This document shows positions 1-64,000 of a stretch of 64,000 nucleotides of DNA, in pieces. This stretch comes from Halorussus caseinilyticus. GTDB taxonomy: Archaea > Halobacteriota > Halobacteria > Halobacteriales > Haladaptataceae. The stretch lies in assembly GCF_029338395.1 (NCBI RefSeq), contig NZ_CP119809.1, positions 2,418,001 to 2,482,000 on the forward strand, written 5' to 3'. The number at the start of each line of letters is the position of its first letter. Position 1 is the stretch's first letter. The position numbers were made by a program, and so were the translations under genes. The notes beneath the pieces were generated by a model. The model was not told the DNA's origin, did not search any database, and was given only the letters and a program-made list of their open reading frames with translations.

Positions 1-882
1 CTGACCGTGGCCGCCGACGACGGCCCGACCAAGACCACCCGCGAACACCTCGGGGTCTTGCTCGCCACGGAACTGCCGACGATGGTCGTCATCACGAAGG
101 CCGACGTGGTGGACGACGAGCGCGTCGCCGAAGTCGAGCGCGAAGTCGAGCGACTGCTCCGGGACGTGGGCAAGACCCCGCTCCGAATCGAGCGCCACGG
201 CGTGGACGCCGCAATCGAGGAAATCGGCGGGAGCGTCGTGCCGGTCCTGACGACCAGCGCGGTCACGATGGAGGGGTTGGAGACGCTGGACGAACTGCTC
301 GAACGCCTGCCGAAGACGACCGCAGACTCCGGGGACTTCCGGATGTACATCGACCGAAGCTACTCGGTGACTGGGGTCGGCGCAGTCGCCTCGGGGACCA
401 TCATGTCGGGGGAAGTCGAGGCGGGCGACGAACTCCTGTTGGGACCGATGGCCGACGGTGACTTTCGAGAGGTCGAAGTCCGGTCCATCGAGATGCACTA
501 CCACCGCGTGGACAAGGCCAAGGCGGGCCGCATCGTCGGCATCGCGCTGAAGGGGGTCCGGGAGACCGACGTAGAGCGCGGGATGGTCCTGCTCCCGAAG
601 GAGGCCGACCCCGAACCGGTCCGGGAGTTCGAGGCCGAAGTCGTCGTCCTGAACCACCCGACCCGCATCGGCGACGGCTACGAACCGGTCATCCACCTCG
701 AAACCGTGAGCGAGGCCGCGACCTTCCACCCCCACGAGGGCCAACTCCTGCCGGGCGACTCGGGGACCACCACGGTCCGGTTCAAGTTCCGGCCCTACCT
801 CGTCAAGGAGGGCCAGCGGTTCGTCTTCCGCGAGGGCCAGAGCAAGGGCGTCGGCACCGTGACCGACGTGAACCCCAAGTAG
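1..882 (+). CDS. GTPBP1-type translational GTPase, C-terminal part (cut by left edge)
   Basis: Open at the left edge: the reading frame continues upstream of base 1, so the P-loop and switch I are missing. What remains starts near switch II, carries the guanine-specificity motif as T-K-A-D, then a beta-barrel domain II (SYSVTGVGAVASGT) and a domain III like those of EF-Tu/EF-1alpha. This pattern matches the archaeal GTPBP1/GTPBP2-like group of elongation-factor-related GTPases; its role in translation or RNA decay is inferred from the family. Five bases separate its stop from the next gene, so the two are probably cotranscribed. Confidence 0.8.
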   Translation: MTVAADDGPTKTTREHLGVLLATELPTMVVITKADVVDDERVAEVEREVERLLRDVGKTPLRIERHGVDAAIEEIGGSVVPVLTTSAVTMEGLETLDELLERLPKTTADSGDFRMYIDRSYSVTGVGAVASGTIMSGEVEAGDELLLGPMADGDFREVEVRSIEMHYHRVDKAKAGRIVGIALKGVRETDVERGMVLLPKEADPEPVREFEAEVVVLNHPTRIGDGYEPVIHLETVSEAATFHPHEGQLLPGDSGTTTVRFKFRPYLVKEGQRFVFREGQSKGVGTVTDVNPK

Positions 883-887
883 AACCC

Positions 888-1208
888 GTGAACCGAGACC
901 GGGCGGTCGAACTGGCGACGACGCTTCTGGCCGGAGTCCTGTTCGTCCTGAGCGCCGCGGGTCTCGCCGTCGCGGTGCAGAGCGGCGACGGACTCGTCTC
1001 GGCGGTGTTCGGCGTCTACCTCACGGCCCTGCTCCTCGCGGGCGTCCTCCGGGACATTATCGACACCCCACGCTGGCAGGTGGCGTTCTTCGCCGGGGTC
1101 GCGGTGTGGGGCGGTTACGGGTACCTCACGACTGGCGACCTGCTGTCGGCGTTGCTCGCGGTGGCGGGCGTCGTGATAGTCGCGGCGAACCTGCTCGACC
1201 TCCGCTAG
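888..1208 (+). CDS. small multi-pass membrane protein
   Basis: A 106-residue protein starting at GTG five bases after the GTPase stop. It is almost all hydrophobic: about four membrane segments separated by short loops (around residues 8-28, 38-55, 64-80 and 85-103). I do not recognise the family. It overlaps the 3' end of the convergent HAD gene by four bases. Close spacing to the upstream GTPase is the only clue to a functional link. Confidence 0.7.
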   Translation: MNRDRAVELATTLLAGVLFVLSAAGLAVAVQSGDGLVSAVFGVYLTALLLAGVLRDIIDTPRWQVAFFAGVAVWGGYGYLTTGDLLSALLAVAGVVIVAANLLDLR

Positions 1209-1924
1209 TCGGATTTCCACGGTCGCTCGGAGTCCGCGAGTCGCTCCAGCGACGAGAGCGCGTAGTGCGGTTCCGGGTCCGGTTCGACGCCTTCCTCGGA
1301 AGGCACCCACACCGACCCGACTCCCGCGGCGTGCGCGCCCGCCACGTCCGAGGATAGCGAATTGCCGACGTGTACCGCTCGGTCGGCCGTCGCGCCGAGG
1401 TCCGCGAGCGCGACTTCGAAAGGTTCGGGGTCGGGTTTCGCGGCGGCGTCGTGGCCCGCGAAGACGACAGTCTCGAAGCAGTCGGCGAGTCCCGCGGCCT
1501 CCAGTTTCGTGGTCTGCATCTCGGGCGGACCGTTGGTCACGACGCCGAGGGCGTGGTCGTCGGCGAGTTCGTCGAGAGTCTCGCGCGCGCCGGGCAGACA
1601 CTCGACTCGGGAGTGGTCGCGTTCGGCGGCGAAGGCGTCGGCGACCGCCCGGCCGCGTTCGGGGGCGTGGCCGCGGTCCGCGGCGATTTCCGCGAAGCAG
1701 TTCGCACGCCCCTCGGCGATGGAGACGCCGGGCGCGAGGTGGTCGCCGAACCGGTCGAAGTACTCGCCTACGTCGAAAAACGAGTCCTCCCCGGCCGACT
1801 CGAAGGCGAGGTCGAGGAGTTCTCCGGGCGGGCGCTCGTACTCCACGAGCGTCCCGTCTAGGTCGAACAGCACGGCGTCGATGTCGGCATCGTCGTCGGA
1901 TGTGGCGTGGTCGTCACCGGACAT
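1205..1924 (-). CDS. HAD-superfamily hydrolase
   Basis: Carries the HAD signature motifs in order: nucleophile motif DLDGTLV, motif II threonine in TNGPP, motif III lysine in AAKPDP, and motif IV around HVGNSLSSDV, with a helical cap between motifs I and II. This is the phosphoglycolate-phosphatase-like subgroup, which dephosphorylates small phosphate esters in the cytoplasm; the substrate cannot be read from sequence. The ATG at 1924 is preferred over an in-frame upstream start at 2002 because the extra 26 residues are basic and unlike the acidic body of the protein. Confidence 0.85.
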   Translation of the reverse strand: MSGDDHATSDDDADIDAVLFDLDGTLVEYERPPGELLDLAFESAGEDSFFDVGEYFDRFGDHLAPGVSIAEGRANCFAEIAADRGHAPERGRAVADAFAAERDHSRVECLPGARETLDELADDHALGVVTNGPPEMQTTKLEAAGLADCFETVVFAGHDAAAKPDPEPFEVALADLGATADRAVHVGNSLSSDVAGAHAAGVGSVWVPSEEGVEPDPEPHYALSSLERLADSERPWKSD

Positions 1925-2035
1925 GTGGTCGTCGGTCGAACGTCGGACTCGGCGGGGAAAAATCGTGTCGATGGGCCACCAGCTTGCGCTGAAAGAGGCC
2001 AACCATTAAGTTGAGGCTGTGATAACTGAAACCGA

Positions 2036-2965
2036 ATGGCTGGCGAAGATGTCAGCGGGCCGTCGCAGGCACCGGACGACTCGCTGGAGGGGTGGTTAGA
2101 CGCGAAGGCCGAGGAGCTAGGCGTGAGCCGCGAGGAACTGCTCGCGCGACTCCGAGACGGCGACTCGGTTCAGGGCATCGAGAACGGCGAGGCGTTCGCC
2201 GCGCTCCGCCGGGAGTTCGGCGAACGCCTCGCGGCCACCAGAGAGGAGTTCGAGACCCAACTGGCCGAAGTCGAGGCCGACCTCGCCGACGTGGAGACCG
2301 ACCTCGCGTACGCCGAGAACGACTTCGAGGACAAAATCGAGGACGTGCGCGAGCGGGTGGTGCAGGTCAAGCGCGAGACCGACGGGAAGGCTCCGGCCGA
2401 CCACGACCACCCCGAACTCCACGGGCGGACCGAGGAGGTGGCCGACCGCGCCGACCGGTTAGCCGAGGAACTCGACGCGCTCTCGGAGACCGTCTCGGAG
2501 TTGGACGAGCGGGTCGAAACCGGCTTCGACAACTACGAGGACGTGCTGGAGTACCTGACCGACGCGACCGACGACCTCGAAGCCAAACTCACGACGCTCG
2601 CGGAGGTGACGACCGACCTGCGCGACCAGACCGAGACGCTGGCGGCCCGCCACGCCGCCCGCGCCGCCGCCGACGAACTCGCCCACCTCGCCAACCGCCG
2701 GGGCGTCGAGAGCGCCAAGTGCGGCCACTGCTCGGAGACGGTCCACGTCGGCCTGCTCGCCGAACCCAAGTGCCCCCACTGCGCCAGCACCTTCAACGAC
2801 GTGGAACCCAAACAGGGCCTGTTCGGGTCGGCCAAACTCGTTGTCGGCGACCCGCCCGCGCTGGAGGGCGAGCGCGCCGACTGGGACCTCGGGAGCGTGA
2901 TGGACGCCGACGGGCGGGACATCGGCAAGGCCCTCGACGACATCGTGGCGGAGGACGACGAATGA
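2036..2965 (+). CDS. coiled-coil protein with C-terminal zinc ribbon
   Basis: 309 residues. Residues about 60-210 form a long acidic heptad-rich coiled coil. After it comes a zinc-ribbon with two CxxC knuckles (CGHC and CPHC, residues about 234-255), then an acidic tail. A short N-terminal helix pair precedes the coil. No enzyme motif is visible, so a scaffold or nucleic-acid-associated role is only a guess. Its stop overlaps the start of the next gene in an ATGA arrangement, which points to translational coupling. Confidence 0.75.
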   Translation: MAGEDVSGPSQAPDDSLEGWLDAKAEELGVSREELLARLRDGDSVQGIENGEAFAALRREFGERLAATREEFETQLAEVEADLADVETDLAYAENDFEDKIEDVRERVVQVKRETDGKAPADHDHPELHGRTEEVADRADRLAEELDALSETVSELDERVETGFDNYEDVLEYLTDATDDLEAKLTTLAEVTTDLRDQTETLAARHAARAAADELAHLANRRGVESAKCGHCSETVHVGLLAEPKCPHCASTFNDVEPKQGLFGSAKLVVGDPPALEGERADWDLGSVMDADGRDIGKALDDIVAEDDE

Positions 2966-3558
2966 GCGACCGGCGCGACGACCCCGACCGGCGAGACGAC
3001 CGGACCCGCGCCGGTCGGGACGAACCGCTCGGGGACCTCGCCGCGGAAGTGCGCGAGCGAACCGGGACCACCCGCGGCGAGCGCGACGACCCGCCGACCC
3101 GAGAGGGACCGCTGGCCGACGTTGCCTCGGCGGTGGACGAGCGACGGCGGCGCAAGCGCGACGAGACCGACGCCTTCGAGTCGGTGGACGTGGGCGACAT
3201 CGACGGCGAGAAGCTCTGGGAGGAGTTGGCCGAAAGAGGAGACGAAGGCGAGGGCGCGACGGCCGCAGTCTCGGCCGACGCGCCGACGGCGGAGTCCGCC
3301 GACGCGACCGAAGTCGCCGAGACGACTTCTCCCGACCCCGCCGCGAGCGCTTCCGACCGCGACGTGCGCACGATTCCGACCGAGACTTGCCACGGGTGCC
3401 CGCACTTCGGCGACCCGCCGGACCTCGCCTGCACCCACGAGGGCACCGACATTCTGGCGATGCCCGACACCGGCCACTTCCGCGTGGCCGACTGCCCGAT
3501 GGTGGTCGATGGCGAGGAGGACATCAGCGGTATCGGCGTCGGAAGCGACGACGAGTGA
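2962..3558 (+). CDS. acidic linker protein with C-terminal cysteine cluster
   Basis: 198 residues, translationally coupled to the coiled-coil gene by a 4-base overlap. The N-terminal two thirds are low-complexity and charged (Arg/Asp-rich, then Ala/Asp/Thr-rich). The last 60 residues hold a compact Cys/His motif: CHGCPHFGDPPDLACTH, then a later Cys near the end, which looks like a small metal-binding domain. Function unknown. Sharing an operon and cysteine ligands with the upstream zinc-ribbon protein suggests the two act together. Confidence 0.7.
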   Translation: MSDRRDDPDRRDDRTRAGRDEPLGDLAAEVRERTGTTRGERDDPPTREGPLADVASAVDERRRRKRDETDAFESVDVGDIDGEKLWEELAERGDEGEGATAAVSADAPTAESADATEVAETTSPDPAASASDRDVRTIPTETCHGCPHFGDPPDLACTHEGTDILAMPDTGHFRVADCPMVVDGEEDISGIGVGSDDE

Positions 3559-3629
3559 CGGCTACCGTATCCGCGACCGTACGGACCGCGACGGTATCGT
3601 GACTGCACGGCACCGCGACCGAGGACCTC

Positions 3630-3790
3630 CCACCTCCCGGTCTCCTCGCTCGTCCACCGGCGGAGCAAGCTCTGGCGAGCTGTTGGGAATCACTGATTCG
3701 CTCCATCCCGAAAATCTCCGATTTTCGGGGACAGCGAAGCGAGCAGGAACGTCTGCCGGTGGCGAGCGGGCGGGGGCTTTCGAGGAAAAG
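3630..3790 (+). repeat. intergenic repeat-like block with hairpin
   Basis: Non-coding block after the upstream stop. It contains a 10-bp perfect inverted repeat with a 3-base loop (3707-3716 and 3720-3729) and a wider imperfect stem formed by ...CGCTCGTCCACCGG (from about 3647) with CCGGTGGCGAGCGG (from about 3759). The end of the block, GCGAGCGGGCGGGGGCTTTC, is shared with the dispersed repeats at 21.6 and 45.0 kb. It lies directly upstream of the DedA remnant. Confidence 0.5.
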
Positions 3791-3869
3791 ACGGTCTTTC
3801 GGGTTTTTGCGGTGTAGAGCGAACGGCAGGGGCTTTCGAGGCGTCCCCTGCGTCTCCGGTGTTCAGGTC

Positions 3870-4164
3870 GTCGTAGCACGGTCACGGCGGACGCGCGACT
3901 CCCGGACGAGTCGGTTCCCGACTCCGGCCGACTCCGGGTCTCGAAGGACCGACTGGAGCGCGCGACGGCGTGGTTCCACCGCTGGGGCGGAGTCCGGTGC
4001 CGTGGGGTCGTCTGCTCCCGGTCCTGCGCTCGATGGTGTCGGTACCCGCCGGACTCGCGGGGATGGCCCGCTGGAAGTTCACGCTCTACCCGGCGACGGG
4101 TGCGCTCGCGTTCGGCGCGGCCGTCGCGGTGGCCGTCGAGACCGGTCTGGTCGGCATCGCGTGA
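3870..4164 (+). pseudogene. DedA/SNARE-associated membrane protein remnant, frameshifted
   Basis: The last ~45 residues, read in one frame, match the conserved end of DedA-family proteins: GRLLPVLRSMVSVPAG followed by a hydrophobic C-terminal segment. About 20 codons upstream the matching sequence continues in another frame (RLERATAWFHRWGG, from 3950). The frames join only if one base is restored near 3990. Everything 5' of about 3870, including the first membrane segments, is missing. DedA proteins are lipid scramblase-like membrane proteins; this copy cannot be functional. Confidence 0.6.
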
Positions 4165-4189
4165 CCGAGACACTTTTCCGTTGCCGAAA

Positions 4190-4222
4190 GAATGAATATC
4201 ATTCGCTTTAGAATGGTATAGT
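4190..4222. promoter_or_regulatory. short inverted repeat and AT-rich stretch before the OMPDC-like gene
   Basis: A local AT-rich island in an otherwise GC-rich gap. It contains a 6-bp inverted repeat GAATGA-ATA-TCATTC (4190-4204), followed by a TATA-like GGTATAGTTATCC. It is about 100 bases upstream of the 4318 start, so it could be a promoter with operator, but the leader would be long. No regulator is identifiable. Confidence 0.3.
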
Positions 4223-4317
4223 TATCCTAAACGCGGCGTGAGCTGACTCGGCGTGACGCTCCGCGCCGCGCCCCGTCCGAAGGCAAGAGCCTTGACCGCG
4301 CCGTCGCAACCTCGCGT

Positions 4318-5178
4318 ATGGCGTTTTTCGACCGCCTCCGGGACCGCATCCGAGCGACCGACGGGACGCTCGCGGTCGGTCTGAATCCCGTCCTCGCTCG
4401 CCTCCCCGACGACTGCCGGGAGTACGACTACCCCCGGCGGGCGTTCACCCGCCGAATCGTAGACGCGACCCACGAACACGTCGCGGCGTACACCGTCTCG
4501 CCCGCCTTCTACGCCGATGCCGAGGGGTGGACCGCGCTGGCCGAGACCGTCGCCTACGCTCGGGGCCGCGGCGTCCCCGTCGTCCTCGACGCGAAGGACG
4601 GCGACGTGCCGAACCCCGACGCCGACCTGCTCGACGCGGTGGACGCCGTAACGGTCTCGCCGTACCTCGGCCGGGACGCGCTCGCGCCGCTACTCGACCG
4701 CGACGTGGGCGTGTTCGTGACCTGCCGGACGCCGAACGCGGGCGCGGCGGACCTGCAGGACCGACCCGTCGCTTGCGAGGGAGAACGGGAAGGAGGTACC
4801 GACGACGAGGGAGACGACGGAGCGCCGACGCTGGCCGAGGAGATAGCGAGTCTTGTGGCGTCGTGGGCCGACGACGCCGCGGCCGACGTGGGACTGCTCG
4901 TCGGCGGGCCGACCGAAGCAGTCGAGTCGCTCCGCGAGCGAGCGCCGGAACGCCCGTTCTTCGTGGTCGGCGGCGCGAGAAACGACCCCGCGGTCGCCGC
5001 CCACGCCGCGCCCGAGACGGGCGCGGACGCGGGCGTCGGACTGGTCGAGACCTCCCGAGAAGTTCTCTACGCCGGTGAGACCGCGGGCCGGGGCCGCCGA
5101 CGGGGGCAGGACGACTACGCGGCGGCGGCCCGCGAAGCGGCCCGCCGACTCAAGCGCCAACTGAACCGCCATCGGTGA
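4318..5178 (+). CDS. orotidine-5'-phosphate decarboxylase-like protein with altered active site
   Basis: 286 residues, a TIM barrel clearly related to haloarchaeal PyrF: VDATHEHVAAY, DAKDGD, VTVSPYLGRDAL, GVGLVETSRE and a C-terminal KRQLNR all align with the family. Two substrate-site residues differ from those I know in OMPDC: the Asp of the first strand (VGLDP in PyrF) is Asn23 in VGLNP, and the first Lys (YKPN in PyrF) is Thr59 in YTVS. Asp91, Lys93 and Asp96 of the D-x-K-x-x-D motif are kept. Loss of that Lys should abolish or change decarboxylation, so the pyrF symbol is withheld. It is probably a diverged paralogue; a second, canonical pyrF would be expected elsewhere. Confidence 0.75.
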   Translation: MAFFDRLRDRIRATDGTLAVGLNPVLARLPDDCREYDYPRRAFTRRIVDATHEHVAAYTVSPAFYADAEGWTALAETVAYARGRGVPVVLDAKDGDVPNPDADLLDAVDAVTVSPYLGRDALAPLLDRDVGVFVTCRTPNAGAADLQDRPVACEGEREGGTDDEGDDGAPTLAEEIASLVASWADDAAADVGLLVGGPTEAVESLRERAPERPFFVVGGARNDPAVAAHAAPETGADAGVGLVETSREVLYAGETAGRGRRRGQDDYAAAAREAARRLKRQLNRHR

Positions 5179-5234
5179 GCGACCGGACCGCCACTGGTGA
5201 GCGACCGGAGCGGCGGCCGCTTTCGCCACCGCGG

Positions 5235-5438
5235 TCAGAACCGCATCACGTCGTCGTCGTCCACGTCGTCGGGCCGGACGGTCCCCTCGCGCCCGCCGCG
5301 TTCGACCGTCGCGGCGCACTGCGCACAGAGACCGGTCGCCTCGTCCCAGTGTTCCTCGCACGCGAGCGTCCCGCAGTTGGGACACGAGTGTTCGGCTTCC
5401 TGCCGTTCGCAGATTTGACAGAGACCCGTGACGCTCAT
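5235..5438 (-). CDS. small HIT/B-box-like zinc-finger protein
   Basis: 67 residues with eight metal-ligand candidates in a treble-clef-like order: CQIC, then [15 protein letters not shown], then CAQC, followed by an acidic tail ending DDDDVMRF. The spacing resembles HIT-type or B-box fingers, which usually mediate protein contacts. Haloarchaea encode many such tiny zinc fingers, mostly uncharacterised. The ATG at 5438 is the first one directly before the cysteine block. It converges on the OMPDC-like gene with a gap of about 56 bases. Confidence 0.75.
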
Positions 5439-5500
5439 GGGTTTCTCACTTGCGTTCGCTAAGGTGTCGAAGCGTATGAATGTGTGGGCGGGTCGCACTG

Positions 5501-5547
5501 GAAGTGAATGGGACGACGGAGACGACAGAAGTGAATGGGACGACGGA
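5501..5547. repeat. 27-base-offset tandem repeat in the gap upstream of pyrG
   Basis: The 20-mer GAAGTGAATGGGACGACGGA occurs exactly twice, at 5501-5520 and 5528-5547. It lies in the 364-base gap between the zinc-finger gene and pyrG. Further on, a GC-rich run with repeated CACCGCGACCGCAC words (5581-5621) resembles pieces of the dispersed repeats at 29 and 61 kb. Apart from these I see no gene in the gap. Confidence 0.5.
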
Positions 5548-5802
5548 AACGTCGGTGACTTCTTGAACCAATCAGGACCGCACCGCGACCGCACAGCACC
5601 GAAACAGCACCGCGACCGCACGTGGTCTGTGACGACCGGCGCGTCCCGCGGCCTGCGACAGTCCGCGACGCCCGAGAGTGACGCCGGTCTGTTCCGCCCG
5701 AAACGTGGCGGAGCGTCCACATTTCGCCGCCTTGCCGTGGCACGTTCTGACGCGCAACTCGCGCTCCGAAATCGTTTTGAACGACGCTCGCCGACACCCA
5801 GT

Positions 5803-7473
5803 ATGCCGACAGAACCGGAAACTGATTACGACCCTTCTCTCGGAAACAAGTTCATCTTCGTAACCGGGGGCGTCATGTCGGGACTCGGCAAGGGAATCAC
5901 GGCCGCCTCGACCGGCCGACTGCTGGCCAACGCCGGATTCGACGTGACGGCGGTCAAAATCGACCCCTATCTCAACGTGGACGCCGGGACGATGAACCCC
6001 TTCCAGCACGGGGAGGTGTACGTCCTCAAGGACGGTGGCGAGGTGGACCTCGACTTGGGGAACTACGAGCGGTTCCTCGACGTGGACATGACGTTCGACC
6101 ACAACGTCACCACGGGCAAGACCTACCAGCACGTCATCGAGAAGGAGCGCGCGGGCGACTACCTCGGGAAGACGGTCCAAATCATCCCGCACGTCACCGA
6201 CGACATCAAGCGCCGGATTCGGGAGGCCGCCGAGGGCCACGACGTGTGTATCGTGGAAGTCGGCGGCACGGTGGGTGACATCGAGGGGATGCCGTTCCTC
6301 GAAGCCCTCCGGCAGTTCGCCCACGAGGAAGACGACGAGGACTTCCTGCTGACCCACGTCACGCTGGTCCCCTACTCGAAGAACGGCGAGCAAAAGACCA
6401 AGCCCACCCAACACTCCGTGAAGGAACTGCGCTCTATCGGTCTCCAACCCGACATTCTGGTCGGTCGGTGCGAGGACGAACTCGACCCCTCGACCAAGGA
6501 GAAAATCGCGCTGTTCTGCGACGTGCCGACCGACGCCGTGTTCTCGAACCCCGACGTGGAGGACATCTACCACGTCCCCCTGATGGTCGAAGAGGAGGGA
6601 CTCGACGAATACGTGATGGACCGCTTCGACCTGACGGACGACGCGCTTCCGAAGGGCGAACGCGACAACCAGTGGCGCAACCTCGTCACCCAAGAGACCC
6701 ACGGCGAAGTAGACATCGCACTCGTCGGCAAGTACGACCTCGAAGACGCCTACATCTCGGTCAACGAGGCGCTCAAGCACGCGGGACTGGAGAAGAACGT
6801 GGACGTGAACGTCCGGTGGGTGGACTCCGAGAAGATGGCCGACGACCACGAACAGCGACTCCGCGAGGCCGACGGCGTGGTCGTCCCCGGCGGGTTCGGG
6901 AGTCGCGGCACCGAGGGTAAAATCGAGGCCATTCGGTACGCCCGCGAGAACGGCGTCCCGTATCTCGGTCTCTGTCTGGGCTTCCAACTCGCAGTCGTGG
7001 AGTTCGCCCGGAACGTCCTCGGACTGGAGGACGCACACTCCGCGGAAATCGAGGAAGACACGCCCCACCCGGTCATCGACCTCCTGCCAGAGCAGTACGA
7101 CCTCGAAGACCTCGGTGGGACGATGCGACTCGGTGCCCACGAGACCGACATCGAGCCCGACACCCTCGCCGAGAGAATCTACGGCGGCACCTCCTGCACC
7201 GAGCGCCACCGCCACCGCTACGAGGTAAACCCCGAGTACTTCGAACAGTTCGACGACACCGGTCTCGTCTTCTCCGGTCGGTCGGGCAACCGGATGGAGA
7301 TTCTGGAACTCGAAGACCACCCGTACTTCGTCGGCACCCAGTTCCATCCCGAGTTCCGGTCGCGGCCGACCCGCGCGAGTCCGCCGTTCGTCGGCCTGCT
7401 TGAGACCGTACTGGACCGTGACGACGAACAGACCGACACCGACGCCGAAACCCCCGAGGAGGTCGAAGCATAA
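5803..7473 (+). CDS. pyrG: CTP synthase
   Basis: 556 residues, full length for the family. Converts UTP to CTP using ATP and glutamine. The N-terminal synthetase domain has the P-loop [10 protein letters not shown] and the nucleotide-binding segments [11 protein letters not shown] and VEVGGTVGD. The C-terminal class I glutaminase domain has the oxyanion strand GGFGSRG, the nucleophile Cys in YLGLCLGFQ and the catalytic His/Glu in QFHPEF. The ATG at 5803 fits the conserved start; the upstream extension of the frame is non-conserved. Its last base overlaps the guaA ATG. Confidence 0.97.
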
Positions 7474-8390
7474 TGGTAAACACGGACGAGTTCATCGAGG
7501 AGAAAGTCACGGAAATCCGCGAACAGGTCGGGGACGCAAACGCCGTCATCGCGCTGTCGGGCGGCGTGGACTCCTCTACGGCCGCGGCGCTGGCCTACGA
7601 AGCGGTCGGCGACCAACTCACCCCGGTCTACGTCGATACCGGCCTGATGCGGAAGGGCGAAACCGACGAGATTCGGGAGACGTTCGACTACATGGACAGT
7701 CTCCGCATCGTGGACGCGAAAGACCGATTCCTCGACGCACTCGCTGGCGTCACCGACCCCGAGGAAAAGCGCCACGTCATCGGCGAGCAGTTCATCCGGG
7801 AGTTCGAGACGGTCGCCGAGGAGACCGACGCCGACTATCTGGTGCAGGGGACCATCTACCCCGACCGCATCGAGAGCGAGGGCACCATCAAGTCCCACCA
7901 CAACGTCGGCGGTCTGCCCGACGTGGTGGACTTCGAGGGAATCGTCGAACCAATGCGGGACCTCTACAAGGACGAGGTTCGGGAAGTCGCCCGCGAGTTG
8001 GACCTCGAAGAAATCATCGCCGAGCGCATGCCCTTCCCCGGTCCGGGCCTCGCGGTCCGCATCCTCGGGGAAGTCACCGACGAGAAACTCGAAGTCGCCC
8101 GCGAAGCGACCCACGTCGTGGAAGAAGAACTCGAAGAGTACGACCCGTGGCAGGCGTTCGCCGCGGTCCTCGGCAAAGCGACCGGCGTCAAGGGCGACAA
8201 CCGGGTCCACGGCCACGTGGTCTCTGTCCGGTCGGTCGAGAGTCGGGACGGCATGACCGCCCGAGCGCAGGAGATAGACTGGGAGACCCTCCAGCGCATC
8301 CAGAGTCGCATCACCGGACAGAACGAGAACGTCTCGCGGGTGGTCTACGACGTGACCCACAAACCGCCCGCCACCATCGAGTACGAGTAA
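7473..8390 (+). CDS. guaA: GMP synthetase, ATP-pyrophosphatase subunit (GuaAb)
   Basis: 305 residues. This is the PP-loop subunit of the two-piece archaeal GMP synthetase, which adenylates XMP and aminates it to GMP using ammonia from a separate glutaminase subunit. Visible features are the PP-loop LSGGVDSST, the segment [15 protein letters not shown] and the conserved C-terminal KPPATIEYE. No glutaminase domain is fused, and the glutaminase partner is not in the window. It overlaps the pyrG stop by one base, so pyrG and guaA are coupled. Confidence 0.95.
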
Positions 8391-8391
8391 G

Positions 8392-8712
8392 ATGAAGGCA
8401 ATCCTCGTCGGACCCGACCGAGACGGACTGGGCGACGCCCTCGAATCCGAGGGCGTCGAAGTGACGCGCATCGAGGAGTTCGGCAACCGACCGGCGCTCG
8501 AAGAGGCCGGAATCACCGAGGCCGACGCGCTGGTCCTGACCGAGGCGTCGGGCGCGACTAGCATCCCCATCGCCAAGGACCTCAACGACGACGTTCGAGT
8601 AGTCGTCTACGCCGACGACAACCTGCCGGACTTCGCCCGCGGGCAGGCCGACCTCATCGTGGACCCGCGACTTCTGTCTGCCGACGCGGTGGCCGAGGAA
8701 CTGGCCTCGTAA
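8392..8712 (+). CDS. conserved haloarchaeal Rossmann-like small protein downstream of guaA
   Basis: 106 residues, starting one base after the guaA stop. It begins with a Rossmann-type strand-loop (MKAILVGPDRDGLG) and alternates strands and helices, ending in VDPRLLSADAVAEEL. I recall this family as the small guaA-linked haloarchaeal protein sometimes mislabelled CTP synthetase (DUF7126); it has no synthetase motifs. Position suggests a role with nucleotide metabolism, which is inference only. Confidence 0.8.
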   Translation: MKAILVGPDRDGLGDALESEGVEVTRIEEFGNRPALEEAGITEADALVLTEASGATSIPIAKDLNDDVRVVVYADDNLPDFARGQADLIVDPRLLSADAVAEELAS

Positions 8713-8733
8713 GCCGTCTTCTGCTGTTTTCTA

Positions 8734-8961
8734 TCATCCATCGTCGTTGATTGCGTCGCCTGTACTCCAGCTACTTTTCGAATCGTCAGTATCGGCACCG
8801 AACCCGTCGTTGCTACTGCCGTCGTCGTTGACGGCATCTCCAACCGTCCAAGTCTCCACCATCCTCGTACAGAACAGACAAAGGTTGATTACGACCTTGA
8901 CGCTGAACACTCTGACAAACGTAACACTGCCGACCCCTAGGGTAGCTACGACCACCTTCAT
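8734..8961 (-). CDS. possible small protein with repeated WxxGDAxNDDG unit
   Basis: A 75-residue frame with a hydrophobic N-terminal segment (KVVVATLGVGSVTFVRVF) followed by an acidic tail. The tail holds two copies of a short unit, WTVGDAVNDDG and WSTGDAINDDG, separated by 16 Asp/Ser-rich residues. The family is not recognised. The composition is acidic as expected for a haloarchaeal protein, but there is no clear start signal, so it may be a remnant. It fills the 460-base gap between the guaA operon and the methyltransferase; the rest of the gap shows nothing. Confidence 0.35.
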   Translation of the reverse strand: MKVVVATLGVGSVTFVRVFSVKVVINLCLFCTRMVETWTVGDAVNDDGSSNDGFGADTDDSKSSWSTGDAINDDG

Positions 8962-9175
8962 CCATTTTCGGCGTGATGTTCGGAAGTCTGACCGTCCGCG
9001 CCGACGAACGTCTTCAAACACTCTCTTCGAGTTGGTTTCGAGGCCGGTTCACCGTCGTCGCCGGATTTGGACTCTCTTCCCACCATGAGAGAGTTGAATC
9101 TCCAGACAATTCGGTTCGGTAAACGTCTTGTGGTGAGAATAGAACCCTCGTTCTGCGATTTCGTCGCCTGTCGTT

Positions 9176-9805
9176 CTACCCCACCAACCGAGCTTCGAAA
9201 ACCGGTTTCGGCACCTCTTCACCGTCGTCGTTCAGTCTGTCCGTCACTTCCCACTCGCCGACGACGGCGAACCCCGCGCTCTCCAGTTGCGCTCTCGTGG
9301 CCTCGGTCCCGGCGATGTCCCACTGCATCTCGACGCCGGTGTCGAGCCAATCGGGATTCTCGCCGGACCACTCCTGACAGCCTTCCGTCAGAAGGACTCG
9401 CCCGCCGGGTCGGAGGACGCGGGCGAACTCCCCGAGAACCGTCTCGTGGTCGCCGTAGGGGACGTGAATCAGCGAGTTGTAGGCGGTCACGGCGTCGAAG
9501 GCGTCGTCTCGGAAGGGGAGGGCGGTCATGTCGCCCTGCGAGAGCGATGCGCCGGGGACGTTCACGGCCGCGAGTCGCAGCTGTTCGCGCGAGAAGTCGA
9601 GACCGAGGGGGTCGCCCGACTCTGCGAGTCGGGCGAGGACCGGCGTTCCCTGTCCGCACCCGGCGTCTAAGACGCGAGGGTCGTCCGGAAGCGCGTCGAG
9701 AAAGTCGGTCAGAAGCTCCGTCCCGCGGCCGCCCTCCGACCGCTCGGCGGCGTAGGTCTCGGCCATCTCGTCGTAGCCTCGACGAACTGCGTCTCTGTCG
9801 CTCAT
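9176..9805 (-). CDS. class I SAM-dependent methyltransferase
   Basis: Rossmann-fold methyltransferase of the UbiE/Methyltransf_11 type: motif I VLDAGCGQGT, an acidic motif II residue in GLDFS, motif III at DMTALPFRDDAFDAV, then FARVLRPGGRVLL. The substrate is unknown. The ATG at 9805 is chosen over a GTG one codon earlier. It lies 39 bases downstream of the metallo-hydrolase gene on the same strand, so the two probably form an operon. Confidence 0.85.
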   Translation of the reverse strand: MSDRDAVRRGYDEMAETYAAERSEGGRGTELLTDFLDALPDDPRVLDAGCGQGTPVLARLAESGDPLGLDFSREQLRLAAVNVPGASLSQGDMTALPFRDDAFDAVTAYNSLIHVPYGDHETVLGEFARVLRPGGRVLLTEGCQEWSGENPDWLDTGVEMQWDIAGTEATRAQLESAGFAVVGEWEVTDRLNDDGEEVPKPVFEARLVG

Positions 9806-9844
9806 CACGTCCGTAGAGTCGGGTCCGCCACGTAAACCCCCTGA

Positions 9845-10540
9845 CTACAGTCGGTTCGCCAACTCCCGGAGTCGGTCGCTCCCGTGGCGCATGATGGGCG
9901 TGCCGTGGCCCATCGCGGCCATCTCGAAGTCGGGCGCGGCGCGGACGACCCGCCGAATGCTCTGCTTGACTTCGTTGGTGTCGTAGCTGATGGCCCACGG
10001 CGAGGCTTCGAGTCGGCCACCGGTCTCGCGCACGAGGTCGCCGAGAAACGCCACGCTCGGCGACTCCGCGACGTAGACTGTGTGGCCCGGCGTGTGACCC
10101 GGCGCGTGGTAGGCAGTGAAACCGCCGATTTCGTCGCGGTCTTCGACCGGCCGGACGGGGCGGTCGGGCGTCGAGACGAAGGGGTCGGTCGCGCGCTGGA
10201 GCAGACCCTTGTGGTTGCGCCAGTCGGGTTTTCGCCGTCCGGCGAGTATCTCGGCGTCCGCCCGGCCGACGTAGACCGGCGCGTCGATGCCGAGTTTCGA
10301 CAGCGCGCCCACGTGGTCGAGGTCGTAGTGGGTGACGAGGACCCGCGCCACGTCCGAGACGCGGTAGCCCGCTTCGCGGATGCCCCGACGGATGTCGTCG
10401 GCGTCCCGCGGGGTCCCGGCGTCCACGAGCACGAGGTCCCCGTAGTCGTCGGCGAGGTAGGCGTTGACGCCACCGAGGTCGAGCCACCAGACGCCCGATT
10501 CGGTGTCGGGTTCGGCTTCGAGTTGGGTCGCAGTCGCCAT
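9845..10540 (-). CDS. metallo-beta-lactamase-fold hydrolase
   Basis: 231 residues. The metal-binding motif reads THYDLDHVG, the H-x-[HD]-x-D-H form in which the second His is Asp, followed by APGHTPGH, the GDLV aspartate and a C-terminal GHG. It is therefore a zinc or iron hydrolase of the glyoxalase II-like branch; thiolesterase-type chemistry is likely, but the substrate is unknown. ATG at 10540 places the start just before the first strand. It is first in the two-gene unit with the methyltransferase. Confidence 0.85.
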   Translation of the reverse strand: MATATQLEAEPDTESGVWWLDLGGVNAYLADDYGDLVLVDAGTPRDADDIRRGIREAGYRVSDVARVLVTHYDLDHVGALSKLGIDAPVYVGRADAEILAGRRKPDWRNHKGLLQRATDPFVSTPDRPVRPVEDRDEIGGFTAYHAPGHTPGHTVYVAESPSVAFLGDLVRETGGRLEASPWAISYDTNEVKQSIRRVVRAAPDFEMAAMGHGTPIMRHGSDRLRELANRL

Positions 10541-10653
10541 GCCGAAAGATACGTCAGCATCCCCCAAAGCCCTGTTCCCCGCCCGCGTCGGCGCGCGCTC
10601 TCGGCCTCCCGGCGAACGGACGCTTTTTGTCGGTTCGGACCACTTCTTCGAGT

Positions 10654-10872
10654 ATGGAGAACCGTTTCCCGTCTTCGGGGTCGATAGACCGCAAGCGGGC
10701 GGCGCTTGCCGTCCTGCCGTTTCTTGCGCTCGGCCTGTTCGACGTGTTGCTACTGTTGGCGTGGGGAATCGACCCGCTGTGGGGGTTCGCCATCCTGCCG
10801 CCGATTCTGTTCGTGAGCGTGCTGGCGTGGATTGCCTTCTCGACGGGGTTCGTCGGCGAACACCGGACGTAG
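10654..10872 (+). CDS. small two-helix membrane protein
   Basis: 72 residues from ATG at 10654. Two hydrophobic helices (about residues 18-35 and 42-62) are separated by a short Trp/Pro turn, with a short charged tail. No family recognised. It is divergent from the metallo-hydrolase, whose start lies 113 bases away. Confidence 0.6.
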   Translation: MENRFPSSGSIDRKRAALAVLPFLALGLFDVLLLLAWGIDPLWGFAILPPILFVSVLAWIAFSTGFVGEHRT

Positions 10873-11434
10873 TTGGCGCGTCCTACGTCTCTTTGCTCTC
10901 GTTCAGGCGCTGATTGAGCGCACCGCACGTGGGCCGCCGTTGAACTGTTCACGACCGTTCATCCGGCGGTGAACGAGTCTGAACCATCTGGACGGTCACG
11001 CCGGTTGAAGTGGGACACGTCCGTAGGGGGTGATGCGGTCGTCAGCGACCGGCGCACTACCGTTCCGCTCCCGGTAGTGTGCGTTCGACCGCAACCGCAC
11101 ATCCCGGCGCGACGAGCGACGACGAACACACCCGGCCGGGTCGGACCCGCCCACCGGCCCGGTTTCGTCCCGCGACGGCCGACCGCCTCGGCGTCCGCTC
11201 GTCGTTTCCGTGGTATCGGCACAGAGGCACACATCCGCACCCATCGACCGCCGCTCTACGCTATCCGTCGAGACCTACCCGGTCGCCCCGCTTTTCTCGG
11301 GACGGCCGAAGGTCGGGGCACACCCGGCCCCCGACCCATCCGGACTCGTACCCGGAGTCCCGGATGCGGAATCGGTCGAGTAGACGCCGCCGACCGGACC
11401 CGGTTTTAAGGGTCGTCGGCGCGTCCGACGTGGC
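10873..11434. other. 562-base gap without a supported gene
   Basis: Frames here are short, Arg/Pro-rich and lack the acidic bias of real genes in this genome. A small inverted repeat GTTCA...TGAAC around TCCGGCGG lies at 10958-10975. The right end contains CGGTTTTAAGGG (11401-11412), a plausible TATA-type promoter for the cupin gene, whose ATG is 23 bases further on and which could thus be leaderless or nearly so. Confidence 0.5.
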
Positions 11435-11752
11435 ATGGGACTCGACCGGTATCCGGACCTCGACCCCGACGAGGGCGAGGTCCTCGACGCGGAAGTGGCA
11501 GTGACCGACGACGTACTGGTGAAGGCGTTCGCGCTCGGCCCCGGCGCGGAACTCTCACCGCACGACCACGCCGACGCGACCAACGTCTTCCACGTACTGG
11601 AAGGCACCGTGACCGTGGTACAGGGCGACGACGAGGAGACCGTCGAGGCTCCGGGCGTGGTCCTCCACGAGCGCGGAGTCGTCCACGGCGCGCGCAACGA
11701 GACCGACGAGCGCGCCGTGCTGACCGCGAGTCTCTGCCCGCTTCCGTCGTGA
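11435..11752 (+). CDS. cupin-domain protein
   Basis: 105 residues, a single small beta-barrel. Cupin motif 1 reads HDHADATNVFHVLEG, giving two His and a downstream acid/His position; motif 2 is the PGVVLHERGVVHG segment with a conserved His. Such stand-alone cupins bind a metal and serve as small isomerases, dioxygenases or sensors; nothing here fixes the reaction. ATG at 11435 follows a TTTTAAG promoter-like box. Confidence 0.8.
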   Translation: MGLDRYPDLDPDEGEVLDAEVAVTDDVLVKAFALGPGAELSPHDHADATNVFHVLEGTVTVVQGDDEETVEAPGVVLHERGVVHGARNETDERAVLTASLCPLPS

Positions 11753-11860
11753 CCCTCCACTCCCGTCGTGGCCTCGGGGTCGTCCGTCTCTTCTTCTTTT
11801 CCGGAGTCGTCCGTTTCTCCGGGCCTCCCTCTGCCCCCTCGGTTCGTCGTTCTAACTCCC

Positions 11861-12316
11861 TCACTCCACGCTCTCTTGGTCTATCTCCCGGTGGACCACG
11901 TAGAAGCCGAGCAACAGACCCACGAGCAAGACGACGTAGACGCCCGCGACGGTGATGGCCTCTTGGGGACCGTACTCGTCGGGCTTGAACGTGATAATCT
12001 GGCGGACGACCGCGATGAGACCCGCGTGTATCACCGCCATGACGACGCTCTGGGCCTCGACGTACGCGACGACCGTGTGGTAGAGTTCCACGATGACGAA
12101 CAGGTAGAGAACGATGTCGATGCTCGACCGGATGAGCGCCAGCGTTGCCGCCACGTCGGTCACGTCGCGGACGAGTATCGCCCGCCCGATGGTGATGCCG
12201 AGGTTGACGACGCCGAGAAAGAGTAAAATCGCCAGAAACGCGGCCATGACTGACTGAAGAAGCGTAATCCCTCGTTCGAGCTGTCTCGTGAATCGGGTGG
12301 CCTCTATGCGGTCCAT
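11861..12316 (-). CDS. PsiE-family membrane protein
   Basis: 151 residues with four membrane helices and the conserved charged segment IRSSIDIVLYLFVIVELYH, as in the phosphate-starvation-inducible PsiE family. Function is unknown even in bacteria; induction by phosphate stress is known only for the E. coli member. The short acidic C-terminus is cytosolic by the positive-inside rule. It is divergent from the promoter-like block at 12.45 kb. Confidence 0.8.
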   Translation of the reverse strand: MDRIEATRFTRQLERGITLLQSVMAAFLAILLFLGVVNLGITIGRAILVRDVTDVAATLALIRSSIDIVLYLFVIVELYHTVVAYVEAQSVVMAVIHAGLIAVVRQIITFKPDEYGPQEAITVAGVYVVLLVGLLLGFYVVHREIDQESVE

Positions 12317-12447
12317 CGTAGCGTCGAAATCTCGGTGCCGCGCCGGAAGTCAGTTCTGCCCCCGCAACCGGGTTCTACGCTCGAAAATCGAAACTGAATC
12401 GGAAATCGCTCGTCGCTTTCCGGAGCGTTCGAGCAATCTATACAACT

Positions 12448-12487
12448 TCTAAACATAGGATAATATGTCTAAAACACAACTATATAA
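12448..12487 (+). promoter_or_regulatory. AT-rich promoter with TATA box and small inverted repeat
   Basis: An unusually AT-rich stretch in GC-rich surroundings. It holds a clear TATA box TATATAA (12481-12487) preceded by purine-rich ACACAAC as a BRE-like element. About 15 bases upstream is a 5-bp inverted repeat ACATA-N6-TATGT (12453-12468). Transcription would start about 24 bases after the box, near 12511, exactly where the structured block begins. No convincing ORF follows. Confidence 0.5.
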
Positions 12488-12510
12488 GTCCTTTTCGTGC
12501 GAAGGTTCAA

Positions 12511-12850
12511 GTGCGAAGCCGGGACCAACTCGGTGCGGACGCTTCGCGCGGTTCCGGGCGCGGCGGCGCGCGGGCACTGCCCGCGCGCCGCGGGACCGCC
12601 AGTCCGACTACCCCGAGAGGGCTGAGCCAACGTCGGCGGTGTTCGTCGTGCGGAGTCGAGGGCGGCGAGCGGTCGGACCCTCCGAGACGGTACGAAGAGT
12701 GGCGTCGCCGTGCGCCAGCGGTCGTGGACGGTGACCGGACCGTTCCGCGACCGCACGCTGAACGACGGCCGGGACCGAGAGCGCTAGCTACTGTTGGCCA
12801 GCGACGTACTGCACCGCACGCACGGGCCGGTCGTCGGGTCGTTCGGGACC
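12511..12850 (+). ncRNA. candidate structured non-coding RNA, family unknown
   Basis: This GC-rich block follows a good archaeal promoter and is rich in perfect stems. GCGAAGC near 12513 pairs with GCTTCGC near 12541. A 13-bp perfect stem (12563-12575 with 12579-12591, 3-base loop) is bracketed by GCGGTTCC and GGGACCGCC. No frame is convincing: the longest (122 codons from GTG 12511) is Arg-rich and not acidic. I looked for RNase P signatures (GGAAAGUCC, ACAGAACCCGGC) and the SRP helix-8 GGAG motif and found none. The 3' end is a guess. Confidence 0.35.
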
Positions 12851-12911
12851 GGGAGAACCGTCTCCGGAGCGTCGGCTAACCGAACAGTAAACGCCAGCAG
12901 TTCTCCCGCGA

Positions 12912-13002
12912 GCGAGGAGCGCCGTCGGCGCTCCTCGCACGCGGTTCTTTGGTCCATTTTTCGAGGAGCGGTGACTGACGGCCGCAAGCGGCCGTCAGTC
13001 AC
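12912..13002. terminator. double hairpin between candidate ncRNA and YkgJ gene
   Basis: Two strong hairpins. The first has 12-bp perfect arms and a 3-base loop (12912-12923 with 12927-12938). The second has 15-bp perfect arms and a 2-base loop (12971-12985 with 12988-13002). T-rich tracts lie beside them: CATTTTTCG between, and, read from the minus strand, CCTTTTTCTTCG just after the YkgJ stop. A bidirectional terminator is likely. Confidence 0.55.
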
Positions 13003-13022
13003 CCGACGAAGAAAAAGGTGGT

Positions 13023-13535
13023 TTATAATCCCCGCTTCGTGTCAGGGTTGTCGAGTTCCCAGAGGTACTCCGGCAGGAAGGCGTCCAAGTGGTCCACGAC
13101 CCGGCGCTCGCTCGCGTTCATCCCCTCGCAGTGGTCCCACGCCTTCTCGCGGGTCGAGACCCGAATCTCGCCGCCTTCGAGGGCTACTTCCAGCGGGAAC
13201 ACCGAGCAACGCGTCGGTTTCCAGTCGTGTTCGGCGTGGAGTTCGCAGAGTCCGTCCTCCCGGAGGAAGTAGCAGGCCGCGCCGTCGTCGGCGACGTGGG
13301 TCTCCCGGTCTTTGGTCTCCCGAGTCACGAAGTCCTCGCCGCGGAATCGAGTCGTGGCCTCGCTCAGGTCCGCGCGCTCGGCGAGTTCCAGAAAGTCCTC
13401 GTCGTAGAGCAGGACCCCGTGCTGACAGCACCACGTACACTCCTCGACGCACTCGAAGGTGAGGTTCGGGTCGAACTCCACGACCGCTTCCCGACCGGGG
13501 TACACCTCCACGCGCGGCGGTTCGTCGTCGGTCAC
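13023..13535 (-). CDS. YkgJ-family cysteine-cluster protein
   Basis: 170 residues with the zinc/iron-chelating CxxCxxCC-type cluster (CVEECTWCCQHG, residues about 29-40) and the downstream CYFL...CELH...PTRCSVFPL segment that together define the YkgJ/FliB-like family. Members probably bind a metal through these eight or so ligands; the cellular role is unknown. Monocistronic by context, with strong hairpins after the stop. Confidence 0.85.
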   Translation of the reverse strand: MTDDEPPRVEVYPGREAVVEFDPNLTFECVEECTWCCQHGVLLYDEDFLELAERADLSEATTRFRGEDFVTRETKDRETHVADDGAACYFLREDGLCELHAEHDWKPTRCSVFPLEVALEGGEIRVSTREKAWDHCEGMNASERRVVDHLDAFLPEYLWELDNPDTKRGL

Positions 13536-13596
13536 GTCTCGGGGGTCGCACCCTCCGGGATAAAAGCCTTCGTTCCCGCGACTCGGGACCCGTCGG

Positions 13597-14139
13597 TCAG
13601 TTCGTCGCTTCGCCCGTACTCACGCCCGGCCCTGTCTTGATGCGGATGCCGGGGATTTGGGTGGCGAGGACGCCGAGATACTTCTCCGGGCAGTCCACGA
13701 CGCCACTGACTACCAGCGGCGTCCCGAGCGGAACCGGCGTCTGCTGTTCGTCCACGAAGATGCGGTTGCGCTCGACCAACTTCTCGGCGCGGACCGTCGG
13801 GTTCGACCCGAAGAACCCGGCCACGTCGCCGAGGTCCTTCACGTCCACGACGATGCCCTCCCAAATCGTCATCTTCTCGGTCGGCCAGTTGCTGAACGCA
13901 CACGCGTCCACCTCGCTCACGTCGGGGTCGTCGTCGGTTCGGTCGGTCAACAGGATGATGCGCTGTCGCCAGTCGTCCGAAAGCCCGCTCGGTTCCTCGA
14001 ACGCGATGCGCCGCGTGGACCGAAACCGGTTCGGTTCCTGCTGTGCGGCCACGCCCGACAACCCGAACGCGCCGACCGCGCTCCGTTTCAGAAAGCTCCG
14101 CCTGTCGAGGTCGATTTCGCTCTCGTCTGTTTCCCCCAT
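13597..14139 (-). CDS. Tat-exported protein of unknown function
   Basis: 180 residues. The N-terminus carries a twin-arginine signal, LDRRSFLKRSAVGAFG, with a short hydrophobic core and an Ala-x-Gln-like end before the mature region, so export in folded form is expected. The mature part is mostly beta (WEGIVVDVKDLGDV ... GTPLVVSGVVDCPEKYLGV), possibly an OB-like small barrel. No family recognised. ATG at 14139 is preferred to GTG three codons earlier. Confidence 0.7.
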   Translation of the reverse strand: MGETDESEIDLDRRSFLKRSAVGAFGLSGVAAQQEPNRFRSTRRIAFEEPSGLSDDWRQRIILLTDRTDDDPDVSEVDACAFSNWPTEKMTIWEGIVVDVKDLGDVAGFFGSNPTVRAEKLVERNRIFVDEQQTPVPLGTPLVVSGVVDCPEKYLGVLATQIPGIRIKTGPGVSTGEATN

Positions 14140-14229
14140 CGCCGACACACCAACACGCCGACGCCCGTAATCGTTGTTGCCGCTTCCAGAAGCGGTACTG
14201 ATTTAAGCCCTCCGATAAGTATTTTGTAA

Positions 14230-15789
14230 ATGACTAAAATGCCTGAAATATTCGCCGAAAACGCCTCCGACGTATCGGTCGAACTGGCCGAACTCGACGC
14301 GCGGAAGTCGCTGGTCGGGTTCGACCGGACCGACGCCGACGCCCTCTCGTCGCTCTCGCTCGACGGCCGACACGAGGCGATTTCCGACCGCCTCCGGGAA
14401 GCCTACGCGACTCGCGACGACGTGGACGGCGACCAAGCCGGGGCACTGGCCGACCTCGGTGCGACTCTAGCCGACGCCGAGGGCGCGTACGACGCCGACT
14501 TCTTCGCCGAACGCGCCGCGTTCGGCGCGGCCCACGACGAACTCGGCCTGTCCCGGTCGGCGTACCTCTGCGGTCACGCCCGATGGTTCGAGACCGTCCT
14601 GCCCTCCCTGCGCGAGAGCCTCAAAGTCGAAGTCGAAGAGACCGTCCGACAGGCGGCCTCGGGCGGCGACGGCGAGGCCGACGACGCCGAAACCGACGGC
14701 GGAACGGTCGTCGCGGAGGGGTCGGCCGACGACCGACTCGACGCGCTGGTCGAAGAAGTCGATAGCCACATCGACGAGACCTTCGAGCAGGTCACGTCGC
14801 TGGCGCGACTGTTCGCACTCGACGCGGGCGTCGGACTCGACGCCTACGAGTCCGACGACGGGGACGCCGAGGGCGAGGACCTCCAAGCCGAAGTCGAGCG
14901 GTTGCGCGAGGAGAACGAGCAGTTAGAGCAGAAACTGGAGCGCGCAGATGCGGTCGGCGAGAAGACGCAGGCGACCGTGGCCGACCTCGACGACTCCGCG
15001 GAGGACGTGAACGGGAGCGCCCAAGAGATTAGCCAACTCACCGACGAGCAGTCCGACCAGATGAACCAAATCGCCAGCGAGGTGTCCAAGCAGAGCGCCA
15101 CCATCGAGGAAATCGCGGCCAGCGCCGAGGAAGTCGGCGAGCAAAGCCGCGAGGCCCAGCAACTCGCCGAGGAGGGCCAACAACTCGGCCAGCGCGCAAT
15201 CGAGGCGACCAAGGAGACCGACGAGGCCCGCGAGAGCATCGTGGAGGACGCCCAAGCCCTCCAAGACGCCGTGGAGGAAATCGGCGACGCCGTGGACATG
15301 ATAAACGACGTGGCCGACCAGACCAACCTGCTCGCGCTCAACGCGTCCATCGAGGCCGCACGCGCTGGCGAGGCCGGAGACGGGTTCGCCGTGGTCGCCG
15401 AGGAGGTCAAGAACCTCGCGGAGGAGTCACAGACCCGCGCCTCCGAAATCGAGTCGATGGTCGGCCGCATCGAGGACCGCGCCCAGAGTACCCTCGATAG
15501 CCTCGGCGAGAGCGAGCGGTCCATCGCCGACACCGTGGATGCGGTCGAACAGACCGGCGACAAACTCGAACGCATCGTGGACGCCGCGACCGAAACCGCG
15601 ACCGGGATGGGCGAGATTACCGACGCGACCGACCAGCAGGCCGCCAGCACCGAGGAAGTCGCCAGCATGATAGACGACGCCGCGGACAAGGCCGACCGGG
15701 TGTCCGACGAGGTTGACACCATCGCGGCGGCGACCGAAGAACAGGTGATGATGATAGCCGACCTCGAAGAGACGGTCTCGAAACTGTAG
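14230..15789 (+). CDS. soluble globin-coupled transducer, HemAT-like
   Basis: 519 residues with no membrane segment. Residues about 20-125 match a globin-coupled sensor: the start ARKSLVGFDRTDADAL, then YDADFFAERAAFGAAHDELGL, where His102 sits at the proximal haem-ligand position. An acidic linker follows, then a long coiled-coil methyl-accepting domain with the conserved hairpin tip DQTNLLALNASIEAARAGE (about residue 360-380) that contacts CheA/CheW. It should sense O2 or another gas and drive taxis. Upstream, GATTTAAGCC (about 14200) is a probable promoter giving a very short leader. Confidence 0.8.
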   Translation: MTKMPEIFAENASDVSVELAELDARKSLVGFDRTDADALSSLSLDGRHEAISDRLREAYATRDDVDGDQAGALADLGATLADAEGAYDADFFAERAAFGAAHDELGLSRSAYLCGHARWFETVLPSLRESLKVEVEETVRQAASGGDGEADDAETDGGTVVAEGSADDRLDALVEEVDSHIDETFEQVTSLARLFALDAGVGLDAYESDDGDAEGEDLQAEVERLREENEQLEQKLERADAVGEKTQATVADLDDSAEDVNGSAQEISQLTDEQSDQMNQIASEVSKQSATIEEIAASAEEVGEQSREAQQLAEEGQQLGQRAIEATKETDEARESIVEDAQALQDAVEEIGDAVDMINDVADQTNLLALNASIEAARAGEAGDGFAVVAEEVKNLAEESQTRASEIESMVGRIEDRAQSTLDSLGESERSIADTVDAVEQTGDKLERIVDAATETATGMGEITDATDQQAASTEEVASMIDDAADKADRVSDEVDTIAAATEEQVMMIADLEETVSKL

Positions 15790-15948
15790 GCGGGCGGTTG
15801 TATTCAGAAATACCAAAGTACATTAAAGGGATACTATACGGCTAGGTGGTGGTCGGGCGGTCACTCTCCTAATGAAGAACGCGGTTTCTAGTTCTGAATA
15901 GCCGCGTGTCCAGTAGTTACATAAAACCAGACTGACTATTTCCACCTA

Positions 15949-17001
15949 ATGAATCGAGATGACCTACAACTAATCTTTGTCGGCATCTCTGCTTTGACAG
16001 GACTTGTCCTCGTCTTGTTCCGTCTCTCTAATAGCGAGTCAAACTACTTGAATTGGATTCCCTCCATCTTCAGAGGTTGGGTCGGTACAGCACTTCTTAC
16101 CCTCATCGTCATCTATCTCGGATGGCAGATTTTCAAGGTCCTTTGGTCAAGTGGAGACGAGGATACTGAAAATTGGTACGAAGAGGTTGAGCGAACGGCT
16201 AATGGGATACAGCAAACTTGGCACTACTCAGGTACTCGTCCAGAAGATGAAGACCGCAAGCGGACTGTCGAAGAGATGGATAAACTCACAGACGAGCTAA
16301 AAGAACACAGGCGTCACCAGAACGCTACAGACGAGATGACCGAAGTGATGAACGAAATCATCCAGCGGTGGGATGACTGTCGCGAACTCATTCTCATCTC
16401 TCACGGTTCTCACTACTACTCAATGCGAGAGTTCTATTTCTCAGAGAACGCTGAACGCCTCAAAGAACTTCTTAACCGAGAACGGCAGGGACGACTTCAG
16501 AGAGGTATCTCAAAAATCGTTATAAAGGTTCGGAATAGTGTTGAGTGGATACGAGAGAAAATCCATAATCTGCGCTCAATCTCTATACCTTATGAAGTTC
16601 ACAAGGAACTCAAGAATCACCTTACTACAGAGCGACTCTCCAATTTCAACAACGGCGACCACTATCTATTCATCCTCGGTGAACATTCCTACGAACTCGT
16701 CCACTACGAACACGACGAGGATAAATTCAATATGTATAAACTCCGCTATGATTTTCGCCATAGCCCCATCGCTATTGATTTGCTCTCCGGATATACCGTC
16801 TCACCCGATATGCTACTTACCCGGATAGAGGAAGCAGAGATGGTCGATACAATTCCGGCCAAGTTCTTTACCCGAAGTGGCTACGGACTCGAAGCACTTG
16901 CAGAATCCGACCCGATGGTTCGTCACCCGGACCCACGAGAAGATGATGACGAAGAGAGCGAGGAGCAAAAAGTCAGAAACAAGTATAACGAAGAAAAATA
17001 A
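15949..17001 (+). CDS. AT-rich accessory membrane-anchored protein
   Basis: 350 residues. Two N-terminal membrane helices (about 8-26 and 44-62) are followed by a large soluble domain with helical, charged segments and a central HSYELVHYEHDEDKFNMYKL stretch, and a very acidic tail. No family recognised. Codon use is plainly unlike the neighbours: many A/T-ending codons, and Asn, Ile and Lys are frequent. Flanks are AT-rich too. It looks horizontally acquired, and a membrane-associated defence or stress role is possible but unproven. Confidence 0.65.
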   Translation: MNRDDLQLIFVGISALTGLVLVLFRLSNSESNYLNWIPSIFRGWVGTALLTLIVIYLGWQIFKVLWSSGDEDTENWYEEVERTANGIQQTWHYSGTRPEDEDRKRTVEEMDKLTDELKEHRRHQNATDEMTEVMNEIIQRWDDCRELILISHGSHYYSMREFYFSENAERLKELLNRERQGRLQRGISKIVIKVRNSVEWIREKIHNLRSISIPYEVHKELKNHLTTERLSNFNNGDHYLFILGEHSYELVHYEHDEDKFNMYKLRYDFRHSPIAIDLLSGYTVSPDMLLTRIEEAEMVDTIPAKFFTRSGYGLEALAESDPMVRHPDPREDDDEESEEQKVRNKYNEEK

Positions 17002-17105
17002 CCACAATTATATACTAATTTAGTATATTAATTAATTGCAATAAAAGGTATCGGTACTCCCTGCCTCCGCAACTCTAAATCCCCCTGAATCCAGATTCCC
17101 CGTCG

Positions 17106-19799
17106 CTACCCCGTATTCTTCATCCCGGCCGCGATTCCTTTGACCGTCAGTCGAAGCGTGCGCTCTTCTTCGGGCGTCAGATGCGACTGGGCGAGCAGTT
17201 GAGTCTGGAGCAGGTTCAGGGGGTCCACGTAGGGGTTTCGACGGCCGAGACTGCCTTCGAGCCACTCGCGTTTGAGCAGACTGTCGCGTTCGGTAATCTC
17301 GGTCACGAGTTCGACCGCGCGGTCGTACTCCGACTCGATTCGCGGGAAGAACCGTTCCCGGCGGTCGCTCGGGGCGAGTTGGGCGTACTCGGCCGCGATT
17401 TCGAGGTCGGTCCGGGCCAGCGCGAGTGCCGCGTTGTCGAGCGTCGTCCGGAAGAACGGCCACTCGTCGTACATCTCCCGGAGCGCGTCGAGGTCGCCCC
17501 CGGAATCGAGGTAGGCGTCCAACCCCTGCGCCAGCGAGAACCAACCCGGCAGGATACACCGGGCCTGCGTCCACGAGAACACCCACGGGATGGCCCGCAG
17601 GTCCTCGACCGTGCGCTCGCCCGACCGCGAGGCCGGGCGCGACCCCAGATTGAGTTCCTCGATGACCTCGATGGGGGTCGCGTCCTCGAAGTACGAGACG
17701 AACCCCTCGGTTTCGAGCAGGTCGCGGTAGGCGTCGCGGGCGGCGTCGGCCGCGGTCTCCATCGCGTCGAACCACTCCTCGGGCACGTCCTCGGTGGGTT
17801 CCCGGATGGCCTCGTGGCGCGCCCGGATTTGGGCGTCGAGCATCTGTTCGAGGTTGCGCTCGGCGATGCGGGGGTTGGCGTACTTCTCGGCGATGGCCTC
17901 GCCCTGTTCGGTGAACTTGACTTCGCCCGTCACCGTCTCGTTGGGCAACGCGAGCAGGGCGTCGTTCATCGGCCCGCCGCCGCGCGAGATGGACCCGCCC
18001 CGTCCGTGGAACAGGCGCAGGCGCACGTCGTGGTCGTCGCAGATGGTAGCGAGGCGCTTCTGGTTGCGGTAGAGGCTCCAGTTCGCGGCGAGGAAGCCGT
18101 TCTCCTTGTTGGAGTCCGAATAGCCGAGCATGATTTCTTGGGTTCCCCCGCGGGCCTCGACCGCCGCGGCGTAGGCCTCGTTCTCGAAGAGGGTGCCCAT
18201 GATGCGGCGGGCACCCGACAGCGCCGACTCGGTTTCGAGCAGGGGCACCACGTCGATTCCGGCGTAGCCCGGCAGGTCCACGACCCCGGCTTGGTCCGCG
18301 AGGAACAGGACTTCGAGGACGTGGCTCGGTTCCTCGGTCATGCTGATGCAGTAGGTGTCGATGGCCTCGACGCCGTACTCGGCCTGCCAGTCGGCGGTCC
18401 GGTCGAACAGCGTGAGGACCCGACCCGCGGCCTCCGAGAGGTCGTCGGTGTCGGACACGTCCACGATGGGGTCGTCCTGCAGGATAGCCTCGGTCAGCGT
18501 CTCGACGCGTTCGTCCTCGTCCATCGCCTCGTAATCGACTCCCTCGCGGGCCAGCGCCTCGGAAACCGCGGTCGTGTGGTTCTGTTGGTGGTCGCGCAGG
18601 TCGAGACTCGCCAGCGAGAGACCGAAGGTGGCGACCCGTCGCCGGAAGGGGTCGACCTTCGCCTCGGCGACCGTCTCCGCGCCGTTGGCCCGGAGACTCT
18701 CGATGATGGCGTCCACGTCGGCGAGCAGTTCGTCGGCGTCGTCGTAGCCGCCGGGTCGCACGTCGCCCACCCGGTCGAGTCGCTCGCGCATCAGCTTCAG
18801 TTTCTGGCGGTAGGGTTCGTCGGGGTAGCGTTCCTCGGCTTCCGCGGCGACTCCGGGCAGGCGCTCGCGGTCGGTCTCGATTCGCTCGCGGAGGTCGTCG
18901 CCGACCGCGATAGACCGGTCGGCCTGACTCAGGACGCCCGAGAGGCGCTTGCACTCGTCGCGGTAGCGCGCCACCACGACCTCGCGCTGGCGTTCGAGCG
19001 TCTCGGCTGTGACTTCCGGCGTGACGTAGGGGTTGCCGTCCCGGTCGCTCCCGGCCCACGACCGGAACTCGAAGAGTTTGGGAATCTCCATCTTCCCGAA
19101 CTGGTCGCCGAGTTCTCGCTCCAGTTCGTCGTACACTTCGCCAACCACGTCGAACAGCGTGTTTTCGAGGTACCACTGGACGTTCAACGCCTCGTCGGTC
19201 ACGTCGGGCCTGCGCTCGCGGACTTGCGGGGTCTGCCAGAGACTCGTGACCTCGGCTTCGAGGTCGCGCTCGACCGCTTTCTCCTCGCGGTCGGTCAGTC
19301 TGCGCTCGTCCAGCGTCTCCAAGTCGTCGGCGACCGACCGGAGTTTGGCCTTCACGGTCTTGCGCCGGGCCTCGGTCGGGTGGGCCGTGAACGTGGGTTC
19401 GACCAGCACGTCGTCTAACACCTGCTGGACCGTCTCGTCGTCCGCGCCCGCCTCGGCGAGAACGTCGGCGGTCTCGGCCACGCTGTCGGCGAGGGTCCCC
19501 GCTTGGGTCCCCTCCCGAATCGCTCGGACGCGTTCGCGCTCCTCGGCGAGGTTGATGAGTTCGAAGTAGGTGGCGAACGCGCGGGCGACGACTCCCGCGC
19601 GGGCGGGCGGCAGGTCCGCGAGGTCGGCGCGCAGGTCGTCTCGACTCTCGGCGTCACCGCGCCGGTAGTCGATGGCCTCGGTCCGGACGGACTCGACCGT
19701 CTCGAACGCTTCCGCCGAGGACTGGGCTTCCAGCACGTCACCGAGCAACGCGCCGAGTTCGCGCACGTCCCGACGTACGTCTCTGGCGTGAAGTTCCAT
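17106..19799 (-). CDS. ppc: phosphoenolpyruvate carboxylase
   Basis: 897 residues, full length for the bacterial-type enzyme that forms oxaloacetate from PEP and bicarbonate. Catalytic signatures are present: TFTAHPTEA with its essential His, GSDRDGNP, GYSDSNKENG and FHGRGGSISRGGGP, and the C-terminal MKNTG. It supplies the TCA cycle. Start ATG 19799 matches the usual N-terminus. It stands alone, divergent from the KaiC-like gene. Confidence 0.96.
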   Translation of the reverse strand: MELHARDVRRDVRELGALLGDVLEAQSSAEAFETVESVRTEAIDYRRGDAESRDDLRADLADLPPARAGVVARAFATYFELINLAEERERVRAIREGTQAGTLADSVAETADVLAEAGADDETVQQVLDDVLVEPTFTAHPTEARRKTVKAKLRSVADDLETLDERRLTDREEKAVERDLEAEVTSLWQTPQVRERRPDVTDEALNVQWYLENTLFDVVGEVYDELERELGDQFGKMEIPKLFEFRSWAGSDRDGNPYVTPEVTAETLERQREVVVARYRDECKRLSGVLSQADRSIAVGDDLRERIETDRERLPGVAAEAEERYPDEPYRQKLKLMRERLDRVGDVRPGGYDDADELLADVDAIIESLRANGAETVAEAKVDPFRRRVATFGLSLASLDLRDHQQNHTTAVSEALAREGVDYEAMDEDERVETLTEAILQDDPIVDVSDTDDLSEAAGRVLTLFDRTADWQAEYGVEAIDTYCISMTEEPSHVLEVLFLADQAGVVDLPGYAGIDVVPLLETESALSGARRIMGTLFENEAYAAAVEARGGTQEIMLGYSDSNKENGFLAANWSLYRNQKRLATICDDHDVRLRLFHGRGGSISRGGGPMNDALLALPNETVTGEVKFTEQGEAIAEKYANPRIAERNLEQMLDAQIRARHEAIREPTEDVPEEWFDAMETAADAARDAYRDLLETEGFVSYFEDATPIEVIEELNLGSRPASRSGERTVEDLRAIPWVFSWTQARCILPGWFSLAQGLDAYLDSGGDLDALREMYDEWPFFRTTLDNAALALARTDLEIAAEYAQLAPSDRRERFFPRIESEYDRAVELVTEITERDSLLKREWLEGSLGRRNPYVDPLNLLQTQLLAQSHLTPEEERTLRLTVKGIAAGMKNTG

Positions 19800-19952
19800 A
19801 CCACACCCTACGTGGTGACGGGGCTAAAACGTCCGGAATCCGTGAAAATTGCCACTCGCCTCTGAGTTAATATCTTTCTCTTTGTGTCAGGACGGCGGAC
19901 CGGCGGAAGTAAAGTGTTAAGTTCAAGTCGCGGGACCGAAATCTTACGACAA

Positions 19953-21482
19953 ATGCCAGTCTCCACGGGGAGCGACGTTTTAGACCGGATTCTCGACGGC
20001 GGATTCCCGACGAATCGCTCGATACTGCTCTCGGGCGGGCCGGGAGTCGGAAAGAGTACCCTCGCTATGCAGTTCCTCCAAGAGGGACTGGCCGACGGCG
20101 ACCAGTGCCTCTACGTCTCGACCGAACAGACCGCCGAGGAGTTGCGGGCGTCGTTCGACCAGTTCGACTTCGAGTTGGACCACCCGAACCTGACGCTGGT
20201 CCACATCCACGCTCGGACCGGCCGGACCATCGAAGACGGCGAACAGAACCTGACGATGCAGACGACCGACGGCGACGAAGTTCTCGGGGAGGGGTACTCC
20301 GCGCCCTTCGAGATGCAGTACATAGAGGAGTACCTCTCGCGGTTCGCGCCGTGCGACAGGGTGGTCTTCGACAGCACGGCGAGTCTCGCGGGCATCGAGA
20401 GCGACTCACACTTCTTTCAGCGCGCCATCCTCGATTTGGTCCGACTGTTCACCGACGAGTTCGAGGCCACCTCTCTGCTCACCGCCGAGTCGCTCGTGCC
20501 GGAGTCCGGCGAGGACGACCCCGGCGGACAACTCGCTCCGGAGACCGTCTTGGAGTTCTCGACTCACGGGGTGATTCGACTCCGGCGGAGTCAGGTCGAG
20601 GGCAACCCCCGCCGGTTCCTCCGAGTCGTCAAGATGCGCGGCATCGACCACGACACCCGCGAGTACGAACTCGGAATCGGCGAGTCGGGGGTGTACCTGA
20701 CGCCGCACAACCGGACCCACGACTTCGGCGTGAACGACGATGACGTAATCTCGACCGGGTTCGAGGGCTTAGACGAGATAAGCGGCGGTCTCACGAAGGG
20801 AAGCGGCGTTCTCATCGAACACGACGGTCGGGCGTTCGTGGACGGACTCGTGGTCGGCATGGCCGCCAGCGCGCTCGACTCGGGGATGGGAATCTGGCTC
20901 GTCCCGTCGCCGTCGCTCACGCCGAGTCGGTTCGAGTCGATGCTCCCGGCCGGGGAAGACGACATTCCGACGCTACTGGCGTCGAACTCGCTGTTCGTGT
21001 TGGACTCGTTCAACGTCTGGAAAGCCTACAACGACCACCAGAACGTCTACGCGGCCTCCTCCAGCGGACTCATCAGTAGCATCTTGACCAAGAGTTCTAC
21101 GATGTCGATGGCGTTCGTCAAGCGCGTCCTCCAAGACATCACGTCGCGGCGCGACCGGCCGGTTCTCGCGCTGGTGTACACCGAGGCGTTCCTCCGGTGG
21201 TTCGACGCCCCGCAGGTCCGGGAACTCTACTACTGGGCGCGAGAGAACGTCTCGTTCGACGCCGACACCGTGACCTACATCCACAACCCCGAGACGATGG
21301 AGACGAACCTCGCGGAGTTCTTCGTCTACGACGCCCAGCACATGTTCCGGACGTGGAAACACGAGAACGACATCCAGTACGTCAAGGCCGAGAAGTCGCT
21401 CGCGGGCACCACGAAGTCGATGGGCGTGGTCAACCACGTCGATAGCGCGCCCTTCGTGGAAGTCACGCGTCCGACGAAGTGA
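19953..21482 (+). CDS. RAD55/KaiC-type ATPase with degenerate second domain
   Basis: 509 residues, two tandem RecA-like domains. The first has a full Walker A (GGPGVGKST, about residue 28) and a Walker B-like strand (CDRVVFDSTAS). The second starts at VISTGFEGLDEISGGL but has SGVLIEHDGRA where the P-loop should be, so it cannot bind ATP in the usual way. Such proteins occur widely in haloarchaea as KaiC-like or HTR-like signalling ATPases of unknown partner. ATG 19953 begins the conserved KaiC N-terminus; the upstream extension of the frame is not conserved. Confidence 0.75.
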   Translation: MPVSTGSDVLDRILDGGFPTNRSILLSGGPGVGKSTLAMQFLQEGLADGDQCLYVSTEQTAEELRASFDQFDFELDHPNLTLVHIHARTGRTIEDGEQNLTMQTTDGDEVLGEGYSAPFEMQYIEEYLSRFAPCDRVVFDSTASLAGIESDSHFFQRAILDLVRLFTDEFEATSLLTAESLVPESGEDDPGGQLAPETVLEFSTHGVIRLRRSQVEGNPRRFLRVVKMRGIDHDTREYELGIGESGVYLTPHNRTHDFGVNDDDVISTGFEGLDEISGGLTKGSGVLIEHDGRAFVDGLVVGMAASALDSGMGIWLVPSPSLTPSRFESMLPAGEDDIPTLLASNSLFVLDSFNVWKAYNDHQNVYAASSSGLISSILTKSSTMSMAFVKRVLQDITSRRDRPVLALVYTEAFLRWFDAPQVRELYYWARENVSFDADTVTYIHNPETMETNLAEFFVYDAQHMFRTWKHENDIQYVKAEKSLAGTTKSMGVVNHVDSAPFVEVTRPTK

Positions 21483-21539
21483 ACCGGGCGGGTCGAACTT
21501 TTGGATACTGAGGGCGGTTGCAGGCCGACCAACCGACAG

Positions 21540-21640
21540 CAGACGCTCGGCCAATCAGCCGACAGGGTGGGATAAAGGGTGGGATAGAGGGGCCGCCCGC
21601 TCGCGGGCGGGGGCTTTCTGGGCGCTCGTCACGGCGGTTC
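21540..21640. repeat. copy 1 of dispersed intergenic hairpin repeat
   Basis: Within the 289-base gap after the KaiC-like gene. It shares the words CAGCCGACAGG, GGGATAAAGG and GGGGCCGCCCGCTCGCG with the copies at 37.6 and 44.9 kb, and GGGCGGGGGCTTTC with 3.77 kb. This copy is short and seems to lack the middle part (the CTGACCGAC stem). The rest of the gap, from about 21.69 kb, is AT-rich and lies downstream of the terpene-synthase-like gene. Confidence 0.6.
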
Positions 21641-21771
21641 CTGTGGTCGCAGTTGCTCTACCTGTGACACACACTCCGACACTCAAAGCACGCCTATACA
21701 ATTCCGAAAGCAACAAAATTGTTTCTTGGGGAAACGTATACAATTTCGAGAGAAACGGAAAGCAACCTCCG

Positions 21772-22773
21772 TCACACTTTCCCTTTGCCCCAGATGAAGT
21801 ACCGCAGGACCGTCTCCATCCCCTCGACGTACGACGAGGCGTCGATTGACGAGAGGTCTTCGGCGAGGCGTTCGAGTTCCTCGTAGTGGCTCTGCCACCG
21901 TTCGAAGAAGGCGGCGTCCACGTCGGCGTCCCGGAGTCGCTCGACGACTTCCGCCTGATACTCGGGGTTGTCGCGGAGTCGCTGGAGGTCCTCGTAGGTG
22001 AGCAACCCCTCTTCGAGGGCGTATATCACCGGACCGGAACTGAAGTCGGTCTCGTGAATCTCGCGTTCCCACGTCGCCACCCAGTTGCCGATGCGGGCCA
22101 TCATCTGGGCCTCCCACACCATCCGCCGGAGTTGGGCCAAGTCGTCGGTCGGAAGCGCGGGCGCGTACATCAGGTCGATGTCCGCGTAGGCGAACATCAT
22201 GACGTTGTGCGACTCGTGGACGGTCAACTCCTGATAGTTGGCGAGTTCGGGGTACTGACCGAGGAAGTAGGAGTACTCGATGGCGTTGACCGCCTGCTGG
22301 GTGTCGAACCGGAAGAGCGGAAGGTAGAACTCCGACCGCGGGGCGTCGTCCAAGACGCTCTGGAGTTCGTCCCACACCAACTGCGCGAACTCCAACTGCT
22401 CGGTCTGGACTTCCTCGCGGTCGGCGTCCATCTCGTAGGCCGAGTGGGGAATCTTGGCCGCCTCGTCGAACGTCTCCCTGTCTCGGTCTTTCTCCAAGAA
22501 GTCGTCGAGAATCGTGATGAAGATAGTCGCCAGCGTCTTGACGGTTCGTACGTCGGTTACGTGTTCGTCGGGAACGAACGAGAACGTGAAGTGCGGCGTC
22601 AACCGGTGTACCCACTTCCAGAGAAACGAATCTCGACTCCCCTCGAAAGTGTCGTACTCGTCTATCAACGCCTGCACCTCGGGCGGTAGTTCGTGGCCCG
22701 AAATGCTCTCGACCTCGGCAGGTTCGTCTGACGAGGTTACCGCCTCGACGAGTTCCGTCACGTCCGCTCCCAT
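21772..22773 (-). CDS. class I terpene-synthase-like protein
   Basis: 333 residues, all-helical. It has a DDxxE metal motif (DDFLE, residues 90-94) placed after a hydrophobic helix TIFITIL, as in class I terpene synthases. An NSE/DTE-like motif follows 136 residues later: N230-W-V-A-T234-W-E-R-E238, in the helix context ARIGNW. An Arg-Tyr pair lies near the C-terminus (324-325). Ionisation of a prenyl diphosphate by a Mg cluster is the expected chemistry. The second Asp of the NSE motif is Trp, and the usual Arg sensor is not evident, so catalysis needs testing. ATG 22773 preferred over GTG 22782. Confidence 0.6.
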   Translation of the reverse strand: MGADVTELVEAVTSSDEPAEVESISGHELPPEVQALIDEYDTFEGSRDSFLWKWVHRLTPHFTFSFVPDEHVTDVRTVKTLATIFITILDDFLEKDRDRETFDEAAKIPHSAYEMDADREEVQTEQLEFAQLVWDELQSVLDDAPRSEFYLPLFRFDTQQAVNAIEYSYFLGQYPELANYQELTVHESHNVMMFAYADIDLMYAPALPTDDLAQLRRMVWEAQMMARIGNWVATWEREIHETDFSSGPVIYALEEGLLTYEDLQRLRDNPEYQAEVVERLRDADVDAAFFERWQSHYEELERLAEDLSSIDASSYVEGMETVLRYFIWGKGKV

Positions 22774-22945
22774 TGTTTCCACTGTCAGACATTCAGCGCC
22801 GATATTTATACCTTGGTGTTTGGTGCAACTGCTCTTCAGCCTTCGAACTGAAGGAAACTAGAGTAGAGTTGTAACGATAGCGAAACCGCAGTCCGCTCCG
22901 GTCGTTTTCAGTAGGAATTAGTGACCCACGTTCGTCTCTTGAGAT

Positions 22946-23335
22946 ATGGACGACGCGACCCTCGTCTTCGACGACGACTGTGGCTTCTGTACGTGGTGGG
23001 CCGACTTCTTCGCGAACCGGTCGAACTTCCGAGTCGTCGGCTTCACCGAACTCACCGACGAAGAGCGCGGGCGACTCCCCGACGACTACGAGGAGTGCGC
23101 TCACCTCCTGACCGACGACGAGGTGTACTCCTGTGGCGAGTCGCTCGAACAGGCGTTCGTCCGGTCGGCGGTCGGCGAGGACTTCCGTCCGGTGGTCCGG
23201 TTCCTCCGCAACTTCGAGGACTACGAACACCTCCGAGAGGCCCTCTACCGCGAGATTGCCGACCGGCGCGGCGACCTCGGCGTCGTCGTCTCGAAGACGC
23301 CCCCGGCGCGCGAGCAGTCCGACGAAAACGAGTAG
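22946..23335 (+). CDS. DCC-family thiol-disulfide oxidoreductase (DUF393)
   Basis: 129 residues, thioredoxin-like. The N-terminus has the defining DDDCGFC motif with a CxxC-like pair, and the VYSCGESLEQAFVRS segment follows as in the family. DCC proteins are predicted disulfide oxidoreductases with unknown substrates. ATG 22946 fits the conserved start. It is divergent from the terpene-synthase-like gene, with about 170 bases between them. Confidence 0.8.
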   Translation: MDDATLVFDDDCGFCTWWADFFANRSNFRVVGFTELTDEERGRLPDDYEECAHLLTDDEVYSCGESLEQAFVRSAVGEDFRPVVRFLRNFEDYEHLREALYREIADRRGDLGVVVSKTPPAREQSDENE

Positions 23336-23498
23336 GGCCGAATCGCAGATTCGGCCCGGTCCCGGCAACGACCCGACCCGCGCACTCGCGGGACCGCTAC
23401 CTGCTGGTCTCGGGGCGCTCTCGGGCGGAGTGGAGTCGCCGAGATAGAGTGGGTCGAACGCGGTGTTCATTACCTGTGCGTGTATTTCCGGAGTCGGT

Positions 23499-23828
23499 TC
23501 AACTGTACCCTCGCCAGCGGTGGCCGCACTCCTGACACTTGAAAAAGCGCGTCGGCGGTTCGTCGGCCGCGCCGGTCTGCTTGATGGTGTACCACGCCTT
23601 GCCGTGGCCGCACTCGTCGCAGGTCACGTCCTCGGCAGTGGGTTTGCCCTCGAAGTTGGCGTCCTCGGAGGTTTCGATGACTTCCGAGTCGCCCTGTTCC
23701 TCGGTCGAGACGAACTCGGCGGCCTTCTCCTCGTCTTTGTCCGTGGTGTCTTGACAGTCGTCGTTCGTGCAAATCATCTTCGACCCCATGGACTTCATCA
23801 TGGAACCGCACTCGTCGCAGAATTGCAT
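23499..23828 (-). CDS. tfs: transcription factor S (TFS, archaeal TFIIS/RPB9-like)
   Basis: 109 residues with two zinc ribbons. The N-terminal one starts CDECG and continues to CTNDDC; the C-terminal one is CDECG ... FFKCQECGHRWRGYS. TFS stimulates transcript cleavage by archaeal RNA polymerase. The usual invariant acidic pair of the C-terminal hairpin (Arg-x-x-Asp-Glu, often RSADEP) appears here as AADEPPTRF, so the catalytic Asp-Glu is kept. ATG 23828 is the conserved start; an upstream in-frame extension is not. Confidence 0.93.
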   Translation of the reverse strand: MQFCDECGSMMKSMGSKMICTNDDCQDTTDKDEEKAAEFVSTEEQGDSEVIETSEDANFEGKPTAEDVTCDECGHGKAWYTIKQTGAADEPPTRFFKCQECGHRWRGYS

Positions 23829-23850
23829 GGGCGGGCGTAGTCGGTGGTGC

Positions 23851-24153
23851 GTGATAAGCGCCACGTTCGCCGCGCTCTCTGTGATTCCGTGGAGCAAGTG
23901 CTACGTCGGTCTCTCGGCGGTGGGGGCCGCGCTGGTCGGGGCGCTCTGGGTCGGCGCGTACCCCTTCATCCTGCTCTCGGACGCGGCGCGGGCGGCGTTC
24001 CTCACGACGATGTTCGGGGTGTCGGCGCTCGTCCACCACTACTACGCGCGACGGACGAAACTCGGCGCGGGCGAGGCCCCGCCGGAGACCGAACGGAGAT
24101 GGCGACGAGGCGCGTCTCGCTCGCGCTCGCACTGCTCGGTGTGGCCGTGTTGA
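23851..24153 (+). CDS. small membrane protein preceding the secreted-protein gene
   Basis: About 100 residues if started at GTG 23851, two hydrophobic helices with a basic C-terminal tail. An ATG at 23827 in the same frame would overlap the start codon of tfs on the other strand, so the GTG is preferred. It overlaps the next gene by about 55 bases. No family recognised; its C-terminal 30 residues are Arg/Ser-rich and may be read-through of the overlap rather than conserved sequence. Confidence 0.45.
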   Translation: MISATFAALSVIPWSKCYVGLSAVGAALVGALWVGAYPFILLSDAARAAFLTTMFGVSALVHHYYARRTKLGAGEAPPETERRWRRGASRSRSHCSVWPC

Positions 24154-24604
24154 CCGTCGGCACCGGCGAATTCACCTCGGCCGACACCGACCGCGGTCTC
24201 CGGGTCGTGGTCACGGGCGACGACGCACTCCTCGAAATCGACCACGGCAGTCGGTCGCTCTCGAACGGCGTCCATCGGCGCGTCCGACTCCTGTCGCTCC
24301 GAAACCAGTTCGGCGACGGGTCGCTTTCGGTCTCGGTGGTCCGGGTCGTCGGGAGCGGCGACCCCCGACCGCCGCGGGTCAAAACGAGTCGGTCGTCGCG
24401 GAAGACGGGGGAGCGACGAAGGTGATAGTCGCGGACGTGACCTGCGCGAACAACGGGGAGAACGCCGAAGTCTTCGCTGTTCGGGTCGTCGCCGCCGTTC
24501 GCGGCGGCGACGTTTCGGTCCGACTGTCCCGCGAGGTCCGGATAACCTGTACTGGCGACCCCGCCGGTCCGAAGGCCGGTCGAACTACCGGCCGCGGGCG
24601 CTGA
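24099..24604 (+). pseudogene. secreted DUF1102-like protein gene, frameshifted
   Basis: The N-terminal part (MATRRVSLALALLGVAV..., start 24099) has a signal-peptide-like helix followed by GEFTSADTDRGLRVVV, the pattern of haloarchaeal exported DUF1102/SipW-substrate-like proteins. The frame runs out at 24425 in an Arg-rich tail. From about 24365 the protein resumes in another frame (AAGQNESVVAEDGGATK..., then VADVTCANNGENAEVF...) to 24604. The switch sits on a run of five C at 24362-24366; one more C would restore a single ~167-residue protein. It is either a true mutation, phase variation or an assembly error. Confidence 0.65.
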
Positions 24605-24621
24605 GTGTCGGCCTGTGGGAT

Positions 24622-25317
24622 TCAGACCTCGATTCGGAGGAGTTCCTCGGCCCCGTGCTGGAACCGGAACGGGACCGGCCGAAGTTCCGTCTCGTACCCC
24701 TCGTCGGCCAGCACCTCGCGGAGTTCGTCCAGTCGCGGGTAGCGCTTGCCGTCGAAGCGTTCGAGGGGGTAGACCCGAACTTCGTCGCTCGCGACGCGGG
24801 CGAGTTCCAGTAGCGACTGCTCGTGAAACTCGTAGTCGAACTTCTCCATGTACAGGAACATGAGATTGGCCGAGAGGACCAGCGAAAACGAGTCGTCCTC
24901 GAACGGCAGGTCCGGCAACTGGGCGTCGACGTAGCGGTCGGTGTCGAACCGGTCGGCGTAGTCCGCGATGAACTCCTGATAAGCGGCGGTCCAGTGGGCG
25001 CGCACGTCGGCCACGTCGTCGTAGAACTCCCAGATGAACTGGTCTTCGACGCCCTCGAATCCCGCGATAGCGGTGTCTACGTCTGACTCACATTTCTCGT
25101 GTAGTTCGTCGGGCGGTACGTCGTACAGTATGTCCACGCCAACCGCGTCGATGTCGCGCGTGTTCGCCTCCGCGACGAACGCGCACGCGCCGCCGGGACA
25201 GTCGAGGACCGACTGACCTTCCCACGCCGAGAGGTCAAGGTCGAACATGTGTTCGTACTCCTCCACCGTCCGACCGATGAAGGCGACATCATCTATCGCG
25301 TACCTATCGCTGCTCAT
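24622..25317 (-). CDS. class I SAM-dependent methyltransferase
   Basis: 231 residues. Motif I is the variant VLDCPGGACAFVAEA, followed by an acidic motif II at VGVDILYD and LPFEDDSFSLVLSANLMF as motif III/IV. The family is the haloarchaeal small methyltransferase group with a CPGG loop; the substrate is unknown. ATG 25317 fits. It is followed on the 5' side by an AT-rich promoter region with CTAGGTTAATTTTATAA read on the minus strand. Confidence 0.75.
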   Translation of the reverse strand: MSSDRYAIDDVAFIGRTVEEYEHMFDLDLSAWEGQSVLDCPGGACAFVAEANTRDIDAVGVDILYDVPPDELHEKCESDVDTAIAGFEGVEDQFIWEFYDDVADVRAHWTAAYQEFIADYADRFDTDRYVDAQLPDLPFEDDSFSLVLSANLMFLYMEKFDYEFHEQSLLELARVASDEVRVYPLERFDGKRYPRLDELREVLADEGYETELRPVPFRFQHGAEELLRIEV

Positions 25318-25512
25318 GGGAATTAGGTCTCTCGGTTTTATTATAAAATTAACCTAGGAAATGCGCCACAACTCCGAGACGCGACCCAGAAAATCGGTGA
25401 CTTCCACCGCTAGTGGTCGTTTTCGGGTCGATACCGACACTATGTCATCAACTATCATAATTAATAGATTACCGACCATAAAACTAAGTGAAATAAACAA
25501 GAACGGGCTACT

Positions 25513-26043
25513 ATGCCTGAGTACAAAGCATTCAGTTCCGAAGCCGAGGTCAACGGGCGGTCGGTCCAGTCCATCGTAGAAGGCGTTGGACAGTTCTCCA
25601 GCGCGTACAAAGAGCGCGCGCTCGAAATTCTCGCCAACCACGGCTTGCCGGAACCGACCGAAGGCGAGTGGTACTCGATGCAGTCGTACCTCGACGCTTT
25701 CGCGGAACTCGTCGATACCGTCGGCCCGAAGACGGTGACGAAAATCGGGTCGGAGATTCCGAACGTCGTCGAGTGGCCCGAAGATGTCGAAACCGTCGAA
25801 GACGGGATGCACGCACTCGACGACGTGTACCAGATGAACCACCGCGGCGGCGAAATCGGCTACTACGAGTTCGAGAGGACGGGCGACTCGGGCGGCATCA
25901 TGGAGTGTAAGAACCCCTACCCGCCGGAACTCGACGAGGGCCTGATTCAGGCGGTGGCCGAGAAGTTCAGCGGCGAAGGCGCGTTCGTCCGCATCGAACA
26001 GACCAGCGAAGGCGAAACCCGAACGTACCAGATTTCGTGGTGA
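25513..26043 (+). CDS. conserved haloarchaeal protein, possibly HNOB/V4R-like sensor fold
   Basis: 176 residues, acidic, no membrane helix. N-terminal half helical (SYKERALEILANHGL, YLDAFAELVDTVGPKTVTKIG), C-terminal half alternating strands, with one Cys in IMECKNPYPPELDEG. The layout recalls small-molecule-binding V4R/haem-NO-binding-like domains, but I cannot confirm it. It starts after an AT-rich leader with TAAAACTAAG (about 25481), a plausible promoter. Confidence 0.55.
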   Translation: MPEYKAFSSEAEVNGRSVQSIVEGVGQFSSAYKERALEILANHGLPEPTEGEWYSMQSYLDAFAELVDTVGPKTVTKIGSEIPNVVEWPEDVETVEDGMHALDDVYQMNHRGGEIGYYEFERTGDSGGIMECKNPYPPELDEGLIQAVAEKFSGEGAFVRIEQTSEGETRTYQISW

Positions 26044-26056
26044 GGTAGTCGGCGCG

Positions 26057-27124
26057 TCAGCGAGGTGACGTGTACTTCATGCCGAGGAACTCCCGCGCGC
26101 GGTCGGGGTCGGTGATGACCTCCCGGCCGAGCATCTCGGCGATTTCGACGGCCATCTCCACGACTTCGGAGTTCTTCTGGATGAGTTCGTCCTTGTGGGG
26201 GTACATCCAGTAGGCGTCCTCGATGCCGACCCGGATGACGTTGGCCCCCGCGACCAGTCCCATCATCAGCATCGGAAGCCAGTTCCGACCGCCGGGGTAG
26301 AGTCCGACCACGCTGTCCTCGACGGACTGGCGGACGTTGTATATCTCCGAGATGACCTTGAAGTACGACCACGGGTCGTTGTTCGTGGTCTGGGAGTGGT
26401 GGGACCCGGCCCGGAGGCTCATGATGTAGGGGTCCCACTCCAGTTCGTCGTCCTCGATGAGGTGGTGTTTCAGGTCGCGCAGGACGTGAGTGTCGTAGAG
26501 CTGGAAGATTGGCTTGACGCCGTTGTCCTCGTAGTAGCGGACCGCCTCCTTGATGGTCGAAATCGAGTGGAGCGACCCCGCACCGAACAGACCCGGCGGC
26601 AGGACGACCCCGCCCTGACAGTACTTGTTGCCGTCGCCGCGTTCGAGCAAGTCGTGGACGCCGGTGACGTAATCGGCGTGGGGGCTAGTACTCCACCCCT
26701 GACTGAACGTCACGACATCGCCACACTCCTCGAACACCGGGTCGAGAACGTCCACCAACAGGTCGTTGTCGTTCCACTGGGGACGGCCGTCCTCGTCGCG
26801 CGGGTGGACGTGGACCGCGGCGGCCCCCGCCTCAACGCTATCAACGAGTTCCTGAATCTGCTCGCCTTTGGTCTCGGGGACCGCCGGGTAGTGGTCCCCG
26901 CCGGGTTGCCACCCCGGATAGGCACACTCGATGACGACCGGACTGTCCATCGTGTCGATGCGTTCCTCCTCGTGAACCGGGAAGAACTGCTTGGCGGCCT
27001 CTTCGGTGAACGTCGGCGACGGCTCCAACTCGTTGAACGAGAGGTCGTCGTAGAGGTTCCGGTGAAGAGGCACCTCGTCCGGCCGACCGTCGTCAGCGTC
27101 GGGGTTCGAGCTGTGCGAGGACAT
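26057..27124 (-). CDS. BKACE-family beta-keto acid cleavage enzyme (DUF849)
   Basis: 355 residues, TIM barrel. Zinc-binding motif in the first half (AAAVHVHPRDEDGRP) and the later LYDTHVLRD, LRAGSHHSQ and VIRVGIEDAYWM segments agree with the BKACE family, which condenses a beta-keto acid with acetyl-CoA and cleaves it to acetoacetate and a new CoA ester. The substrate is unknown. The N-terminal 45 residues are an acidic halophilic extension. A TATA-like CTTAAATAT (27152-27160) lies about 30 bases upstream of the ATG, so the mRNA is probably leaderless. Confidence 0.85.
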   Translation of the reverse strand: MSSHSSNPDADDGRPDEVPLHRNLYDDLSFNELEPSPTFTEEAAKQFFPVHEEERIDTMDSPVVIECAYPGWQPGGDHYPAVPETKGEQIQELVDSVEAGAAAVHVHPRDEDGRPQWNDNDLLVDVLDPVFEECGDVVTFSQGWSTSPHADYVTGVHDLLERGDGNKYCQGGVVLPPGLFGAGSLHSISTIKEAVRYYEDNGVKPIFQLYDTHVLRDLKHHLIEDDELEWDPYIMSLRAGSHHSQTTNNDPWSYFKVISEIYNVRQSVEDSVVGLYPGGRNWLPMLMMGLVAGANVIRVGIEDAYWMYPHKDELIQKNSEVVEMAVEIAEMLGREVITDPDRAREFLGMKYTSPR

Positions 27125-27147
27125 TACATTCAGACAACCGTCTGCTA

Positions 27148-27164
27148 AATACTTAAATATTTGC
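27148..27164 (-). promoter_or_regulatory. probable TATA promoter of the BKACE gene
   Basis: AT-rich CTTAAATATTTGC in the 313-base gap between the BKACE gene and tRNA-Pro. Its centre is about 32 bases from the start codon, the usual spacing for a leaderless haloarchaeal transcript. The rest of the gap holds a 9-bp hairpin (27393-27401 with 27410-27418) downstream of the tRNA and no gene. Confidence 0.5.
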
Positions 27165-27437
27165 TCTGATGAAAATAAATTGGTAAATGATTATCTTTCA
27201 AAACACTCCGGCTAGGAACGAGAACGCCGAGTAACGCTCGGTTTCTAACATCATCGTTTTGCCTAGAGACTCGTTGTCAAGGGTTCGATAGCACGCCGGT
27301 CTTGTCACATCGAAATTATCTCCGGCTCTCGCCCGACCGACGTTCGACAGTCGCCGCTCGAAAATGCCAATCTGTCAGAAGGTAGGCGAACTCGACGAGA
27401 GAAAGACGCCTCTCGTCGCGTGTTGCTTCGTGAAAAG

Positions 27438-27508
27438 TGGGACCGCCGAGATTCGAACTCAGGTCCAACCGACCCCATCGGCTGAGGATACCGCTACCCC
27501 ACGGTCCC
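27438..27508 (-). tRNA. tRNA-Pro (anticodon GGG)
   Basis: 71 bases fold as a cloverleaf. Acceptor GGGACCG pairs with CGGTCCC and A is the discriminator; the T arm is CTGAG-TTCGAAT-CTCGG. The anticodon stem AGCCG/CGGTT carries loop ATGGGGT, placing U33 before anticodon GGG (27474-27476), which reads CCC/CCU Pro codons. The D arm has A14, GG and A21, with one weak pair in the stem. No intron and no encoded CCA. A TTTT tract and then a 9-bp hairpin follow its 3' end. Confidence 0.92.
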
Positions 27509-27580
27509 GCAATGCACTTCGCGTGCAATTCGACAAAAGTGCGTCCGTGAGTTAAGCGCTTCGTTTCGCGTCGAGCGATT

Positions 27581-28744
27581 TCACCCCGAGTCGTCGGCCG
27601 CGGCGTCGGAGTCGGTCCGGTCGTCGTCCCCGGCGTCCGGGTCCCGCGGGACGACCAAATCGCCGTCGTCCCGGACCGCCAGACTCGCCAGCGCGTCGTT
27701 CTCGTAGGCCGCGACGCCGTGCATTCGGCCGAGGACGTAGCCGTCGTGGTCGGACTCGGCGGTGGTCTTCCGGTCGCCGTGGGGCGTGCAGATGTCCGCA
27801 ATCGGGTCGCCCGCCTCGATTACGTCGCCCGCCTCGACGCGGTGGCGCGCGATGCCCGGCGCGTCGGTGTGGGGGTGGACCGCGCGCTTGACCGGGAACT
27901 CGACCGGTGCCTCGGGACCCACCGCGGCGGGGTCGGGGTCGCCGGGGAGTACGCCGAGTTCGCGCATGACGTTCCGGACGCCCTCGACGCCCGCGGCGCG
28001 AACGTCCTCCTCCACGACGGCGTGGCCGCCCAACTCCGCGGTGAACGCCGGGATTCCGGCGTTGTTCAGGGCCGCGCCAGCGGTCGAACGCTGGAGGTTC
28101 TGTTCGGTGTACTCCGCGGCGGCGTACTCGTTGACCACGGGCATGCCGAACGCCTCGACGAGCGATTCGAGTTCGGCGGCGAGTTCGCGGGCCTCCGCTT
28201 CCGTGCGCCAGTCTCGCGGCTCCGCCGCTCGACTCTCCGAGGCGCGTCGGGCCTCGCTCTCGCCGTAGAGAACTCGGTCCCGAATCAGGAACGGCATCGA
28301 CCCGACGTGGGCGGTGTGGAGGTCCACGAGGGCGTCCGCGGAGTCGGCGAACGCCTCGTAGATGCGCTCGTCCACGAGTTGCTGGACGCTCGGGGGCCGG
28401 GTCTGCTCGGCGTCGGGGTCGGGGAAGTAGCGGTTGGGGTCCTCGTCGTCGTAGTAGGAGGTCCGAGAGTTGCGACGCAGGCCCGCCGGGTTGAGGTTCG
28501 GGAGACAGACGACGGTGCCCCGGATTTCCTCGGCCAACTCGCCGGTCATCACGTCTTGAGCGACGGCCATCCCCGTCACCTCGTTGCCGTGGATGGCGGC
28601 CGTAATCCAGAGCGTCGGGCCGTCTTCCTCGCCCTCCGCGACGACGACGGGGAGTCGCTCGGGGGTGCCGGTCGGGAGTTCGGTGGCGTCGAACCACCCG
28701 GTAGCGAGTTCGCCGGGGACGGATTCCGCGGTTCCGAGTTGCAT
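27581..28744 (-). CDS. succinylglutamate desuccinylase/aspartoacylase-family zinc hydrolase
   Basis: 387 residues. Zinc carboxypeptidase-like fold with the HGNE motif (AAIHGNEVTG), NLNPAGL, DLHT and a glutamate in FTAELGGH. The C-terminal part (VEAGDVIEAGDPIADICTPHGD) looks like a biotinyl-lipoyl-type barrel, as in the archaeal members. It should remove an acyl group from an N-acyl amino acid or similar; the substrate is open. Asp/Ala-rich acidic tail. It lies about 70 bases upstream of the tRNA on the same strand. Confidence 0.85.
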   Translation of the reverse strand: MQLGTAESVPGELATGWFDATELPTGTPERLPVVVAEGEEDGPTLWITAAIHGNEVTGMAVAQDVMTGELAEEIRGTVVCLPNLNPAGLRRNSRTSYYDDEDPNRYFPDPDAEQTRPPSVQQLVDERIYEAFADSADALVDLHTAHVGSMPFLIRDRVLYGESEARRASESRAAEPRDWRTEAEARELAAELESLVEAFGMPVVNEYAAAEYTEQNLQRSTAGAALNNAGIPAFTAELGGHAVVEEDVRAAGVEGVRNVMRELGVLPGDPDPAAVGPEAPVEFPVKRAVHPHTDAPGIARHRVEAGDVIEAGDPIADICTPHGDRKTTAESDHDGYVLGRMHGVAAYENDALASLAVRDDGDLVVPRDPDAGDDDRTDSDAAADDSG

Positions 28745-28864
28745 GCAGGGAGGTGTCCGGGCGGGAGCAAAAAGGTGGGCGTGGCGGCAGGCCGGGGTCG
28801 GTACGGGGGTTCACACCGTGGTTCCAACCGGCGCGCGCTGGACGGGCCTTTCTATCCTCCCCGG

Positions 28865-29110
28865 CGCGCGGGCGCGGCCCGCAAGTGGCCGCGCCCACCG
28901 CGCGAGGGACGACTGAGCGACTGCAAGGAGCGAAGGAGTCGGTTGGGGAGGCGTGTGGTTCGCGGTTGCGGTGCTGTGCGGTGCGGTCTTCATTGGTTCA
29001 AGCCTGAAGCTAGCGTCTCCGAATCGTCGCGGTGCTGTGGCGGTGCGTCCCGAGTCGTCGCGGTGGAGAGCGGTCACGCCGCAGGGAGTAGCGTCCACCG
29101 GAGCGCGGAG
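28865..29110. repeat. dispersed intergenic repeat, family B
   Basis: In the 465-base gap before truB. It has a 10-bp stem (28870-28879 with 28887-28896), then GCGCGAGGGACGA, GGTTGGGGAGGCG and GGTTGCGGTGCTGTGCGGTG (28973-28992). The same words occur in the same order, or as the reverse complement, at 61.25-61.50 kb. No gene is supported in this gap. The end towards truB (29121-29200) is AT-rich. Confidence 0.6.
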
Positions 29111-29209
29111 CAACAGAAATAATTCTTAAAGAACGAAATAGAATCTGATGAGGAAACTCAAACCACGGAAGGTAGATATATAGATTGTCGAAGCGACTCC
29201 GCCGTCAAC

Positions 29210-30079
29210 CTACAACAACACGCGCTCCAACTCCACCACTAGTCCCGCCTCTGCATCAGCATCGCCGACCATCCGGCCCAAGCACACCGCCGCGTCGTCG
29301 GGTGTGAAGCACGCGACCAACTGCCCGTCGTCCGCTTCCTCAGACTCCAACACGCCCGGCGCGTACACCTGTGCTCCCTGCGCCACCTCTTCGGCGGCGC
29401 TCGGCGCGACGGTGACTGCCGGAAGGTGGGCCAGCGCGCGCTCGGCCGGTTGGACCGCCTCGCGTAGCCAGTCGTCCGTTTCGTCCTCGCGCCATCTGGC
29501 CAACCCATCGGCGAAGTCCTCCATCGTCACCAGCGTCGAGTCGTCGAAGGGGTCCGTTCCGGTCCGGCGCAGGTGGCCCATGTGCGCGCCGGTGCCGAGC
29601 GCCAGACCGATGTCGTGACAGAGCTTCCGGATGTAGGTGCCGCTCTCGCACCGAATCCGCAGGAGCGCCTGCCGGTCCCGGACCTCTAGCAGGTCGAGGT
29701 CGTACACCTCCCGGACGCGGAGTCGGCGCGCCACCGCGCTCTTGCGCGGGGGCTTCTGGTAGAGCGGTCCCTCGAACTCCGAGACGACGGCCTTGATGTC
29801 TCCCGGCGGGTCGTCGTGGAGTTCCAACACCGTGACGTACTCCTTGGCACCCTCCAGAAACACCTGCGAGAGGCGAGTTGCCGCGCCGGTCAGCACCGGC
29901 AGACAGCCGGTGACTTTCGGGTCGAGCGTCCCGGCGTGGGCGGCCTGTTCGACCCCGGCTAGGTCCCGCACCCACGCCGCGACCTGATGGGCCGAGGGAC
30001 CGGGCGGTTTGTCGAGGTTCACGACGCCGAACGCGAGCAGTTCGTCGGGCGACCGTTCGTCGGGAGGTCGGCGGAGCAT
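29210..30079 (-). CDS. truB: tRNA/rRNA pseudouridine synthase, Cbf5/TruB family
   Basis: 289 residues. Catalytic motif with the nucleophilic Asp: AHAGTLDPKVTG; RNA-binding GTYIRKLCHDIG; C-terminal PUA domain (residues about 205-289). In archaea this protein is the catalytic subunit of H/ACA particles and also makes Psi55 in tRNA. It ends the adk-DUF106-cmk-truB series, four bases after cmk. Confidence 0.93.
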   Translation of the reverse strand: MLRRPPDERSPDELLAFGVVNLDKPPGPSAHQVAAWVRDLAGVEQAAHAGTLDPKVTGCLPVLTGAATRLSQVFLEGAKEYVTVLELHDDPPGDIKAVVSEFEGPLYQKPPRKSAVARRLRVREVYDLDLLEVRDRQALLRIRCESGTYIRKLCHDIGLALGTGAHMGHLRRTGTDPFDDSTLVTMEDFADGLARWREDETDDWLREAVQPAERALAHLPAVTVAPSAAEEVAQGAQVYAPGVLESEEADDGQLVACFTPDDAAVCLGRMVGDADAEAGLVVELERVLL

Positions 30080-30083
30080 GGCG

Positions 30084-30659
30084 TCAGAAGTCGTAGGTCG
30101 CGTCCACGGGGTACTTGCCTTCGTCGGTCGCGGCGTCGTAGTCGCCCACGGCGGTCACGAGCATCTCCAGCACCGAATCGGCGTCCCACCGCGCGGTGTT
30201 GACCGAGAGGTCGTAGATAGTCAGGTCGGTGATGTCGATGTCGTAGTACTCGGCGTAGCGGTCGGCCTCGCTCCCCTGCCGTGCGGCGGTCTCCTCGCGG
30301 GTCTCCTCGACCGACTTGTCCTCGCGGTCGGCGATGCGTTCGGCGCGCACCGAGAGCGGCGCGTCGAGCCAGATTCGGAAGTCGGCGTGGTCGCCCGCAA
30401 GCCACCCGGCGAGTCGGGACTCCAGCACCACGTCGTCGCGTTCGGCCGCAATCGACCGGAGTCGCCGGTCCAAGTCGCGGTCGATTTGGTCGTCTTCCTC
30501 CGCGAGTTTGTTGAACTCCAGCGTCGTGTAGCCTCGCTCGTCGGCGAGTTCCCGGAAGATGTCCCCGCCGCTAACGTGGTCGAGGTCGAGCGCCTCGGCC
30601 AGTTTGGAGGCGGTCGTACTCTTGCCGCTCCCCGGCGGTCCAGACACGGTAATTAGCAT
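30084..30659 (-). CDS. cmk: cytidylate kinase, archaeal type
   Basis: 191 residues. P-loop GPPGSGKST at the N-terminus, then [10 protein letters not shown] and a lid-like [15 protein letters not shown] region, matching the short archaeal CMP kinase. It phosphorylates CMP/dCMP. ATG 30659 sits right before the first strand; the upstream part of the frame is basic non-conserved sequence and falls in an intergenic hairpin. Confidence 0.93.
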
Positions 30660-30723
30660 ATCCCATCTCGGAGCGGGGGTATGAAAGAGGTTTTGAACTT
30701 GCGTCATCCGGCAGTGGATTCGC

Positions 30724-30753
30724 CGCCCGGCGACGGCACGCCGTCGCCGGGCG
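30724..30753. terminator. 13-bp hairpin between DUF106 gene and cmk
   Basis: Perfect inverted repeat with 13-bp arms (30724-30736 and 30741-30753) and a 4-base loop CACG. Transcription of DUF106 runs through it towards cmk, so it may be a partial terminator or an mRNA processing site. It sits 55 bases after the DUF106 stop. Confidence 0.5.
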
Positions 30754-30807
30754 GGAGCTTCGAGAGACACCGTGACGGTGACGCGAAGAAAAAAACGGAA
30801 CCCGACC

Positions 30808-31719
30808 TCACGTCGGGGTCGTCTGGATGTTCAGCGCCTTCCGGAGGACCTGCGTGAAACTCATCGAGCAGAGGAAGTACCAGACAATCCAGAGCTGCAT
30901 CGGGCCGAGGACCTTCGTCGTCCAGCGCGCTTCGCCGATGAGGGGCGCGACGATGGTCCACTCGCCCGAGGAGACGTGGCCGTCCAGCACCATCCAGTAT
31001 ATCCAGAGGAACACCGGGATGGTGAAGAACATCGTCCACACCATCGGGCGGAACTGCTCTTTGAACATGCCCAACTGGTCGCCCATGGCGTCCATCTGCT
31101 CCTCCCGAATCTGTTCGAGGGCCTCGTCGTCGCCGCGCTCTTTGGCCTGCTTGCGCTTCTCCTGAATCGCCTTCATGCGCTCCTGATACGCGCTCATCTT
31201 CTCCATGTCCATCAGGTTCGCTTGCAGGAGGGTGGTGAACAGCCCCGTCAGTACCGCCACGACCAACACGACCATGTAGAAGGGCACCACGCCGTCGATG
31301 GGACCCAACAGCAAGTCCACGGTGCCCCCGACGACGTCCCGAACCGCCGTCTGGGAGTAGCCGAGGAACAGTCCGGCGGCACCGACGGCCGCCAGTTTGT
31401 CCCACTTGGTCCACGACGACTCGTCGGCGTCGAGGTCGTCGGCGTCGGTGTCGGTCGTGACCGTGGTCGTCGTCGGTTCGTCGTCCAGCGCCGTCTCGAC
31501 GGCGGCGGGGTCGGCGAGTCGGAACTCGTCGCCGACGCTCTCCAACACGTCCTTTTCGATGAGGCGACCCCACTGGCCGCTCGTGAGTTCGTCGTTCACG
31601 TCGGCCCACTCGATGCGGTCCGAGCCGCCGTCGGTGCGGTCGTAGACGACCGCTAAGGCGTCGGCCATCGCCGGGTCGTCGGCGATGAGCGACTCGATTT
31701 TGTCCGCGGTCCGTGCCAT
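30808..31719 (-). CDS. DUF106 / YidC-EMC3-like membrane protein insertase
   Basis: 303 residues. An acidic cytosolic N-terminus (about 1-105) precedes three or four membrane helices, with a charged coiled coil between ([24 protein letters not shown], about 180-210). This is the archaeal DUF106 family, homologous to YidC/Oxa1/EMC3/TMCO1, which helps insert membrane proteins. Position between adk and cmk is conserved in haloarchaea. The N-terminal helical domain of about 60 residues is an extra module. Confidence 0.85.
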
Positions 31720-31876
31720 TGTGGACGATTTGGAATCCCCCGGTTAATCAAGTTTCGCTCTCGTGTGCGACTCGTTTCGAATCGTCGGCTCGCCGGGACT
31801 GTCAGACGACCGGCACTCGGAACGGACGAGGCACGTCTTAGCCACGTTTCCGCTTCGCAGAACGCAGGATAGTTCT

Positions 31877-32050
31877 GACGTGATGGGCGTTTCCGTAGAC
31901 GTGATGGGCGTTTCCGTAGAGGTCTGTGCGCTGGCGCGGCGCGTGCGCCGCGCCAGCGTGAGTCGGAAACAGTGTGCGAAACAGAAAGAAGTGTGCGAAC
32001 CGAAAACAGCGTGCAAAACAGAAAGAAGTGCGCGACACCAAAACTACGAA
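31877..32050. repeat. complex repeat block between adk and the DUF106 gene
   Basis: 324-base gap inside an otherwise compact gene series. It has three kinds of repeat. A 21-base unit is repeated exactly in tandem (31877-31897 and 31898-31918). A palindrome has 12-bp arms and a 2-base loop (31931-31942 with 31945-31956) and extends further with wobble pairs. Two imperfect ~35-base units rich in AAACAGAAAGAAGTG follow (31967-32040). Read on the minus strand the last units are pyrimidine-rich, as in terminators. Confidence 0.6.
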
Positions 32051-32062
32051 AAGACGCGGCTC

Positions 32063-32707
32063 TCAGGCGTGTTCTTCGAGGGCCATCTTCACGTCGTCCC
32101 ACACCTCGTCGGGGGTCTGTTCGCCGTCGATGCGGACCAGACTCCCAACGTCGTCGTAGAACTCTACGACCGGCGCGGTGTTCTCCTCGTAGACCCGGAT
32201 TCGCTCGCGGGCGGTCTCCTCGGTGTCGTCCTCGCGCTGATAGAGGTCGCCGCCGCACTTGTCGCAGACGCCCTCTTCCTCCGGCGGATTGAAATCGACG
32301 TGGTAGGCCGCGCCGCACTCCTCGCAGACCCGACGGCCGGTCAGTCGCTCGACCAGTACGTCCTCGTCCACGTCGAGGTAGAGAACTGCGTCGAGGGTCG
32401 TGATGTCCGAGAGGTGTTCGGCTTGGTCGAGGTTTCGGGGGTAGCCGTCCAGCACGTAGCCGTCGGCGTCCGACAGCGCCTTTTCGACGATTTCGTTGAC
32501 CACTTCGTCGGGGACGAGTTCGCCTTGGTCCATGTACTCGCCCGGCGTGTCGTACTCCAAGCCGAGGTGTCCGATGTCCATCTGCTTGTTCGACCGGAGG
32601 GCGTCACCCGTCGTGACGTGTTCGACGCCGAACTCCTCGACGATGCGGTCGCTCTGGGTTCCTTTGCCTGCGCCCGGCGCGCCGAGTATCAGAACGTGCG
32701 GGTTCAT
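32063..32707 (-). CDS. adk: adenylate kinase
   Basis: 214 residues. P-loop [13 protein letters not shown]-binding TTGDALRSN, a zinc lid with four Cys (CEECG ... CDKCG) and DGYPRN. Catalyses ATP + AMP to 2 ADP. Long-lid type. Start ATG 32707 directly precedes the first strand. It heads the adk-DUF106-cmk-truB series and is divergent from thrB. Confidence 0.96.
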
Positions 32708-32835
32708 GTCTGCAACTCCATCGCCCTCGCATAAAGGCTTAAAGAAAGCGGACAGCGTGACCCGGTTTAGTCAGCACTCACACACGTCGAGACGACCCCG
32801 GCAAGTTTTTGATTTGGCCCTGATTATGCACGGCC

Positions 32836-33720
32836 ATGCTTACGGTGCGGGCCCCGGCGACGACGGCGAATCTCGGCAGTGGCTTCGACGTGTTCGGGGC
32901 GGCGTTGACCCGCCCCGCGGACGTGGTGCGGGTCGAACGAGCGAGCGAGACCACCATCGAAGTGACCGGCGCGGGCGCGGAGTACGTCCCGACCGACCCG
33001 GCGGAGAACACCGCGGGCGTGGTCGCCCGCGAACTCGACGCGCCCGCTCACATCCGAATCGACAAAGGAGTTCGACCCTCGTCGGGTCTCGGTTCGTCGG
33101 CCGCCAGCGCCGCTGGTGCGGCGGTCGCGCTGAACGAACTCTACGACCGGGGACTCTCCCGCGAGGAACTCGTCTGGCTTGCGGCCGAGGGCGAGGCGGT
33201 CGTCTCGGGCGAGGCCCACGCCGACAACGTGGCCCCCTCGATTCTGGGCGGGTTCACCGTCGTCACCGACGCGGGCATCACGACAATCGACGCCGACCTG
33301 CCGGTCGTGGTCTGCCTGCCCGAGACTGTCGTCTCGACCCGCGACGCCCGCCGCGTCGTTCCCGAGTCGGTCGAGATGGACCAGATGGTCGAGACGGTGG
33401 GCAACGCCTCGACGCTGGTCGCGGGGATGTGTCGGGACGACCCCGAACTCGTCGGTCGGGGCCTGACCGACCCCGTAGTCACACCTGCCCGCGCGGAACT
33501 CATCGACGGCTACGACGCGGTGGCCGAGGCCGCGAGCGAGGCAGGCGCGACCGGCGTCACCGTCTCTGGCGCGGGTCCGGGCGTCTTGGCGGTGTGTCGC
33601 CGCCGCGGTCAGCGCCGGGCCGTCGCCTCGGCGATGGTCGGCGCGTTCGAGGACGCTGGGGTGGATGCGTGCGCCTACCAGACCGAAATCGGGGATGGGG
33701 CGGAACTCCATCGCGCGTAG
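32836..33720 (+). CDS. thrB: homoserine kinase (GHMP family)
   Basis: 294 residues. The N-terminal APATTANLGSGFDVFG motif, the GHMP ATP loop PSSGLGSSAASAAG and the C-terminal GVTVSGAGPGV are all typical of ThrB, which phosphorylates homoserine on the way to threonine. Short of the usual ~300 by a little. It is divergent from adk, and an AAGTTTTTGATTT stretch just upstream is a plausible promoter. Confidence 0.92.
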   Translation: MLTVRAPATTANLGSGFDVFGAALTRPADVVRVERASETTIEVTGAGAEYVPTDPAENTAGVVARELDAPAHIRIDKGVRPSSGLGSSAASAAGAAVALNELYDRGLSREELVWLAAEGEAVVSGEAHADNVAPSILGGFTVVTDAGITTIDADLPVVVCLPETVVSTRDARRVVPESVEMDQMVETVGNASTLVAGMCRDDPELVGRGLTDPVVTPARAELIDGYDAVAEAASEAGATGVTVSGAGPGVLAVCRRRGQRRAVASAMVGAFEDAGVDACAYQTEIGDGAELHRA

Positions 33721-33753
33721 CGCAAAAAAGAGAATTCGTTAGGAAACCCGCGT

Positions 33754-34662
33754 TCAGTTCCCGCGGCCCTGCAACTTCTCGTCTTCGGGCAGGTCGGCGT
33801 TTGCCTCGCCTTTCATGCCCGACCCGATGTTCTTGCTGATGGACGCGAGTCGCTCGGGGTCGTCCCAGTTGTTCGTCGCCTCCACGATGGCGTCGGCCAT
33901 CGCCTCGGGGTCCTCGGCACCGAAGATGCCCGACCCGACGAAGATGCCGTCGCACCCGTGGTGCATCATCAGCGCGGCGTCCGCGGGCGTGGCGATGCCG
34001 CCCGCCGCGAAGTTGACGACCGGGAGGCGACCCTCCTCGGCAGTCTCGTGGACGAGTGGAGCGGGGGCCTCGATTTCGCGGGCGAAGGCCTCGCGCTCTT
34101 CCTTGGTCATGCCCTCGATTTTGCGAATCGCGCCCTTGATGGCGCGCTGGTGGTGGACCGCCTGATTCACGTCGCCGGTGCCCGCTTCGCCCTTCGTGCG
34201 AATCATCGCCGCGCCCTCCTCGATGCGGCGCAGGGCCTCGCCGAGGTTGCGCGCGCCGCAGACGAACGGCGAGGTGAACTCGCGCTTGTCGATGTGGTAG
34301 CGGTCGTCGGCGGGCGTCAGCACCTCCGACTCGTCTATCATGTCCACGCCGACCGCCTCCAGAATCTCGGCCTCCTTGGTGTGGCCGATTCGGGACTTGC
34401 CCATCACCGGGATGGACACCTCGTCGATGATTTCCTCCACGTCGGCGGGGTCGGCCATCCGCGCGACGCCGCCGCGCTTGCGGATGTCGGCCGGAACCGC
34501 TTCCAGCGCCATCACCGCGACGGCACCCGCGTCCTCGGCGATGCGGGCCTGCTCGCGGTTCACCACGTCCATGATGACGCCGCCCTTCTGCATCCGAGCG
34601 AACCCGCGCTTGACGAGTTCGCTACCTCGCTTGAGTTGCTCGATGTCGGTTTCTTCGGCCAT
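33754..34662 (-). CDS. pdxS: pyridoxal 5'-phosphate synthase, PdxS subunit
   Basis: 302 residues. TIM barrel with [31 protein letters not shown] and the GEAGTGDV phosphate loop, all characteristic of PdxS, which builds PLP from ribose 5-phosphate, glyceraldehyde 3-phosphate and ammonia. The glutaminase partner PdxT is not in the window. Converges with thrB, 33 bases between stops. Confidence 0.96.
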
Positions 34663-34781
34663 GTCTGGAAATGAGAACGCGACGGGTTAATGCGTACCGA
34701 TTGGTCGTAGCAACGACTCACGGAAGAAGTTCGAAGGCGGGGACTACGGCGCTGGACGTTCGATAAACCCGAAAGCAGGGA

Positions 34782-34967
34782 CTAAACGTGAAAGTTCGAC
34801 CGCTGATACTGTTTAACCGTGTCTAGCGCGTCTTCGTACTCTTCTCGGGAGACGCAGTCGTTGCAGTCGTCACGGCTGTAGTCGGCGATAGTCTTCATCG
34901 CCTCCTGATACTCTTCGCCACGACTCTCGAAGGTGTCCCGTCGTTCTTTGAGCTTTGTTTCTTTCAT
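34782..34967 (-). CDS. small acidic hypothetical protein
   Basis: 61 residues from ATG 34967, helical and charged, with two Cys in DDCNDCVSREEYEDALD and a heptad-like C-terminus. Its composition fits a real haloarchaeal gene. No family recognised. Lies between pdxS and the AT-rich membrane gene, on the same strand as both. Confidence 0.5.
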   Translation of the reverse strand: MKETKLKERRDTFESRGEEYQEAMKTIADYSRDDCNDCVSREEYEDALDTVKQYQRSNFHV

Positions 34968-35046
34968 CCGTCCCCCTCCGATTCGTGTCCATGCCTTGGA
35001 CGGCACCGGTTAAAAGTTTTGTTACATTTATACTTCTGAACTACTC

Positions 35047-35763
35047 TTATCGATTACGTAGCCACGTCCACACGCGCGAGAATGTCGGATTTCCCAAATA
35101 TCCCTTTTCAATTACGTCCTCTATCGAGTCTCCGACCATCGTTTTGACGAGCGAACCCTTCACGTCTTCCGGCATATCGTGCAACGAGATGTTGTCTTCG
35201 TCGATTTCGTCGTCGTAGATGACAGTCGAGAGGTACTGTTGCATCTCCGTCGCAGTGCGGGGAAATTCGTCCACGATGTCGCTGTACGTGTTGATTATCA
35301 AACTAACGAGCAGAGCGATACCAATCATCCCGTATCCGCCGAGTAGAAACGAGACCCACTTCGAGGGACTCGTAGCCCCGACACTACCTAGAGTTACCCA
35401 CGCTTGAAGATTTCCGACAAAGGTACCAGTAGCTATACTTCCGAGTATCGAGAACAGAACTGCGGTCATCGAGTAGCCGACGATGACGAAGAAGTGCTGA
35501 GTGATGGCTACGTCGAGTGCGACTAGCGTGATGAATTCTCGTCTGAAGAGTTTCGAACTCGATTCGCCGGTCGAATCTTTGAGCAGGAAGAGTAGTGTAG
35601 GAAACAAGAGGATAGCACCGATGATGGTTTTAAGTATAGTCTTCCGCACTCGGCTCGTGACAGTTTTGAGTAAGAGAATCACCATTCCGGTGAACAGAAA
35701 CGAGAGAAGACAGACTGCCGCCGCCACTAACAGAGCCGTTGCGTAAACCGACCGAAGTAACAT
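35047..35763 (-). CDS. AT-rich multi-pass membrane protein, accessory
   Basis: 238 residues. About five hydrophobic helices in the first 165 residues, then a soluble acidic C-terminal domain ending FSRVWTWLRNR. No family recognised. Codon third positions and amino-acid choice (Ser, Ile, Thr, Leu) are unlike most neighbours, and flanks are AT-rich, which suggests recent acquisition. Together with the protein at 15.9 kb it is one of two such genes here. Confidence 0.6.
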   Translation of the reverse strand: MLLRSVYATALLVAAAVCLLSFLFTGMVILLLKTVTSRVRKTILKTIIGAILLFPTLLFLLKDSTGESSSKLFRREFITLVALDVAITQHFFVIVGYSMTAVLFSILGSIATGTFVGNLQAWVTLGSVGATSPSKWVSFLLGGYGMIGIALLVSLIINTYSDIVDEFPRTATEMQQYLSTVIYDDEIDEDNISLHDMPEDVKGSLVKTMVGDSIEDVIEKGYLGNPTFSRVWTWLRNR

Positions 35764-35875
35764 CGTTTATGATAAGAAAGAACATAGACAATATATGTGT
35801 CGGAATAGACTATTTCTAGACATCGGAAGAATCGGAACCGGCAAGGATTTGCCGCGACCGTCCGACGGTCGGCAT

Positions 35876-36598
35876 ATGTCCGTGCCGCTCCCCGACCGGG
35901 CCGACCTGCCGCGATACGTCGCCCCCCTGCCGGAGTCGCTGGAGGACTTCGCCCTCCGGTTCGCGTGGGTCATCGTCGCGGTCAACCTCGCCGGGACCGC
36001 GTTCGGTTTCTGGTACTACGGCTTCCACCCGCTTCCGCTGTCGGACCCCCTCGTCACGTGGCAGTTCGCGGTCGAACCGCCGGTGATGTGGCCGTTCGTC
36101 CCCGACAGTCCGGTGGCGACGTTCTTCATCGCGGCCAGCCTCGCGCTCTGGAAACTCGGCCGGAACTCGGAGGTGGTCAACGCGCTGGCCTTTTTCGGGT
36201 GTCTCAAACTCGGTCTCTGGACGCCGTTCACCCTGCTGGCGTTCATGGAGGGGTTCTCGTACAACTCGGTGCTGATGTACAACTTCCTGTTCTGGAGCCA
36301 CCTCGGGATGGTCGCCGAGGCGTTCCTGATTCATCGGTACAGCGACTTCCCGGTCGGCGCGGTGTTCGTCGCGGTGGTCTGGTACCTCTTCAACGACGTG
36401 GTGGACTACTTCCTCCCCGTCGTCGGCACCCCCCACCACACCGCGCTTCCGGGCCAAGAAGTGCTTGAGACGGTGCGCGGGTTCTCCCACCCCTCGCCGA
36501 CCCACGAAATCGCGGCGGCCGGAGCCGTCGTGATTACGGTCGCGGCGACGTTTCTGGCGCTCTCGACGCGGGTGAAGAAGTTGGAAGCGAGACTGTAG
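35876..36598 (+). CDS. DUF1405-family membrane protein
   Basis: 240 residues with about six membrane helices. Motifs GTAFGFWYYGFH, FWSHLGMVAEAFLI and YLFNDVVDYFLP match the DUF1405 family, found in archaea and Bacillus, function unknown. ATG 35876 is preferred: an upstream ATG at 35795 would add a basic stretch within the divergent promoter region. Its stop abuts the end of the convergent regulator gene. Confidence 0.8.
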   Translation: MSVPLPDRADLPRYVAPLPESLEDFALRFAWVIVAVNLAGTAFGFWYYGFHPLPLSDPLVTWQFAVEPPVMWPFVPDSPVATFFIAASLALWKLGRNSEVVNALAFFGCLKLGLWTPFTLLAFMEGFSYNSVLMYNFLFWSHLGMVAEAFLIHRYSDFPVGAVFVAVVWYLFNDVVDYFLPVVGTPHHTALPGQEVLETVRGFSHPSPTHEIAAAGAVVITVAATFLALSTRVKKLEARL

Positions 36599-37534
36599 TT
36601 ACGCCCTGTCGGACCCGTCAAGAACGTCGCCGTTGGCGTGCGCTCGGACCCACAACTCGCCGATTCGGGACAGGCGTGTCCGGTAGGACTTCCCGTGTTC
36701 CTCCTGTTCGATGTACCCTTTCCCGCCCGGTCCCAACCTATCGACGTTGTAGATGACCTTCGAGCGAAAGCTGTCGGTGTACTCCTCGTCGAGTTCGCTG
36801 GCGAGGGCTTCGGCGAGTTCCGAGACCGACTCGAACTCCCCTTCCTCGCCGAGTTTGAACAGGATGACCTCTTCGAAGGGTTTGACGTTGGAGAACGAGG
36901 CGACCGGAATCTCGGCGATGTGGCCGTCGCCGACGCGCTTCGCGCCGATAGTGGTGCCCCGCTCGTCGAACTCCGAGAGGAGGCCGCGGGCGCTGTCGAG
37001 GCGCTGTTCGACGCGCTCGTCCGTGACCTCGCCGGGCGCGTCGGTCCCGGTCCTGCCGGAGAGGTCTTCGAGCAGGTCAACCTGTCGGCGGAGTTCCTCG
37101 GCGAGTTCGGTTTCGAGGTACTTCTCCGGGGCGGTGTAGTAGGTGTGAATCTTCTCGCGGTCCTGCTCGCGTTCGACCATCACGGAGTGGGCCGCGGTCG
37201 CAAACGCGAAACTGACGGTCCGGGGCATCGCCGAGATGTTGACCCACACCTCGCGGCCCTCGTCCAACTCCGCGTTGATGAGGTCGTAGGCCTGTTCGAA
37301 GGCGGCGTCGTAGTCGTACACGTCGGCGACGACGACTCGCTCGGTGGTCGCACCGAGCAGGTTCCGGAAGTCCTGTTCCAACTTCTGAGAGAGGTTCTGA
37401 GAGTACTCGACGTTGGCCTCGCTCCCGACCGCACCCTCCAGCAGGATAACGCGGTCCACGTCCAACTGGTCGCGCACGAGGGGCGCGATGAGCCGGTCGT
37501 AGTCGAACCCGACCGGAACGATGTGGGTTTGCAT
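36599..37534 (-). CDS. HFX_2341-type regulator: CARF-like sensor plus winged helix
   Basis: 311 residues. The N-terminal ~130 residues form a Rossmann-like domain starting QTHIVPVGFDYDRLI with a later strand-loop VWVNISAMPRTVSFAF. Both positions match the ligand-binding edge of CARF/Csa3-like sensors. The C-terminal part looks like winged-helix DNA-binding (EVILFKLGEEGEFESVSELAEAL ... SKVIYNVDRLGPGGKGYIE, then basic YRTRLSRIG). I recall a haloarchaeal family of this name. No CRISPR or cas gene is near. The start ATG 37534 is fixed by the conserved first strand. Confidence 0.75.
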   Translation of the reverse strand: MQTHIVPVGFDYDRLIAPLVRDQLDVDRVILLEGAVGSEANVEYSQNLSQKLEQDFRNLLGATTERVVVADVYDYDAAFEQAYDLINAELDEGREVWVNISAMPRTVSFAFATAAHSVMVEREQDREKIHTYYTAPEKYLETELAEELRRQVDLLEDLSGRTGTDAPGEVTDERVEQRLDSARGLLSEFDERGTTIGAKRVGDGHIAEIPVASFSNVKPFEEVILFKLGEEGEFESVSELAEALASELDEEYTDSFRSKVIYNVDRLGPGGKGYIEQEEHGKSYRTRLSRIGELWVRAHANGDVLDGSDRA

Positions 37535-37619
37535 GTGCGACTGTAGCGCCGTAGGGGGGTTAAACCCCAAGCTTTCGCGGTACTCGACGGCGCTACTGGA
37601 AAGGAGGCCACCGAAAGCG

Positions 37620-37800
37620 CGCCCGGCCGACCAGACCACCGGCAAAAGCTCGACCGCCCAACCACCGCGGGTGGGATAAAGGGGCCGCCTGCTCGCGGGC
37701 CGTCGGCCCGTGGTCGTCTGAGCGACCCCTCTCTGAGGTGAGCGCCAGCGAACCGAAGAGATGTCGCTCAGCGACCGCCGGGAGACGAACCGCGGTTCCA
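37620..37800. repeat. copy 2 of dispersed intergenic hairpin repeat
   Basis: Fills the 352-base gap upstream of the regulator. Shares CGCCCGGCCGACCA, GGGATAAAGGGGCCGC, GACCCCTCTC and GAGGTGAGCGCCAGCGAACC with the copy at 44.9 kb. The inner stem here is CTGAGCGAC (37718-37726) with GTCGCTCAG (37763-37771). No ORF is supported in the gap. Confidence 0.65.
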
Positions 37801-37886
37801 ACTTCCGCGGTGCGAGAAGCACCGACAAATCCGCCTCACCGAAGAACCGCCACCTTTACCCACTACTCCGACACCACTAAACCCGA

Positions 37887-38336
37887 ATGAGTCTCCGAAG
37901 CGCAGTCGCCGCCCCGTTCCAGCAGAAGGGCACCGAATCGATGCCCGAGAGCGAGTTCGTCGTCGCGCTGTCGCTGGACCGCGACTGGTTCTCGCCCGAC
38001 CAAGCCGAGCGTCTCATCGACGTGGCGGCCGGACAGGGCCTGCTGGCCCGGAGCGACGGCGAGGTGGTCGCGGAGTTCGACGCCGACGAGGTGGAGATTC
38101 CCGAGGAGTTCGTCCCCGACGAGTCCATCCTACAGGAGCAATCGACGTTCGAGAAGTTGCTCGACAAGGTGGTCTCGGCCGGGACCGACAAACAGACCGC
38201 GGTGGCCGAAATCAACGAACTCCAGAGTCGCCTCGGCGTGACCATCGAAGCCGCGGCGGTGGTGTACGCCCGGCGGCGCGGCGTGGACGCGAGCGCGGAG
38301 GCCGCCGACGCGCGAGAGGAGTTGAAAGCGGACTAG
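37887..38336 (+). CDS. DUF2240-family protein
   Basis: 149 residues, acidic and mainly helical. The first half contains LSLDRDWFSPDQAERLIDVAAGQGLL, the second a coiled helix KLLDKVVSAGTDKQTAVAEINELQ and a C-terminal YARRRGVD. This matches the archaeal DUF2240 family as I recall it, often beside radB; function unknown. Located 109 bases upstream of radB on the same strand. Confidence 0.7.
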   Translation: MSLRSAVAAPFQQKGTESMPESEFVVALSLDRDWFSPDQAERLIDVAAGQGLLARSDGEVVAEFDADEVEIPEEFVPDESILQEQSTFEKLLDKVVSAGTDKQTAVAEINELQSRLGVTIEAAAVVYARRRGVDASAEAADAREELKAD

Positions 38337-38445
38337 ACGCGAGCGACTGCGAAGCGGGGTCCGGCGGGACGAGCGACCGCACACCGGAGTTCGAGCGGTG
38401 ACCCGAATCCGGAGCCTTTTGACCGGGTAGGCCCAACCCGACTCC

Positions 38446-39159
38446 GTGAACGAAGAGGCAATCCCGACCGGATGCGGACCGCTCGACGACCTGCTGGGCG
38501 GCGGATTCGAGACCGGAACCGTGACGCAGGTGTACGGGCCGCCCGCGGCCGGAAAGACAAACGTCGCGCTCGGCGCGGCGGTCGAAGTCGCCGCCGAGGG
38601 CGACACCGCGGTCTACATCGACACCGAGGGACTGTCGCTGGCGCGGTTCGAGCAGGTCGCCGAGGCCCGAGCGGACGGCACCGACGCCGACATCGAAGCC
38701 CTGACCTCCCGCATCATCGTCAAGGAGGCCTACGACTTCGCCGAGCAGGAGGAGGCCGTCCGGGACACCGCCGAACTCGCCGAACGCGCCGACCTCGTGG
38801 TCCTCGACAGCGCGACCGGGTTCTACCGACTCGAACGCGCCGAGGACGAGGAGGGCGGCGAGGCCCTCCGGGAAGTCGCCAGTCAGGTCACCCACCTCCT
38901 CTCGCTGGCCCGGAAACACGACCTCGCGGTCGTCCTCACGAATCAGGTCTACACCGACCCGGACGGTGACCGCGCCCGACCGCTCGGGGGCCACACCCTC
39001 GAACACTGGACCGGCACCGTGGTCCGCATCGAGCGATTCCGCGGCGGCAACCGGCGCGCGACCCTCGAAAAGCACCGCGCCAGACCCGCGGGCGAGAAAG
39101 CCCAGTTCCGGATTACCGACGCCGGAATCGAAGGCGTCGAGGACGTGCCCGGCGTCTGA
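38446..39159 (+). CDS. radB: DNA repair and recombination protein RadB
   Basis: 237 residues, RecA/RadA core without the N-terminal HhH domain of RadA, which defines RadB. Walker A YGPPAAGKTN and Walker B DLVVLDSATGF are present. RadB assists RadA in recombination. The GTG at 38446 is the only start before the conserved PTGCGPLDDLLGGGFE. It follows the DUF2240 gene. Confidence 0.92.
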   Translation: MNEEAIPTGCGPLDDLLGGGFETGTVTQVYGPPAAGKTNVALGAAVEVAAEGDTAVYIDTEGLSLARFEQVAEARADGTDADIEALTSRIIVKEAYDFAEQEEAVRDTAELAERADLVVLDSATGFYRLERAEDEEGGEALREVASQVTHLLSLARKHDLAVVLTNQVYTDPDGDRARPLGGHTLEHWTGTVVRIERFRGGNRRATLEKHRARPAGEKAQFRITDAGIEGVEDVPGV

Positions 39160-39346
39160 ACTACCAACTAGAAGACTACTACTCACTAACATATAGGCCC
39201 CCGCCCCGGTTCCCGGCGAGTTCGAACGGCCGGGTCTCACATGTGCGGCGGGGTCGAACCTCCGGCGGGGTTCGAGAGATGAACTGTCCCGTCCCCGTTC
39301 GACCGTATCGCCCCTCCGAATCGACGCCGCCGCGGGAGGTTCCGAG

Positions 39347-39946
39347 ATGACGCGCCGCCTCGTCGTGGCCGCCCTCGCGTGTTCGCTCGTCCTGTCGGGA
39401 TGCCTCGGCGGGTCCGCGGGCGCGCCCGAAACGACCACTGTCTCCGAGACGACCACGCCCGAGACGGCTCCGGCCACCGTCGAAACGCCGACGACGGACG
39501 CCGCGACGACCGAAGTCGCCACGACCCGGACGACCGACGCCGCCCCGCGCCACCGCACCTACGAGACGCCCGAAGCGCTCGCGGCGAACGCCTCGTTCTC
39601 GGTTCCCGACCCCGAGGTCCCGAGCCGGTTCGCCTTCGAGAGCGGTATCGTGATGGAACTCGCCGACAGCGAGTACGTCGCCGCGGCCTACCACGACGCC
39701 GAGAACGGGAGTCTGGAAAACGTCCTCTCGGCTCGGAAGGCCGAGAACGAGTCGGCCGACGACCTGACCGCCGGAAACGCGACGACCGTCGGCGACCACG
39801 ACGCGCGCTACGTCGCCGAGGACTCCGGCGGGAAATTCCTCTGGGAGTGCGACGGCTACGTCTATCGCGTCAGCGTCCAGCAGTTCACCGACGAGTTCGG
39901 CGAAGCGGAGTTGCGCGCAGTCGCCGAGTCGGTCGCCTGCGAGTAA
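39347..39946 (+). CDS. lipoprotein with Thr-rich linker
   Basis: 199 residues. Signal peptide ending in a lipobox LSGC (Cys about 22), then a Thr/Ala/Pro/Glu-rich stalk likely to be glycosylated (about 28-65), then a folded domain (SFSVPDPEVPSRFAFE ... GGKFLWECDGYVYRVSV). A surface-anchored protein of unknown role; the folded part resembles a DUF4367-like beta domain only loosely. Converges on the S8e gene with 3 bases between stops. Confidence 0.75.
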   Translation: MTRRLVVAALACSLVLSGCLGGSAGAPETTTVSETTTPETAPATVETPTTDAATTEVATTRTTDAAPRHRTYETPEALAANASFSVPDPEVPSRFAFESGIVMELADSEYVAAAYHDAENGSLENVLSARKAENESADDLTAGNATTVGDHDARYVAEDSGGKFLWECDGYVYRVSVQQFTDEFGEAELRAVAESVACE

Positions 39947-39949
39947 GAA

Positions 39950-40324
39950 TTACTCGTCTACGAGAACCGCGTTCACGTTACCGGTCTGGCCGGGTCGGGA
40001 GGTGACGCGGGCCTTTCCTTCGCTGGTCTCGATGAGCGCGCCCTTGGTCACGATGTTCCGTCGGACGTAGTTCGGGTTGGCGTCGTTCTCCACGACATCC
40101 TCGATTTCGGCCTCGACGGTTTCGCCGTCGATGGCGACGCTGGCGACATCCGTCGAGAGTGCGCGGACCTTCTGGGTGTTGCCGCGGGTGTCGGTGGTCC
40201 GGAGTCGGGACTCGCCGACGGTGGTCTCGGTGGGTTCACGGCCCAGTTCGTGCTTCTTCTTCTTGCTGGACGGTCGGAGTCGGCCGCCGGTACGCTTGCG
40301 CGTGGAGCCTCCTTGGTCTTTCAT
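39950..40324 (-). CDS. rps8e: ribosomal protein S8e
   Basis: 124 residues. The start MKDQGGSTRKRTGGRLRP and the segment NPNYVRRNIVTKGALIET are diagnostic of S8e in archaea/eukaryotes. Small-subunit component. The upstream in-frame ATG at 40360 would lengthen it with non-conserved residues. Confidence 0.96.
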   Translation of the reverse strand: MKDQGGSTRKRTGGRLRPSSKKKKHELGREPTETTVGESRLRTTDTRGNTQKVRALSTDVASVAIDGETVEAEIEDVVENDANPNYVRRNIVTKGALIETSEGKARVTSRPGQTGNVNAVLVDE

Positions 40325-40522
40325 ACCCGAGAAATCGGCTACGGGCGTACTTATATCCAACGTATCACGGGGAACTCGATTTCGGCGGGGAGGACGGGGG
40401 AGAAACGGACGACAACCGGTCGAATCGAAGAGGAAAATTCTTCGAAACGGCCGACTGTTGTGCTATTTCCTTATTCTTAAGTGCGTCCGATACCGACCAT
40501 CTACCAGAGGGAGTGGTAATCG

Positions 40523-41956
40523 ATGCCAGACGGAGCTACGACCGAAGAGCGCGTGAGCGTCTCGCAGGTGATGGACCGAATCCCGGTGGGACGATTCCAC
40601 CGACGACTACTCGCAATCTGCGGGAGCGCGTGGGCGTTCGACGGCATGGAGGTCATCATCATCAGCTTCACGCTCCCGGTCCTCATCTCGGCGTGGGGGC
40701 TGTCGGGTCTCTCGGCCGGACTGCTCGGGAGCGCCAGCCTGATGGGAATGATAGCCGGAAACTGGGCGTGGGGCTGGTACGCCGACGAGCGCGGGCGAAT
40801 CGACGCCTTCCAGTGGACCGTCCTCACCTACTCGCTGTTCGCCGGTCTGACCGCGTTCGCTACCGGCTTTTACTCCGGGTTCGCGCTCCGGTTCCTGACC
40901 GGCGTGGGACTGGGCGGCGCGCTCGCGGTTGACACTTCCTATCTCTCCGAACACCTGCCGACCGACCGGCGGGGACGCTATCTGGTCTATCTGGACGCCT
41001 TCTGGCCGCTCGGAAACGTCTTCGCCGTCGGACTCGCGTGGCTTTTCCTCTCGGCGCTCCCCACCGGCGGCACCGTCGGGGTCCCCCTCCTCGGCGAAGT
41101 CGCGGGGTGGCGACTCCTGTTCGCGAGCGCGGCGTTCCCGGCCCTGCTGGTGTTCGTCATCCGGAGCCAACTCCGCGAGACGCCCTACTACCTCGCCCGG
41201 AAGGGCGACGTGGACGGGGCCAACGACCGCATCCGGGCCATCGCCGAGGAGAACGGCGAGGAGTTCACTCCCATCACGGCCGAGTCGGTCGAAATCCGCG
41301 AGTCGGCGAGTTACGCTCGCCTTTTCAAGTCCGACCTCCGCAAACGCACCGTCACGATAGCCCTCGCGTGGTTCGCCATCAACTTCGGCTACTACGGCGT
41401 ATTCATCTGGCTCCCCCAGACGGTCGGCGCGGCGGGCGTCGTCGAGAGCGTCACCCTCGCTGGCACGACGATAGAGGGCATCTACCTCTACTTCCTGCTC
41501 ATCGCGCTGGTCCAGTTCCCCGGCTACTTCAGCGCGGCCTACCTCGTGGAGAAAATCGGGCGCAAGCCCACGCTCGGGAGCTATCTCGCGCTCTCGGGGC
41601 TGTTCACCTTCGTCTTCGCGGCGTCGATGCCCAACGTCTCGCTGTTCGGTGCCGGGTTCTCGGGGTTCTGGCCGTTCCTCGGCGGTCTGCTCGCGGCGAG
41701 TTTCTTCACGCTCGGCGCGTGGGGTGCCATCTACGCCTACACGCCCGAACTCTTCCCGACGGAGGTCCGGGCGACGGGCAACGGGTTCGCTGGCGGCGTC
41801 GGTAAAATCGGTGCGGTCGTCGGACCGATTCTGGCGGGCGCGCTGGTGGAAGTCGGCTACCTCGCCGCGCTCGCGCCCCTCGCAGTCGCGTTCGTCCTCG
41901 GCGGACTCGTCGTCTTTGCCTTCGGACGCGAGACGATGGGCGAACCGCTGTTCTGA
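40523..41956 (+). CDS. MFS transporter, sugar/aromatic-acid type
   Basis: 477 residues, 12 membrane helices in two halves. Signature loop between helices 2 and 3 (GWYADERGR) and the repeat after helix 8 (KIGRKPTLGSY) fit the major facilitator superfamily, in the sugar porter/AAHS branch; the TPELFPTEVRATGNGF motif is typical of that branch. Substrate unknown. It probably moves an organic acid or sugar with protons. Monocistronic. Confidence 0.88.
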   Translation: MPDGATTEERVSVSQVMDRIPVGRFHRRLLAICGSAWAFDGMEVIIISFTLPVLISAWGLSGLSAGLLGSASLMGMIAGNWAWGWYADERGRIDAFQWTVLTYSLFAGLTAFATGFYSGFALRFLTGVGLGGALAVDTSYLSEHLPTDRRGRYLVYLDAFWPLGNVFAVGLAWLFLSALPTGGTVGVPLLGEVAGWRLLFASAAFPALLVFVIRSQLRETPYYLARKGDVDGANDRIRAIAEENGEEFTPITAESVEIRESASYARLFKSDLRKRTVTIALAWFAINFGYYGVFIWLPQTVGAAGVVESVTLAGTTIEGIYLYFLLIALVQFPGYFSAAYLVEKIGRKPTLGSYLALSGLFTFVFAASMPNVSLFGAGFSGFWPFLGGLLAASFFTLGAWGAIYAYTPELFPTEVRATGNGFAGGVGKIGAVVGPILAGALVEVGYLAALAPLAVAFVLGGLVVFAFGRETMGEPLF

Positions 41957-42105
41957 GACCCATTCCTATTGCTTTTAGAAATGAAAATATTTGTCTAGCA
42001 AATTTTCAGTTAGCTCCCCGGTCGGGACCACTGCGACCGACCGAGCCTCCGGTTCGCTCGTGATTCGACCGGAGGAACTTACGTCTGCGCACCGAACGTC
42101 CGGAC

Positions 42106-43374
42106 ATGGGCTGGGTACGGGAGTTCTCCTTCGACCGCGAACGCCTCGCGTGGTGGCTGGTCGCCGCCGGGTTAGCCGTCGCGGTGGGCTACGTCGTCTC
42201 GTCGTTCCTCGGCACGTTCCTGCTCGGGTTGTTCGTCTACTACGCGACTCGGCCGATGTACCGGCGACTGCTCGGCCGGGTGCGCCAACCGACGCTGACC
42301 GCGGCCGCGGCGCTCCTCGGACTCGCGCTTCCGGGACTGGTTCTGCTCGGGTACACCATCGTCGTCAGCGTCCGCGAGTTGAGTTCGCTGGCGGGAATCG
42401 GCTTCGCGGAGTTCGAAGGCGTTCTCGGTCCCTACGTGGACACCTCGCTGTTGCTCGACCCGCAGAAGTTGCTCGGAATCGTGCAGGCCAACCCCCAGCA
42501 GTTCGTCACCGACCGCGGCGCTGACGCCGCCCGCGAGATTCTCGAATCGGTCGTCGCGGTCCTCGGCGTCCTCGCAAGCACCGCGCTCGGAATCATCATC
42601 GTGCTGGTGGTCGCGTTCTACCTGCTCCGGGACGACCACCGACTCGCGGCGTGGTTCCGCACGGAAGTCGCGGGCAGAGACAGTCCGACCGTCGCGTTCG
42701 CGCGGGCCGTGGACGACGACCTCGAAACCGTCTACTTCGGCAACATCCTGACGGCGTTCGTCATCGGCGTCGTGGCCGCCGTCGTCTACAACCTCCTCGA
42801 TACGGTGGCTCCGGCCGTGGTCTCGGTCCCGTCGCCGACGCTTCTCGGCTTGCTGACCGGTCTCGCAAGCCTCGTCCCGGTCGTCGGGATGAAACTCGTC
42901 TACGTCCCGCTCGGAATCGTGCTGGCGGTCGTCGCGGGCGTCTCGGACCCGACCCTGCTGTGGTTCCCGGCGGTCTTCCTGCTGGTGGCGTTCGTCGTGG
43001 TGGACACGGTTCCGGAACTCGTCTTGCGGCCGTACGTCTCGGGCGGGGACCTCCACACCGGTTTGGTGATGCTCGCGTACGTCCTCGGACCGGTGCTGTT
43101 CGGGTGGTACGGACTCTTCCTCGGCCCCCTCTTGCTCGTGTTAGTCGTCCACTTCGTTCGCGTCATCGTGCCCGAGTTGGTCGAACGCGACGAGTTCGAT
43201 GTCGAGTCCGACACCACCGACTCCGGCGTGCCTTCCGGTTCGTCAGGCCGCCGCGCTCACGCTCGCCCGCCCGTCGCGGCGCTCGCGCGCCGCGAGCGCT
43301 CCCCCGACGGCGGGTCGGGCAGTAGCCTCTCGGACGGCGGGTCCGAGCAGGCGACCGGCGACGAGTCGGCGTAG
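42106..43374 (+). CDS. AI-2E/PerM-family transporter
   Basis: 422 residues. About eight membrane helices with the family pattern: N-terminal pair, a long soluble segment, then GNILTAFVIGVVAAVVYNLL, PVVGMKLVYVPLG and VDTVPELVLRPYVSG, ending GPLLLVLVVHF. The family exports small molecules in some bacteria and acts as Na+/H+ antiporter in others. The Asp/Ser-rich tail after residue ~355 is unstructured. Converges with the glycosyltransferase gene (2 bases apart). Confidence 0.85.
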   Translation: MGWVREFSFDRERLAWWLVAAGLAVAVGYVVSSFLGTFLLGLFVYYATRPMYRRLLGRVRQPTLTAAAALLGLALPGLVLLGYTIVVSVRELSSLAGIGFAEFEGVLGPYVDTSLLLDPQKLLGIVQANPQQFVTDRGADAAREILESVVAVLGVLASTALGIIIVLVVAFYLLRDDHRLAAWFRTEVAGRDSPTVAFARAVDDDLETVYFGNILTAFVIGVVAAVVYNLLDTVAPAVVSVPSPTLLGLLTGLASLVPVVGMKLVYVPLGIVLAVVAGVSDPTLLWFPAVFLLVAFVVVDTVPELVLRPYVSGGDLHTGLVMLAYVLGPVLFGWYGLFLGPLLLVLVVHFVRVIVPELVERDEFDVESDTTDSGVPSGSSGRRAHARPPVAALARRERSPDGGSGSSLSDGGSEQATGDESA

Positions 43375-43376
43375 GC

Positions 43377-44801
43377 TTACTCGCGCTTCTCGAAGACCGG
43401 CGTCCCGGCGTTTCCGGTGTCCGCGTACCCGCGGCGGCGAAGCGCGAACAGAATTTCGCTCAGCGCGCACTCGCCCGACAGAAGCGGGTCGCCGCTCTCG
43501 GTGAATTCGGCGCTCGCCCGGTTCAACTCGTCGAGCGCGAACCGCTCGCCGACCTCGTGGAGGGTCTCGCCGACCACCGCGTCGTTCTCGTCGGGTTCGT
43601 AGGCTTCGACTTTCGCGGCCACGCGGTCGGCCACGTCGTCGTAGGTGCGCCGACCCGACCGCTCGGGGTCCCGAATCTCCTTGGCGTACTCCAGCATGCG
43701 CCTGCTCTCTGCGACCGCCTCGTCCCAGTGTTCGACCGCCCACGCCGCGAGGTCCGGCAGTTCCTCGATGGTCCCGGCGAGTTCGTAGTCCCGCGGGATG
43801 GCGTCGTAAATCCACGGCTGGTTTCGCGCTATCAGGACCTGTCCGCTCCCGGCCTGTTCGAACCACGTCCGGGCCAGCGTCTCGTACTCGGTGGCGGAGA
43901 TGCAGAGGTCGCCCATCCGGAGCGCGGTCTCGAACTCCTCGCGGGAGGCCTTCGGGTAGGTCTCGACCCACGGCAGGTCGGCGTACTCGTCGGGAATCTG
44001 GCTCATGCTGGTCATCACGGTCCGAACGCCGAACCGGTCGTGGAGCATCTCGGCGATGTCCATCACGGTGCCGACCTGCTTTTTGTCCCAGATGGACCCC
44101 GCGACGTGGAGCCACTGGGGTTCGTCGGCGTAGTCGGCGTCGAACCGCGAGAAGTCGATGGGACTGCCGGTCTGGACCGCCTCGTCTATCGCCCGGTCCA
44201 CGACCGACTCCTGCATGAACTCGTGGCCGTGGTCGCGCAGTCCGTCCACGTCGATGGCGGCCTTGAACCACATCCCGTCGGAGAGGACCGACTCGCTGAT
44301 TTCGGTCTCGCGCTGGAACTCGTTTCGCCACCCGGTGTTGGCGTACTTGAACGGGAGTTGGAGGTCGTGGACGTTGGCGACAATATCGACGGGCCACGGG
44401 TGGCCGACCCGGTGGCCGTCGAGGGCGCACAGCCACTTGTAGAGGTCCGCGCGCCCGCGCCGGAGTTGGTCTATCACCACGTCCACGTAGCCCAACTGGT
44501 CGTAGGTCGCCTCCGCGAGCGCCTCCAGTTGGTCCTCGCTGTATCCGGACTCGGTGAACGCGCCTTGGTGTCGGCGACCGTGCATGAACGGTTCGGTCTC
44601 GGCGAGCGTCACGCGCTCGCGGTCGGCGAGGACGTACTCGGGGTCGTAGTCGGCCACCTCCGGCGGCGCGAGCAACCAGTAGACGTGGAGGTCGGGGTCT
44701 ACGTCCAACCACTCTTCGACCCACACCACCGCGTCGTTGAGGGTGCCGTTGGCCGTCGCGTCGTCGGGTCGGTAGAGTTCGGGAGTGATGAGTACGCGCA
44801 T
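43377..44801 (-). CDS. GT-B-fold glycosyltransferase-like protein
   Basis: 474 residues. N-terminal Rossmann domain starting MRVLITPELYRPDDATANGT. The C-terminal domain has the GT4-like pattern QWLHVAGSIWDKKQVGTV, then ISATEYETLARTWFEQAGSGQVLIARNQPW, where an E-x7-E-like spacing is present. The last third is helical and may be a separate module. Donor and acceptor are unknown; cell-surface glycans are a reasonable guess. A broken paralogue lies at 47.0-48.1 kb. ATG 44801 is fixed by identity with the paralogue's start. Confidence 0.75.
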   Translation of the reverse strand: MRVLITPELYRPDDATANGTLNDAVVWVEEWLDVDPDLHVYWLLAPPEVADYDPEYVLADRERVTLAETEPFMHGRRHQGAFTESGYSEDQLEALAEATYDQLGYVDVVIDQLRRGRADLYKWLCALDGHRVGHPWPVDIVANVHDLQLPFKYANTGWRNEFQRETEISESVLSDGMWFKAAIDVDGLRDHGHEFMQESVVDRAIDEAVQTGSPIDFSRFDADYADEPQWLHVAGSIWDKKQVGTVMDIAEMLHDRFGVRTVMTSMSQIPDEYADLPWVETYPKASREEFETALRMGDLCISATEYETLARTWFEQAGSGQVLIARNQPWIYDAIPRDYELAGTIEELPDLAAWAVEHWDEAVAESRRMLEYAKEIRDPERSGRRTYDDVADRVAAKVEAYEPDENDAVVGETLHEVGERFALDELNRASAEFTESGDPLLSGECALSEILFALRRRGYADTGNAGTPVFEKRE

Positions 44802-44924
44802 GAATCCCTTCCTCTCGAAAACGGGAGACGGACCCTTGAATCTATGTCCGTGACACGAACTACCGCGGACGCGCTCGGTGGGGCAGACCACCGGGACGCG
44901 CTCGGGCACGCAAACCACCGGCGA

Positions 44925-45070
44925 ACGCCCGGCCGACCAGCCGACAGGGGCGAACAAAGGGGCCGCCCGCTCGCGTTCACTGTAGTCGCCTGACCGACCC
45001 CTCTCGGAGGTGAGCGCCAGCGAACCGGAGGAATGTCGGTCAGCGTCCGCGAGCGGGCGGGGGATTTCGA
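44925..45070. repeat. copy 3 of dispersed intergenic hairpin repeat (most complete)
   Basis: Outer stem of 13 perfect base pairs (44963-44975 with 45048-45060) and an inner stem of 9 (44990-44998, CTGACCGAC, with 45035-45043, GTCGGTCAG). Between the inner arms is the conserved loop CCTCTCGGAGGTGAGCGCCA. Ends with GAGCGGGCGGGGGATTTC. The 409-base gap between the glycosyltransferase and isomerase genes contains nothing else supported, apart from a possible promoter near 45180. Confidence 0.7.
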
Positions 45071-45210
45071 AACCGTCTTCGCCACGATACCCTCGGTGGC
45101 AGTGGCGGTGCGGAGCGGTCCCGAACCACCCGACGCCGACCGAACCACCACAATCACCCACGACGCGGGGTCACGACAACCGATTTACCGCGCCGCGGCG
45201 AAACACCGCC

Positions 45211-45933
45211 ATGCGCTCGGCGATTCAACTCTACACGCTCCGCGAACTGAACGACTCACTGCCCGACCTGCTCCGGCGCGTCGGCGACACCGCCTTCGAG
45301 GGCGTCGAGTTCGCCGGACTCGGAGACGCCGACATCGAGGAAGTCCAGAACGCGCTGGACGACGCCGGACTCGACGTTGCCGCGGCCCACGTCGGCATCG
45401 AGGACCTCGAAGCGGACCTCGACGGCGTGGCCGAGACCTACGCGGCCCTCGACTGCGAGCGCATCGTCGTCCCGTACCTCGACGCCGCCGCGTTCGCCAG
45501 CGAACAGGCCGTCGCCGACACCGCGCGCAGACTGACCGAACTCGGCGCGCGACTCGACGACCGCGGCGTCTCGCTTGGCTATCACAACCACGACCACGAG
45601 TTCGCCGACCTCGGCGGCGGGTCGGCCTTCGAGACGCTGGCCGAGGAGACCGACTTCGCCCTCGAACTCGACGTAGGGTGGGCCACCGCCGCGGGGTACG
45701 ACCCCGTGGACCTGCTCGGGTCGCTCCGCGGGCGCGTCCCGCTTGTCCACCTGAAGGACGTGTCGGGCACCACGCCGGTCGAACTCGGCGACGGGGACCT
45801 CGAAATCGACGCCTGCGTCCGGGCGGCGCGCGAGGCCGGAACCGAGTGGCTGGTCTACGAACACGACGACCCAGACGACCCCGCCGCGTCGCTCGAACAC
45901 GGCGCGGAGACGCTGGCGGACCTGCTCGACTAA
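45211..45933 (+). CDS. sugar phosphate isomerase/epimerase (TIM-barrel, AP-endonuclease-2-like)
   Basis: 240 residues. Xylose-isomerase-like barrel: QLYTLREL, GYHNHDHEF with metal-binding residues, ALELDVGWATAAG and PLVHLKDVSG. The metal site should use Glu/Asp/His from these strands. Family members isomerise or epimerise keto-sugars. The start ATG 45211 matches the conserved first strand. Its stop overlaps the convergent membrane-protein gene by 4 bases. Confidence 0.85.
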   Translation: MRSAIQLYTLRELNDSLPDLLRRVGDTAFEGVEFAGLGDADIEEVQNALDDAGLDVAAAHVGIEDLEADLDGVAETYAALDCERIVVPYLDAAAFASEQAVADTARRLTELGARLDDRGVSLGYHNHDHEFADLGGGSAFETLAEETDFALELDVGWATAAGYDPVDLLGSLRGRVPLVHLKDVSGTTPVELGDGDLEIDACVRAAREAGTEWLVYEHDDPDDPAASLEHGAETLADLLD

Positions 45934-46280
45934 TCTCCCTCTCGCTCGCGCTCGAACGCGACTCCGACCACGAACCCGAACCCGACCAGCCCCCACCCGA
46001 GCGCCGCCGCCGCGAGGTTCTGGCCGCCGTCGATTCCCTGCAAGAGGCTCAGCGTCCCGAACGTCGTGACGCCCGCGAGCGCGCCGCTGGCCCAGTTGCC
46101 GCCCGACCCCCACAGCGCCCCGGGGTACCGGAGCGCGACGGCGGTGCCGACGGCGTACACCTGCGCGACCCCGGCGAACAGAATCAGGTGGCGCTCCGGG
46201 CGCGGCGTGAGGACGACGACCCCGGCGGTCACGGCGGCGGCGACGACAAGCGCGACGGCGTAGCGGAGAGCGCGGCGCAT
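45930..46280 (-). CDS. small four-helix membrane protein
   Basis: 116 residues with four hydrophobic helices (about 6-24, 32-50, 65-82, 88-108) and a charged tail. No family recognised. ATG 46280 begins with MRRALRYAV, a basic start that suggests an N-in topology. Diverges from the next membrane gene. Confidence 0.65.
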   Translation of the reverse strand: MRRALRYAVALVVAAAVTAGVVVLTPRPERHLILFAGVAQVYAVGTAVALRYPGALWGSGGNWASGALAGVTTFGTLSLLQGIDGGQNLAAAALGWGLVGFGFVVGVAFEREREGD

Positions 46281-46370
46281 GACGGCGATGGTCGGCCCGC
46301 GGGAGTGAGCGTTTCGGTTCCAGACGCCCACGCGAAAACGCTTATCTCGCGCTCGTCCGAATCGAGCGCC

Positions 46371-47009
46371 ATGCCCGGCGTGCCCTCCCGCGAACGCCTC
46401 ACCTCGATTCCGCCCCGCAAGCGCCTGCCCGCCCTCCTGTTGGTCCTCGCGGCAGTGGCTCTCGCGGCGTCGAGCGCGTGGGTCGTCTACGACGACTTTC
46501 GGCCCTACTACTCGCTGACGGTTACGCAGGTCGGCGCGACTCCCGACGACGCCGACGTTCTCGACGCCCGAAACCTCCCGACGGAGGCCGAAATCGCCTT
46601 CGAGCAGGCACGCGACGGGGGCCACGTCGTCCACGAGCGACCCGAGTGGCTGGACACCTTCCCGCTGTACGACTCGGTGTACGTCCGGGCCGACGGAACC
46701 GTCTACGAACTCTGGGCGCGCTCGGACGGCTTGGACGGGATTTCGCTCGTGCTGGCAGTTCCCGCTGTCGCGCTCGCCCTCGGTCTCGGCGGCGTCGGCG
46801 CGTGGTCCTACCGCCGCGAGAAGGTTCGAGTCCCACTGACGATTCTCGCGGGTCTCTGCACGGCCCTCGCGGTGAGTCTCGGGTGGCCGTTCCCCGGGAC
46901 GCTGTTCGTAGCGGGACTCGGCATCGGCCCGGCCAAGACCGCGATTTTCGCGGCGCTCGCGGCGTCGGTCGGGACGTGGCGGGGTCTGGGTCGGCGGAGT
47001 CTCGCGTGA
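46371..47009 (+). CDS. membrane protein with extracellular domain
   Basis: 212 residues. One N-terminal helix (about 20-38), then an acidic ~95-residue domain outside (PYYSLTVTQVGATPDDADVLDARNLP ... GTVYELWARSDG), then about three helices. No family recognised, though similar haloarchaeal proteins exist as I recall. The last codons and stop lie inside a perfect 17-bp inverted repeat. Confidence 0.65.
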   Translation: MPGVPSRERLTSIPPRKRLPALLLVLAAVALAASSAWVVYDDFRPYYSLTVTQVGATPDDADVLDARNLPTEAEIAFEQARDGGHVVHERPEWLDTFPLYDSVYVRADGTVYELWARSDGLDGISLVLAVPAVALALGLGGVGAWSYRREKVRVPLTILAGLCTALAVSLGWPFPGTLFVAGLGIGPAKTAIFAALAASVGTWRGLGRRSLA

Positions 47010-47042
47010 CCGTGCCGACTCGTCGGAGTCGGCACGGTCACG
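47005..47042. terminator. 17-bp perfect hairpin over the stop codon
   Basis: Arms 47005-47021 and 47026-47042 with loop GTCG. The left arm includes the TGA stop of the membrane-protein gene. It lies between that gene and the convergent pseudogene; no long T tract follows. Same design as the dnaG hairpin at 49781. Confidence 0.6.
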
Positions 47043-47060
47043 TTCGGCGAGGGACGACGC

Positions 47061-48062
47061 TCACCCGAAGTCGCCGCCGGGGACGAACGTTGGCGTCCCC
47101 GGATTCCCGTCGTCCCGGTAGCCCAGCGACCGGAGGGCGTACACGAGGTCCGCGATTGGAACATCCGCACCGACGCGCTCCGGTAACTCGTCCAGCGGAG
47201 CCTCGTCCCCGCCGTCGAACTCCGAGGCGGCCGCCTCCACGTTTCGGCGGGTTTCGGCGTCCTCGAACGCCGAAACCCGCCGCTCGACTCGCTCGCGGAG
47301 GTCCCGGTAGGTCCTCCCGCCGCACTGCTCGGGACCGCGGACCGCTCGAACGTGTTCGACCATCCGGCGGTTCTCGGCGACCGCTTCGTCCCAGTTCCGG
47401 ACCGCCCGGACCGCGAGCGTTTCGAGGTGCGCGAGGTCCCCCGCGAGTCGGTAGTCGCCGGGCACGCAGTCGTAGGCCCACGGTTCGTCCCGAATCACGA
47501 GGACCTGCCCGCTTCCGGCCTGCTCGAACGGCGTCCGGGGCATCGTCTCGTGGTCGGAGGCACAGATTGCGATGTCGCCGGTTTCGAGCGCCGCCTCGCG
47601 CTCGCGGGAACACTCCGGGTAGGCGTCCACGAACCGGGTAGGCGTCCACGAACTCGCGGTCGGCCATCCCCTCGGGAATCGGGTCCATGTGGGTCATCAG
47701 CGTCCGAATCCCGAACTCGTCGTACAGCGTCTCGGCGGCGTCCGGCACCACGTCCAGATTCTTCTTGCCCCATCCCGACCCCGCGACGTGAAGCCACTCA
47801 GGGTCGTCGGCGTAGCACTCCTCGAAGTCGCCGAAGTCGAGCGGACTCCCAGTCTCGAGCGCGTCTGCCAGCGTCTCGTCCGGGAACTTCTCGCCGAAGA
47901 GTTCGGGGTCGTAGTCGGCCACCTCCGGCGGCGCGAGCAGTCGACGTGGAGATGCGGGTCGCGTTCCACCCACTCCGCGACCAACTGCACCGCGTCGTTG
48001 AGGGTGCCGTTGGCCGTCGCGTCGTCGGGGCGGTAGAGTTCGGGAACGAAGAGGACGCGCAT
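47061..48062 (-). pseudogene. broken copy of the GT-B glycosyltransferase
   Basis: Aligns with the intact gene at 43.4-44.8 kb along its length but has three lesions. A 4-base deletion near 47940 shifts the frame after HLHV. About 136 residues of the intact protein (between PEVADYDPE and ...LADALETGSP) are absent in frame. A 19-base unit is duplicated in tandem (47615-47633 and 47634-47652), shifting the frame again before YPECSREREAALETGD. Both ends, MRVLFVPELYRPDDATANGT and GNPGTPTFV, are well kept, so decay is fairly recent. Confidence 0.85.
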
Positions 48063-48189
48063 TCGCTGACCGCCACGATTGACGACGGAGGCGGCCTTTA
48101 CCGTGACGGCCGGAACTAGCCCGGTATCAACTTGTAGTAATACTTTTCACGTAAACAGTTCTGCTGACGACAGGTATTTCAGTCGGGAC

Positions 48190-48260
48190 GTGTGATTTTA
48201 AAACATCCATGGCCGCGCCGCTCATGGACACATCATCATCACGCCCCGACACGGGGCAGT
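48190..48260 (+). promoter_or_regulatory. dnaG promoter and leader hairpin
   Basis: TGATTTTAAAACATCC (48193-48208) is a TATA-type box about 75 bases upstream of the dnaG ATG, predicting a leader of about 45 bases. In that leader GCCCCG-ACA-CGGGGC (48243-48257) makes a 6-bp hairpin 13 bases before the start codon, where it could affect ribosome access. Confidence 0.45.
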
Positions 48261-48269
48261 TCACTACAC

Positions 48270-49787
48270 ATGGACGACACAGCCAAATACGTTATTCACG
48301 CCGACATCACCGCCGATGGGGTGGTAGAACGGAGTGATGTCGTCGGTGCGGTCTTCGGGCAGACCGAAGGCTTACTCGGCGACGACTTGGACCTCCGGGA
48401 CCTCCAGCAGTCATCGAAACTCGGACGCATCGACGTAAACATCGACAGCGAAAACGGACAGTCGTTCGGGACCATCACCATCGCGTCGAGTCTCGACAAA
48501 GTAGAAACCTCCATCCTCGCCGCCGCGTTGGAGACCATCAGTCGGGTGGGTCCCTGCCGGGCCACCGTCTCCACCGGGAGCATCGAGGACGTGCGCGCCG
48601 CCAAGCGCCGGAAGGTCGTGGACCGCGCAAAGCAACTCCTCTCGGAGTCGTTCGACGAGGACGTGATGACCTCCCGCGAGATTCTCGAAGAGGTCCGCCA
48701 GAGCGTCCGCGTCGAGGACATCGTGGAGTACGAGGGCCTTCCCGCGGGACCGCGCGTCGAAGACAGCGACGCCATCATCGTGGTCGAGGGTCGCTCGGAC
48801 GTGCTGAACCTCCTGCGCTACGGCGTCAAGAACGCCGTCGCCGTCGAGGGGACCAACGTCCCCGACGCGGTGGCCGAACTCACCCAGAGCAGGACCGTCA
48901 CCGCCTTCCTCGACGGGGACCGCGGGGGCGACCTCATCCGGAAGGAACTCGCGCAGGTCGGCGACATCGACTACGTGGCGTTCGCGCCCGCGAACAAGTC
49001 GGTCGAGGACCTCGCGCGCCACGAAGTCATGTCCGCGCTCCGGAGCAAGCGCCCCTTCGAGGAGTCGATGGTCGGCGAGGAGTCCGACGACTCCGAGGCG
49101 GCCGACGACTCCGCGGACCCCGCGGACGCCGACGCGACTGACCCCGACCCGGCGTCGGCCACCGCCGCGAGCGAGGCAGGTCCCGCCGCGACCGACGGGA
49201 GCGCCCGCCCCGCGCCCGAGACCGAAGAGGGCGTCGGAACGAGCGGTCCCGCGACCCCGGACGCCGAACCACAATCACCGAGCGCGGAGTCGGCGGTAGC
49301 CGACGCCGAGTCCATCGACTCCGACATCGCCGACGCGGTGCGGGAGTCGGAGGGGACCGACCCGATGGACGGTCCCGAAGTCATCGACGACCCCGAGGCG
49401 CTGGCGGGCGAGGCGGACGACGGCGAAGTCGAGACCGAGACGACGGACGCCGAGGACGACGAACCTGCCGCGACCGACTCGCAGGCCGACGCCGAACCCG
49501 CGACCCTGCGGGGACAGGTCGAGAGCGTCGTGGACGCCGAGACCGGTACCGCCCGCTTGGTGAGCGAGTCGTTCGAGACCCTCGCGGAGGTAGCGGCCGA
49601 GAACGCCTTCGAAGCGGTCGAGAGCGCCGACGAAGTTCCCTACGCGGTGGTCGTAGACGGGACGCTCGACCAGCGACTCCTTGACGTGTCGGCCCAGCGC
49701 GGGGTCGGACAGGTCGTCGCCCGCGAGTTCGGCGAGTTCGTCAAGCGACCCGCGGACGTGCGGATTCGGACCGCCGAGCAGTTCTGA
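48270..49787 (+). CDS. dnaG: archaeal DnaG-type primase / exosome subunit
   Basis: 505 residues. Archaeal-specific N-terminus ([32 protein letters not shown]) and TOPRIM domain (about 170-250) with EGRSD and the acidic FLDGDRGGD. In archaea this protein is mainly an exosome cofactor binding poly(A), with weak primase activity. Residues about 265-410 are a very long Asp/Glu/Ala/Ser/Pro linker, longer than I expect for the family. The C-terminal domain ([16 protein letters not shown]...) follows. ATG 48270 fits conservation. Confidence 0.94.
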
Positions 49788-49822
49788 AGTCCGCGCCGCC
49801 TCCGCGGCGCGGACTTCAGAAC
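49781..49822. terminator. 19-bp perfect hairpin covering the dnaG stop
   Basis: Arms 49781-49799 and 49804-49822 with loop CTCC, arms perfectly complementary. The dnaG TGA (49785-49787) is inside the left arm. A short T run, CTGTTTTGC, follows on the plus strand, so it probably ends dnaG and, from the other side, the GNAT gene. Confidence 0.7.
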
Positions 49823-49858
49823 TCCGCTGTTTTGCGACAGTCGGCAGGAAACGCCGAC

Positions 49859-50278
49859 TCAGAGGTCCCGAGCCATCGTTATCGCCTCGCTCCCGTCGTC
49901 GTAGTAGTCGTCCTCCCGGCCGACTTCCGCGAAGCCAATCGACCCGTAGAGGCTTCTGGCGGCGTCGTTTTCGGGGTGAACCGACAGCCGCATCCGCGCG
50001 CAACCGGCGTCCCGGAGGTGGTCGAAGGCGGCCCCGAGGAGACGCCGCGCCCGGCCCTCGCGCCGACGCTCGGGTGCGACCGCGATTTCGGCGACGTAGC
50101 CCGCCTCGTCGTCGTAGAAGGCAACGAGGTAGCCCACCGGCGCGTCGTCGGCCGTGCTGACGAACACGACCGGCGGGCCGTTGATGGCGTACACGAGGAG
50201 GGCGGGATTCGGCTCACGGAGGGTGTTCTGAATCTCACGGAGGGCGTCCCGGTCGTCCGACCGAGCGAGTCGAATCAC
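49859..50278 (-). CDS. GNAT N-acetyltransferase
   Basis: 139 residues. Motif A of the family is seen at VAEIAVAPERRREGRARRLLGAAFDHLRDAG (acetyl-CoA pyrophosphate loop as R-R-E-G-R-A) with the following LSVHPENDAARSLYGSIGF, as in RimI-like enzymes. Acetylates an N-terminus or small amine. It starts at GTG 50278, overlapping the DUF92 stop in a GTGA arrangement, so they are coupled. Confidence 0.8.
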   Translation of the reverse strand: MIRLARSDDRDALREIQNTLREPNPALLVYAINGPPVVFVSTADDAPVGYLVAFYDDEAGYVAEIAVAPERRREGRARRLLGAAFDHLRDAGCARMRLSVHPENDAARSLYGSIGFAEVGREDDYYDDGSEAITMARDL

Positions 50279-51585
50279 ACCAGAACGACCACCGCGAGAC
50301 CCGCGCCGACCAGCGCGCCCGACAGGGTGGCGAGGAAGTTGACGCTCTGGTTGCCGAGTCGTTCGCCCTCTACGGTCGCGCCCAGCAGACTGTCCATCGT
50401 CATCCCGCCCGTGCCCGCGAGGGTGACGACGACGACGCCGACGACGCCGACGCTCTCGAACAGCAGGCCCGCGATGACCGCGACGACCGCCGCGCCGACG
50501 ACGCCCGCGAGTTCGCCCTGCCACGTCACCGCGCCGTCGGTACCGGGTTCAACGCGTTCGAGGGTGGTGATGAGTCGCGGTTTGTCGAAGACGCCGCCGA
50601 TTTCCGAGGAGAGAGTGTCGCTCATCGCGGTGGCGATAGAGCCAGCGAACGCGAACAGGAAGATGTCGCCGGGAATGGGAAACTTCGCGCGCGCGGCGTA
50701 CGCGAGGACGGCCACCAGCGCGACGGCGGCGTTCCCGAGGACGTTTCCGCTCCCGCGCGCACCCTCGTTGTCCTCGGCGACCCCGCGGGCCTTCTTCTCG
50801 TCGTAGCGGAACTTGGTCGAGAGGCTCCCGACGGCGAAGAACGCGATGAGAACCGCGAACCAGCCGTACCCCCCGAGGACGATGGTCAGCATCGCCAACA
50901 GCGCGCCCGTCATCATGCCGGGAATCGACGCGGCGTCTAACGCCCACGAGACGTAGCCGAACAGCGCCGTCACCGCGATTGCGACCGCGATACCGTCTAC
51001 CGTCACCATCACGGTGAGGTCGGCGAACAACCACAGCAGGAACGCGACCGACAGCATCACCAGCGGGTCGTCGCGGGCGAACAGGACCGACCGGAGTAGT
51101 CCGGCCAGAAGCGCGCCGCTGGACGCCAGAAAGACGATTTCCGGTAAGATGGGCGCGACCGGCGTCCCCTCGATTCGGAGCGCGATGGCCTGCCCGCCGA
51201 CGGCGGCGACAATCGCGCCGGTCACGAACGCGCCGGTCCGAAGTATCGGTTCGGCGTCGAACTTCCACGCGAGTTGCTGGGCGAGGTTGCCGTAGCCGAC
51301 GACGAGGACGCTCGCCACGAAGACGTGGCTCGGAAGCCCCGCGAAAGAAGCGAGGAGTGCGATTCCGGTCGCCGCGAACGCGAAGGCCGCCAACCCGTGG
51401 AGGCGTCCCTCCTGTCGGTCCGCTGGCCGGGCGAACAACTCGAACATCGGCCCGTCCGTGACCGATAGCGCGCCCACGGCGACTGCGCCGAACGCGATAG
51501 CTGACGCCGCCCCGAGCGACGGGGCGACGAGCGCTAGCGTCGAGACCGCGGCGTACGCCACCGCGCGCCGAACTCTCGTCGTCAC
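50275..51585 (-). CDS. DUF92-family membrane protein (VTE6-like)
   Basis: 436 residues. About ten membrane helices and the DUF92 core GYGWFAVLIAFFAVGSLSTKFRYDEKKARGVAE, GSGNVLGNAAVAL, ATAMSDTLSSEIGGVF and GGMTMDSLLGATVEGE. The plant relative VTE6 is a phytyl-phosphate kinase, so a role with isoprenoid phosphates is plausible. The N-terminal half is an extra membrane region absent in short members. Coupled to the GNAT gene. Confidence 0.85.
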   Translation of the reverse strand: MTTRVRRAVAYAAVSTLALVAPSLGAASAIAFGAVAVGALSVTDGPMFELFARPADRQEGRLHGLAAFAFAATGIALLASFAGLPSHVFVASVLVVGYGNLAQQLAWKFDAEPILRTGAFVTGAIVAAVGGQAIALRIEGTPVAPILPEIVFLASSGALLAGLLRSVLFARDDPLVMLSVAFLLWLFADLTVMVTVDGIAVAIAVTALFGYVSWALDAASIPGMMTGALLAMLTIVLGGYGWFAVLIAFFAVGSLSTKFRYDEKKARGVAEDNEGARGSGNVLGNAAVALVAVLAYAARAKFPIPGDIFLFAFAGSIATAMSDTLSSEIGGVFDKPRLITTLERVEPGTDGAVTWQGELAGVVGAAVVAVIAGLLFESVGVVGVVVVTLAGTGGMTMDSLLGATVEGERLGNQSVNFLATLSGALVGAGLAVVVLV

Positions 51586-51738
51586 GTTAATCTCCCGTTC
51601 CGCCGACGCCCACTTAATCTTCCCGAAGCGAGAGGCGGCTCCGGCCCCGAATCGTCAGACGAGCGTCGGACGCCGGGTCCGAAAGTGCTACGCCGACCGA
51701 ATCGGGATGGTCGCCGACCGCGCCGCGGCGTCGGTCGC

Positions 51739-52854
51739 TCACGAGTCGTCGAGGAGCGAGCGCTTTTTCGCCTCGAACACCTCGTCTTCGATGTAGCCCG
51801 CGCGGTTGAGTTTACCGAGTTGCTCTATCCACTCTAAGGGGTCTACGTCGTCGTAGTCGATTCTGCTGGTGAGTATCTGGCGCTGGACGTACCGGATGGC
51901 GTCTATCACCTCGTCAACGTCGGGTTCGGGGACGCGGACGCGACACACCGGACCCCACGTCCGGCGGACCACGAGGGTCCCGCTCTCGCCGTCCCTGCTT
52001 CGGCCCTCTATCCAGTCTACGAGGTGGAACGGGATGCTGGTTTCGAGGGTCACGTCCTCGTCGGCCTCGAAGTCGGTCAGGTCGTAGGTCTCGTCCTCGC
52101 CGTTGACGAGTATCCGCTGGTCGGTCACGACGACTCGCTCGATTGGCTTGTAGGCATTTTCGAGGCGGCCGACGGTGACGCTGGAGGCCGGAAGCAGGTA
52201 GTGGGGTTGCTCGTCGTCGCCGAGGGGCGCGAGGAGGGCTTCGAGCGCGTCGATGTTGAACGTGCCTTCCGCGCGACTCCCGAGGCGCTTGACCCGGCGT
52301 CGCTGGATGCCCCGCCGCCAGTCGTCGGGGAAGTCCCACGCCTCGATGTCGGTGTGGAAGATGAGGAACTCGATGAGGTCGAGCAGATGCTCCTCGTCGA
52401 GGGGTTCGTGAACGTCGAAGACGTAGCCCTCGTCGTCGGTCTCCACGACGAACCGGCCGTTGTCGTTCTTGGCGTGGAACCCCACCACGTCGTCGTAGGC
52501 GACCGCTCGCTGTTCGTCGCCCGACTCCCGGCCGACGAGCAAGACGAGTCTGCGGTCGGTGAACGCCCCAATCGTCCGGTAGTTGGCGTCGGGTTCGAGT
52601 CGCGTCCCGTCGCTGGTGGTGATGACGCCAGCCTCGTCGTTGTGGAAGACGTAGTGGGGTTGCTCGTCGGCGTCGAGGTGCGCGAGTAGCGACTGGTCGT
52701 GGAGGTAGCCCGACCCCGAGAAGAACCGCTTGGAGTCGGTCTTCGTGAGAACTTCGGCGGTTACGGTGCCGTCCTCGGCGTTCTCCACGATACGTGAGAC
52801 GTACTCCTCGTCGTACTCGTAGCCGCCCTCGCGGTCGTCGCCGAACAGACCCAT
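51739..52854 (-). CDS. PH-like protein with C-terminal SHOCT-type motif
   Basis: 371 residues, soluble and acidic. Two similar beta-rich domains (around 55-165 and 195-315) have bacterial PH-domain traits, for example YRTIGAFTDRRLVLLVG and IERVVVTDQRILVNG. The end, LGKLNRAGYIEDEVFEAKKRSLLDD, is a SHOCT motif, which often mediates self-assembly. Function unknown. Monocistronic. Confidence 0.75.
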   Translation of the reverse strand: MGLFGDDREGGYEYDEEYVSRIVENAEDGTVTAEVLTKTDSKRFFSGSGYLHDQSLLAHLDADEQPHYVFHNDEAGVITTSDGTRLEPDANYRTIGAFTDRRLVLLVGRESGDEQRAVAYDDVVGFHAKNDNGRFVVETDDEGYVFDVHEPLDEEHLLDLIEFLIFHTDIEAWDFPDDWRRGIQRRRVKRLGSRAEGTFNIDALEALLAPLGDDEQPHYLLPASSVTVGRLENAYKPIERVVVTDQRILVNGEDETYDLTDFEADEDVTLETSIPFHLVDWIEGRSRDGESGTLVVRRTWGPVCRVRVPEPDVDEVIDAIRYVQRQILTSRIDYDDVDPLEWIEQLGKLNRAGYIEDEVFEAKKRSLLDDS

Positions 52855-53015
52855 ACGTATTTACTTCGAAGGGTAACCGTACTTAATGATTCAGGTCGCG
52901 CTCGGAGGAATGGTACATAGTGTCACGACCGCGGCGTGGTTCACGATGGCGAAGGGTGAGAACGCCCCGCCCCGCGACGGCATGGTTTTTGACCGGCGAA
53001 CACCAAACGTCTCTC

Positions 53016-53399
53016 ATGGACCAAGTGACGCTCACCGTGCCCGAACCCATCACCGAATCGCTCCCGGCCGACGGCGAGGACGCCGCCCGAGACATGGAGC
53101 GAGCGGTCGAAGGGTGGGAGCGACGACTCAATCAGGCAATCGTCGAGGCCGACGGCGACGACGACGCCGCGGGCGCGGTGGTGGACGCGCTCGAACGCTT
53201 CGAGAACCGCTGGGAACAGTACGACGACTTCGTGGCCGAGTTGCGCGCGTGGGGCCAGTCGCCAATCTACGCCATGGCGTGGCGCGACCTGATGGGCGCG
53301 CTCGTGGGGCAACTCTACGACCACGAGGACCTCGCCGAGCGCATCGACCGCGAGCGCCACGCCCGCATCGTGAGCGACGGCATCCGACCCGGCCGATGA
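53016..53399 (+). CDS. conserved acidic haloarchaeal protein before the MoaD gene
   Basis: 127 residues, helical, beginning MDQVTLTVPEPITESLPADG. No motif recognised. ATG 53016 precedes the first acidic helix. Its stop overlaps the ATG of the MoaD-like gene, so it is cotranslated with it and may work in sulfur transfer or molybdopterin formation. Confidence 0.7.
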   Translation: MDQVTLTVPEPITESLPADGEDAARDMERAVEGWERRLNQAIVEADGDDDAAGAVVDALERFENRWEQYDDFVAELRAWGQSPIYAMAWRDLMGALVGQLYDHEDLAERIDRERHARIVSDGIRPGR

Positions 53400-53704
53400 T
53401 GACGCTGGAACTTCGCTTCTTCGCCAACTTCCGGGAGGCGGTCGGCCAGAAGACCCTCGAACGCGACTACCCCGACGGGACCACGGTCGGCGACGTACTC
53501 GCGGACCTCCGCGAGGAGTACGGTCTCGACCTCTTCGAGGACGGCGAACTCAGAACCCAACTGTCGGTCATGAAGAACGGCAAGGACGTGGTTCACATCG
53601 AGGGCGTGGACACCCGCCTCGCGGACGGCGACACGCTGAGCGTCTTCCCGCCGGTCGCGGGCGGAAGCGTCCGGCCGGACGCTTCCGCGGACACAGGTGG
53701 ATAG
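53396..53704 (+). CDS. MoaD/SAMP-type ubiquitin-fold protein with C-terminal extension
   Basis: 102 residues. A beta-grasp fold (LELRFFANFREAVGQKTLER ... GDTLSVFPPVAGG) as in MoaD and archaeal SAMP modifiers, whose C-terminal GG is adenylated by an E1 (UbaA) for sulfur transfer or protein conjugation. Unusually, the normal end VAGG (residues 87-90) is followed by 12 more residues, SVRPDASADTGG, ending in a second diglycine. Those 12 codons include a 28-base perfect palindrome. Adjacent ATG codons at 53396 and 53399 are both possible. Confidence 0.82.
   Translation: MMTLELRFFANFREAVGQKTLERDYPDGTTVGDVLADLREEYGLDLFEDGELRTQLSVMKNGKDVVHIEGVDTRLADGDTLSVFPPVAGGSVRPDASADTGG
53661..53688. repeat. perfect palindrome inside the MoaD gene 3' end
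   Basis: 28 bases with no loop: 53661-53674 and 53675-53688 are exact reverse complements. It starts within the diglycine codons of the ancestral MoaD end, where a stop would be expected. It resembles the stop-codon hairpins at 47.0 and 49.8 kb but here is translated. Confidence 0.75.
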
Positions 53705-53989
53705 ATGCGCGTCGAGAAGTCCTATCGGGGCATCTCCGAGCGTCTCGCGCGCCGGTACCTCTCGAACCTCGGGGGTACCATCGAGGGCGACGGAGACGCC
53801 GAGGGCGACCCGGAGACCGGCGGCGACGTGGTGGCCGACGACTGGCGGGCCAGCGTCTCCTCCGAGAAGGTGAACATCGGTCCCTCGGTGACGCTGACGG
53901 AGGTCACGGTCGTCTTCGAGGGCGAGGAGGCGACGCTCGACTCGCTGGTCGCGGACTTCTCCCAGAAGGCGATGCGAGCGGGCGGATGA
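53705..53989 (+). CDS. conserved small protein downstream of MoaD
   Basis: 94 residues, directly after the MoaD stop. Begins MRVEKSYRGISERLARRYLSNLGG, has an acidic loop (about 26-42), then strands SVTLTEVTVVFEGEE and a helix ending KAMRAGG. Its C-terminal GG is curious. I recall similar proteins beside haloarchaeal moaD (DUF1952-like domain), but the assignment is weak. Confidence 0.65.
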   Translation: MRVEKSYRGISERLARRYLSNLGGTIEGDGDAEGDPETGGDVVADDWRASVSSEKVNIGPSVTLTEVTVVFEGEEATLDSLVADFSQKAMRAGG

Positions 53990-54014
53990 GCGCGACTCTC
54001 CGAAATCTACGACC

Positions 54015-54374
54015 ATGACCGCCGAGAACCCAATCGAGGGACAGGTGTTGATTCTCACCGCGGCGAAGGCCAGCGTGGGCGGCCAGCGCGTCCCGGACCT
54101 CGTTGCCGAGGGCCGCCGCGCGGCGCAGGTCCGGGCCGACGAACTCCGCAGGCGCTACGAGCGAGTCCACGAGGACGACGTTCGGACGGTCTTCCTCGCA
54201 CCCGAGGGGTTCTGGGCCGAGGTCGGCGACGACCTCGGGTGGTCGAAACGGGAGCGAGAGACCGTGGCCCGCGCGAACGCCGAGCAACTGCTCCGGGTCG
54301 GCAAGCGCGAAGGGAGGCGAGAAGAGTTCGAGACCGCTCTAGAGGTGCGGGAAGCGGTCGTTATCGGGGCGTGA
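54015..54374 (+). CDS. conserved haloarchaeal hypothetical protein
   Basis: 119 residues, mixed helical, basic-acidic, with GQVLILTAAKASVGGQRVPDLVAEGRR at the start and FLAPEGFWAEVGDDLGW in the centre. No family recognised. It closes the four-gene MoaD cluster and overlaps nothing; spacing of 25 bases suggests cotranscription. Confidence 0.65.
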   Translation: MTAENPIEGQVLILTAAKASVGGQRVPDLVAEGRRAAQVRADELRRRYERVHEDDVRTVFLAPEGFWAEVGDDLGWSKRERETVARANAEQLLRVGKREGRREEFETALEVREAVVIGA

Positions 54375-54403
54375 GACGGTCGGCGGGGCGGACCCTCGGG
54401 GCG

Positions 54404-55684
54404 TCAGTCGTCGCCGGGACTCGCCTCGGGTGCTTCGGTCTCGGCGACCGACTCGTCGGCCGCCGCCATCGCCTCGAACCCGCGTTCGAGGTCCGCCACG
54501 AGGTCCTTGGGGTGTTCGACGCCCACCGAGACCCGGAGCAGACCGTCGGTAATCCCGAGTTCCGCGCGCTCCTCGGCCGGAAGCGGCGAGTGGGTCATGC
54601 TCGCGGGATGCTCGATGAGGCTCTCGACGCCGCCGAGACTCACCGCGAGGGTGAACTCCTCCAGCGCCGCGACGAAGTGTTCGACCGCTTCGAGACCCCC
54701 GTCCAACTCGAACGAGAGGACCCCGCCGTGGCCGTCCATCTGGTCGTTCGCGAGTTCGTGCTGAGGGTGACTCTGCAGTCCGGGGTAGTGGACCGCCGAG
54801 ACCTGCTCGTGGGAGTCGAGGTAGGCCGCAACTTCCGCGGCGTTTTTCTCGTGCTGGCGCATCCGGAGCGGGAGGGTCTTGAGACCGCGCAGGACCATGT
54901 AGGCGTCGAAGGGAGCCATCACGTTGCCCATCCCGACCTGCTGGAGGAAGCCGATTTCCCCGGCGTACTCCTCGTCCGAGAGAACCGCCACGCCGCCAAG
55001 CGAGTCGCTGTGGCCGTTGATGTACTTCGTGGTGCTGTGGATTACCACGTCAGCGCCGAGTTCGAGCGGTCGCTGGAAGTACGGTCCCATGAAGGTGTTG
55101 TCCACCCCGAGCAGGGCGTCGTACTCGTCGGCGATTGCGGCCATCTCCTCGATGTCACAGAGCCGGAGAAGCGGGTTCGTCGGCGTCTCCATCCAGAGCA
55201 TGGCGGTGTCGTCGGTGGCCGCGGCCCGGACTTCTTCGGGGTCGGTCGCGTCCACGAAATCGACGGCGACATTCAACTTCTCGCGGAACAACTCCTTGAG
55301 CATCGTGTTCGTGCCGCCGTAGAGGTCCTCGAAGGCGACGACGTGGTCGCCCGGTTCGACCGCGGCCATAATCGCCGAGACGACGGCGCTCGTGCCCGAG
55401 GCGAACGCCATCGCGTGGTCGCCGCCTTCGAGCGCCGCCACGCGCGTTTCGAGGGCGTGGCGGGTCGGGTTCGACAACCGAGTGTAGAGGAACTCGTCGG
55501 CGTCGGGGTCCAAGTCTTCGAGCGCGGTGTCCATGTCGATGCCTTCGACCGCGTACGTGGATGCGAGGTGAATCGGCGACGTAACGTCGCCCACGCCGTT
55601 CGAGAGGTCCGGCTCTTCGCCGTAGGTCACCGAGAGCGTCTCGAACCGCTTGCCGTCAGCCCCAGTCGATTTTTCGGGAGACAT
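54404..55684 (-). CDS. PLP-dependent cystathionine gamma-synthase/lyase-type enzyme
   Basis: 426 residues, type I aminotransferase fold of the Cys/Met metabolism family. PLP lysine in VIHSTTKYINGHSDSLGG, phosphate loop AFASGTSAV, and the aspartate/tyrosine pair (VDNTFMGPYF, Y in YTRLSNPTRH). Sequence alone cannot separate gamma-synthase from gamma-lyase. The ATG at 55684 is used rather than a TTG upstream. Its context lies beside the MoaD cluster, which fits sulfur metabolism. Confidence 0.88.
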   Translation of the reverse strand: MSPEKSTGADGKRFETLSVTYGEEPDLSNGVGDVTSPIHLASTYAVEGIDMDTALEDLDPDADEFLYTRLSNPTRHALETRVAALEGGDHAMAFASGTSAVVSAIMAAVEPGDHVVAFEDLYGGTNTMLKELFREKLNVAVDFVDATDPEEVRAAATDDTAMLWMETPTNPLLRLCDIEEMAAIADEYDALLGVDNTFMGPYFQRPLELGADVVIHSTTKYINGHSDSLGGVAVLSDEEYAGEIGFLQQVGMGNVMAPFDAYMVLRGLKTLPLRMRQHEKNAAEVAAYLDSHEQVSAVHYPGLQSHPQHELANDQMDGHGGVLSFELDGGLEAVEHFVAALEEFTLAVSLGGVESLIEHPASMTHSPLPAEERAELGITDGLLRVSVGVEHPKDLVADLERGFEAMAAADESVAETEAPEASPGDD

Positions 55685-55869
55685 ACACAACCATCGAACC
55701 TCCGACGGGGAGCTATTTCATTCCTTCGACTGGCTAATGCGCCGAAAGAATCTATCTCTCGGAAATATTACCGTCGAAAATACCGGCAGTTATTGCCATC
55801 CCTCCGGCGGAAATTTCAGAATCGGACAAGACTGTATCGAAGCACGCGCGGTCGTCCGGCGACCGCTGT

Positions 55870-56358
55870 TCACTGCGCCTTGGCGTAGACGTTCTCGGTG
55901 CGCGTCGTCCCGTCGAGTTGGGTCTCGGCCTCGTCGGTCTTCTCGAACCCGTGGTCCTCGTAGAAGGCGTTGCCCATCTCGTTGTCGGCCAGCACCATCG
56001 CCTGCATCCGTTCGGCACCCATCTCGGTCAGTCGTTCCTCCATCGCCTCCAACAGGGCGGTTCCGATGCCCTCGTGCCACCGGTCGGGGTGGACGTAGAG
56101 GCGGAGTACGTCGCCCTCGCCGTCGTCGGTCGCACCGTGGGCGAACCCGACGATTTCGCCGTCTTCGTCGGACGCCACGAGACACACCTGTTCGTCGTCA
56201 CCGATGATTCCGGTCATCGTCTCGTCGGCGTACCACTCCGCCACGGCGTCCTCGATTACCGACTCCGGAACCACGTCGGCGTATGCTTTCCTCCACGACT
56301 CGCGGGCGACCGACCGGACGGTCGGGATGTCCTCCGTAGTGGCTTCTCGAATTTCCAT
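55870..56358 (-). CDS. GNAT N-acetyltransferase
   Basis: 162 residues with a complete GNAT pattern: VGFAHGATDDGEGDVLRLYVHPDRWHEGIGTALLEAMEERL gives the beta4 strand and the acetyl-CoA loop, followed by MVLADNEMGNAFYEDHGFEKTDE. Substrate unknown. Monocistronic. Confidence 0.85.
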   Translation of the reverse strand: MEIREATTEDIPTVRSVARESWRKAYADVVPESVIEDAVAEWYADETMTGIIGDDEQVCLVASDEDGEIVGFAHGATDDGEGDVLRLYVHPDRWHEGIGTALLEAMEERLTEMGAERMQAMVLADNEMGNAFYEDHGFEKTDEAETQLDGTTRTENVYAKAQ

Positions 56359-56541
56359 GGTGGACGTTAGCGCACGACGGTGTTAGCAGTAGCGGTCGGA
56401 TTCGTCACGCGTCGTCACTGAAAGAGGAAACGAACGGCTATCCGGCCCGAGGAACGGAAGAGACGGCCAGCGGTCGTCGTCCGCACGCACCCCTATCCAC
56501 GCCAACGGAAAGTTGATATAGACGGAAAGGCTGTAGAAATC

Positions 56542-56838
56542 ATGGAATCGTCGCTCGAATCGGCCGCTCTCGGCGTTCTACCGCTACTCGCACTGCTCGT
56601 CGGGTACGTCGTCTATCGCGCCGCTCGAACGACGGGAACGCCGAGTCCGTTCCGGCGCGGGGTCGGGACGGCGGTGGTTCTGCTTCTCGCGTTTCCGGCG
56701 GCGTTCGGTCTGACTGCGCTGTACCTCGGAAGCGACTGGCAGTACCGGGCACTCTACTTCGCTCCGCTGGTCTTGCTCGGCGTCGCACTGTATCTCTTCT
56801 CGGCGATGAGGCGACCCGTCCTCGATAAAGCAGAATAG
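56542..56838 (+). CDS. small three-helix membrane protein
   Basis: 98 residues with three hydrophobic helices (about 10-26, 44-60, 70-85) joined by basic loops (VYRAARTTGTPSPFRRG), so loops probably face the cytoplasm. No family recognised. Stop lies 15 bases from the end of the convergent Tat-protein gene. Confidence 0.6.
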   Translation: MESSLESAALGVLPLLALLVGYVVYRAARTTGTPSPFRRGVGTAVVLLLAFPAAFGLTALYLGSDWQYRALYFAPLVLLGVALYLFSAMRRPVLDKAE

Positions 56839-56852
56839 CGGGTTCCGTCGCG

Positions 56853-57509
56853 CTACAGTTGACTGCCTTCGTTGGAGTCCGTCGTGTACGACCCGTCACT
56901 GCGCACGAACGTCTCAATCCACGGATACGTGTGCTGCACGCAACCGATGTTTCCACCGGCACAGAGGCGGAAGTGGCCCTGCGTCCACGATTCGTAGAAC
57001 GAGTTGCCGTCGCCGCCGCGTTCGGTGTTGTCCTTGTGGCCGACGAACTGCCAGAACGCCGAGTCGGTGTCTCCCCAGCGTCGGCGATACGTGTTGCTCA
57101 CGGTCGAACCGTCGTAGCACCAATCGACCTGCTGGTTGTATCGGTAGAGTTCCTCGCCGGACCCGTTTACGCCAATCCAGTTCGCAGTCACGGACTTACA
57201 ACCGGACGCCATCGCGGACGCGTCTTCCGTCGTGAGGGCGTTCCCGTTACCGTCGGTGACTTCGACTCGGTGGTCGGTGACGGTGAGATACCGGACGACC
57301 TTCTTCTGCTCGCCTTTGGAGAGTCGCCGGAACGCCTCCTCGGGGTCGTCGGCGTTCTCGACTTCGCGTGCGAGTTCTTCCGCGGACTTTCCGCCGCTCT
57401 CGTTCGCGTACGCAGTGCCTGTGCCGACTGTCGTCACGAACCCGGCGAGGGCGGCTTTCTTCAGGAACATCCGTCGGTTAGATTCGTTAGCTTTCTCTTC
57501 GTTTTTCAT
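56853..57509 (-). CDS. Tat-exported aromatic/Cys-containing protein
   Basis: 218 residues. The start NRRMFLKKAALAGFVTTVG is a twin-arginine signal. A charged helical pro-region follows (about 38-80), then a mature domain rich in Trp, Tyr and Cys: WCYDGSTVSNTYRRRW, SFYESWTQGHFRLC and IGCVQHTYPWIE. I recall a similar W-C-Y-D-G ... Q-G-H-F layout in secreted actinobacterial proteins, but no function. The pro-region plus compact domain recalls archaeal secreted toxins such as halocins; this is only an analogy. Confidence 0.65.
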   Translation of the reverse strand: MKNEEKANESNRRMFLKKAALAGFVTTVGTGTAYANESGGKSAEELAREVENADDPEEAFRRLSKGEQKKVVRYLTVTDHRVEVTDGNGNALTTEDASAMASGCKSVTANWIGVNGSGEELYRYNQQVDWCYDGSTVSNTYRRRWGDTDSAFWQFVGHKDNTERGGDGNSFYESWTQGHFRLCAGGNIGCVQHTYPWIETFVRSDGSYTTDSNEGSQL

Positions 57510-58072
57510 CTAGTTTTCTTACCCAAATTATCGTTATCAGACTATAATATAAATATTTCTGTCTCTGAGTCTATATTGTATTAACATTCGAGTAGTAAGA
57601 TATATTACTTCCGAGCGTCGTTAAATGTGTACTCGCTTAGCAGTTCGGCGGGCCACGCCGCCGCCGAGTCTAGCACGAAACGGACGACGAGAAGGAGACG
57701 ACTCGCCGTCGCCGACGCGCACGGGAGGACGTGAAGTCGAGTCGGCGCGCCACCGTAACGAGCGGAGGAAATTAAATACTTATCTTTTAGCAATAATTTT
57801 GTTTCTTTAGAAATTGTTTTGCTATCTCTTCCGGTCCGACGTGGAGGTCCAATCGGTCTCGTGGACGAGGGCGTCGAGGTTCCCATCGACTACTGTCTCG
57901 ACAGGGGAAACGACGGGACCACGACGGTCACAGTCCGGTCAGACCACCCCGCCGAAAACGGAAAACGAAGTCACGCCTCGGTCGTCAGTCGTCACCGGAG
58001 GCCGCCGCACCACCGCTACTGACGCCGGTTCCACCGGAATACTTTTACTTCAGACTCCCTACCGATGTTCGT
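57510..58072. other. patchwork gap with AT-rich segments and gene scraps
   Basis: 563 bases. AT-rich at 57520-57610 (probable promoter of the Tat-exported protein, minus strand) and at 57770-57825. From about 57850 a short frame reads GLVDEGVEVPIDYCLDRG and continues acidic for some 20 codons; it looks like a scrap of a real gene but has neither start nor family. It ends in the AOR-like repeat at 57985. No complete gene seen. Confidence 0.5.
57985..58032 (-). repeat. left direct repeat: duplicate of the AOR gene 3' end
   Basis: 48 bases, about 43 identical to 58628-58675, in the same orientation. Read on the minus strand it encodes GTGVSSGGAAASGDD and a stop, against GTGVSGGGAAASGDD and stop in the intact gene. 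Differences at the third position and one Gly/Ser change show that this was once coding rather than a new slip copy. It and its partner flank the toxin-antitoxin genes. Confidence 0.75.
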
Positions 58073-58243
58073 ATGGCCGCCGATTCAGGGAACGACGGGG
58101 ACGAGCGAGAAGAAACCGACTTCCGCGACCCCGAACTGGCGAACGGTGACTCCGTGAGCGACCGCCTCGAAGAAATCGACTTCGAGGAGAGCGAAGGTAA
58201 CTCCGTCGCCGAACTGCGTGGGAAAATCGACTCAGATAGCTAA
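58073..58243 (+). CDS. antitoxin of a RelE/ParE-type toxin-antitoxin pair
   Basis: 56 residues, very acidic, no DNA-binding motif obvious at this length: GDSVSDRLEEIDFEESEGNSVAELRGKIDSDS. Position (34 bases before a RelE-type gene), size and the repeated SVxxRLEEIDFEE-like helix fit haloarchaeal antitoxins. Upstream TACTTTTACTTC is AT-rich and could be its promoter. Confidence 0.6.
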   Translation: MAADSGNDGDEREETDFRDPELANGDSVSDRLEEIDFEESEGNSVAELRGKIDSDS

Positions 58244-58277
58244 TTTTATCTGTGCGGTGGTCCGTTAGCTTCTCGAC

Positions 58278-58616
58278 ATGCACAACGTCGGGACGGTGGA
58301 GATACACGACTGCGTTACCGACGACCTCGCGCAGTTCGACCCACCCGAACAGAAGCGAATCCTCGGTGACGACGACAGAGGGATTCAGAAAGTAGAGACG
58401 AAAGTCGAGAAGTGGGGTGCCGACTTTCGGAACTACGTCACTCCGCTCACGGTCGCTACCGACGAAACAGTGTATCGACAGCGAATCGGGAAGAGCGACT
58501 ACCGAGCGTACTACGTCAGATGAGGTGACACGCTCTGGTGTATCGGCGTCGGCGAACGCGACACGACGTACCAGCGTGACCTCGACTCTATCGTCAAACG
58601 GGCAGAAAAACTGTAG
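58278..58616 (+). pseudogene. RelE/ParE-family toxin gene with in-frame stop
   Basis: Reads from ATG 58278 as a RelE-type ribonuclease/gyrase-poison fold; the usual strand Q-x-I-G-x-x-D-Y-R is QRIGKSDYRAYYVR. A TGA at 58521-58523 (codon 82) interrupts it. The same frame continues with GDTLWCIGVGERDTTYQRDLDS and ends at 58616, giving the normal C-terminus of such toxins. A CGA to TGA change explains it. The truncated product lacks the last strand and helix, so the toxin is probably inactive. Confidence 0.75.
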
Positions 58617-58627
58617 ATTGAACGCTA

Positions 58628-60559
58628 TCAGTCGTCGCCGGAGGCCGCCGCACCGCCACCGCTGACGCCGGTTCCCGGCCCAACGTCGATGCCCAACTCC
58701 TCCAACTTCTCGTCGGGGACCACGCCGTCCTCCCACCCGCGGACCTCGTAGTACTCGTCTTTGAGTTGGTCGAGTTCCACGAGTTGGCCCTCCGAACCGC
58801 CCTGTCCGGGCATCGCCTTGGGTTCGCCCTCCACGAACCGGACCGGCAGGTCGTCGTCGCTCCCGTCGAAGCCGACGAGGTTGTTGTAGTAGCGTTCGAG
58901 GTTGTAGATGCGCTCGCCCGCCTCCATCAGTTCGTCCTCGCTCACGTCGCGGCCGGTCATGCCGTTGTACTGCATGACGTACTCCTCGATGCCCTCCGCG
59001 AAGGCGTTGAACTTGCAGATGTCGAACGAGTCGCTGATGGCGTGGAGGTCTTGGAACGTCGCGCAGAGTTCTCCCTTCCCCTCGGGTTCGTGGGGGTCAA
59101 CTTTCTCCGGGATGCCCAGAATCTCCGCCGACGGGGTGTACCCCCGGAGGTGGCAGGCACCGCGGTTCGAGGTGGCGTAGCCGATTGCCATCCCCTTCAT
59201 CGAACGCGGGTCGTAGGCCGCCATCGTCTGGCCCTTCACGTCCAGCGACATGTCGGGGTCGCCGAGTTCTTCGGCGGCGCGCATCGCGCCCTCCGCCAGC
59301 AGGTCCGCGAGTTCGTCCTCGCGGTGGGCGACGCGCTCTATCATCTCTATCATCGTGTCGGCGTCGCCCCAGTCCAACCCCTCCTCAAGGTGGCCCTCCT
59401 CGGAGGCTTCCATCGCCATCGCCATCGTGTTGCCCACGTCGATGGTGTCCACGCCCATGTCGTTACACCGGTCTATCATCATCGCCACCTTGTCGCGGTC
59501 GTCGTTCATCGAGTTCGGGCCGAGCGCCCACGCCGACTCGTACTCGTAGGACTCCATCCGGATGTTGTGGTCCTCGCCCTTGTGGTGGACCTGCACCTCG
59601 ACTTCCTTCTTACAGGCGACCGGACAGGAGTGACAGGTGGGTTCGTCCACCAAAATATTCTCCCGGACGTTCTCGCCCGAGACGTTCTCGGCGTCGATGT
59701 TGGGTTCGGCGGCGTCGGCGTCCTGTTCGCTACTGGTGGAGGTGTACTTGGCGTTGCGAGTCGGCAGGCCGTCCATCTCCTCGGTCAGGTTCATCAGGAC
59801 GTTGGTGCCGTACATCGACAGGCCGCCCTCGTTCGGGGCGGTCACGTCGGACTCCTGAATCACCTGCATCGCCTGTTTGTGGCCCTCTTGGAAGGTCTCT
59901 TGGTCGGCCGGTTTGGGCATCTTGGTCGAGGACTTGACCACGACGGCCTTGAGATTCTTCGAACCCATCACCGCGCCGGTGCCGCCGCGACCCGACGCCC
60001 GGTCGTCCTCGTTCATGATGCAGGCGTACCGAACTCCGTTCTCGCCGCCGGGACCGATGGCCATCACCGAGAGGTTCTTCCCGACTTCGCCGTCCACCTC
60101 GTCGCCGAGTTCGTCTATCGTGTCGTGGACGCCCCGACCCCACACGTGGGAGGCGTCTCGGAGTTCGACTTCGCCGTCCTCCACGACGGCGTAGACGGGA
60201 TTTTCGGCCTCGCCCTCGAACAGCAGGCCGTCGAATCCGGCCCACTTGAGTCGCGCACCCGACCATCCGCCGTGATGGGAGTCGGTGACGGTGTTCGTGA
60301 GCGGGGACTTCGTGACCACCGCGATGCGACCGCTCATCACGGTCTGGGTCCCCGTCAGCGGGCCATTCATGAACGCCAGCAGGTTGTCCGGACCGAGGGG
60401 TTCCACGTCCGGGCCTTGGTCGAAGACGTACTTCACGCCGAGTCCGCGCGCGCCGATGTACTTGCGGGCGTCGTCGTCGTCGATGCTCTCGTAGTTTACC
60501 GCGTCGTCGCTCAGGTCGATTCTGGCGACGTGGTCTTGGAATCCGCCGAGGTCAGTCAT
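58628..60559 (-). CDS. aldehyde:ferredoxin oxidoreductase-family tungsten/molybdenum enzyme
   Basis: 643 residues. N-terminal pterin-binding domain (DDARKYIGARGLGVKYVF ... LTGTQTVMSGRIAVVTKSP), then RASGRGGTGAVMGSKNLKAVVV, the cluster-ligand segment CHSCPVACKKE, and a C-terminal helical domain. This matches AOR-type enzymes that oxidise aldehydes with ferredoxin using W-bis-pterin. The C-terminal tail GGGAAASGDD is duplicated at 57985. The substrate is unknown. ATG 60559 fits the conserved start. Confidence 0.9.
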   Translation of the reverse strand: MTDLGGFQDHVARIDLSDDAVNYESIDDDDARKYIGARGLGVKYVFDQGPDVEPLGPDNLLAFMNGPLTGTQTVMSGRIAVVTKSPLTNTVTDSHHGGWSGARLKWAGFDGLLFEGEAENPVYAVVEDGEVELRDASHVWGRGVHDTIDELGDEVDGEVGKNLSVMAIGPGGENGVRYACIMNEDDRASGRGGTGAVMGSKNLKAVVVKSSTKMPKPADQETFQEGHKQAMQVIQESDVTAPNEGGLSMYGTNVLMNLTEEMDGLPTRNAKYTSTSSEQDADAAEPNIDAENVSGENVRENILVDEPTCHSCPVACKKEVEVQVHHKGEDHNIRMESYEYESAWALGPNSMNDDRDKVAMMIDRCNDMGVDTIDVGNTMAMAMEASEEGHLEEGLDWGDADTMIEMIERVAHREDELADLLAEGAMRAAEELGDPDMSLDVKGQTMAAYDPRSMKGMAIGYATSNRGACHLRGYTPSAEILGIPEKVDPHEPEGKGELCATFQDLHAISDSFDICKFNAFAEGIEEYVMQYNGMTGRDVSEDELMEAGERIYNLERYYNNLVGFDGSDDDLPVRFVEGEPKAMPGQGGSEGQLVELDQLKDEYYEVRGWEDGVVPDEKLEELGIDVGPGTGVSGGGAAASGDD

Positions 60560-60719
60560 GGTAACGTCGTACCCTTATATTGGGTCGGAAACGTGTTAGG
60601 AATTGCCGTGGTACCGTAACCGGTATAGGTTACGTCGTCGCGGGGAATCGCGGACCCGAGCGACGGTCGGCGAGCGCCGACCGTCGCTTTTTAACGCCGA
60701 AGGTGTCAACCCTTTGGCG

Positions 60720-61199
60720 ATGAAGCTGGACGCAGTTCGACCGCCGACGTGGTTGCGGTGGGTCGCGGTCGCAGTCGTAGCCGGTGGCATCCTGTTCGCC
60801 TCGGTGCTGGACCCGCCGTCGAGCGCGCCGCCCACTTCGGGGACCGGTCCGGGTGGTATCGGGATGGACAAGTGGCTCCACGCGCTCGCGTACGCTGGTC
60901 TCGCGGGGACGCTCGCGGTCGCACTCGCGTCCGACCGCGGGCGCAGTCCTGCGGTCGCGCGCGACCACGAGCGAGCGCCCGACCACGCGCGTACGGCCGC
61001 GCTCGCGGCCCTACTCGCGGTCTGCTACGGCGTCGGCTTGGAGTTCGTGCAGGCCCCGCTCGCGGGCCGGTACTTCTCGGTGGCTGACATGGTAGCCGAC
61101 GCGGTGGGCGCGGCGGTGGCGGTCGTCGGGTGGCGGTTACTGGTCGGTCGTCTCGGTGGGTCTCGGGGTCAGGAGCAGTCGTCGGAATCGGAACTGTAA
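60720..61199 (+). CDS. VanZ-like membrane protein
   Basis: 159 residues with four membrane helices. The conserved GMDKWLHALAYAGLA (helix 2 start with Lys, His) and GVGLEFVQAPLAGRYFSVADMVADAVG motifs are those of the VanZ-like family, whose members are membrane proteins of unknown function. A His/Asp-rich loop (about 92-108) is inserted. ATG at 60720 fits the first helix. Confidence 0.85.
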   Translation: MKLDAVRPPTWLRWVAVAVVAGGILFASVLDPPSSAPPTSGTGPGGIGMDKWLHALAYAGLAGTLAVALASDRGRSPAVARDHERAPDHARTAALAALLAVCYGVGLEFVQAPLAGRYFSVADMVADAVGAAVAVVGWRLLVGRLGGSRGQEQSSESEL

Positions 61200-61239
61200 C
61201 TGAGTCACTGGAAGCGGAATTTGTACTTGTACTTACTCC

Positions 61240-61560
61240 GGCGCGCGCGTTGCTCGCGCGCGAGGGACGAGCATCGCAGGCCGGAGCGTAGCGAAGGCCG
61301 AGACGCGCAGGAGGTTGGGGAGGACGAGGTGCGGTCGTGATAGGAGTCGGCAGTAACTAGCGCGTTCCCGACGGAGATGCAGAGAAGCTAGCTACTGCCG
61401 ACTCCAATGAGAACCGCACCGCACAGCACCGCAACCTCGAACCTCCCCAGCCTCCTCGTTCACTCCCGTCGGTCGCTCACTCGTCCCTCGCGCGCCGATG
61501 GCGCGACACGCTTCGCGGCACCGGAAGACAACCCGCGTCTTCCGAGCCTTGCTTCGCTTC
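61240..61560. repeat. inverted pair of family B intergenic repeats
   Basis: Fills the 508-base gap before raSEA. Left arm carries GCGCGCGAGGGACGAGC, GAGGTTGGGGAGG and GAGGTGCGGTC; right arm carries the reverse complements in reverse order (GAGAACCGCACCGCACAGC, CCTCCCCAGCCTCCTCG, CGTCCCTCGCGCGC). At the centre, 61343-61361 and 61387-61405 match as a 19-base inverted repeat with one mismatch. The whole could fold as a ~300-base cruciform. Words match the copy at 28.9-29.1 kb. Confidence 0.65.
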
Positions 61561-61707
61561 GCTCAGCAAGACCGCGCCAGCACGCGCCGACGAAGTGAAC
61601 TCGACGCCGAGTACGAGCGGACTCGACGCCGAGTACGCCGACGAGGAGAGAACGCGAGACGGATGAACCCGAAGCCGATTTACGCGCCCGAACGCTACTC
61701 ACGCCCA

Positions 61708-62793
61708 ATGAGCAAGCCGACACCCGACGTGTACGAGCAGGGCCGGGGGATGGACGCGCACAACAAAGTGATGCGCGAGATTCGTGCCCAGAAGGACAAG
61801 ACCTACGACCCCCACGAACCCACCCGCGTCTGGATAGACGAGGACCGCACGCCCGGCGGCGTCTACCAGAGCCTCACCATCATCCTCAACACCGGCGGGT
61901 GTCGGTGGGCGCGCGCCGGTGGATGCACGATGTGCGGGTACGTCGCCGAGTCCGTCGAGGGCGGGTCGGTCGCCCACGACGCGCTGATGGACCAGATTCA
62001 GGCGTGTCTCGACCACGAACGCGAGCAAATCGAGGCGGGCGAGGCCGACGGGAAGTCCGGACTCATCAAAATCTACACCTCCGGGTCGTTCTTGGACGAG
62101 CGAGAGGTCGGCGCGGAGACCCGCCGAGCAATCGCCGAGACGTTCGCCGACCGCGAGCGCATCGTAGTCGAGAGCCTGCCGGACTTCGTGGACCGCCCGA
62201 AAATCGAGGACTTCACCGAGCAGGGACTCGAAACCGACGTGGCAATCGGTCTCGAAACCGCGACCGACCGGGTGCGCCACGACTGCGTGAACAAGTACTT
62301 CGACTTCGAGGACTACGTGGCGGCGAGCGAACAGGCCGAGCAAGCGGGCGCGGGCATCAAGGCTTACCTGCTGATGAAGCCGCCGTTCCTCTCCGAGTCG
62401 GAAGCCGTAGAGGACATGAAGTCGTCTGTCCGGCGGTGCGCCGAGTACGCCCACACCGTCTCGATGAACCCCACCAACGTCCAGCGCTACACCATGGTAG
62501 ACCAACTCTACTTCCGGGACGGCTACCGCCCGCCGTGGCTCTGGTCGGTCGCCGAGGTACTGGAATCGACCGCCGACGCCGACGCCATCGTGGTCTCGGA
62601 CCCGGTGGGACACGGGTCGGACCGCGGCCCGCACAACTGCGGCGAGTGCGACGACCGAGTACAGAAGGCCATCAAGGACTTCGACCTGCGCCAAGACCCC
62701 TCCGTCTTCGGGGAAGTAACCTGTGAGTGCGAGGCGACGTGGGAAGCGGTCGTCGAGCGCGAGAAGAGTTTCAGTCTGCCGCTGGCCCGATAA
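61708..62793 (+). CDS. archaeosine synthase radical-SAM subunit RaSEA
   Basis: 361 residues. A radical-SAM Cys motif (GGCRWARAGGCTMCGY, three Cys spaced C-x7-C-x2-C), then IKIYTSGSFLDERE, LETDVAIGLETATD and a C-terminal Cys-containing tail (NCGECDD, CECEATW). This is the RaSEA protein that works with ArcS to make archaeosine at position 15 of tRNA. ATG 61708 is used; the frame runs further upstream through non-conserved repeat DNA. Confidence 0.88.
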   Translation: MSKPTPDVYEQGRGMDAHNKVMREIRAQKDKTYDPHEPTRVWIDEDRTPGGVYQSLTIILNTGGCRWARAGGCTMCGYVAESVEGGSVAHDALMDQIQACLDHEREQIEAGEADGKSGLIKIYTSGSFLDEREVGAETRRAIAETFADRERIVVESLPDFVDRPKIEDFTEQGLETDVAIGLETATDRVRHDCVNKYFDFEDYVAASEQAEQAGAGIKAYLLMKPPFLSESEAVEDMKSSVRRCAEYAHTVSMNPTNVQRYTMVDQLYFRDGYRPPWLWSVAEVLESTADADAIVVSDPVGHGSDRGPHNCGECDDRVQKAIKDFDLRQDPSVFGEVTCECEATWEAVVEREKSFSLPLAR

Positions 62794-63086
62794 CTCGGTC
62801 GTCGCTCCCGTCTCGACTCGTTCTGTCCTCCGGTTCCGAACTGTCGAGTCTGTTTGCGGGGGTAACGCCGCGACTGTTTCGAGGTAAGTGGGTCGGTTTC
62901 AACAGTAAGCAGTCCGAAACTCGGTTCAACGCGGCGTTCACGGGTCTAAGGCCCGCCTACGCCTCTGATACTCACCGGATAACAAAGTTCTCGGTCGGCG
63001 TCGGACTCTACCGGGGGGCACGCCGAGGGCGACGGTCGGCGACTGGGGGAGTTCGCCGGTCGTCGCCGACCCGGTGTGTCGGACAC

Positions 63087-63212
63087 ATGTCCGAGGGATG
63101 GGGCGACTACGAAACTATCTTCTGCTCGAACGGGTGGATAGAGATTCGCAACAGCGACGAGACCGACGACCAGTGGATAGCGAGCGACACGCCCGTCTCG
63201 ATAGACCGATGA
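63087..63212 (+). CDS. tiny conserved-looking acidic protein
   Basis: 41 residues, MSEGWGDYETIFCSNGWIEIRNSDETDD and so on, starting at ATG 63087. Acidic, with strands and one Cys. Resembles small haloarchaeal proteins of a DUF7331-like type, which I recall only vaguely. Its stop overlaps the ATG of the next small gene, which supports both. Confidence 0.55.
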   Translation: MSEGWGDYETIFCSNGWIEIRNSDETDDQWIASDTPVSIDR

Positions 63213-63334
63213 CGGTTCCCGCAGGCCCGCTCTCTGCGTGGTCACTGCTGGCGGTAGTCGGCTGGCTGGTCGTCGTGGTACTCGTCTGGTTGCTGTTCGT
63301 CGCCTACGGTCGGGACCGGAAGTCCCGGTCCTGA
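63209..63334 (+). CDS. tiny single-helix membrane protein
   Basis: 41 residues: one membrane helix (about 10-32) and a basic tail RDRKSRS. Coupled to the preceding tiny gene by a 4-base overlap. Small one-helix proteins often regulate membrane complexes, but nothing here shows which one. Its stop is 1 base from the end of convergent purQ. Confidence 0.55.
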   Translation: MTVPAGPLSAWSLLAVVGWLVVVVLVWLLFVAYGRDRKSRS

Positions 63335-63335
63335 C

Positions 63336-64000
63336 CTACGCCTCGAACCCGCGCAGGATGCCCTGCCCGTCGGTACCGCCGACATCCGGGAGCGAGATGC
63401 GCTCCGGGTGGGGCATCAGCACCGCGACGTTCTCGGACTCGCCGAGGACGCCCGCGACGTTTTCTTTCGAACCGTTGGGGTTCGCCTCGTCAGTGACGTT
63501 GCCGTCCTCGTCGCAGTACCGGAAGAGGACGCGGTTCTCGTCGTTCAGGTCCGCGAGGTGGTCGTCGGTCACTTCGAACCGGCCTTCGCCGTGTGCGATG
63601 GGCAACTCCACGACTTCGCCCTCGTCGTAGCGGGCGGTCCACGGCGTGTCGGCGTTCTCGACTCGGACGCGGACGTGTTCGCACTGGAAGCGCGCGGAGG
63701 CGTTAGTGGTGAACGCGCCGGGGGTGAGTCGGGACTCCGACCCGATTTGCGCGCCGTTGCAGACGCCGAGGACCGGCGTTCCGGACGCGGCGGCGTCCCG
63801 GATTTCGGCCATGATGGGGCTGTTGGCGGCGATGGCCCCCGCCCGGAGGTAGTCGCCGTAGGAGAACCCGCCGGGGAGCATGATGCCGGTGGCGTCCTCG
63901 GGGAGTCCGTCCTCGTGCCAGACGAGTTCGGCGTCGATGTCGAGGTGCGAGAGCGCGCGGCGGGCGTCCCGGTCGCAGTTGCTTCCGCCGAACTGGATGA
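63336..64000 (-). CDS. purQ: phosphoribosylformylglycinamidine synthase, glutaminase subunit (cut by right edge)
   Basis: The frame remains open to base 64000, so the first residues are missing; the visible part begins IQFGGSNCDRDA. Class I glutaminase: GGFSYGDYLRAGAIA as oxyanion region, nucleophile Cys in GVCNGAQIG, and His/Glu in PHPER near the C-terminus. It provides ammonia to PurL in the fourth step of purine synthesis. Archaeal PurQ is a separate subunit, as here. Confidence 0.95.
   Translation of the reverse strand, partial: IQFGGSNCDRDARRALSHLDIDAELVWHEDGLPEDATGIMLPGGFSYGDYLRAGAIAANSPIMAEIRDAAASGTPVLGVCNGAQIGSESRLTPGAFTTNASARFQCEHVRVRVENADTPWTARYDEGEVVELPIAHGEGRFEVTDDHLADLNDENRVLFRYCDEDGNVTDEANPNGSKENVAGVLGESENVAVLMPHPERISLPDVGGTDGQGILRGFEA

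Follow-up and report, generated by a model that had tools for sequence, protein, structure and literature searches.

A candidate non-canonical class I terpene synthase with an NWxxTWxRE signature in Halorussus caseinilyticus

Described class I synthases and the P0001 family

Terpenoids as natural products have been described extensively from plants, fungi and bacteria but have seldom been documented for archaea. Most of what is known about archaeal isoprenoid chemistry concerns lipids, carotenoids and quinones. The DDxxD/E and NSE motifs hold three Mg ions for the ionisation of a prenyl diphosphate. Terpene synthases of the non-canonical classes IB, IC, ID, IE and IF have the class I fold without the known DDxxD/NSE motifs, and class ID is defined by the motifs D(N/D), ND and RxxKD (PMC11234867). 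Terpenoid biosynthesis in archaea has been reported by Samusevich et al. (bioRxiv 2024.01.29.577750, as cited in PMC12797696). The terpene synthases of that report may overlap the family described below, which would lower its novelty.

The window analyzed here is a stretch of 64,000 nucleotides of Halorussus caseinilyticus DNA and contains the open reading frame P0001 (Table 1). The product of P0001 is most probably a class I terpene synthase of a non-canonical kind, marked by the signature NWxxTWxRE, as judged from the predicted fold, the metal motifs, the profile alignment and the genomic association of the relatives. Like the PF19086 synthases (such as pentalenene synthase, epi-isozizaene synthase and Sat1646), the family combines a helical fold of comparable size with a DDxx(D/E) motif, a spacing of 140 residues, and an N-x3-S/T-x3-E motif in which the Glu is preceded by a basic residue. 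Where these enzymes have Asp after the NSE Asn, the family has Trp, and another invariant Trp follows the Thr. The family also lacks the effector-triad Arg and a conserved RY, and the C-terminus of P0001 stops before the RY position. Sequence similarity between the two groups is very low. Like classes IB–IF, the family has a class I fold in which diphosphate-binding motifs are changed, but it differs from them in keeping the DDxxD/NSE motifs and altering the triad and RY instead. The class ID motifs ND and RxxKD are absent from the P0001 translation. Since the metal motifs are kept while the triad and RY are dropped, the family would serve as a test of how far class I chemistry depends on the canonical apparatus for diphosphate sensing.

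Members of the family were found in 119 of the 392 sampled genomes of the order Halobacteriales (~30%), and the source genome carries three copies, P0001 in the window and two paralogs. Canonical synthases occur in the same archaeal order, and in one genome (L066) the canonical gene lies ~0.9 kb from a family member. These canonical enzymes differ in having fully canonical motifs and an N-terminal Polyketide_cyc2-like domain, and they are present in only 4 of the 392 genomes. The PF19086 scores across the order are bimodal, with 136–174 bits for the canonical synthases in those four genomes and at most 36 bits for everything else. Members with an identical or almost identical NWxxTWxRE motif occur in further families of the phylum, which are considered methanogens from their gene content, and the metal-ligand residues are also kept in these relatives. 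More distant members with DDxxD and NTxxTWxRE-like motifs appear in genomes that resemble Methanosarcina, as judged again from gene content. A relative is present in six plasmid records, each of which annotates it as "hypothetical protein". Together with the 119 genomes and the lack of an NCBIfam model, this annotation would suggest that a large number of archaeal terpenoids have been overlooked.

The gene and its conserved residues

P0001 was described in an earlier note as a reading frame of 333 residues. This length and the position as first noted stand, and the frame is read from the minus strand. The location of the TATA-box-like TATAAATA is consistent with a leaderless archaeal transcript, for which it would serve as the promoter. 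Comparison with four Halorussus orthologs gave dN/dS values of ~0.12 to 0.25, indicative of purifying selection. The putative promoter box and these values argue that P0001 is a maintained gene. The nearest named orthologs are those of Halorussus salinisoli (89%) and Halorussus aquaticus (84%). In another genome of the genus, a stop-ridden remnant of P0001 (L162) retains 70% identity over 69 residues.

Table 1. Location of P0001, its sequence features and the genes discussed. Locations without a prefix are positions in the window.
Feature	Location	Strand	Remarks
P0001, terpene-synthase-like ORF	21772-22773 (stop included)	minus	333 aa, ATG start
Alternative GTG start of P0001	22782
TATA-box-like TATAAATA	22803..22810	minus	29 nt before the ATG of P0001
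DDFLE metal-binding motif, residues 90-94	22492..22506	minus	C-terminal end of helix 69-94
Effector-triad-equivalent region, residues 184-191	22201..22224	minus	lacks the usual Arg
D200	22174..22176	minus	helix 193-202; invariant in 72 relatives
R216	22126..22128	minus	helix 209-240; invariant; candidate diphosphate ligand
R227	22093..22095	minus	same helix, one turn before N230; invariant; candidate diphosphate sensor from helical spacing
NSE-type motif N230-WVA-T234-WER-E238	22060..22086	minus	in helix 209-240
R324-Y325 pair	21799..21804	minus	not a conserved motif: R 20/72 (22 counting Lys), Y 42/72
KaiC-family ATPase gene	19884-21482	plus	convergent with P0001
DCC1-like gene	22946-23335	plus	divergent from P0001
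Gene for small DUF2378-like protein	25513-26043	plus	weak match (E 0.008)
350-aa ORF	15949-17001	plus	hydrophobic N-terminal stretches
Two near-copies of TATACAATTYCGARAGMAAC	21692-21757		~40 bases apart
GC-rich inverted repeat	near 21590-21615
Canonical class I terpene synthase gene	L066:5896-7335	minus	PF19086 E 2e-50; DDYLD; NDVYSPRKE; N-terminal Polyketide_cyc2-like domain
Polyprenyl synthetase gene	L066:4955-5953		overlaps the canonical terpene synthase gene
DUF92 membrane protein gene	L117:8825-10219	plus	PF01940 E 5e-64; divergent from methanogen relative
P0001 remnant	L162 (G066:C1:780673-780879)

The motifs DDFLE and NWVATWERE had been singled out from the sequence, and both are present at the spacing of class I terpene synthases, with 140 residues between the DD and the N. 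A strict two-motif pattern was defined as DDxx[DE] and Nx3[ST]xx[KR]E, 125–155 residues apart. This pattern is found in 67 of the 72 relatives and in 15 of 100,000 shuffles of P0001. Among 568 unrelated neighboring ORFs it occurs in one, which is a genuine terpene synthase. In the alignment of 72 relatives, D91 is present in all sequences and D90 in 68 (94%), and E94 is found in 61 with Asp in the other 11. For the second motif, N230, W231, W235 and E238 are present in 72/72, T234 in 70 (Ser in the other two) and R237 in 97%. The complete set of invariant residues comprises W54, D91, D200, R216, R227, N230, W231, W235, E238 and D243. The Trp within the NSE motif had been called odd. It is no peculiarity of this one protein, since the invariance of W231 makes it the hallmark of a large archaeal family. 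In the profile alignment, NWVATWERE is aligned with the NDxxSxxKE of the canonical synthases.

The Arg of the effector triad (Arg-Asp-Gly) of canonical class I terpene synthases is lacking in the P0001 family. In the canonical synthases, the triad Arg is located at N-46 in 10 of 12 sequences and within two residues of it in the other two. The corresponding position 184 of the family is Arg or Lys in 8/72. At position 187, the equivalent in the profile alignment, 57/72 have Asp or Glu and 0/72 have Arg or Lys. Position 185 is Arg or Lys in 18/72 relatives, and P0001 itself has neither residue from 184 to 191. The Methanosarcina-like relatives have Arg or Lys at position 187, and thus the loss of the effector Arg may be derived. 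The RY pair reported at residues 324–325 is indeed present, and R324 sits at +94 from the NSE Asn, the usual distance in canonical enzymes. In the profile alignment, however, the counterpart of R324 is the Arg of "RGNxxW". The true RY follows ~11 residues later and would fall past the C-terminus of P0001. The pair was ruled out as a functional diphosphate-binding motif because R324 is poorly conserved and aligned upstream of the true RY. With neither of the two usual canonical features (effector-triad Arg and RY) found, P0001 was classified as a non-canonical variant.

The product of P0001 would be a soluble enzyme with class I chemistry. Three Mg2+ ions held by the DDFLE and NSE-type motifs would coordinate the diphosphate group of an allylic prenyl diphosphate. 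The bond would then ionize, and the carbocation would be cyclized or quenched inside a hydrophobic pocket to give a terpene hydrocarbon or alcohol. The substrate may be GGPP or FPP, and a C25 substrate is possible. GGPP and FPP are made by haloarchaea for lipids, carotenoids and squalene, and the source genome encodes three polyprenyl synthetases that could supply the substrate. Since the canonical diphosphate-sensing Arg is missing, its function has to be taken over by other basic residues, for which the invariant R216 and R227 of the NSE helix are the leading candidates.

Fold and profile comparisons

The structure of P0001 was predicted using AlphaFold2 with the alignment of 72 sequences. 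The model has a pLDDT of 93.9 and a pTM of 0.92 and is all-helical, as had been expected from the sequence. The common cavity that the earlier note also expected was assessed from secondary-structure positions, and both metal motifs are found at the helix positions expected for class I terpene synthases. The matches of the model in the PDB are aristolochene synthase, Sat1646 and FPP synthases, with a probability of 1.00 and TM scores of ~0.55. The fold search for a terpene synthase alpha-domain, which the earlier note had set as a test, thus recovered class I terpene synthases and prenyl diphosphate synthases rather than another fold. The mixture of terpene synthases and FPP synthases at a TM near 0.55 nevertheless weighs against the terpene synthase reading. 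A Methanosarcina-like relative was modeled from an alignment led by that relative, with a pLDDT of 90.5, and its fold matches are almost exclusively terpene synthases. Values of TMq 0.65 with hydropyrene synthase and of TMt 0.67 (rmsd 4.3) with BjKS were obtained for this model.

The Pfam profile PF19086 (Terpene_syn_C_2) matches P0001 with an E value of 9.4e-5. The profile search that had been proposed gave a match at the cut-off, with a score of 22.7 bits against the curated 23.7 bits and of 24.6 in a six-frame search. At E values up to 1, the same profile matches 55 of the 72 relatives, the best at 8.5e-8. Profile–profile comparison of the family with 14 canonical synthases gave an alignment over most of the length with both motifs in register. 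With 18 canonical synthases, the E value is 1.1e-4, compared with 0.53 for the reversed-sequence control. No alignment was obtained when the Methanosarcina-like relatives alone were compared with the canonical synthases by profile. With the polyprenyl synthetases of the same genome, just 39 non-motif columns were aligned to the family profile. Sequence searches of the PDB with P0001 singly and with the family profile returned no match. PF00348 does not match P0001, and NCBIfam provides no model for P0001 and nothing consistent for the relatives.

The computations thus give a predicted class I isoprenoid-synthase fold, two near-invariant metal motifs on two helices, and purifying selection. The earlier proposal of a class I terpene synthase is borne out by the predicted fold, the motifs, the profile alignment and the genomic association of the relatives, but not in the form of a standard Terpene_syn_C_2 enzyme, since the effector-triad Arg is absent.

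Gene neighborhoods and alternative readings

P0001 is flanked by a KaiC-family ATPase gene and a DCC1-like gene, and no obvious terpenoid or terpene tailoring gene is found beside it in the window. A KaiC-family ATPase gene is also located within 100 bp of the relatives in L047, L069, L073 and L087. In the source genome, a P450 gene (PF00067 E 1.2e-75) lies between the two paralogs of P0001. The best NCBIfam matches of this P450 are pentalenene oxygenase and albaflavenone monooxygenase, far under the cut-offs of those models. A cluster of the natural-product type in L054 (2-13821) contains a family member with genes for a P450, a SnoaL-like protein, an O-methyltransferase, UbiA, two FAD monooxygenase-like proteins and an aminotransferase. 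The cluster also contains a further methyltransferase, with GPP C-methyltransferase as its best NCBIfam match. Of the four relatives nearest to the Halorussus clade by the tree, three (L012, L014 and L016) are accompanied by a gene for an FAD monooxygenase, and the source genome contains no match to the FAD monooxygenase of these closest non-Halorussus relatives. Telling terpene-type gene clusters are found for a minority of the relatives. Many relatives adjoin regulators of the PAS, HalOD1, FilR1 and KaiC types or histidine kinases, as given by raw neighborhood counts.

The DUF2378-like gene lies 2.7 kb from P0001. Of its five copies in the genome, two adjoin the paralog/P450 cluster, and homologs are also found at related loci. 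This gene was rejected as a partner of P0001. A counterpart next to the Halorussus orthologs was not found, and with five copies in the genome its proximity is probably incidental. In L117, a methanogen relative is divergent from a gene for a membrane protein of DUF92, a family that includes a phytyl-phosphate kinase.

Fold and metal motifs cannot tell cyclases from class I enzymes that ionize a prenyl diphosphate and transfer the uncyclized cation to water or to a second molecule, such as prenyltransferases or acyclic synthases of the linalool/geranylgeraniol type. Prenyl diphosphate synthases are among the fold matches of P0001, and a linalool/nerolidol synthase is among those of the methanogen relative. 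A non-cyclizing role is nonetheless considered rather unlikely for P0001, since the P450 flanked by the paralogs of the same genome resembles sesquiterpene oxidases. Chain elongation with IPP is also unlikely because P0001 has no second DDxxD motif and no match to PF00348. The appearance of FPP synthases among the fold matches would also suit a prenyl diphosphate synthase, or a relative of phytoene/squalene synthase, of core archaeal lipid metabolism. This possibility is very remote: P0001 has a single Asp-rich motif and a second motif of the NSE type, Pfam returns terpene synthase only, the polyprenyl synthetases of the genome fail to align at the motifs, and a family present in so limited a share of the genomes is not part of core metabolism. 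A trans-prenyl diphosphate synthase proper (PF00348, with two DDxxD-type motifs) was ruled out by the missing second Asp motif and the lack of a meaningful profile alignment.

The missing canonical diphosphate-holding residues and the frequent proximity of PAS-type, KaiC-family, HalOD1 and FilR1-type regulators or histidine kinases to the relatives would fit a degenerate or repurposed class I fold without catalysis, for example a sensor of prenyl diphosphates. This explanation is improbable, since the metal ligands are all invariant or nearly so and the gene is under purifying selection, whereas loss of catalysis usually frees such residues. Regulators are, moreover, very common in haloarchaea. 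The reading of P0001 as a non-canonical class I terpene synthase is therefore preferred. A wider proposal can be offered tentatively, and is in our view somewhat doubtful as a whole. The family would constitute a separate class I subclass of Halobacteriota without the effector triad or RY, in which the diphosphate is held by R216 and R227. It would be the main source of undescribed archaeal terpenoids in about one-third of haloarchaeal species and would be controlled by the neighboring sensory regulators.

Several further features of the window were recorded. The two near-copies of TATACAATTYCGARAGMAAC lie directly downstream of the P0001 stop codon, and the GC-rich inverted repeat is found in the same region. 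The 350-residue ORF lies in the part of the window with the lowest GC content (55%).
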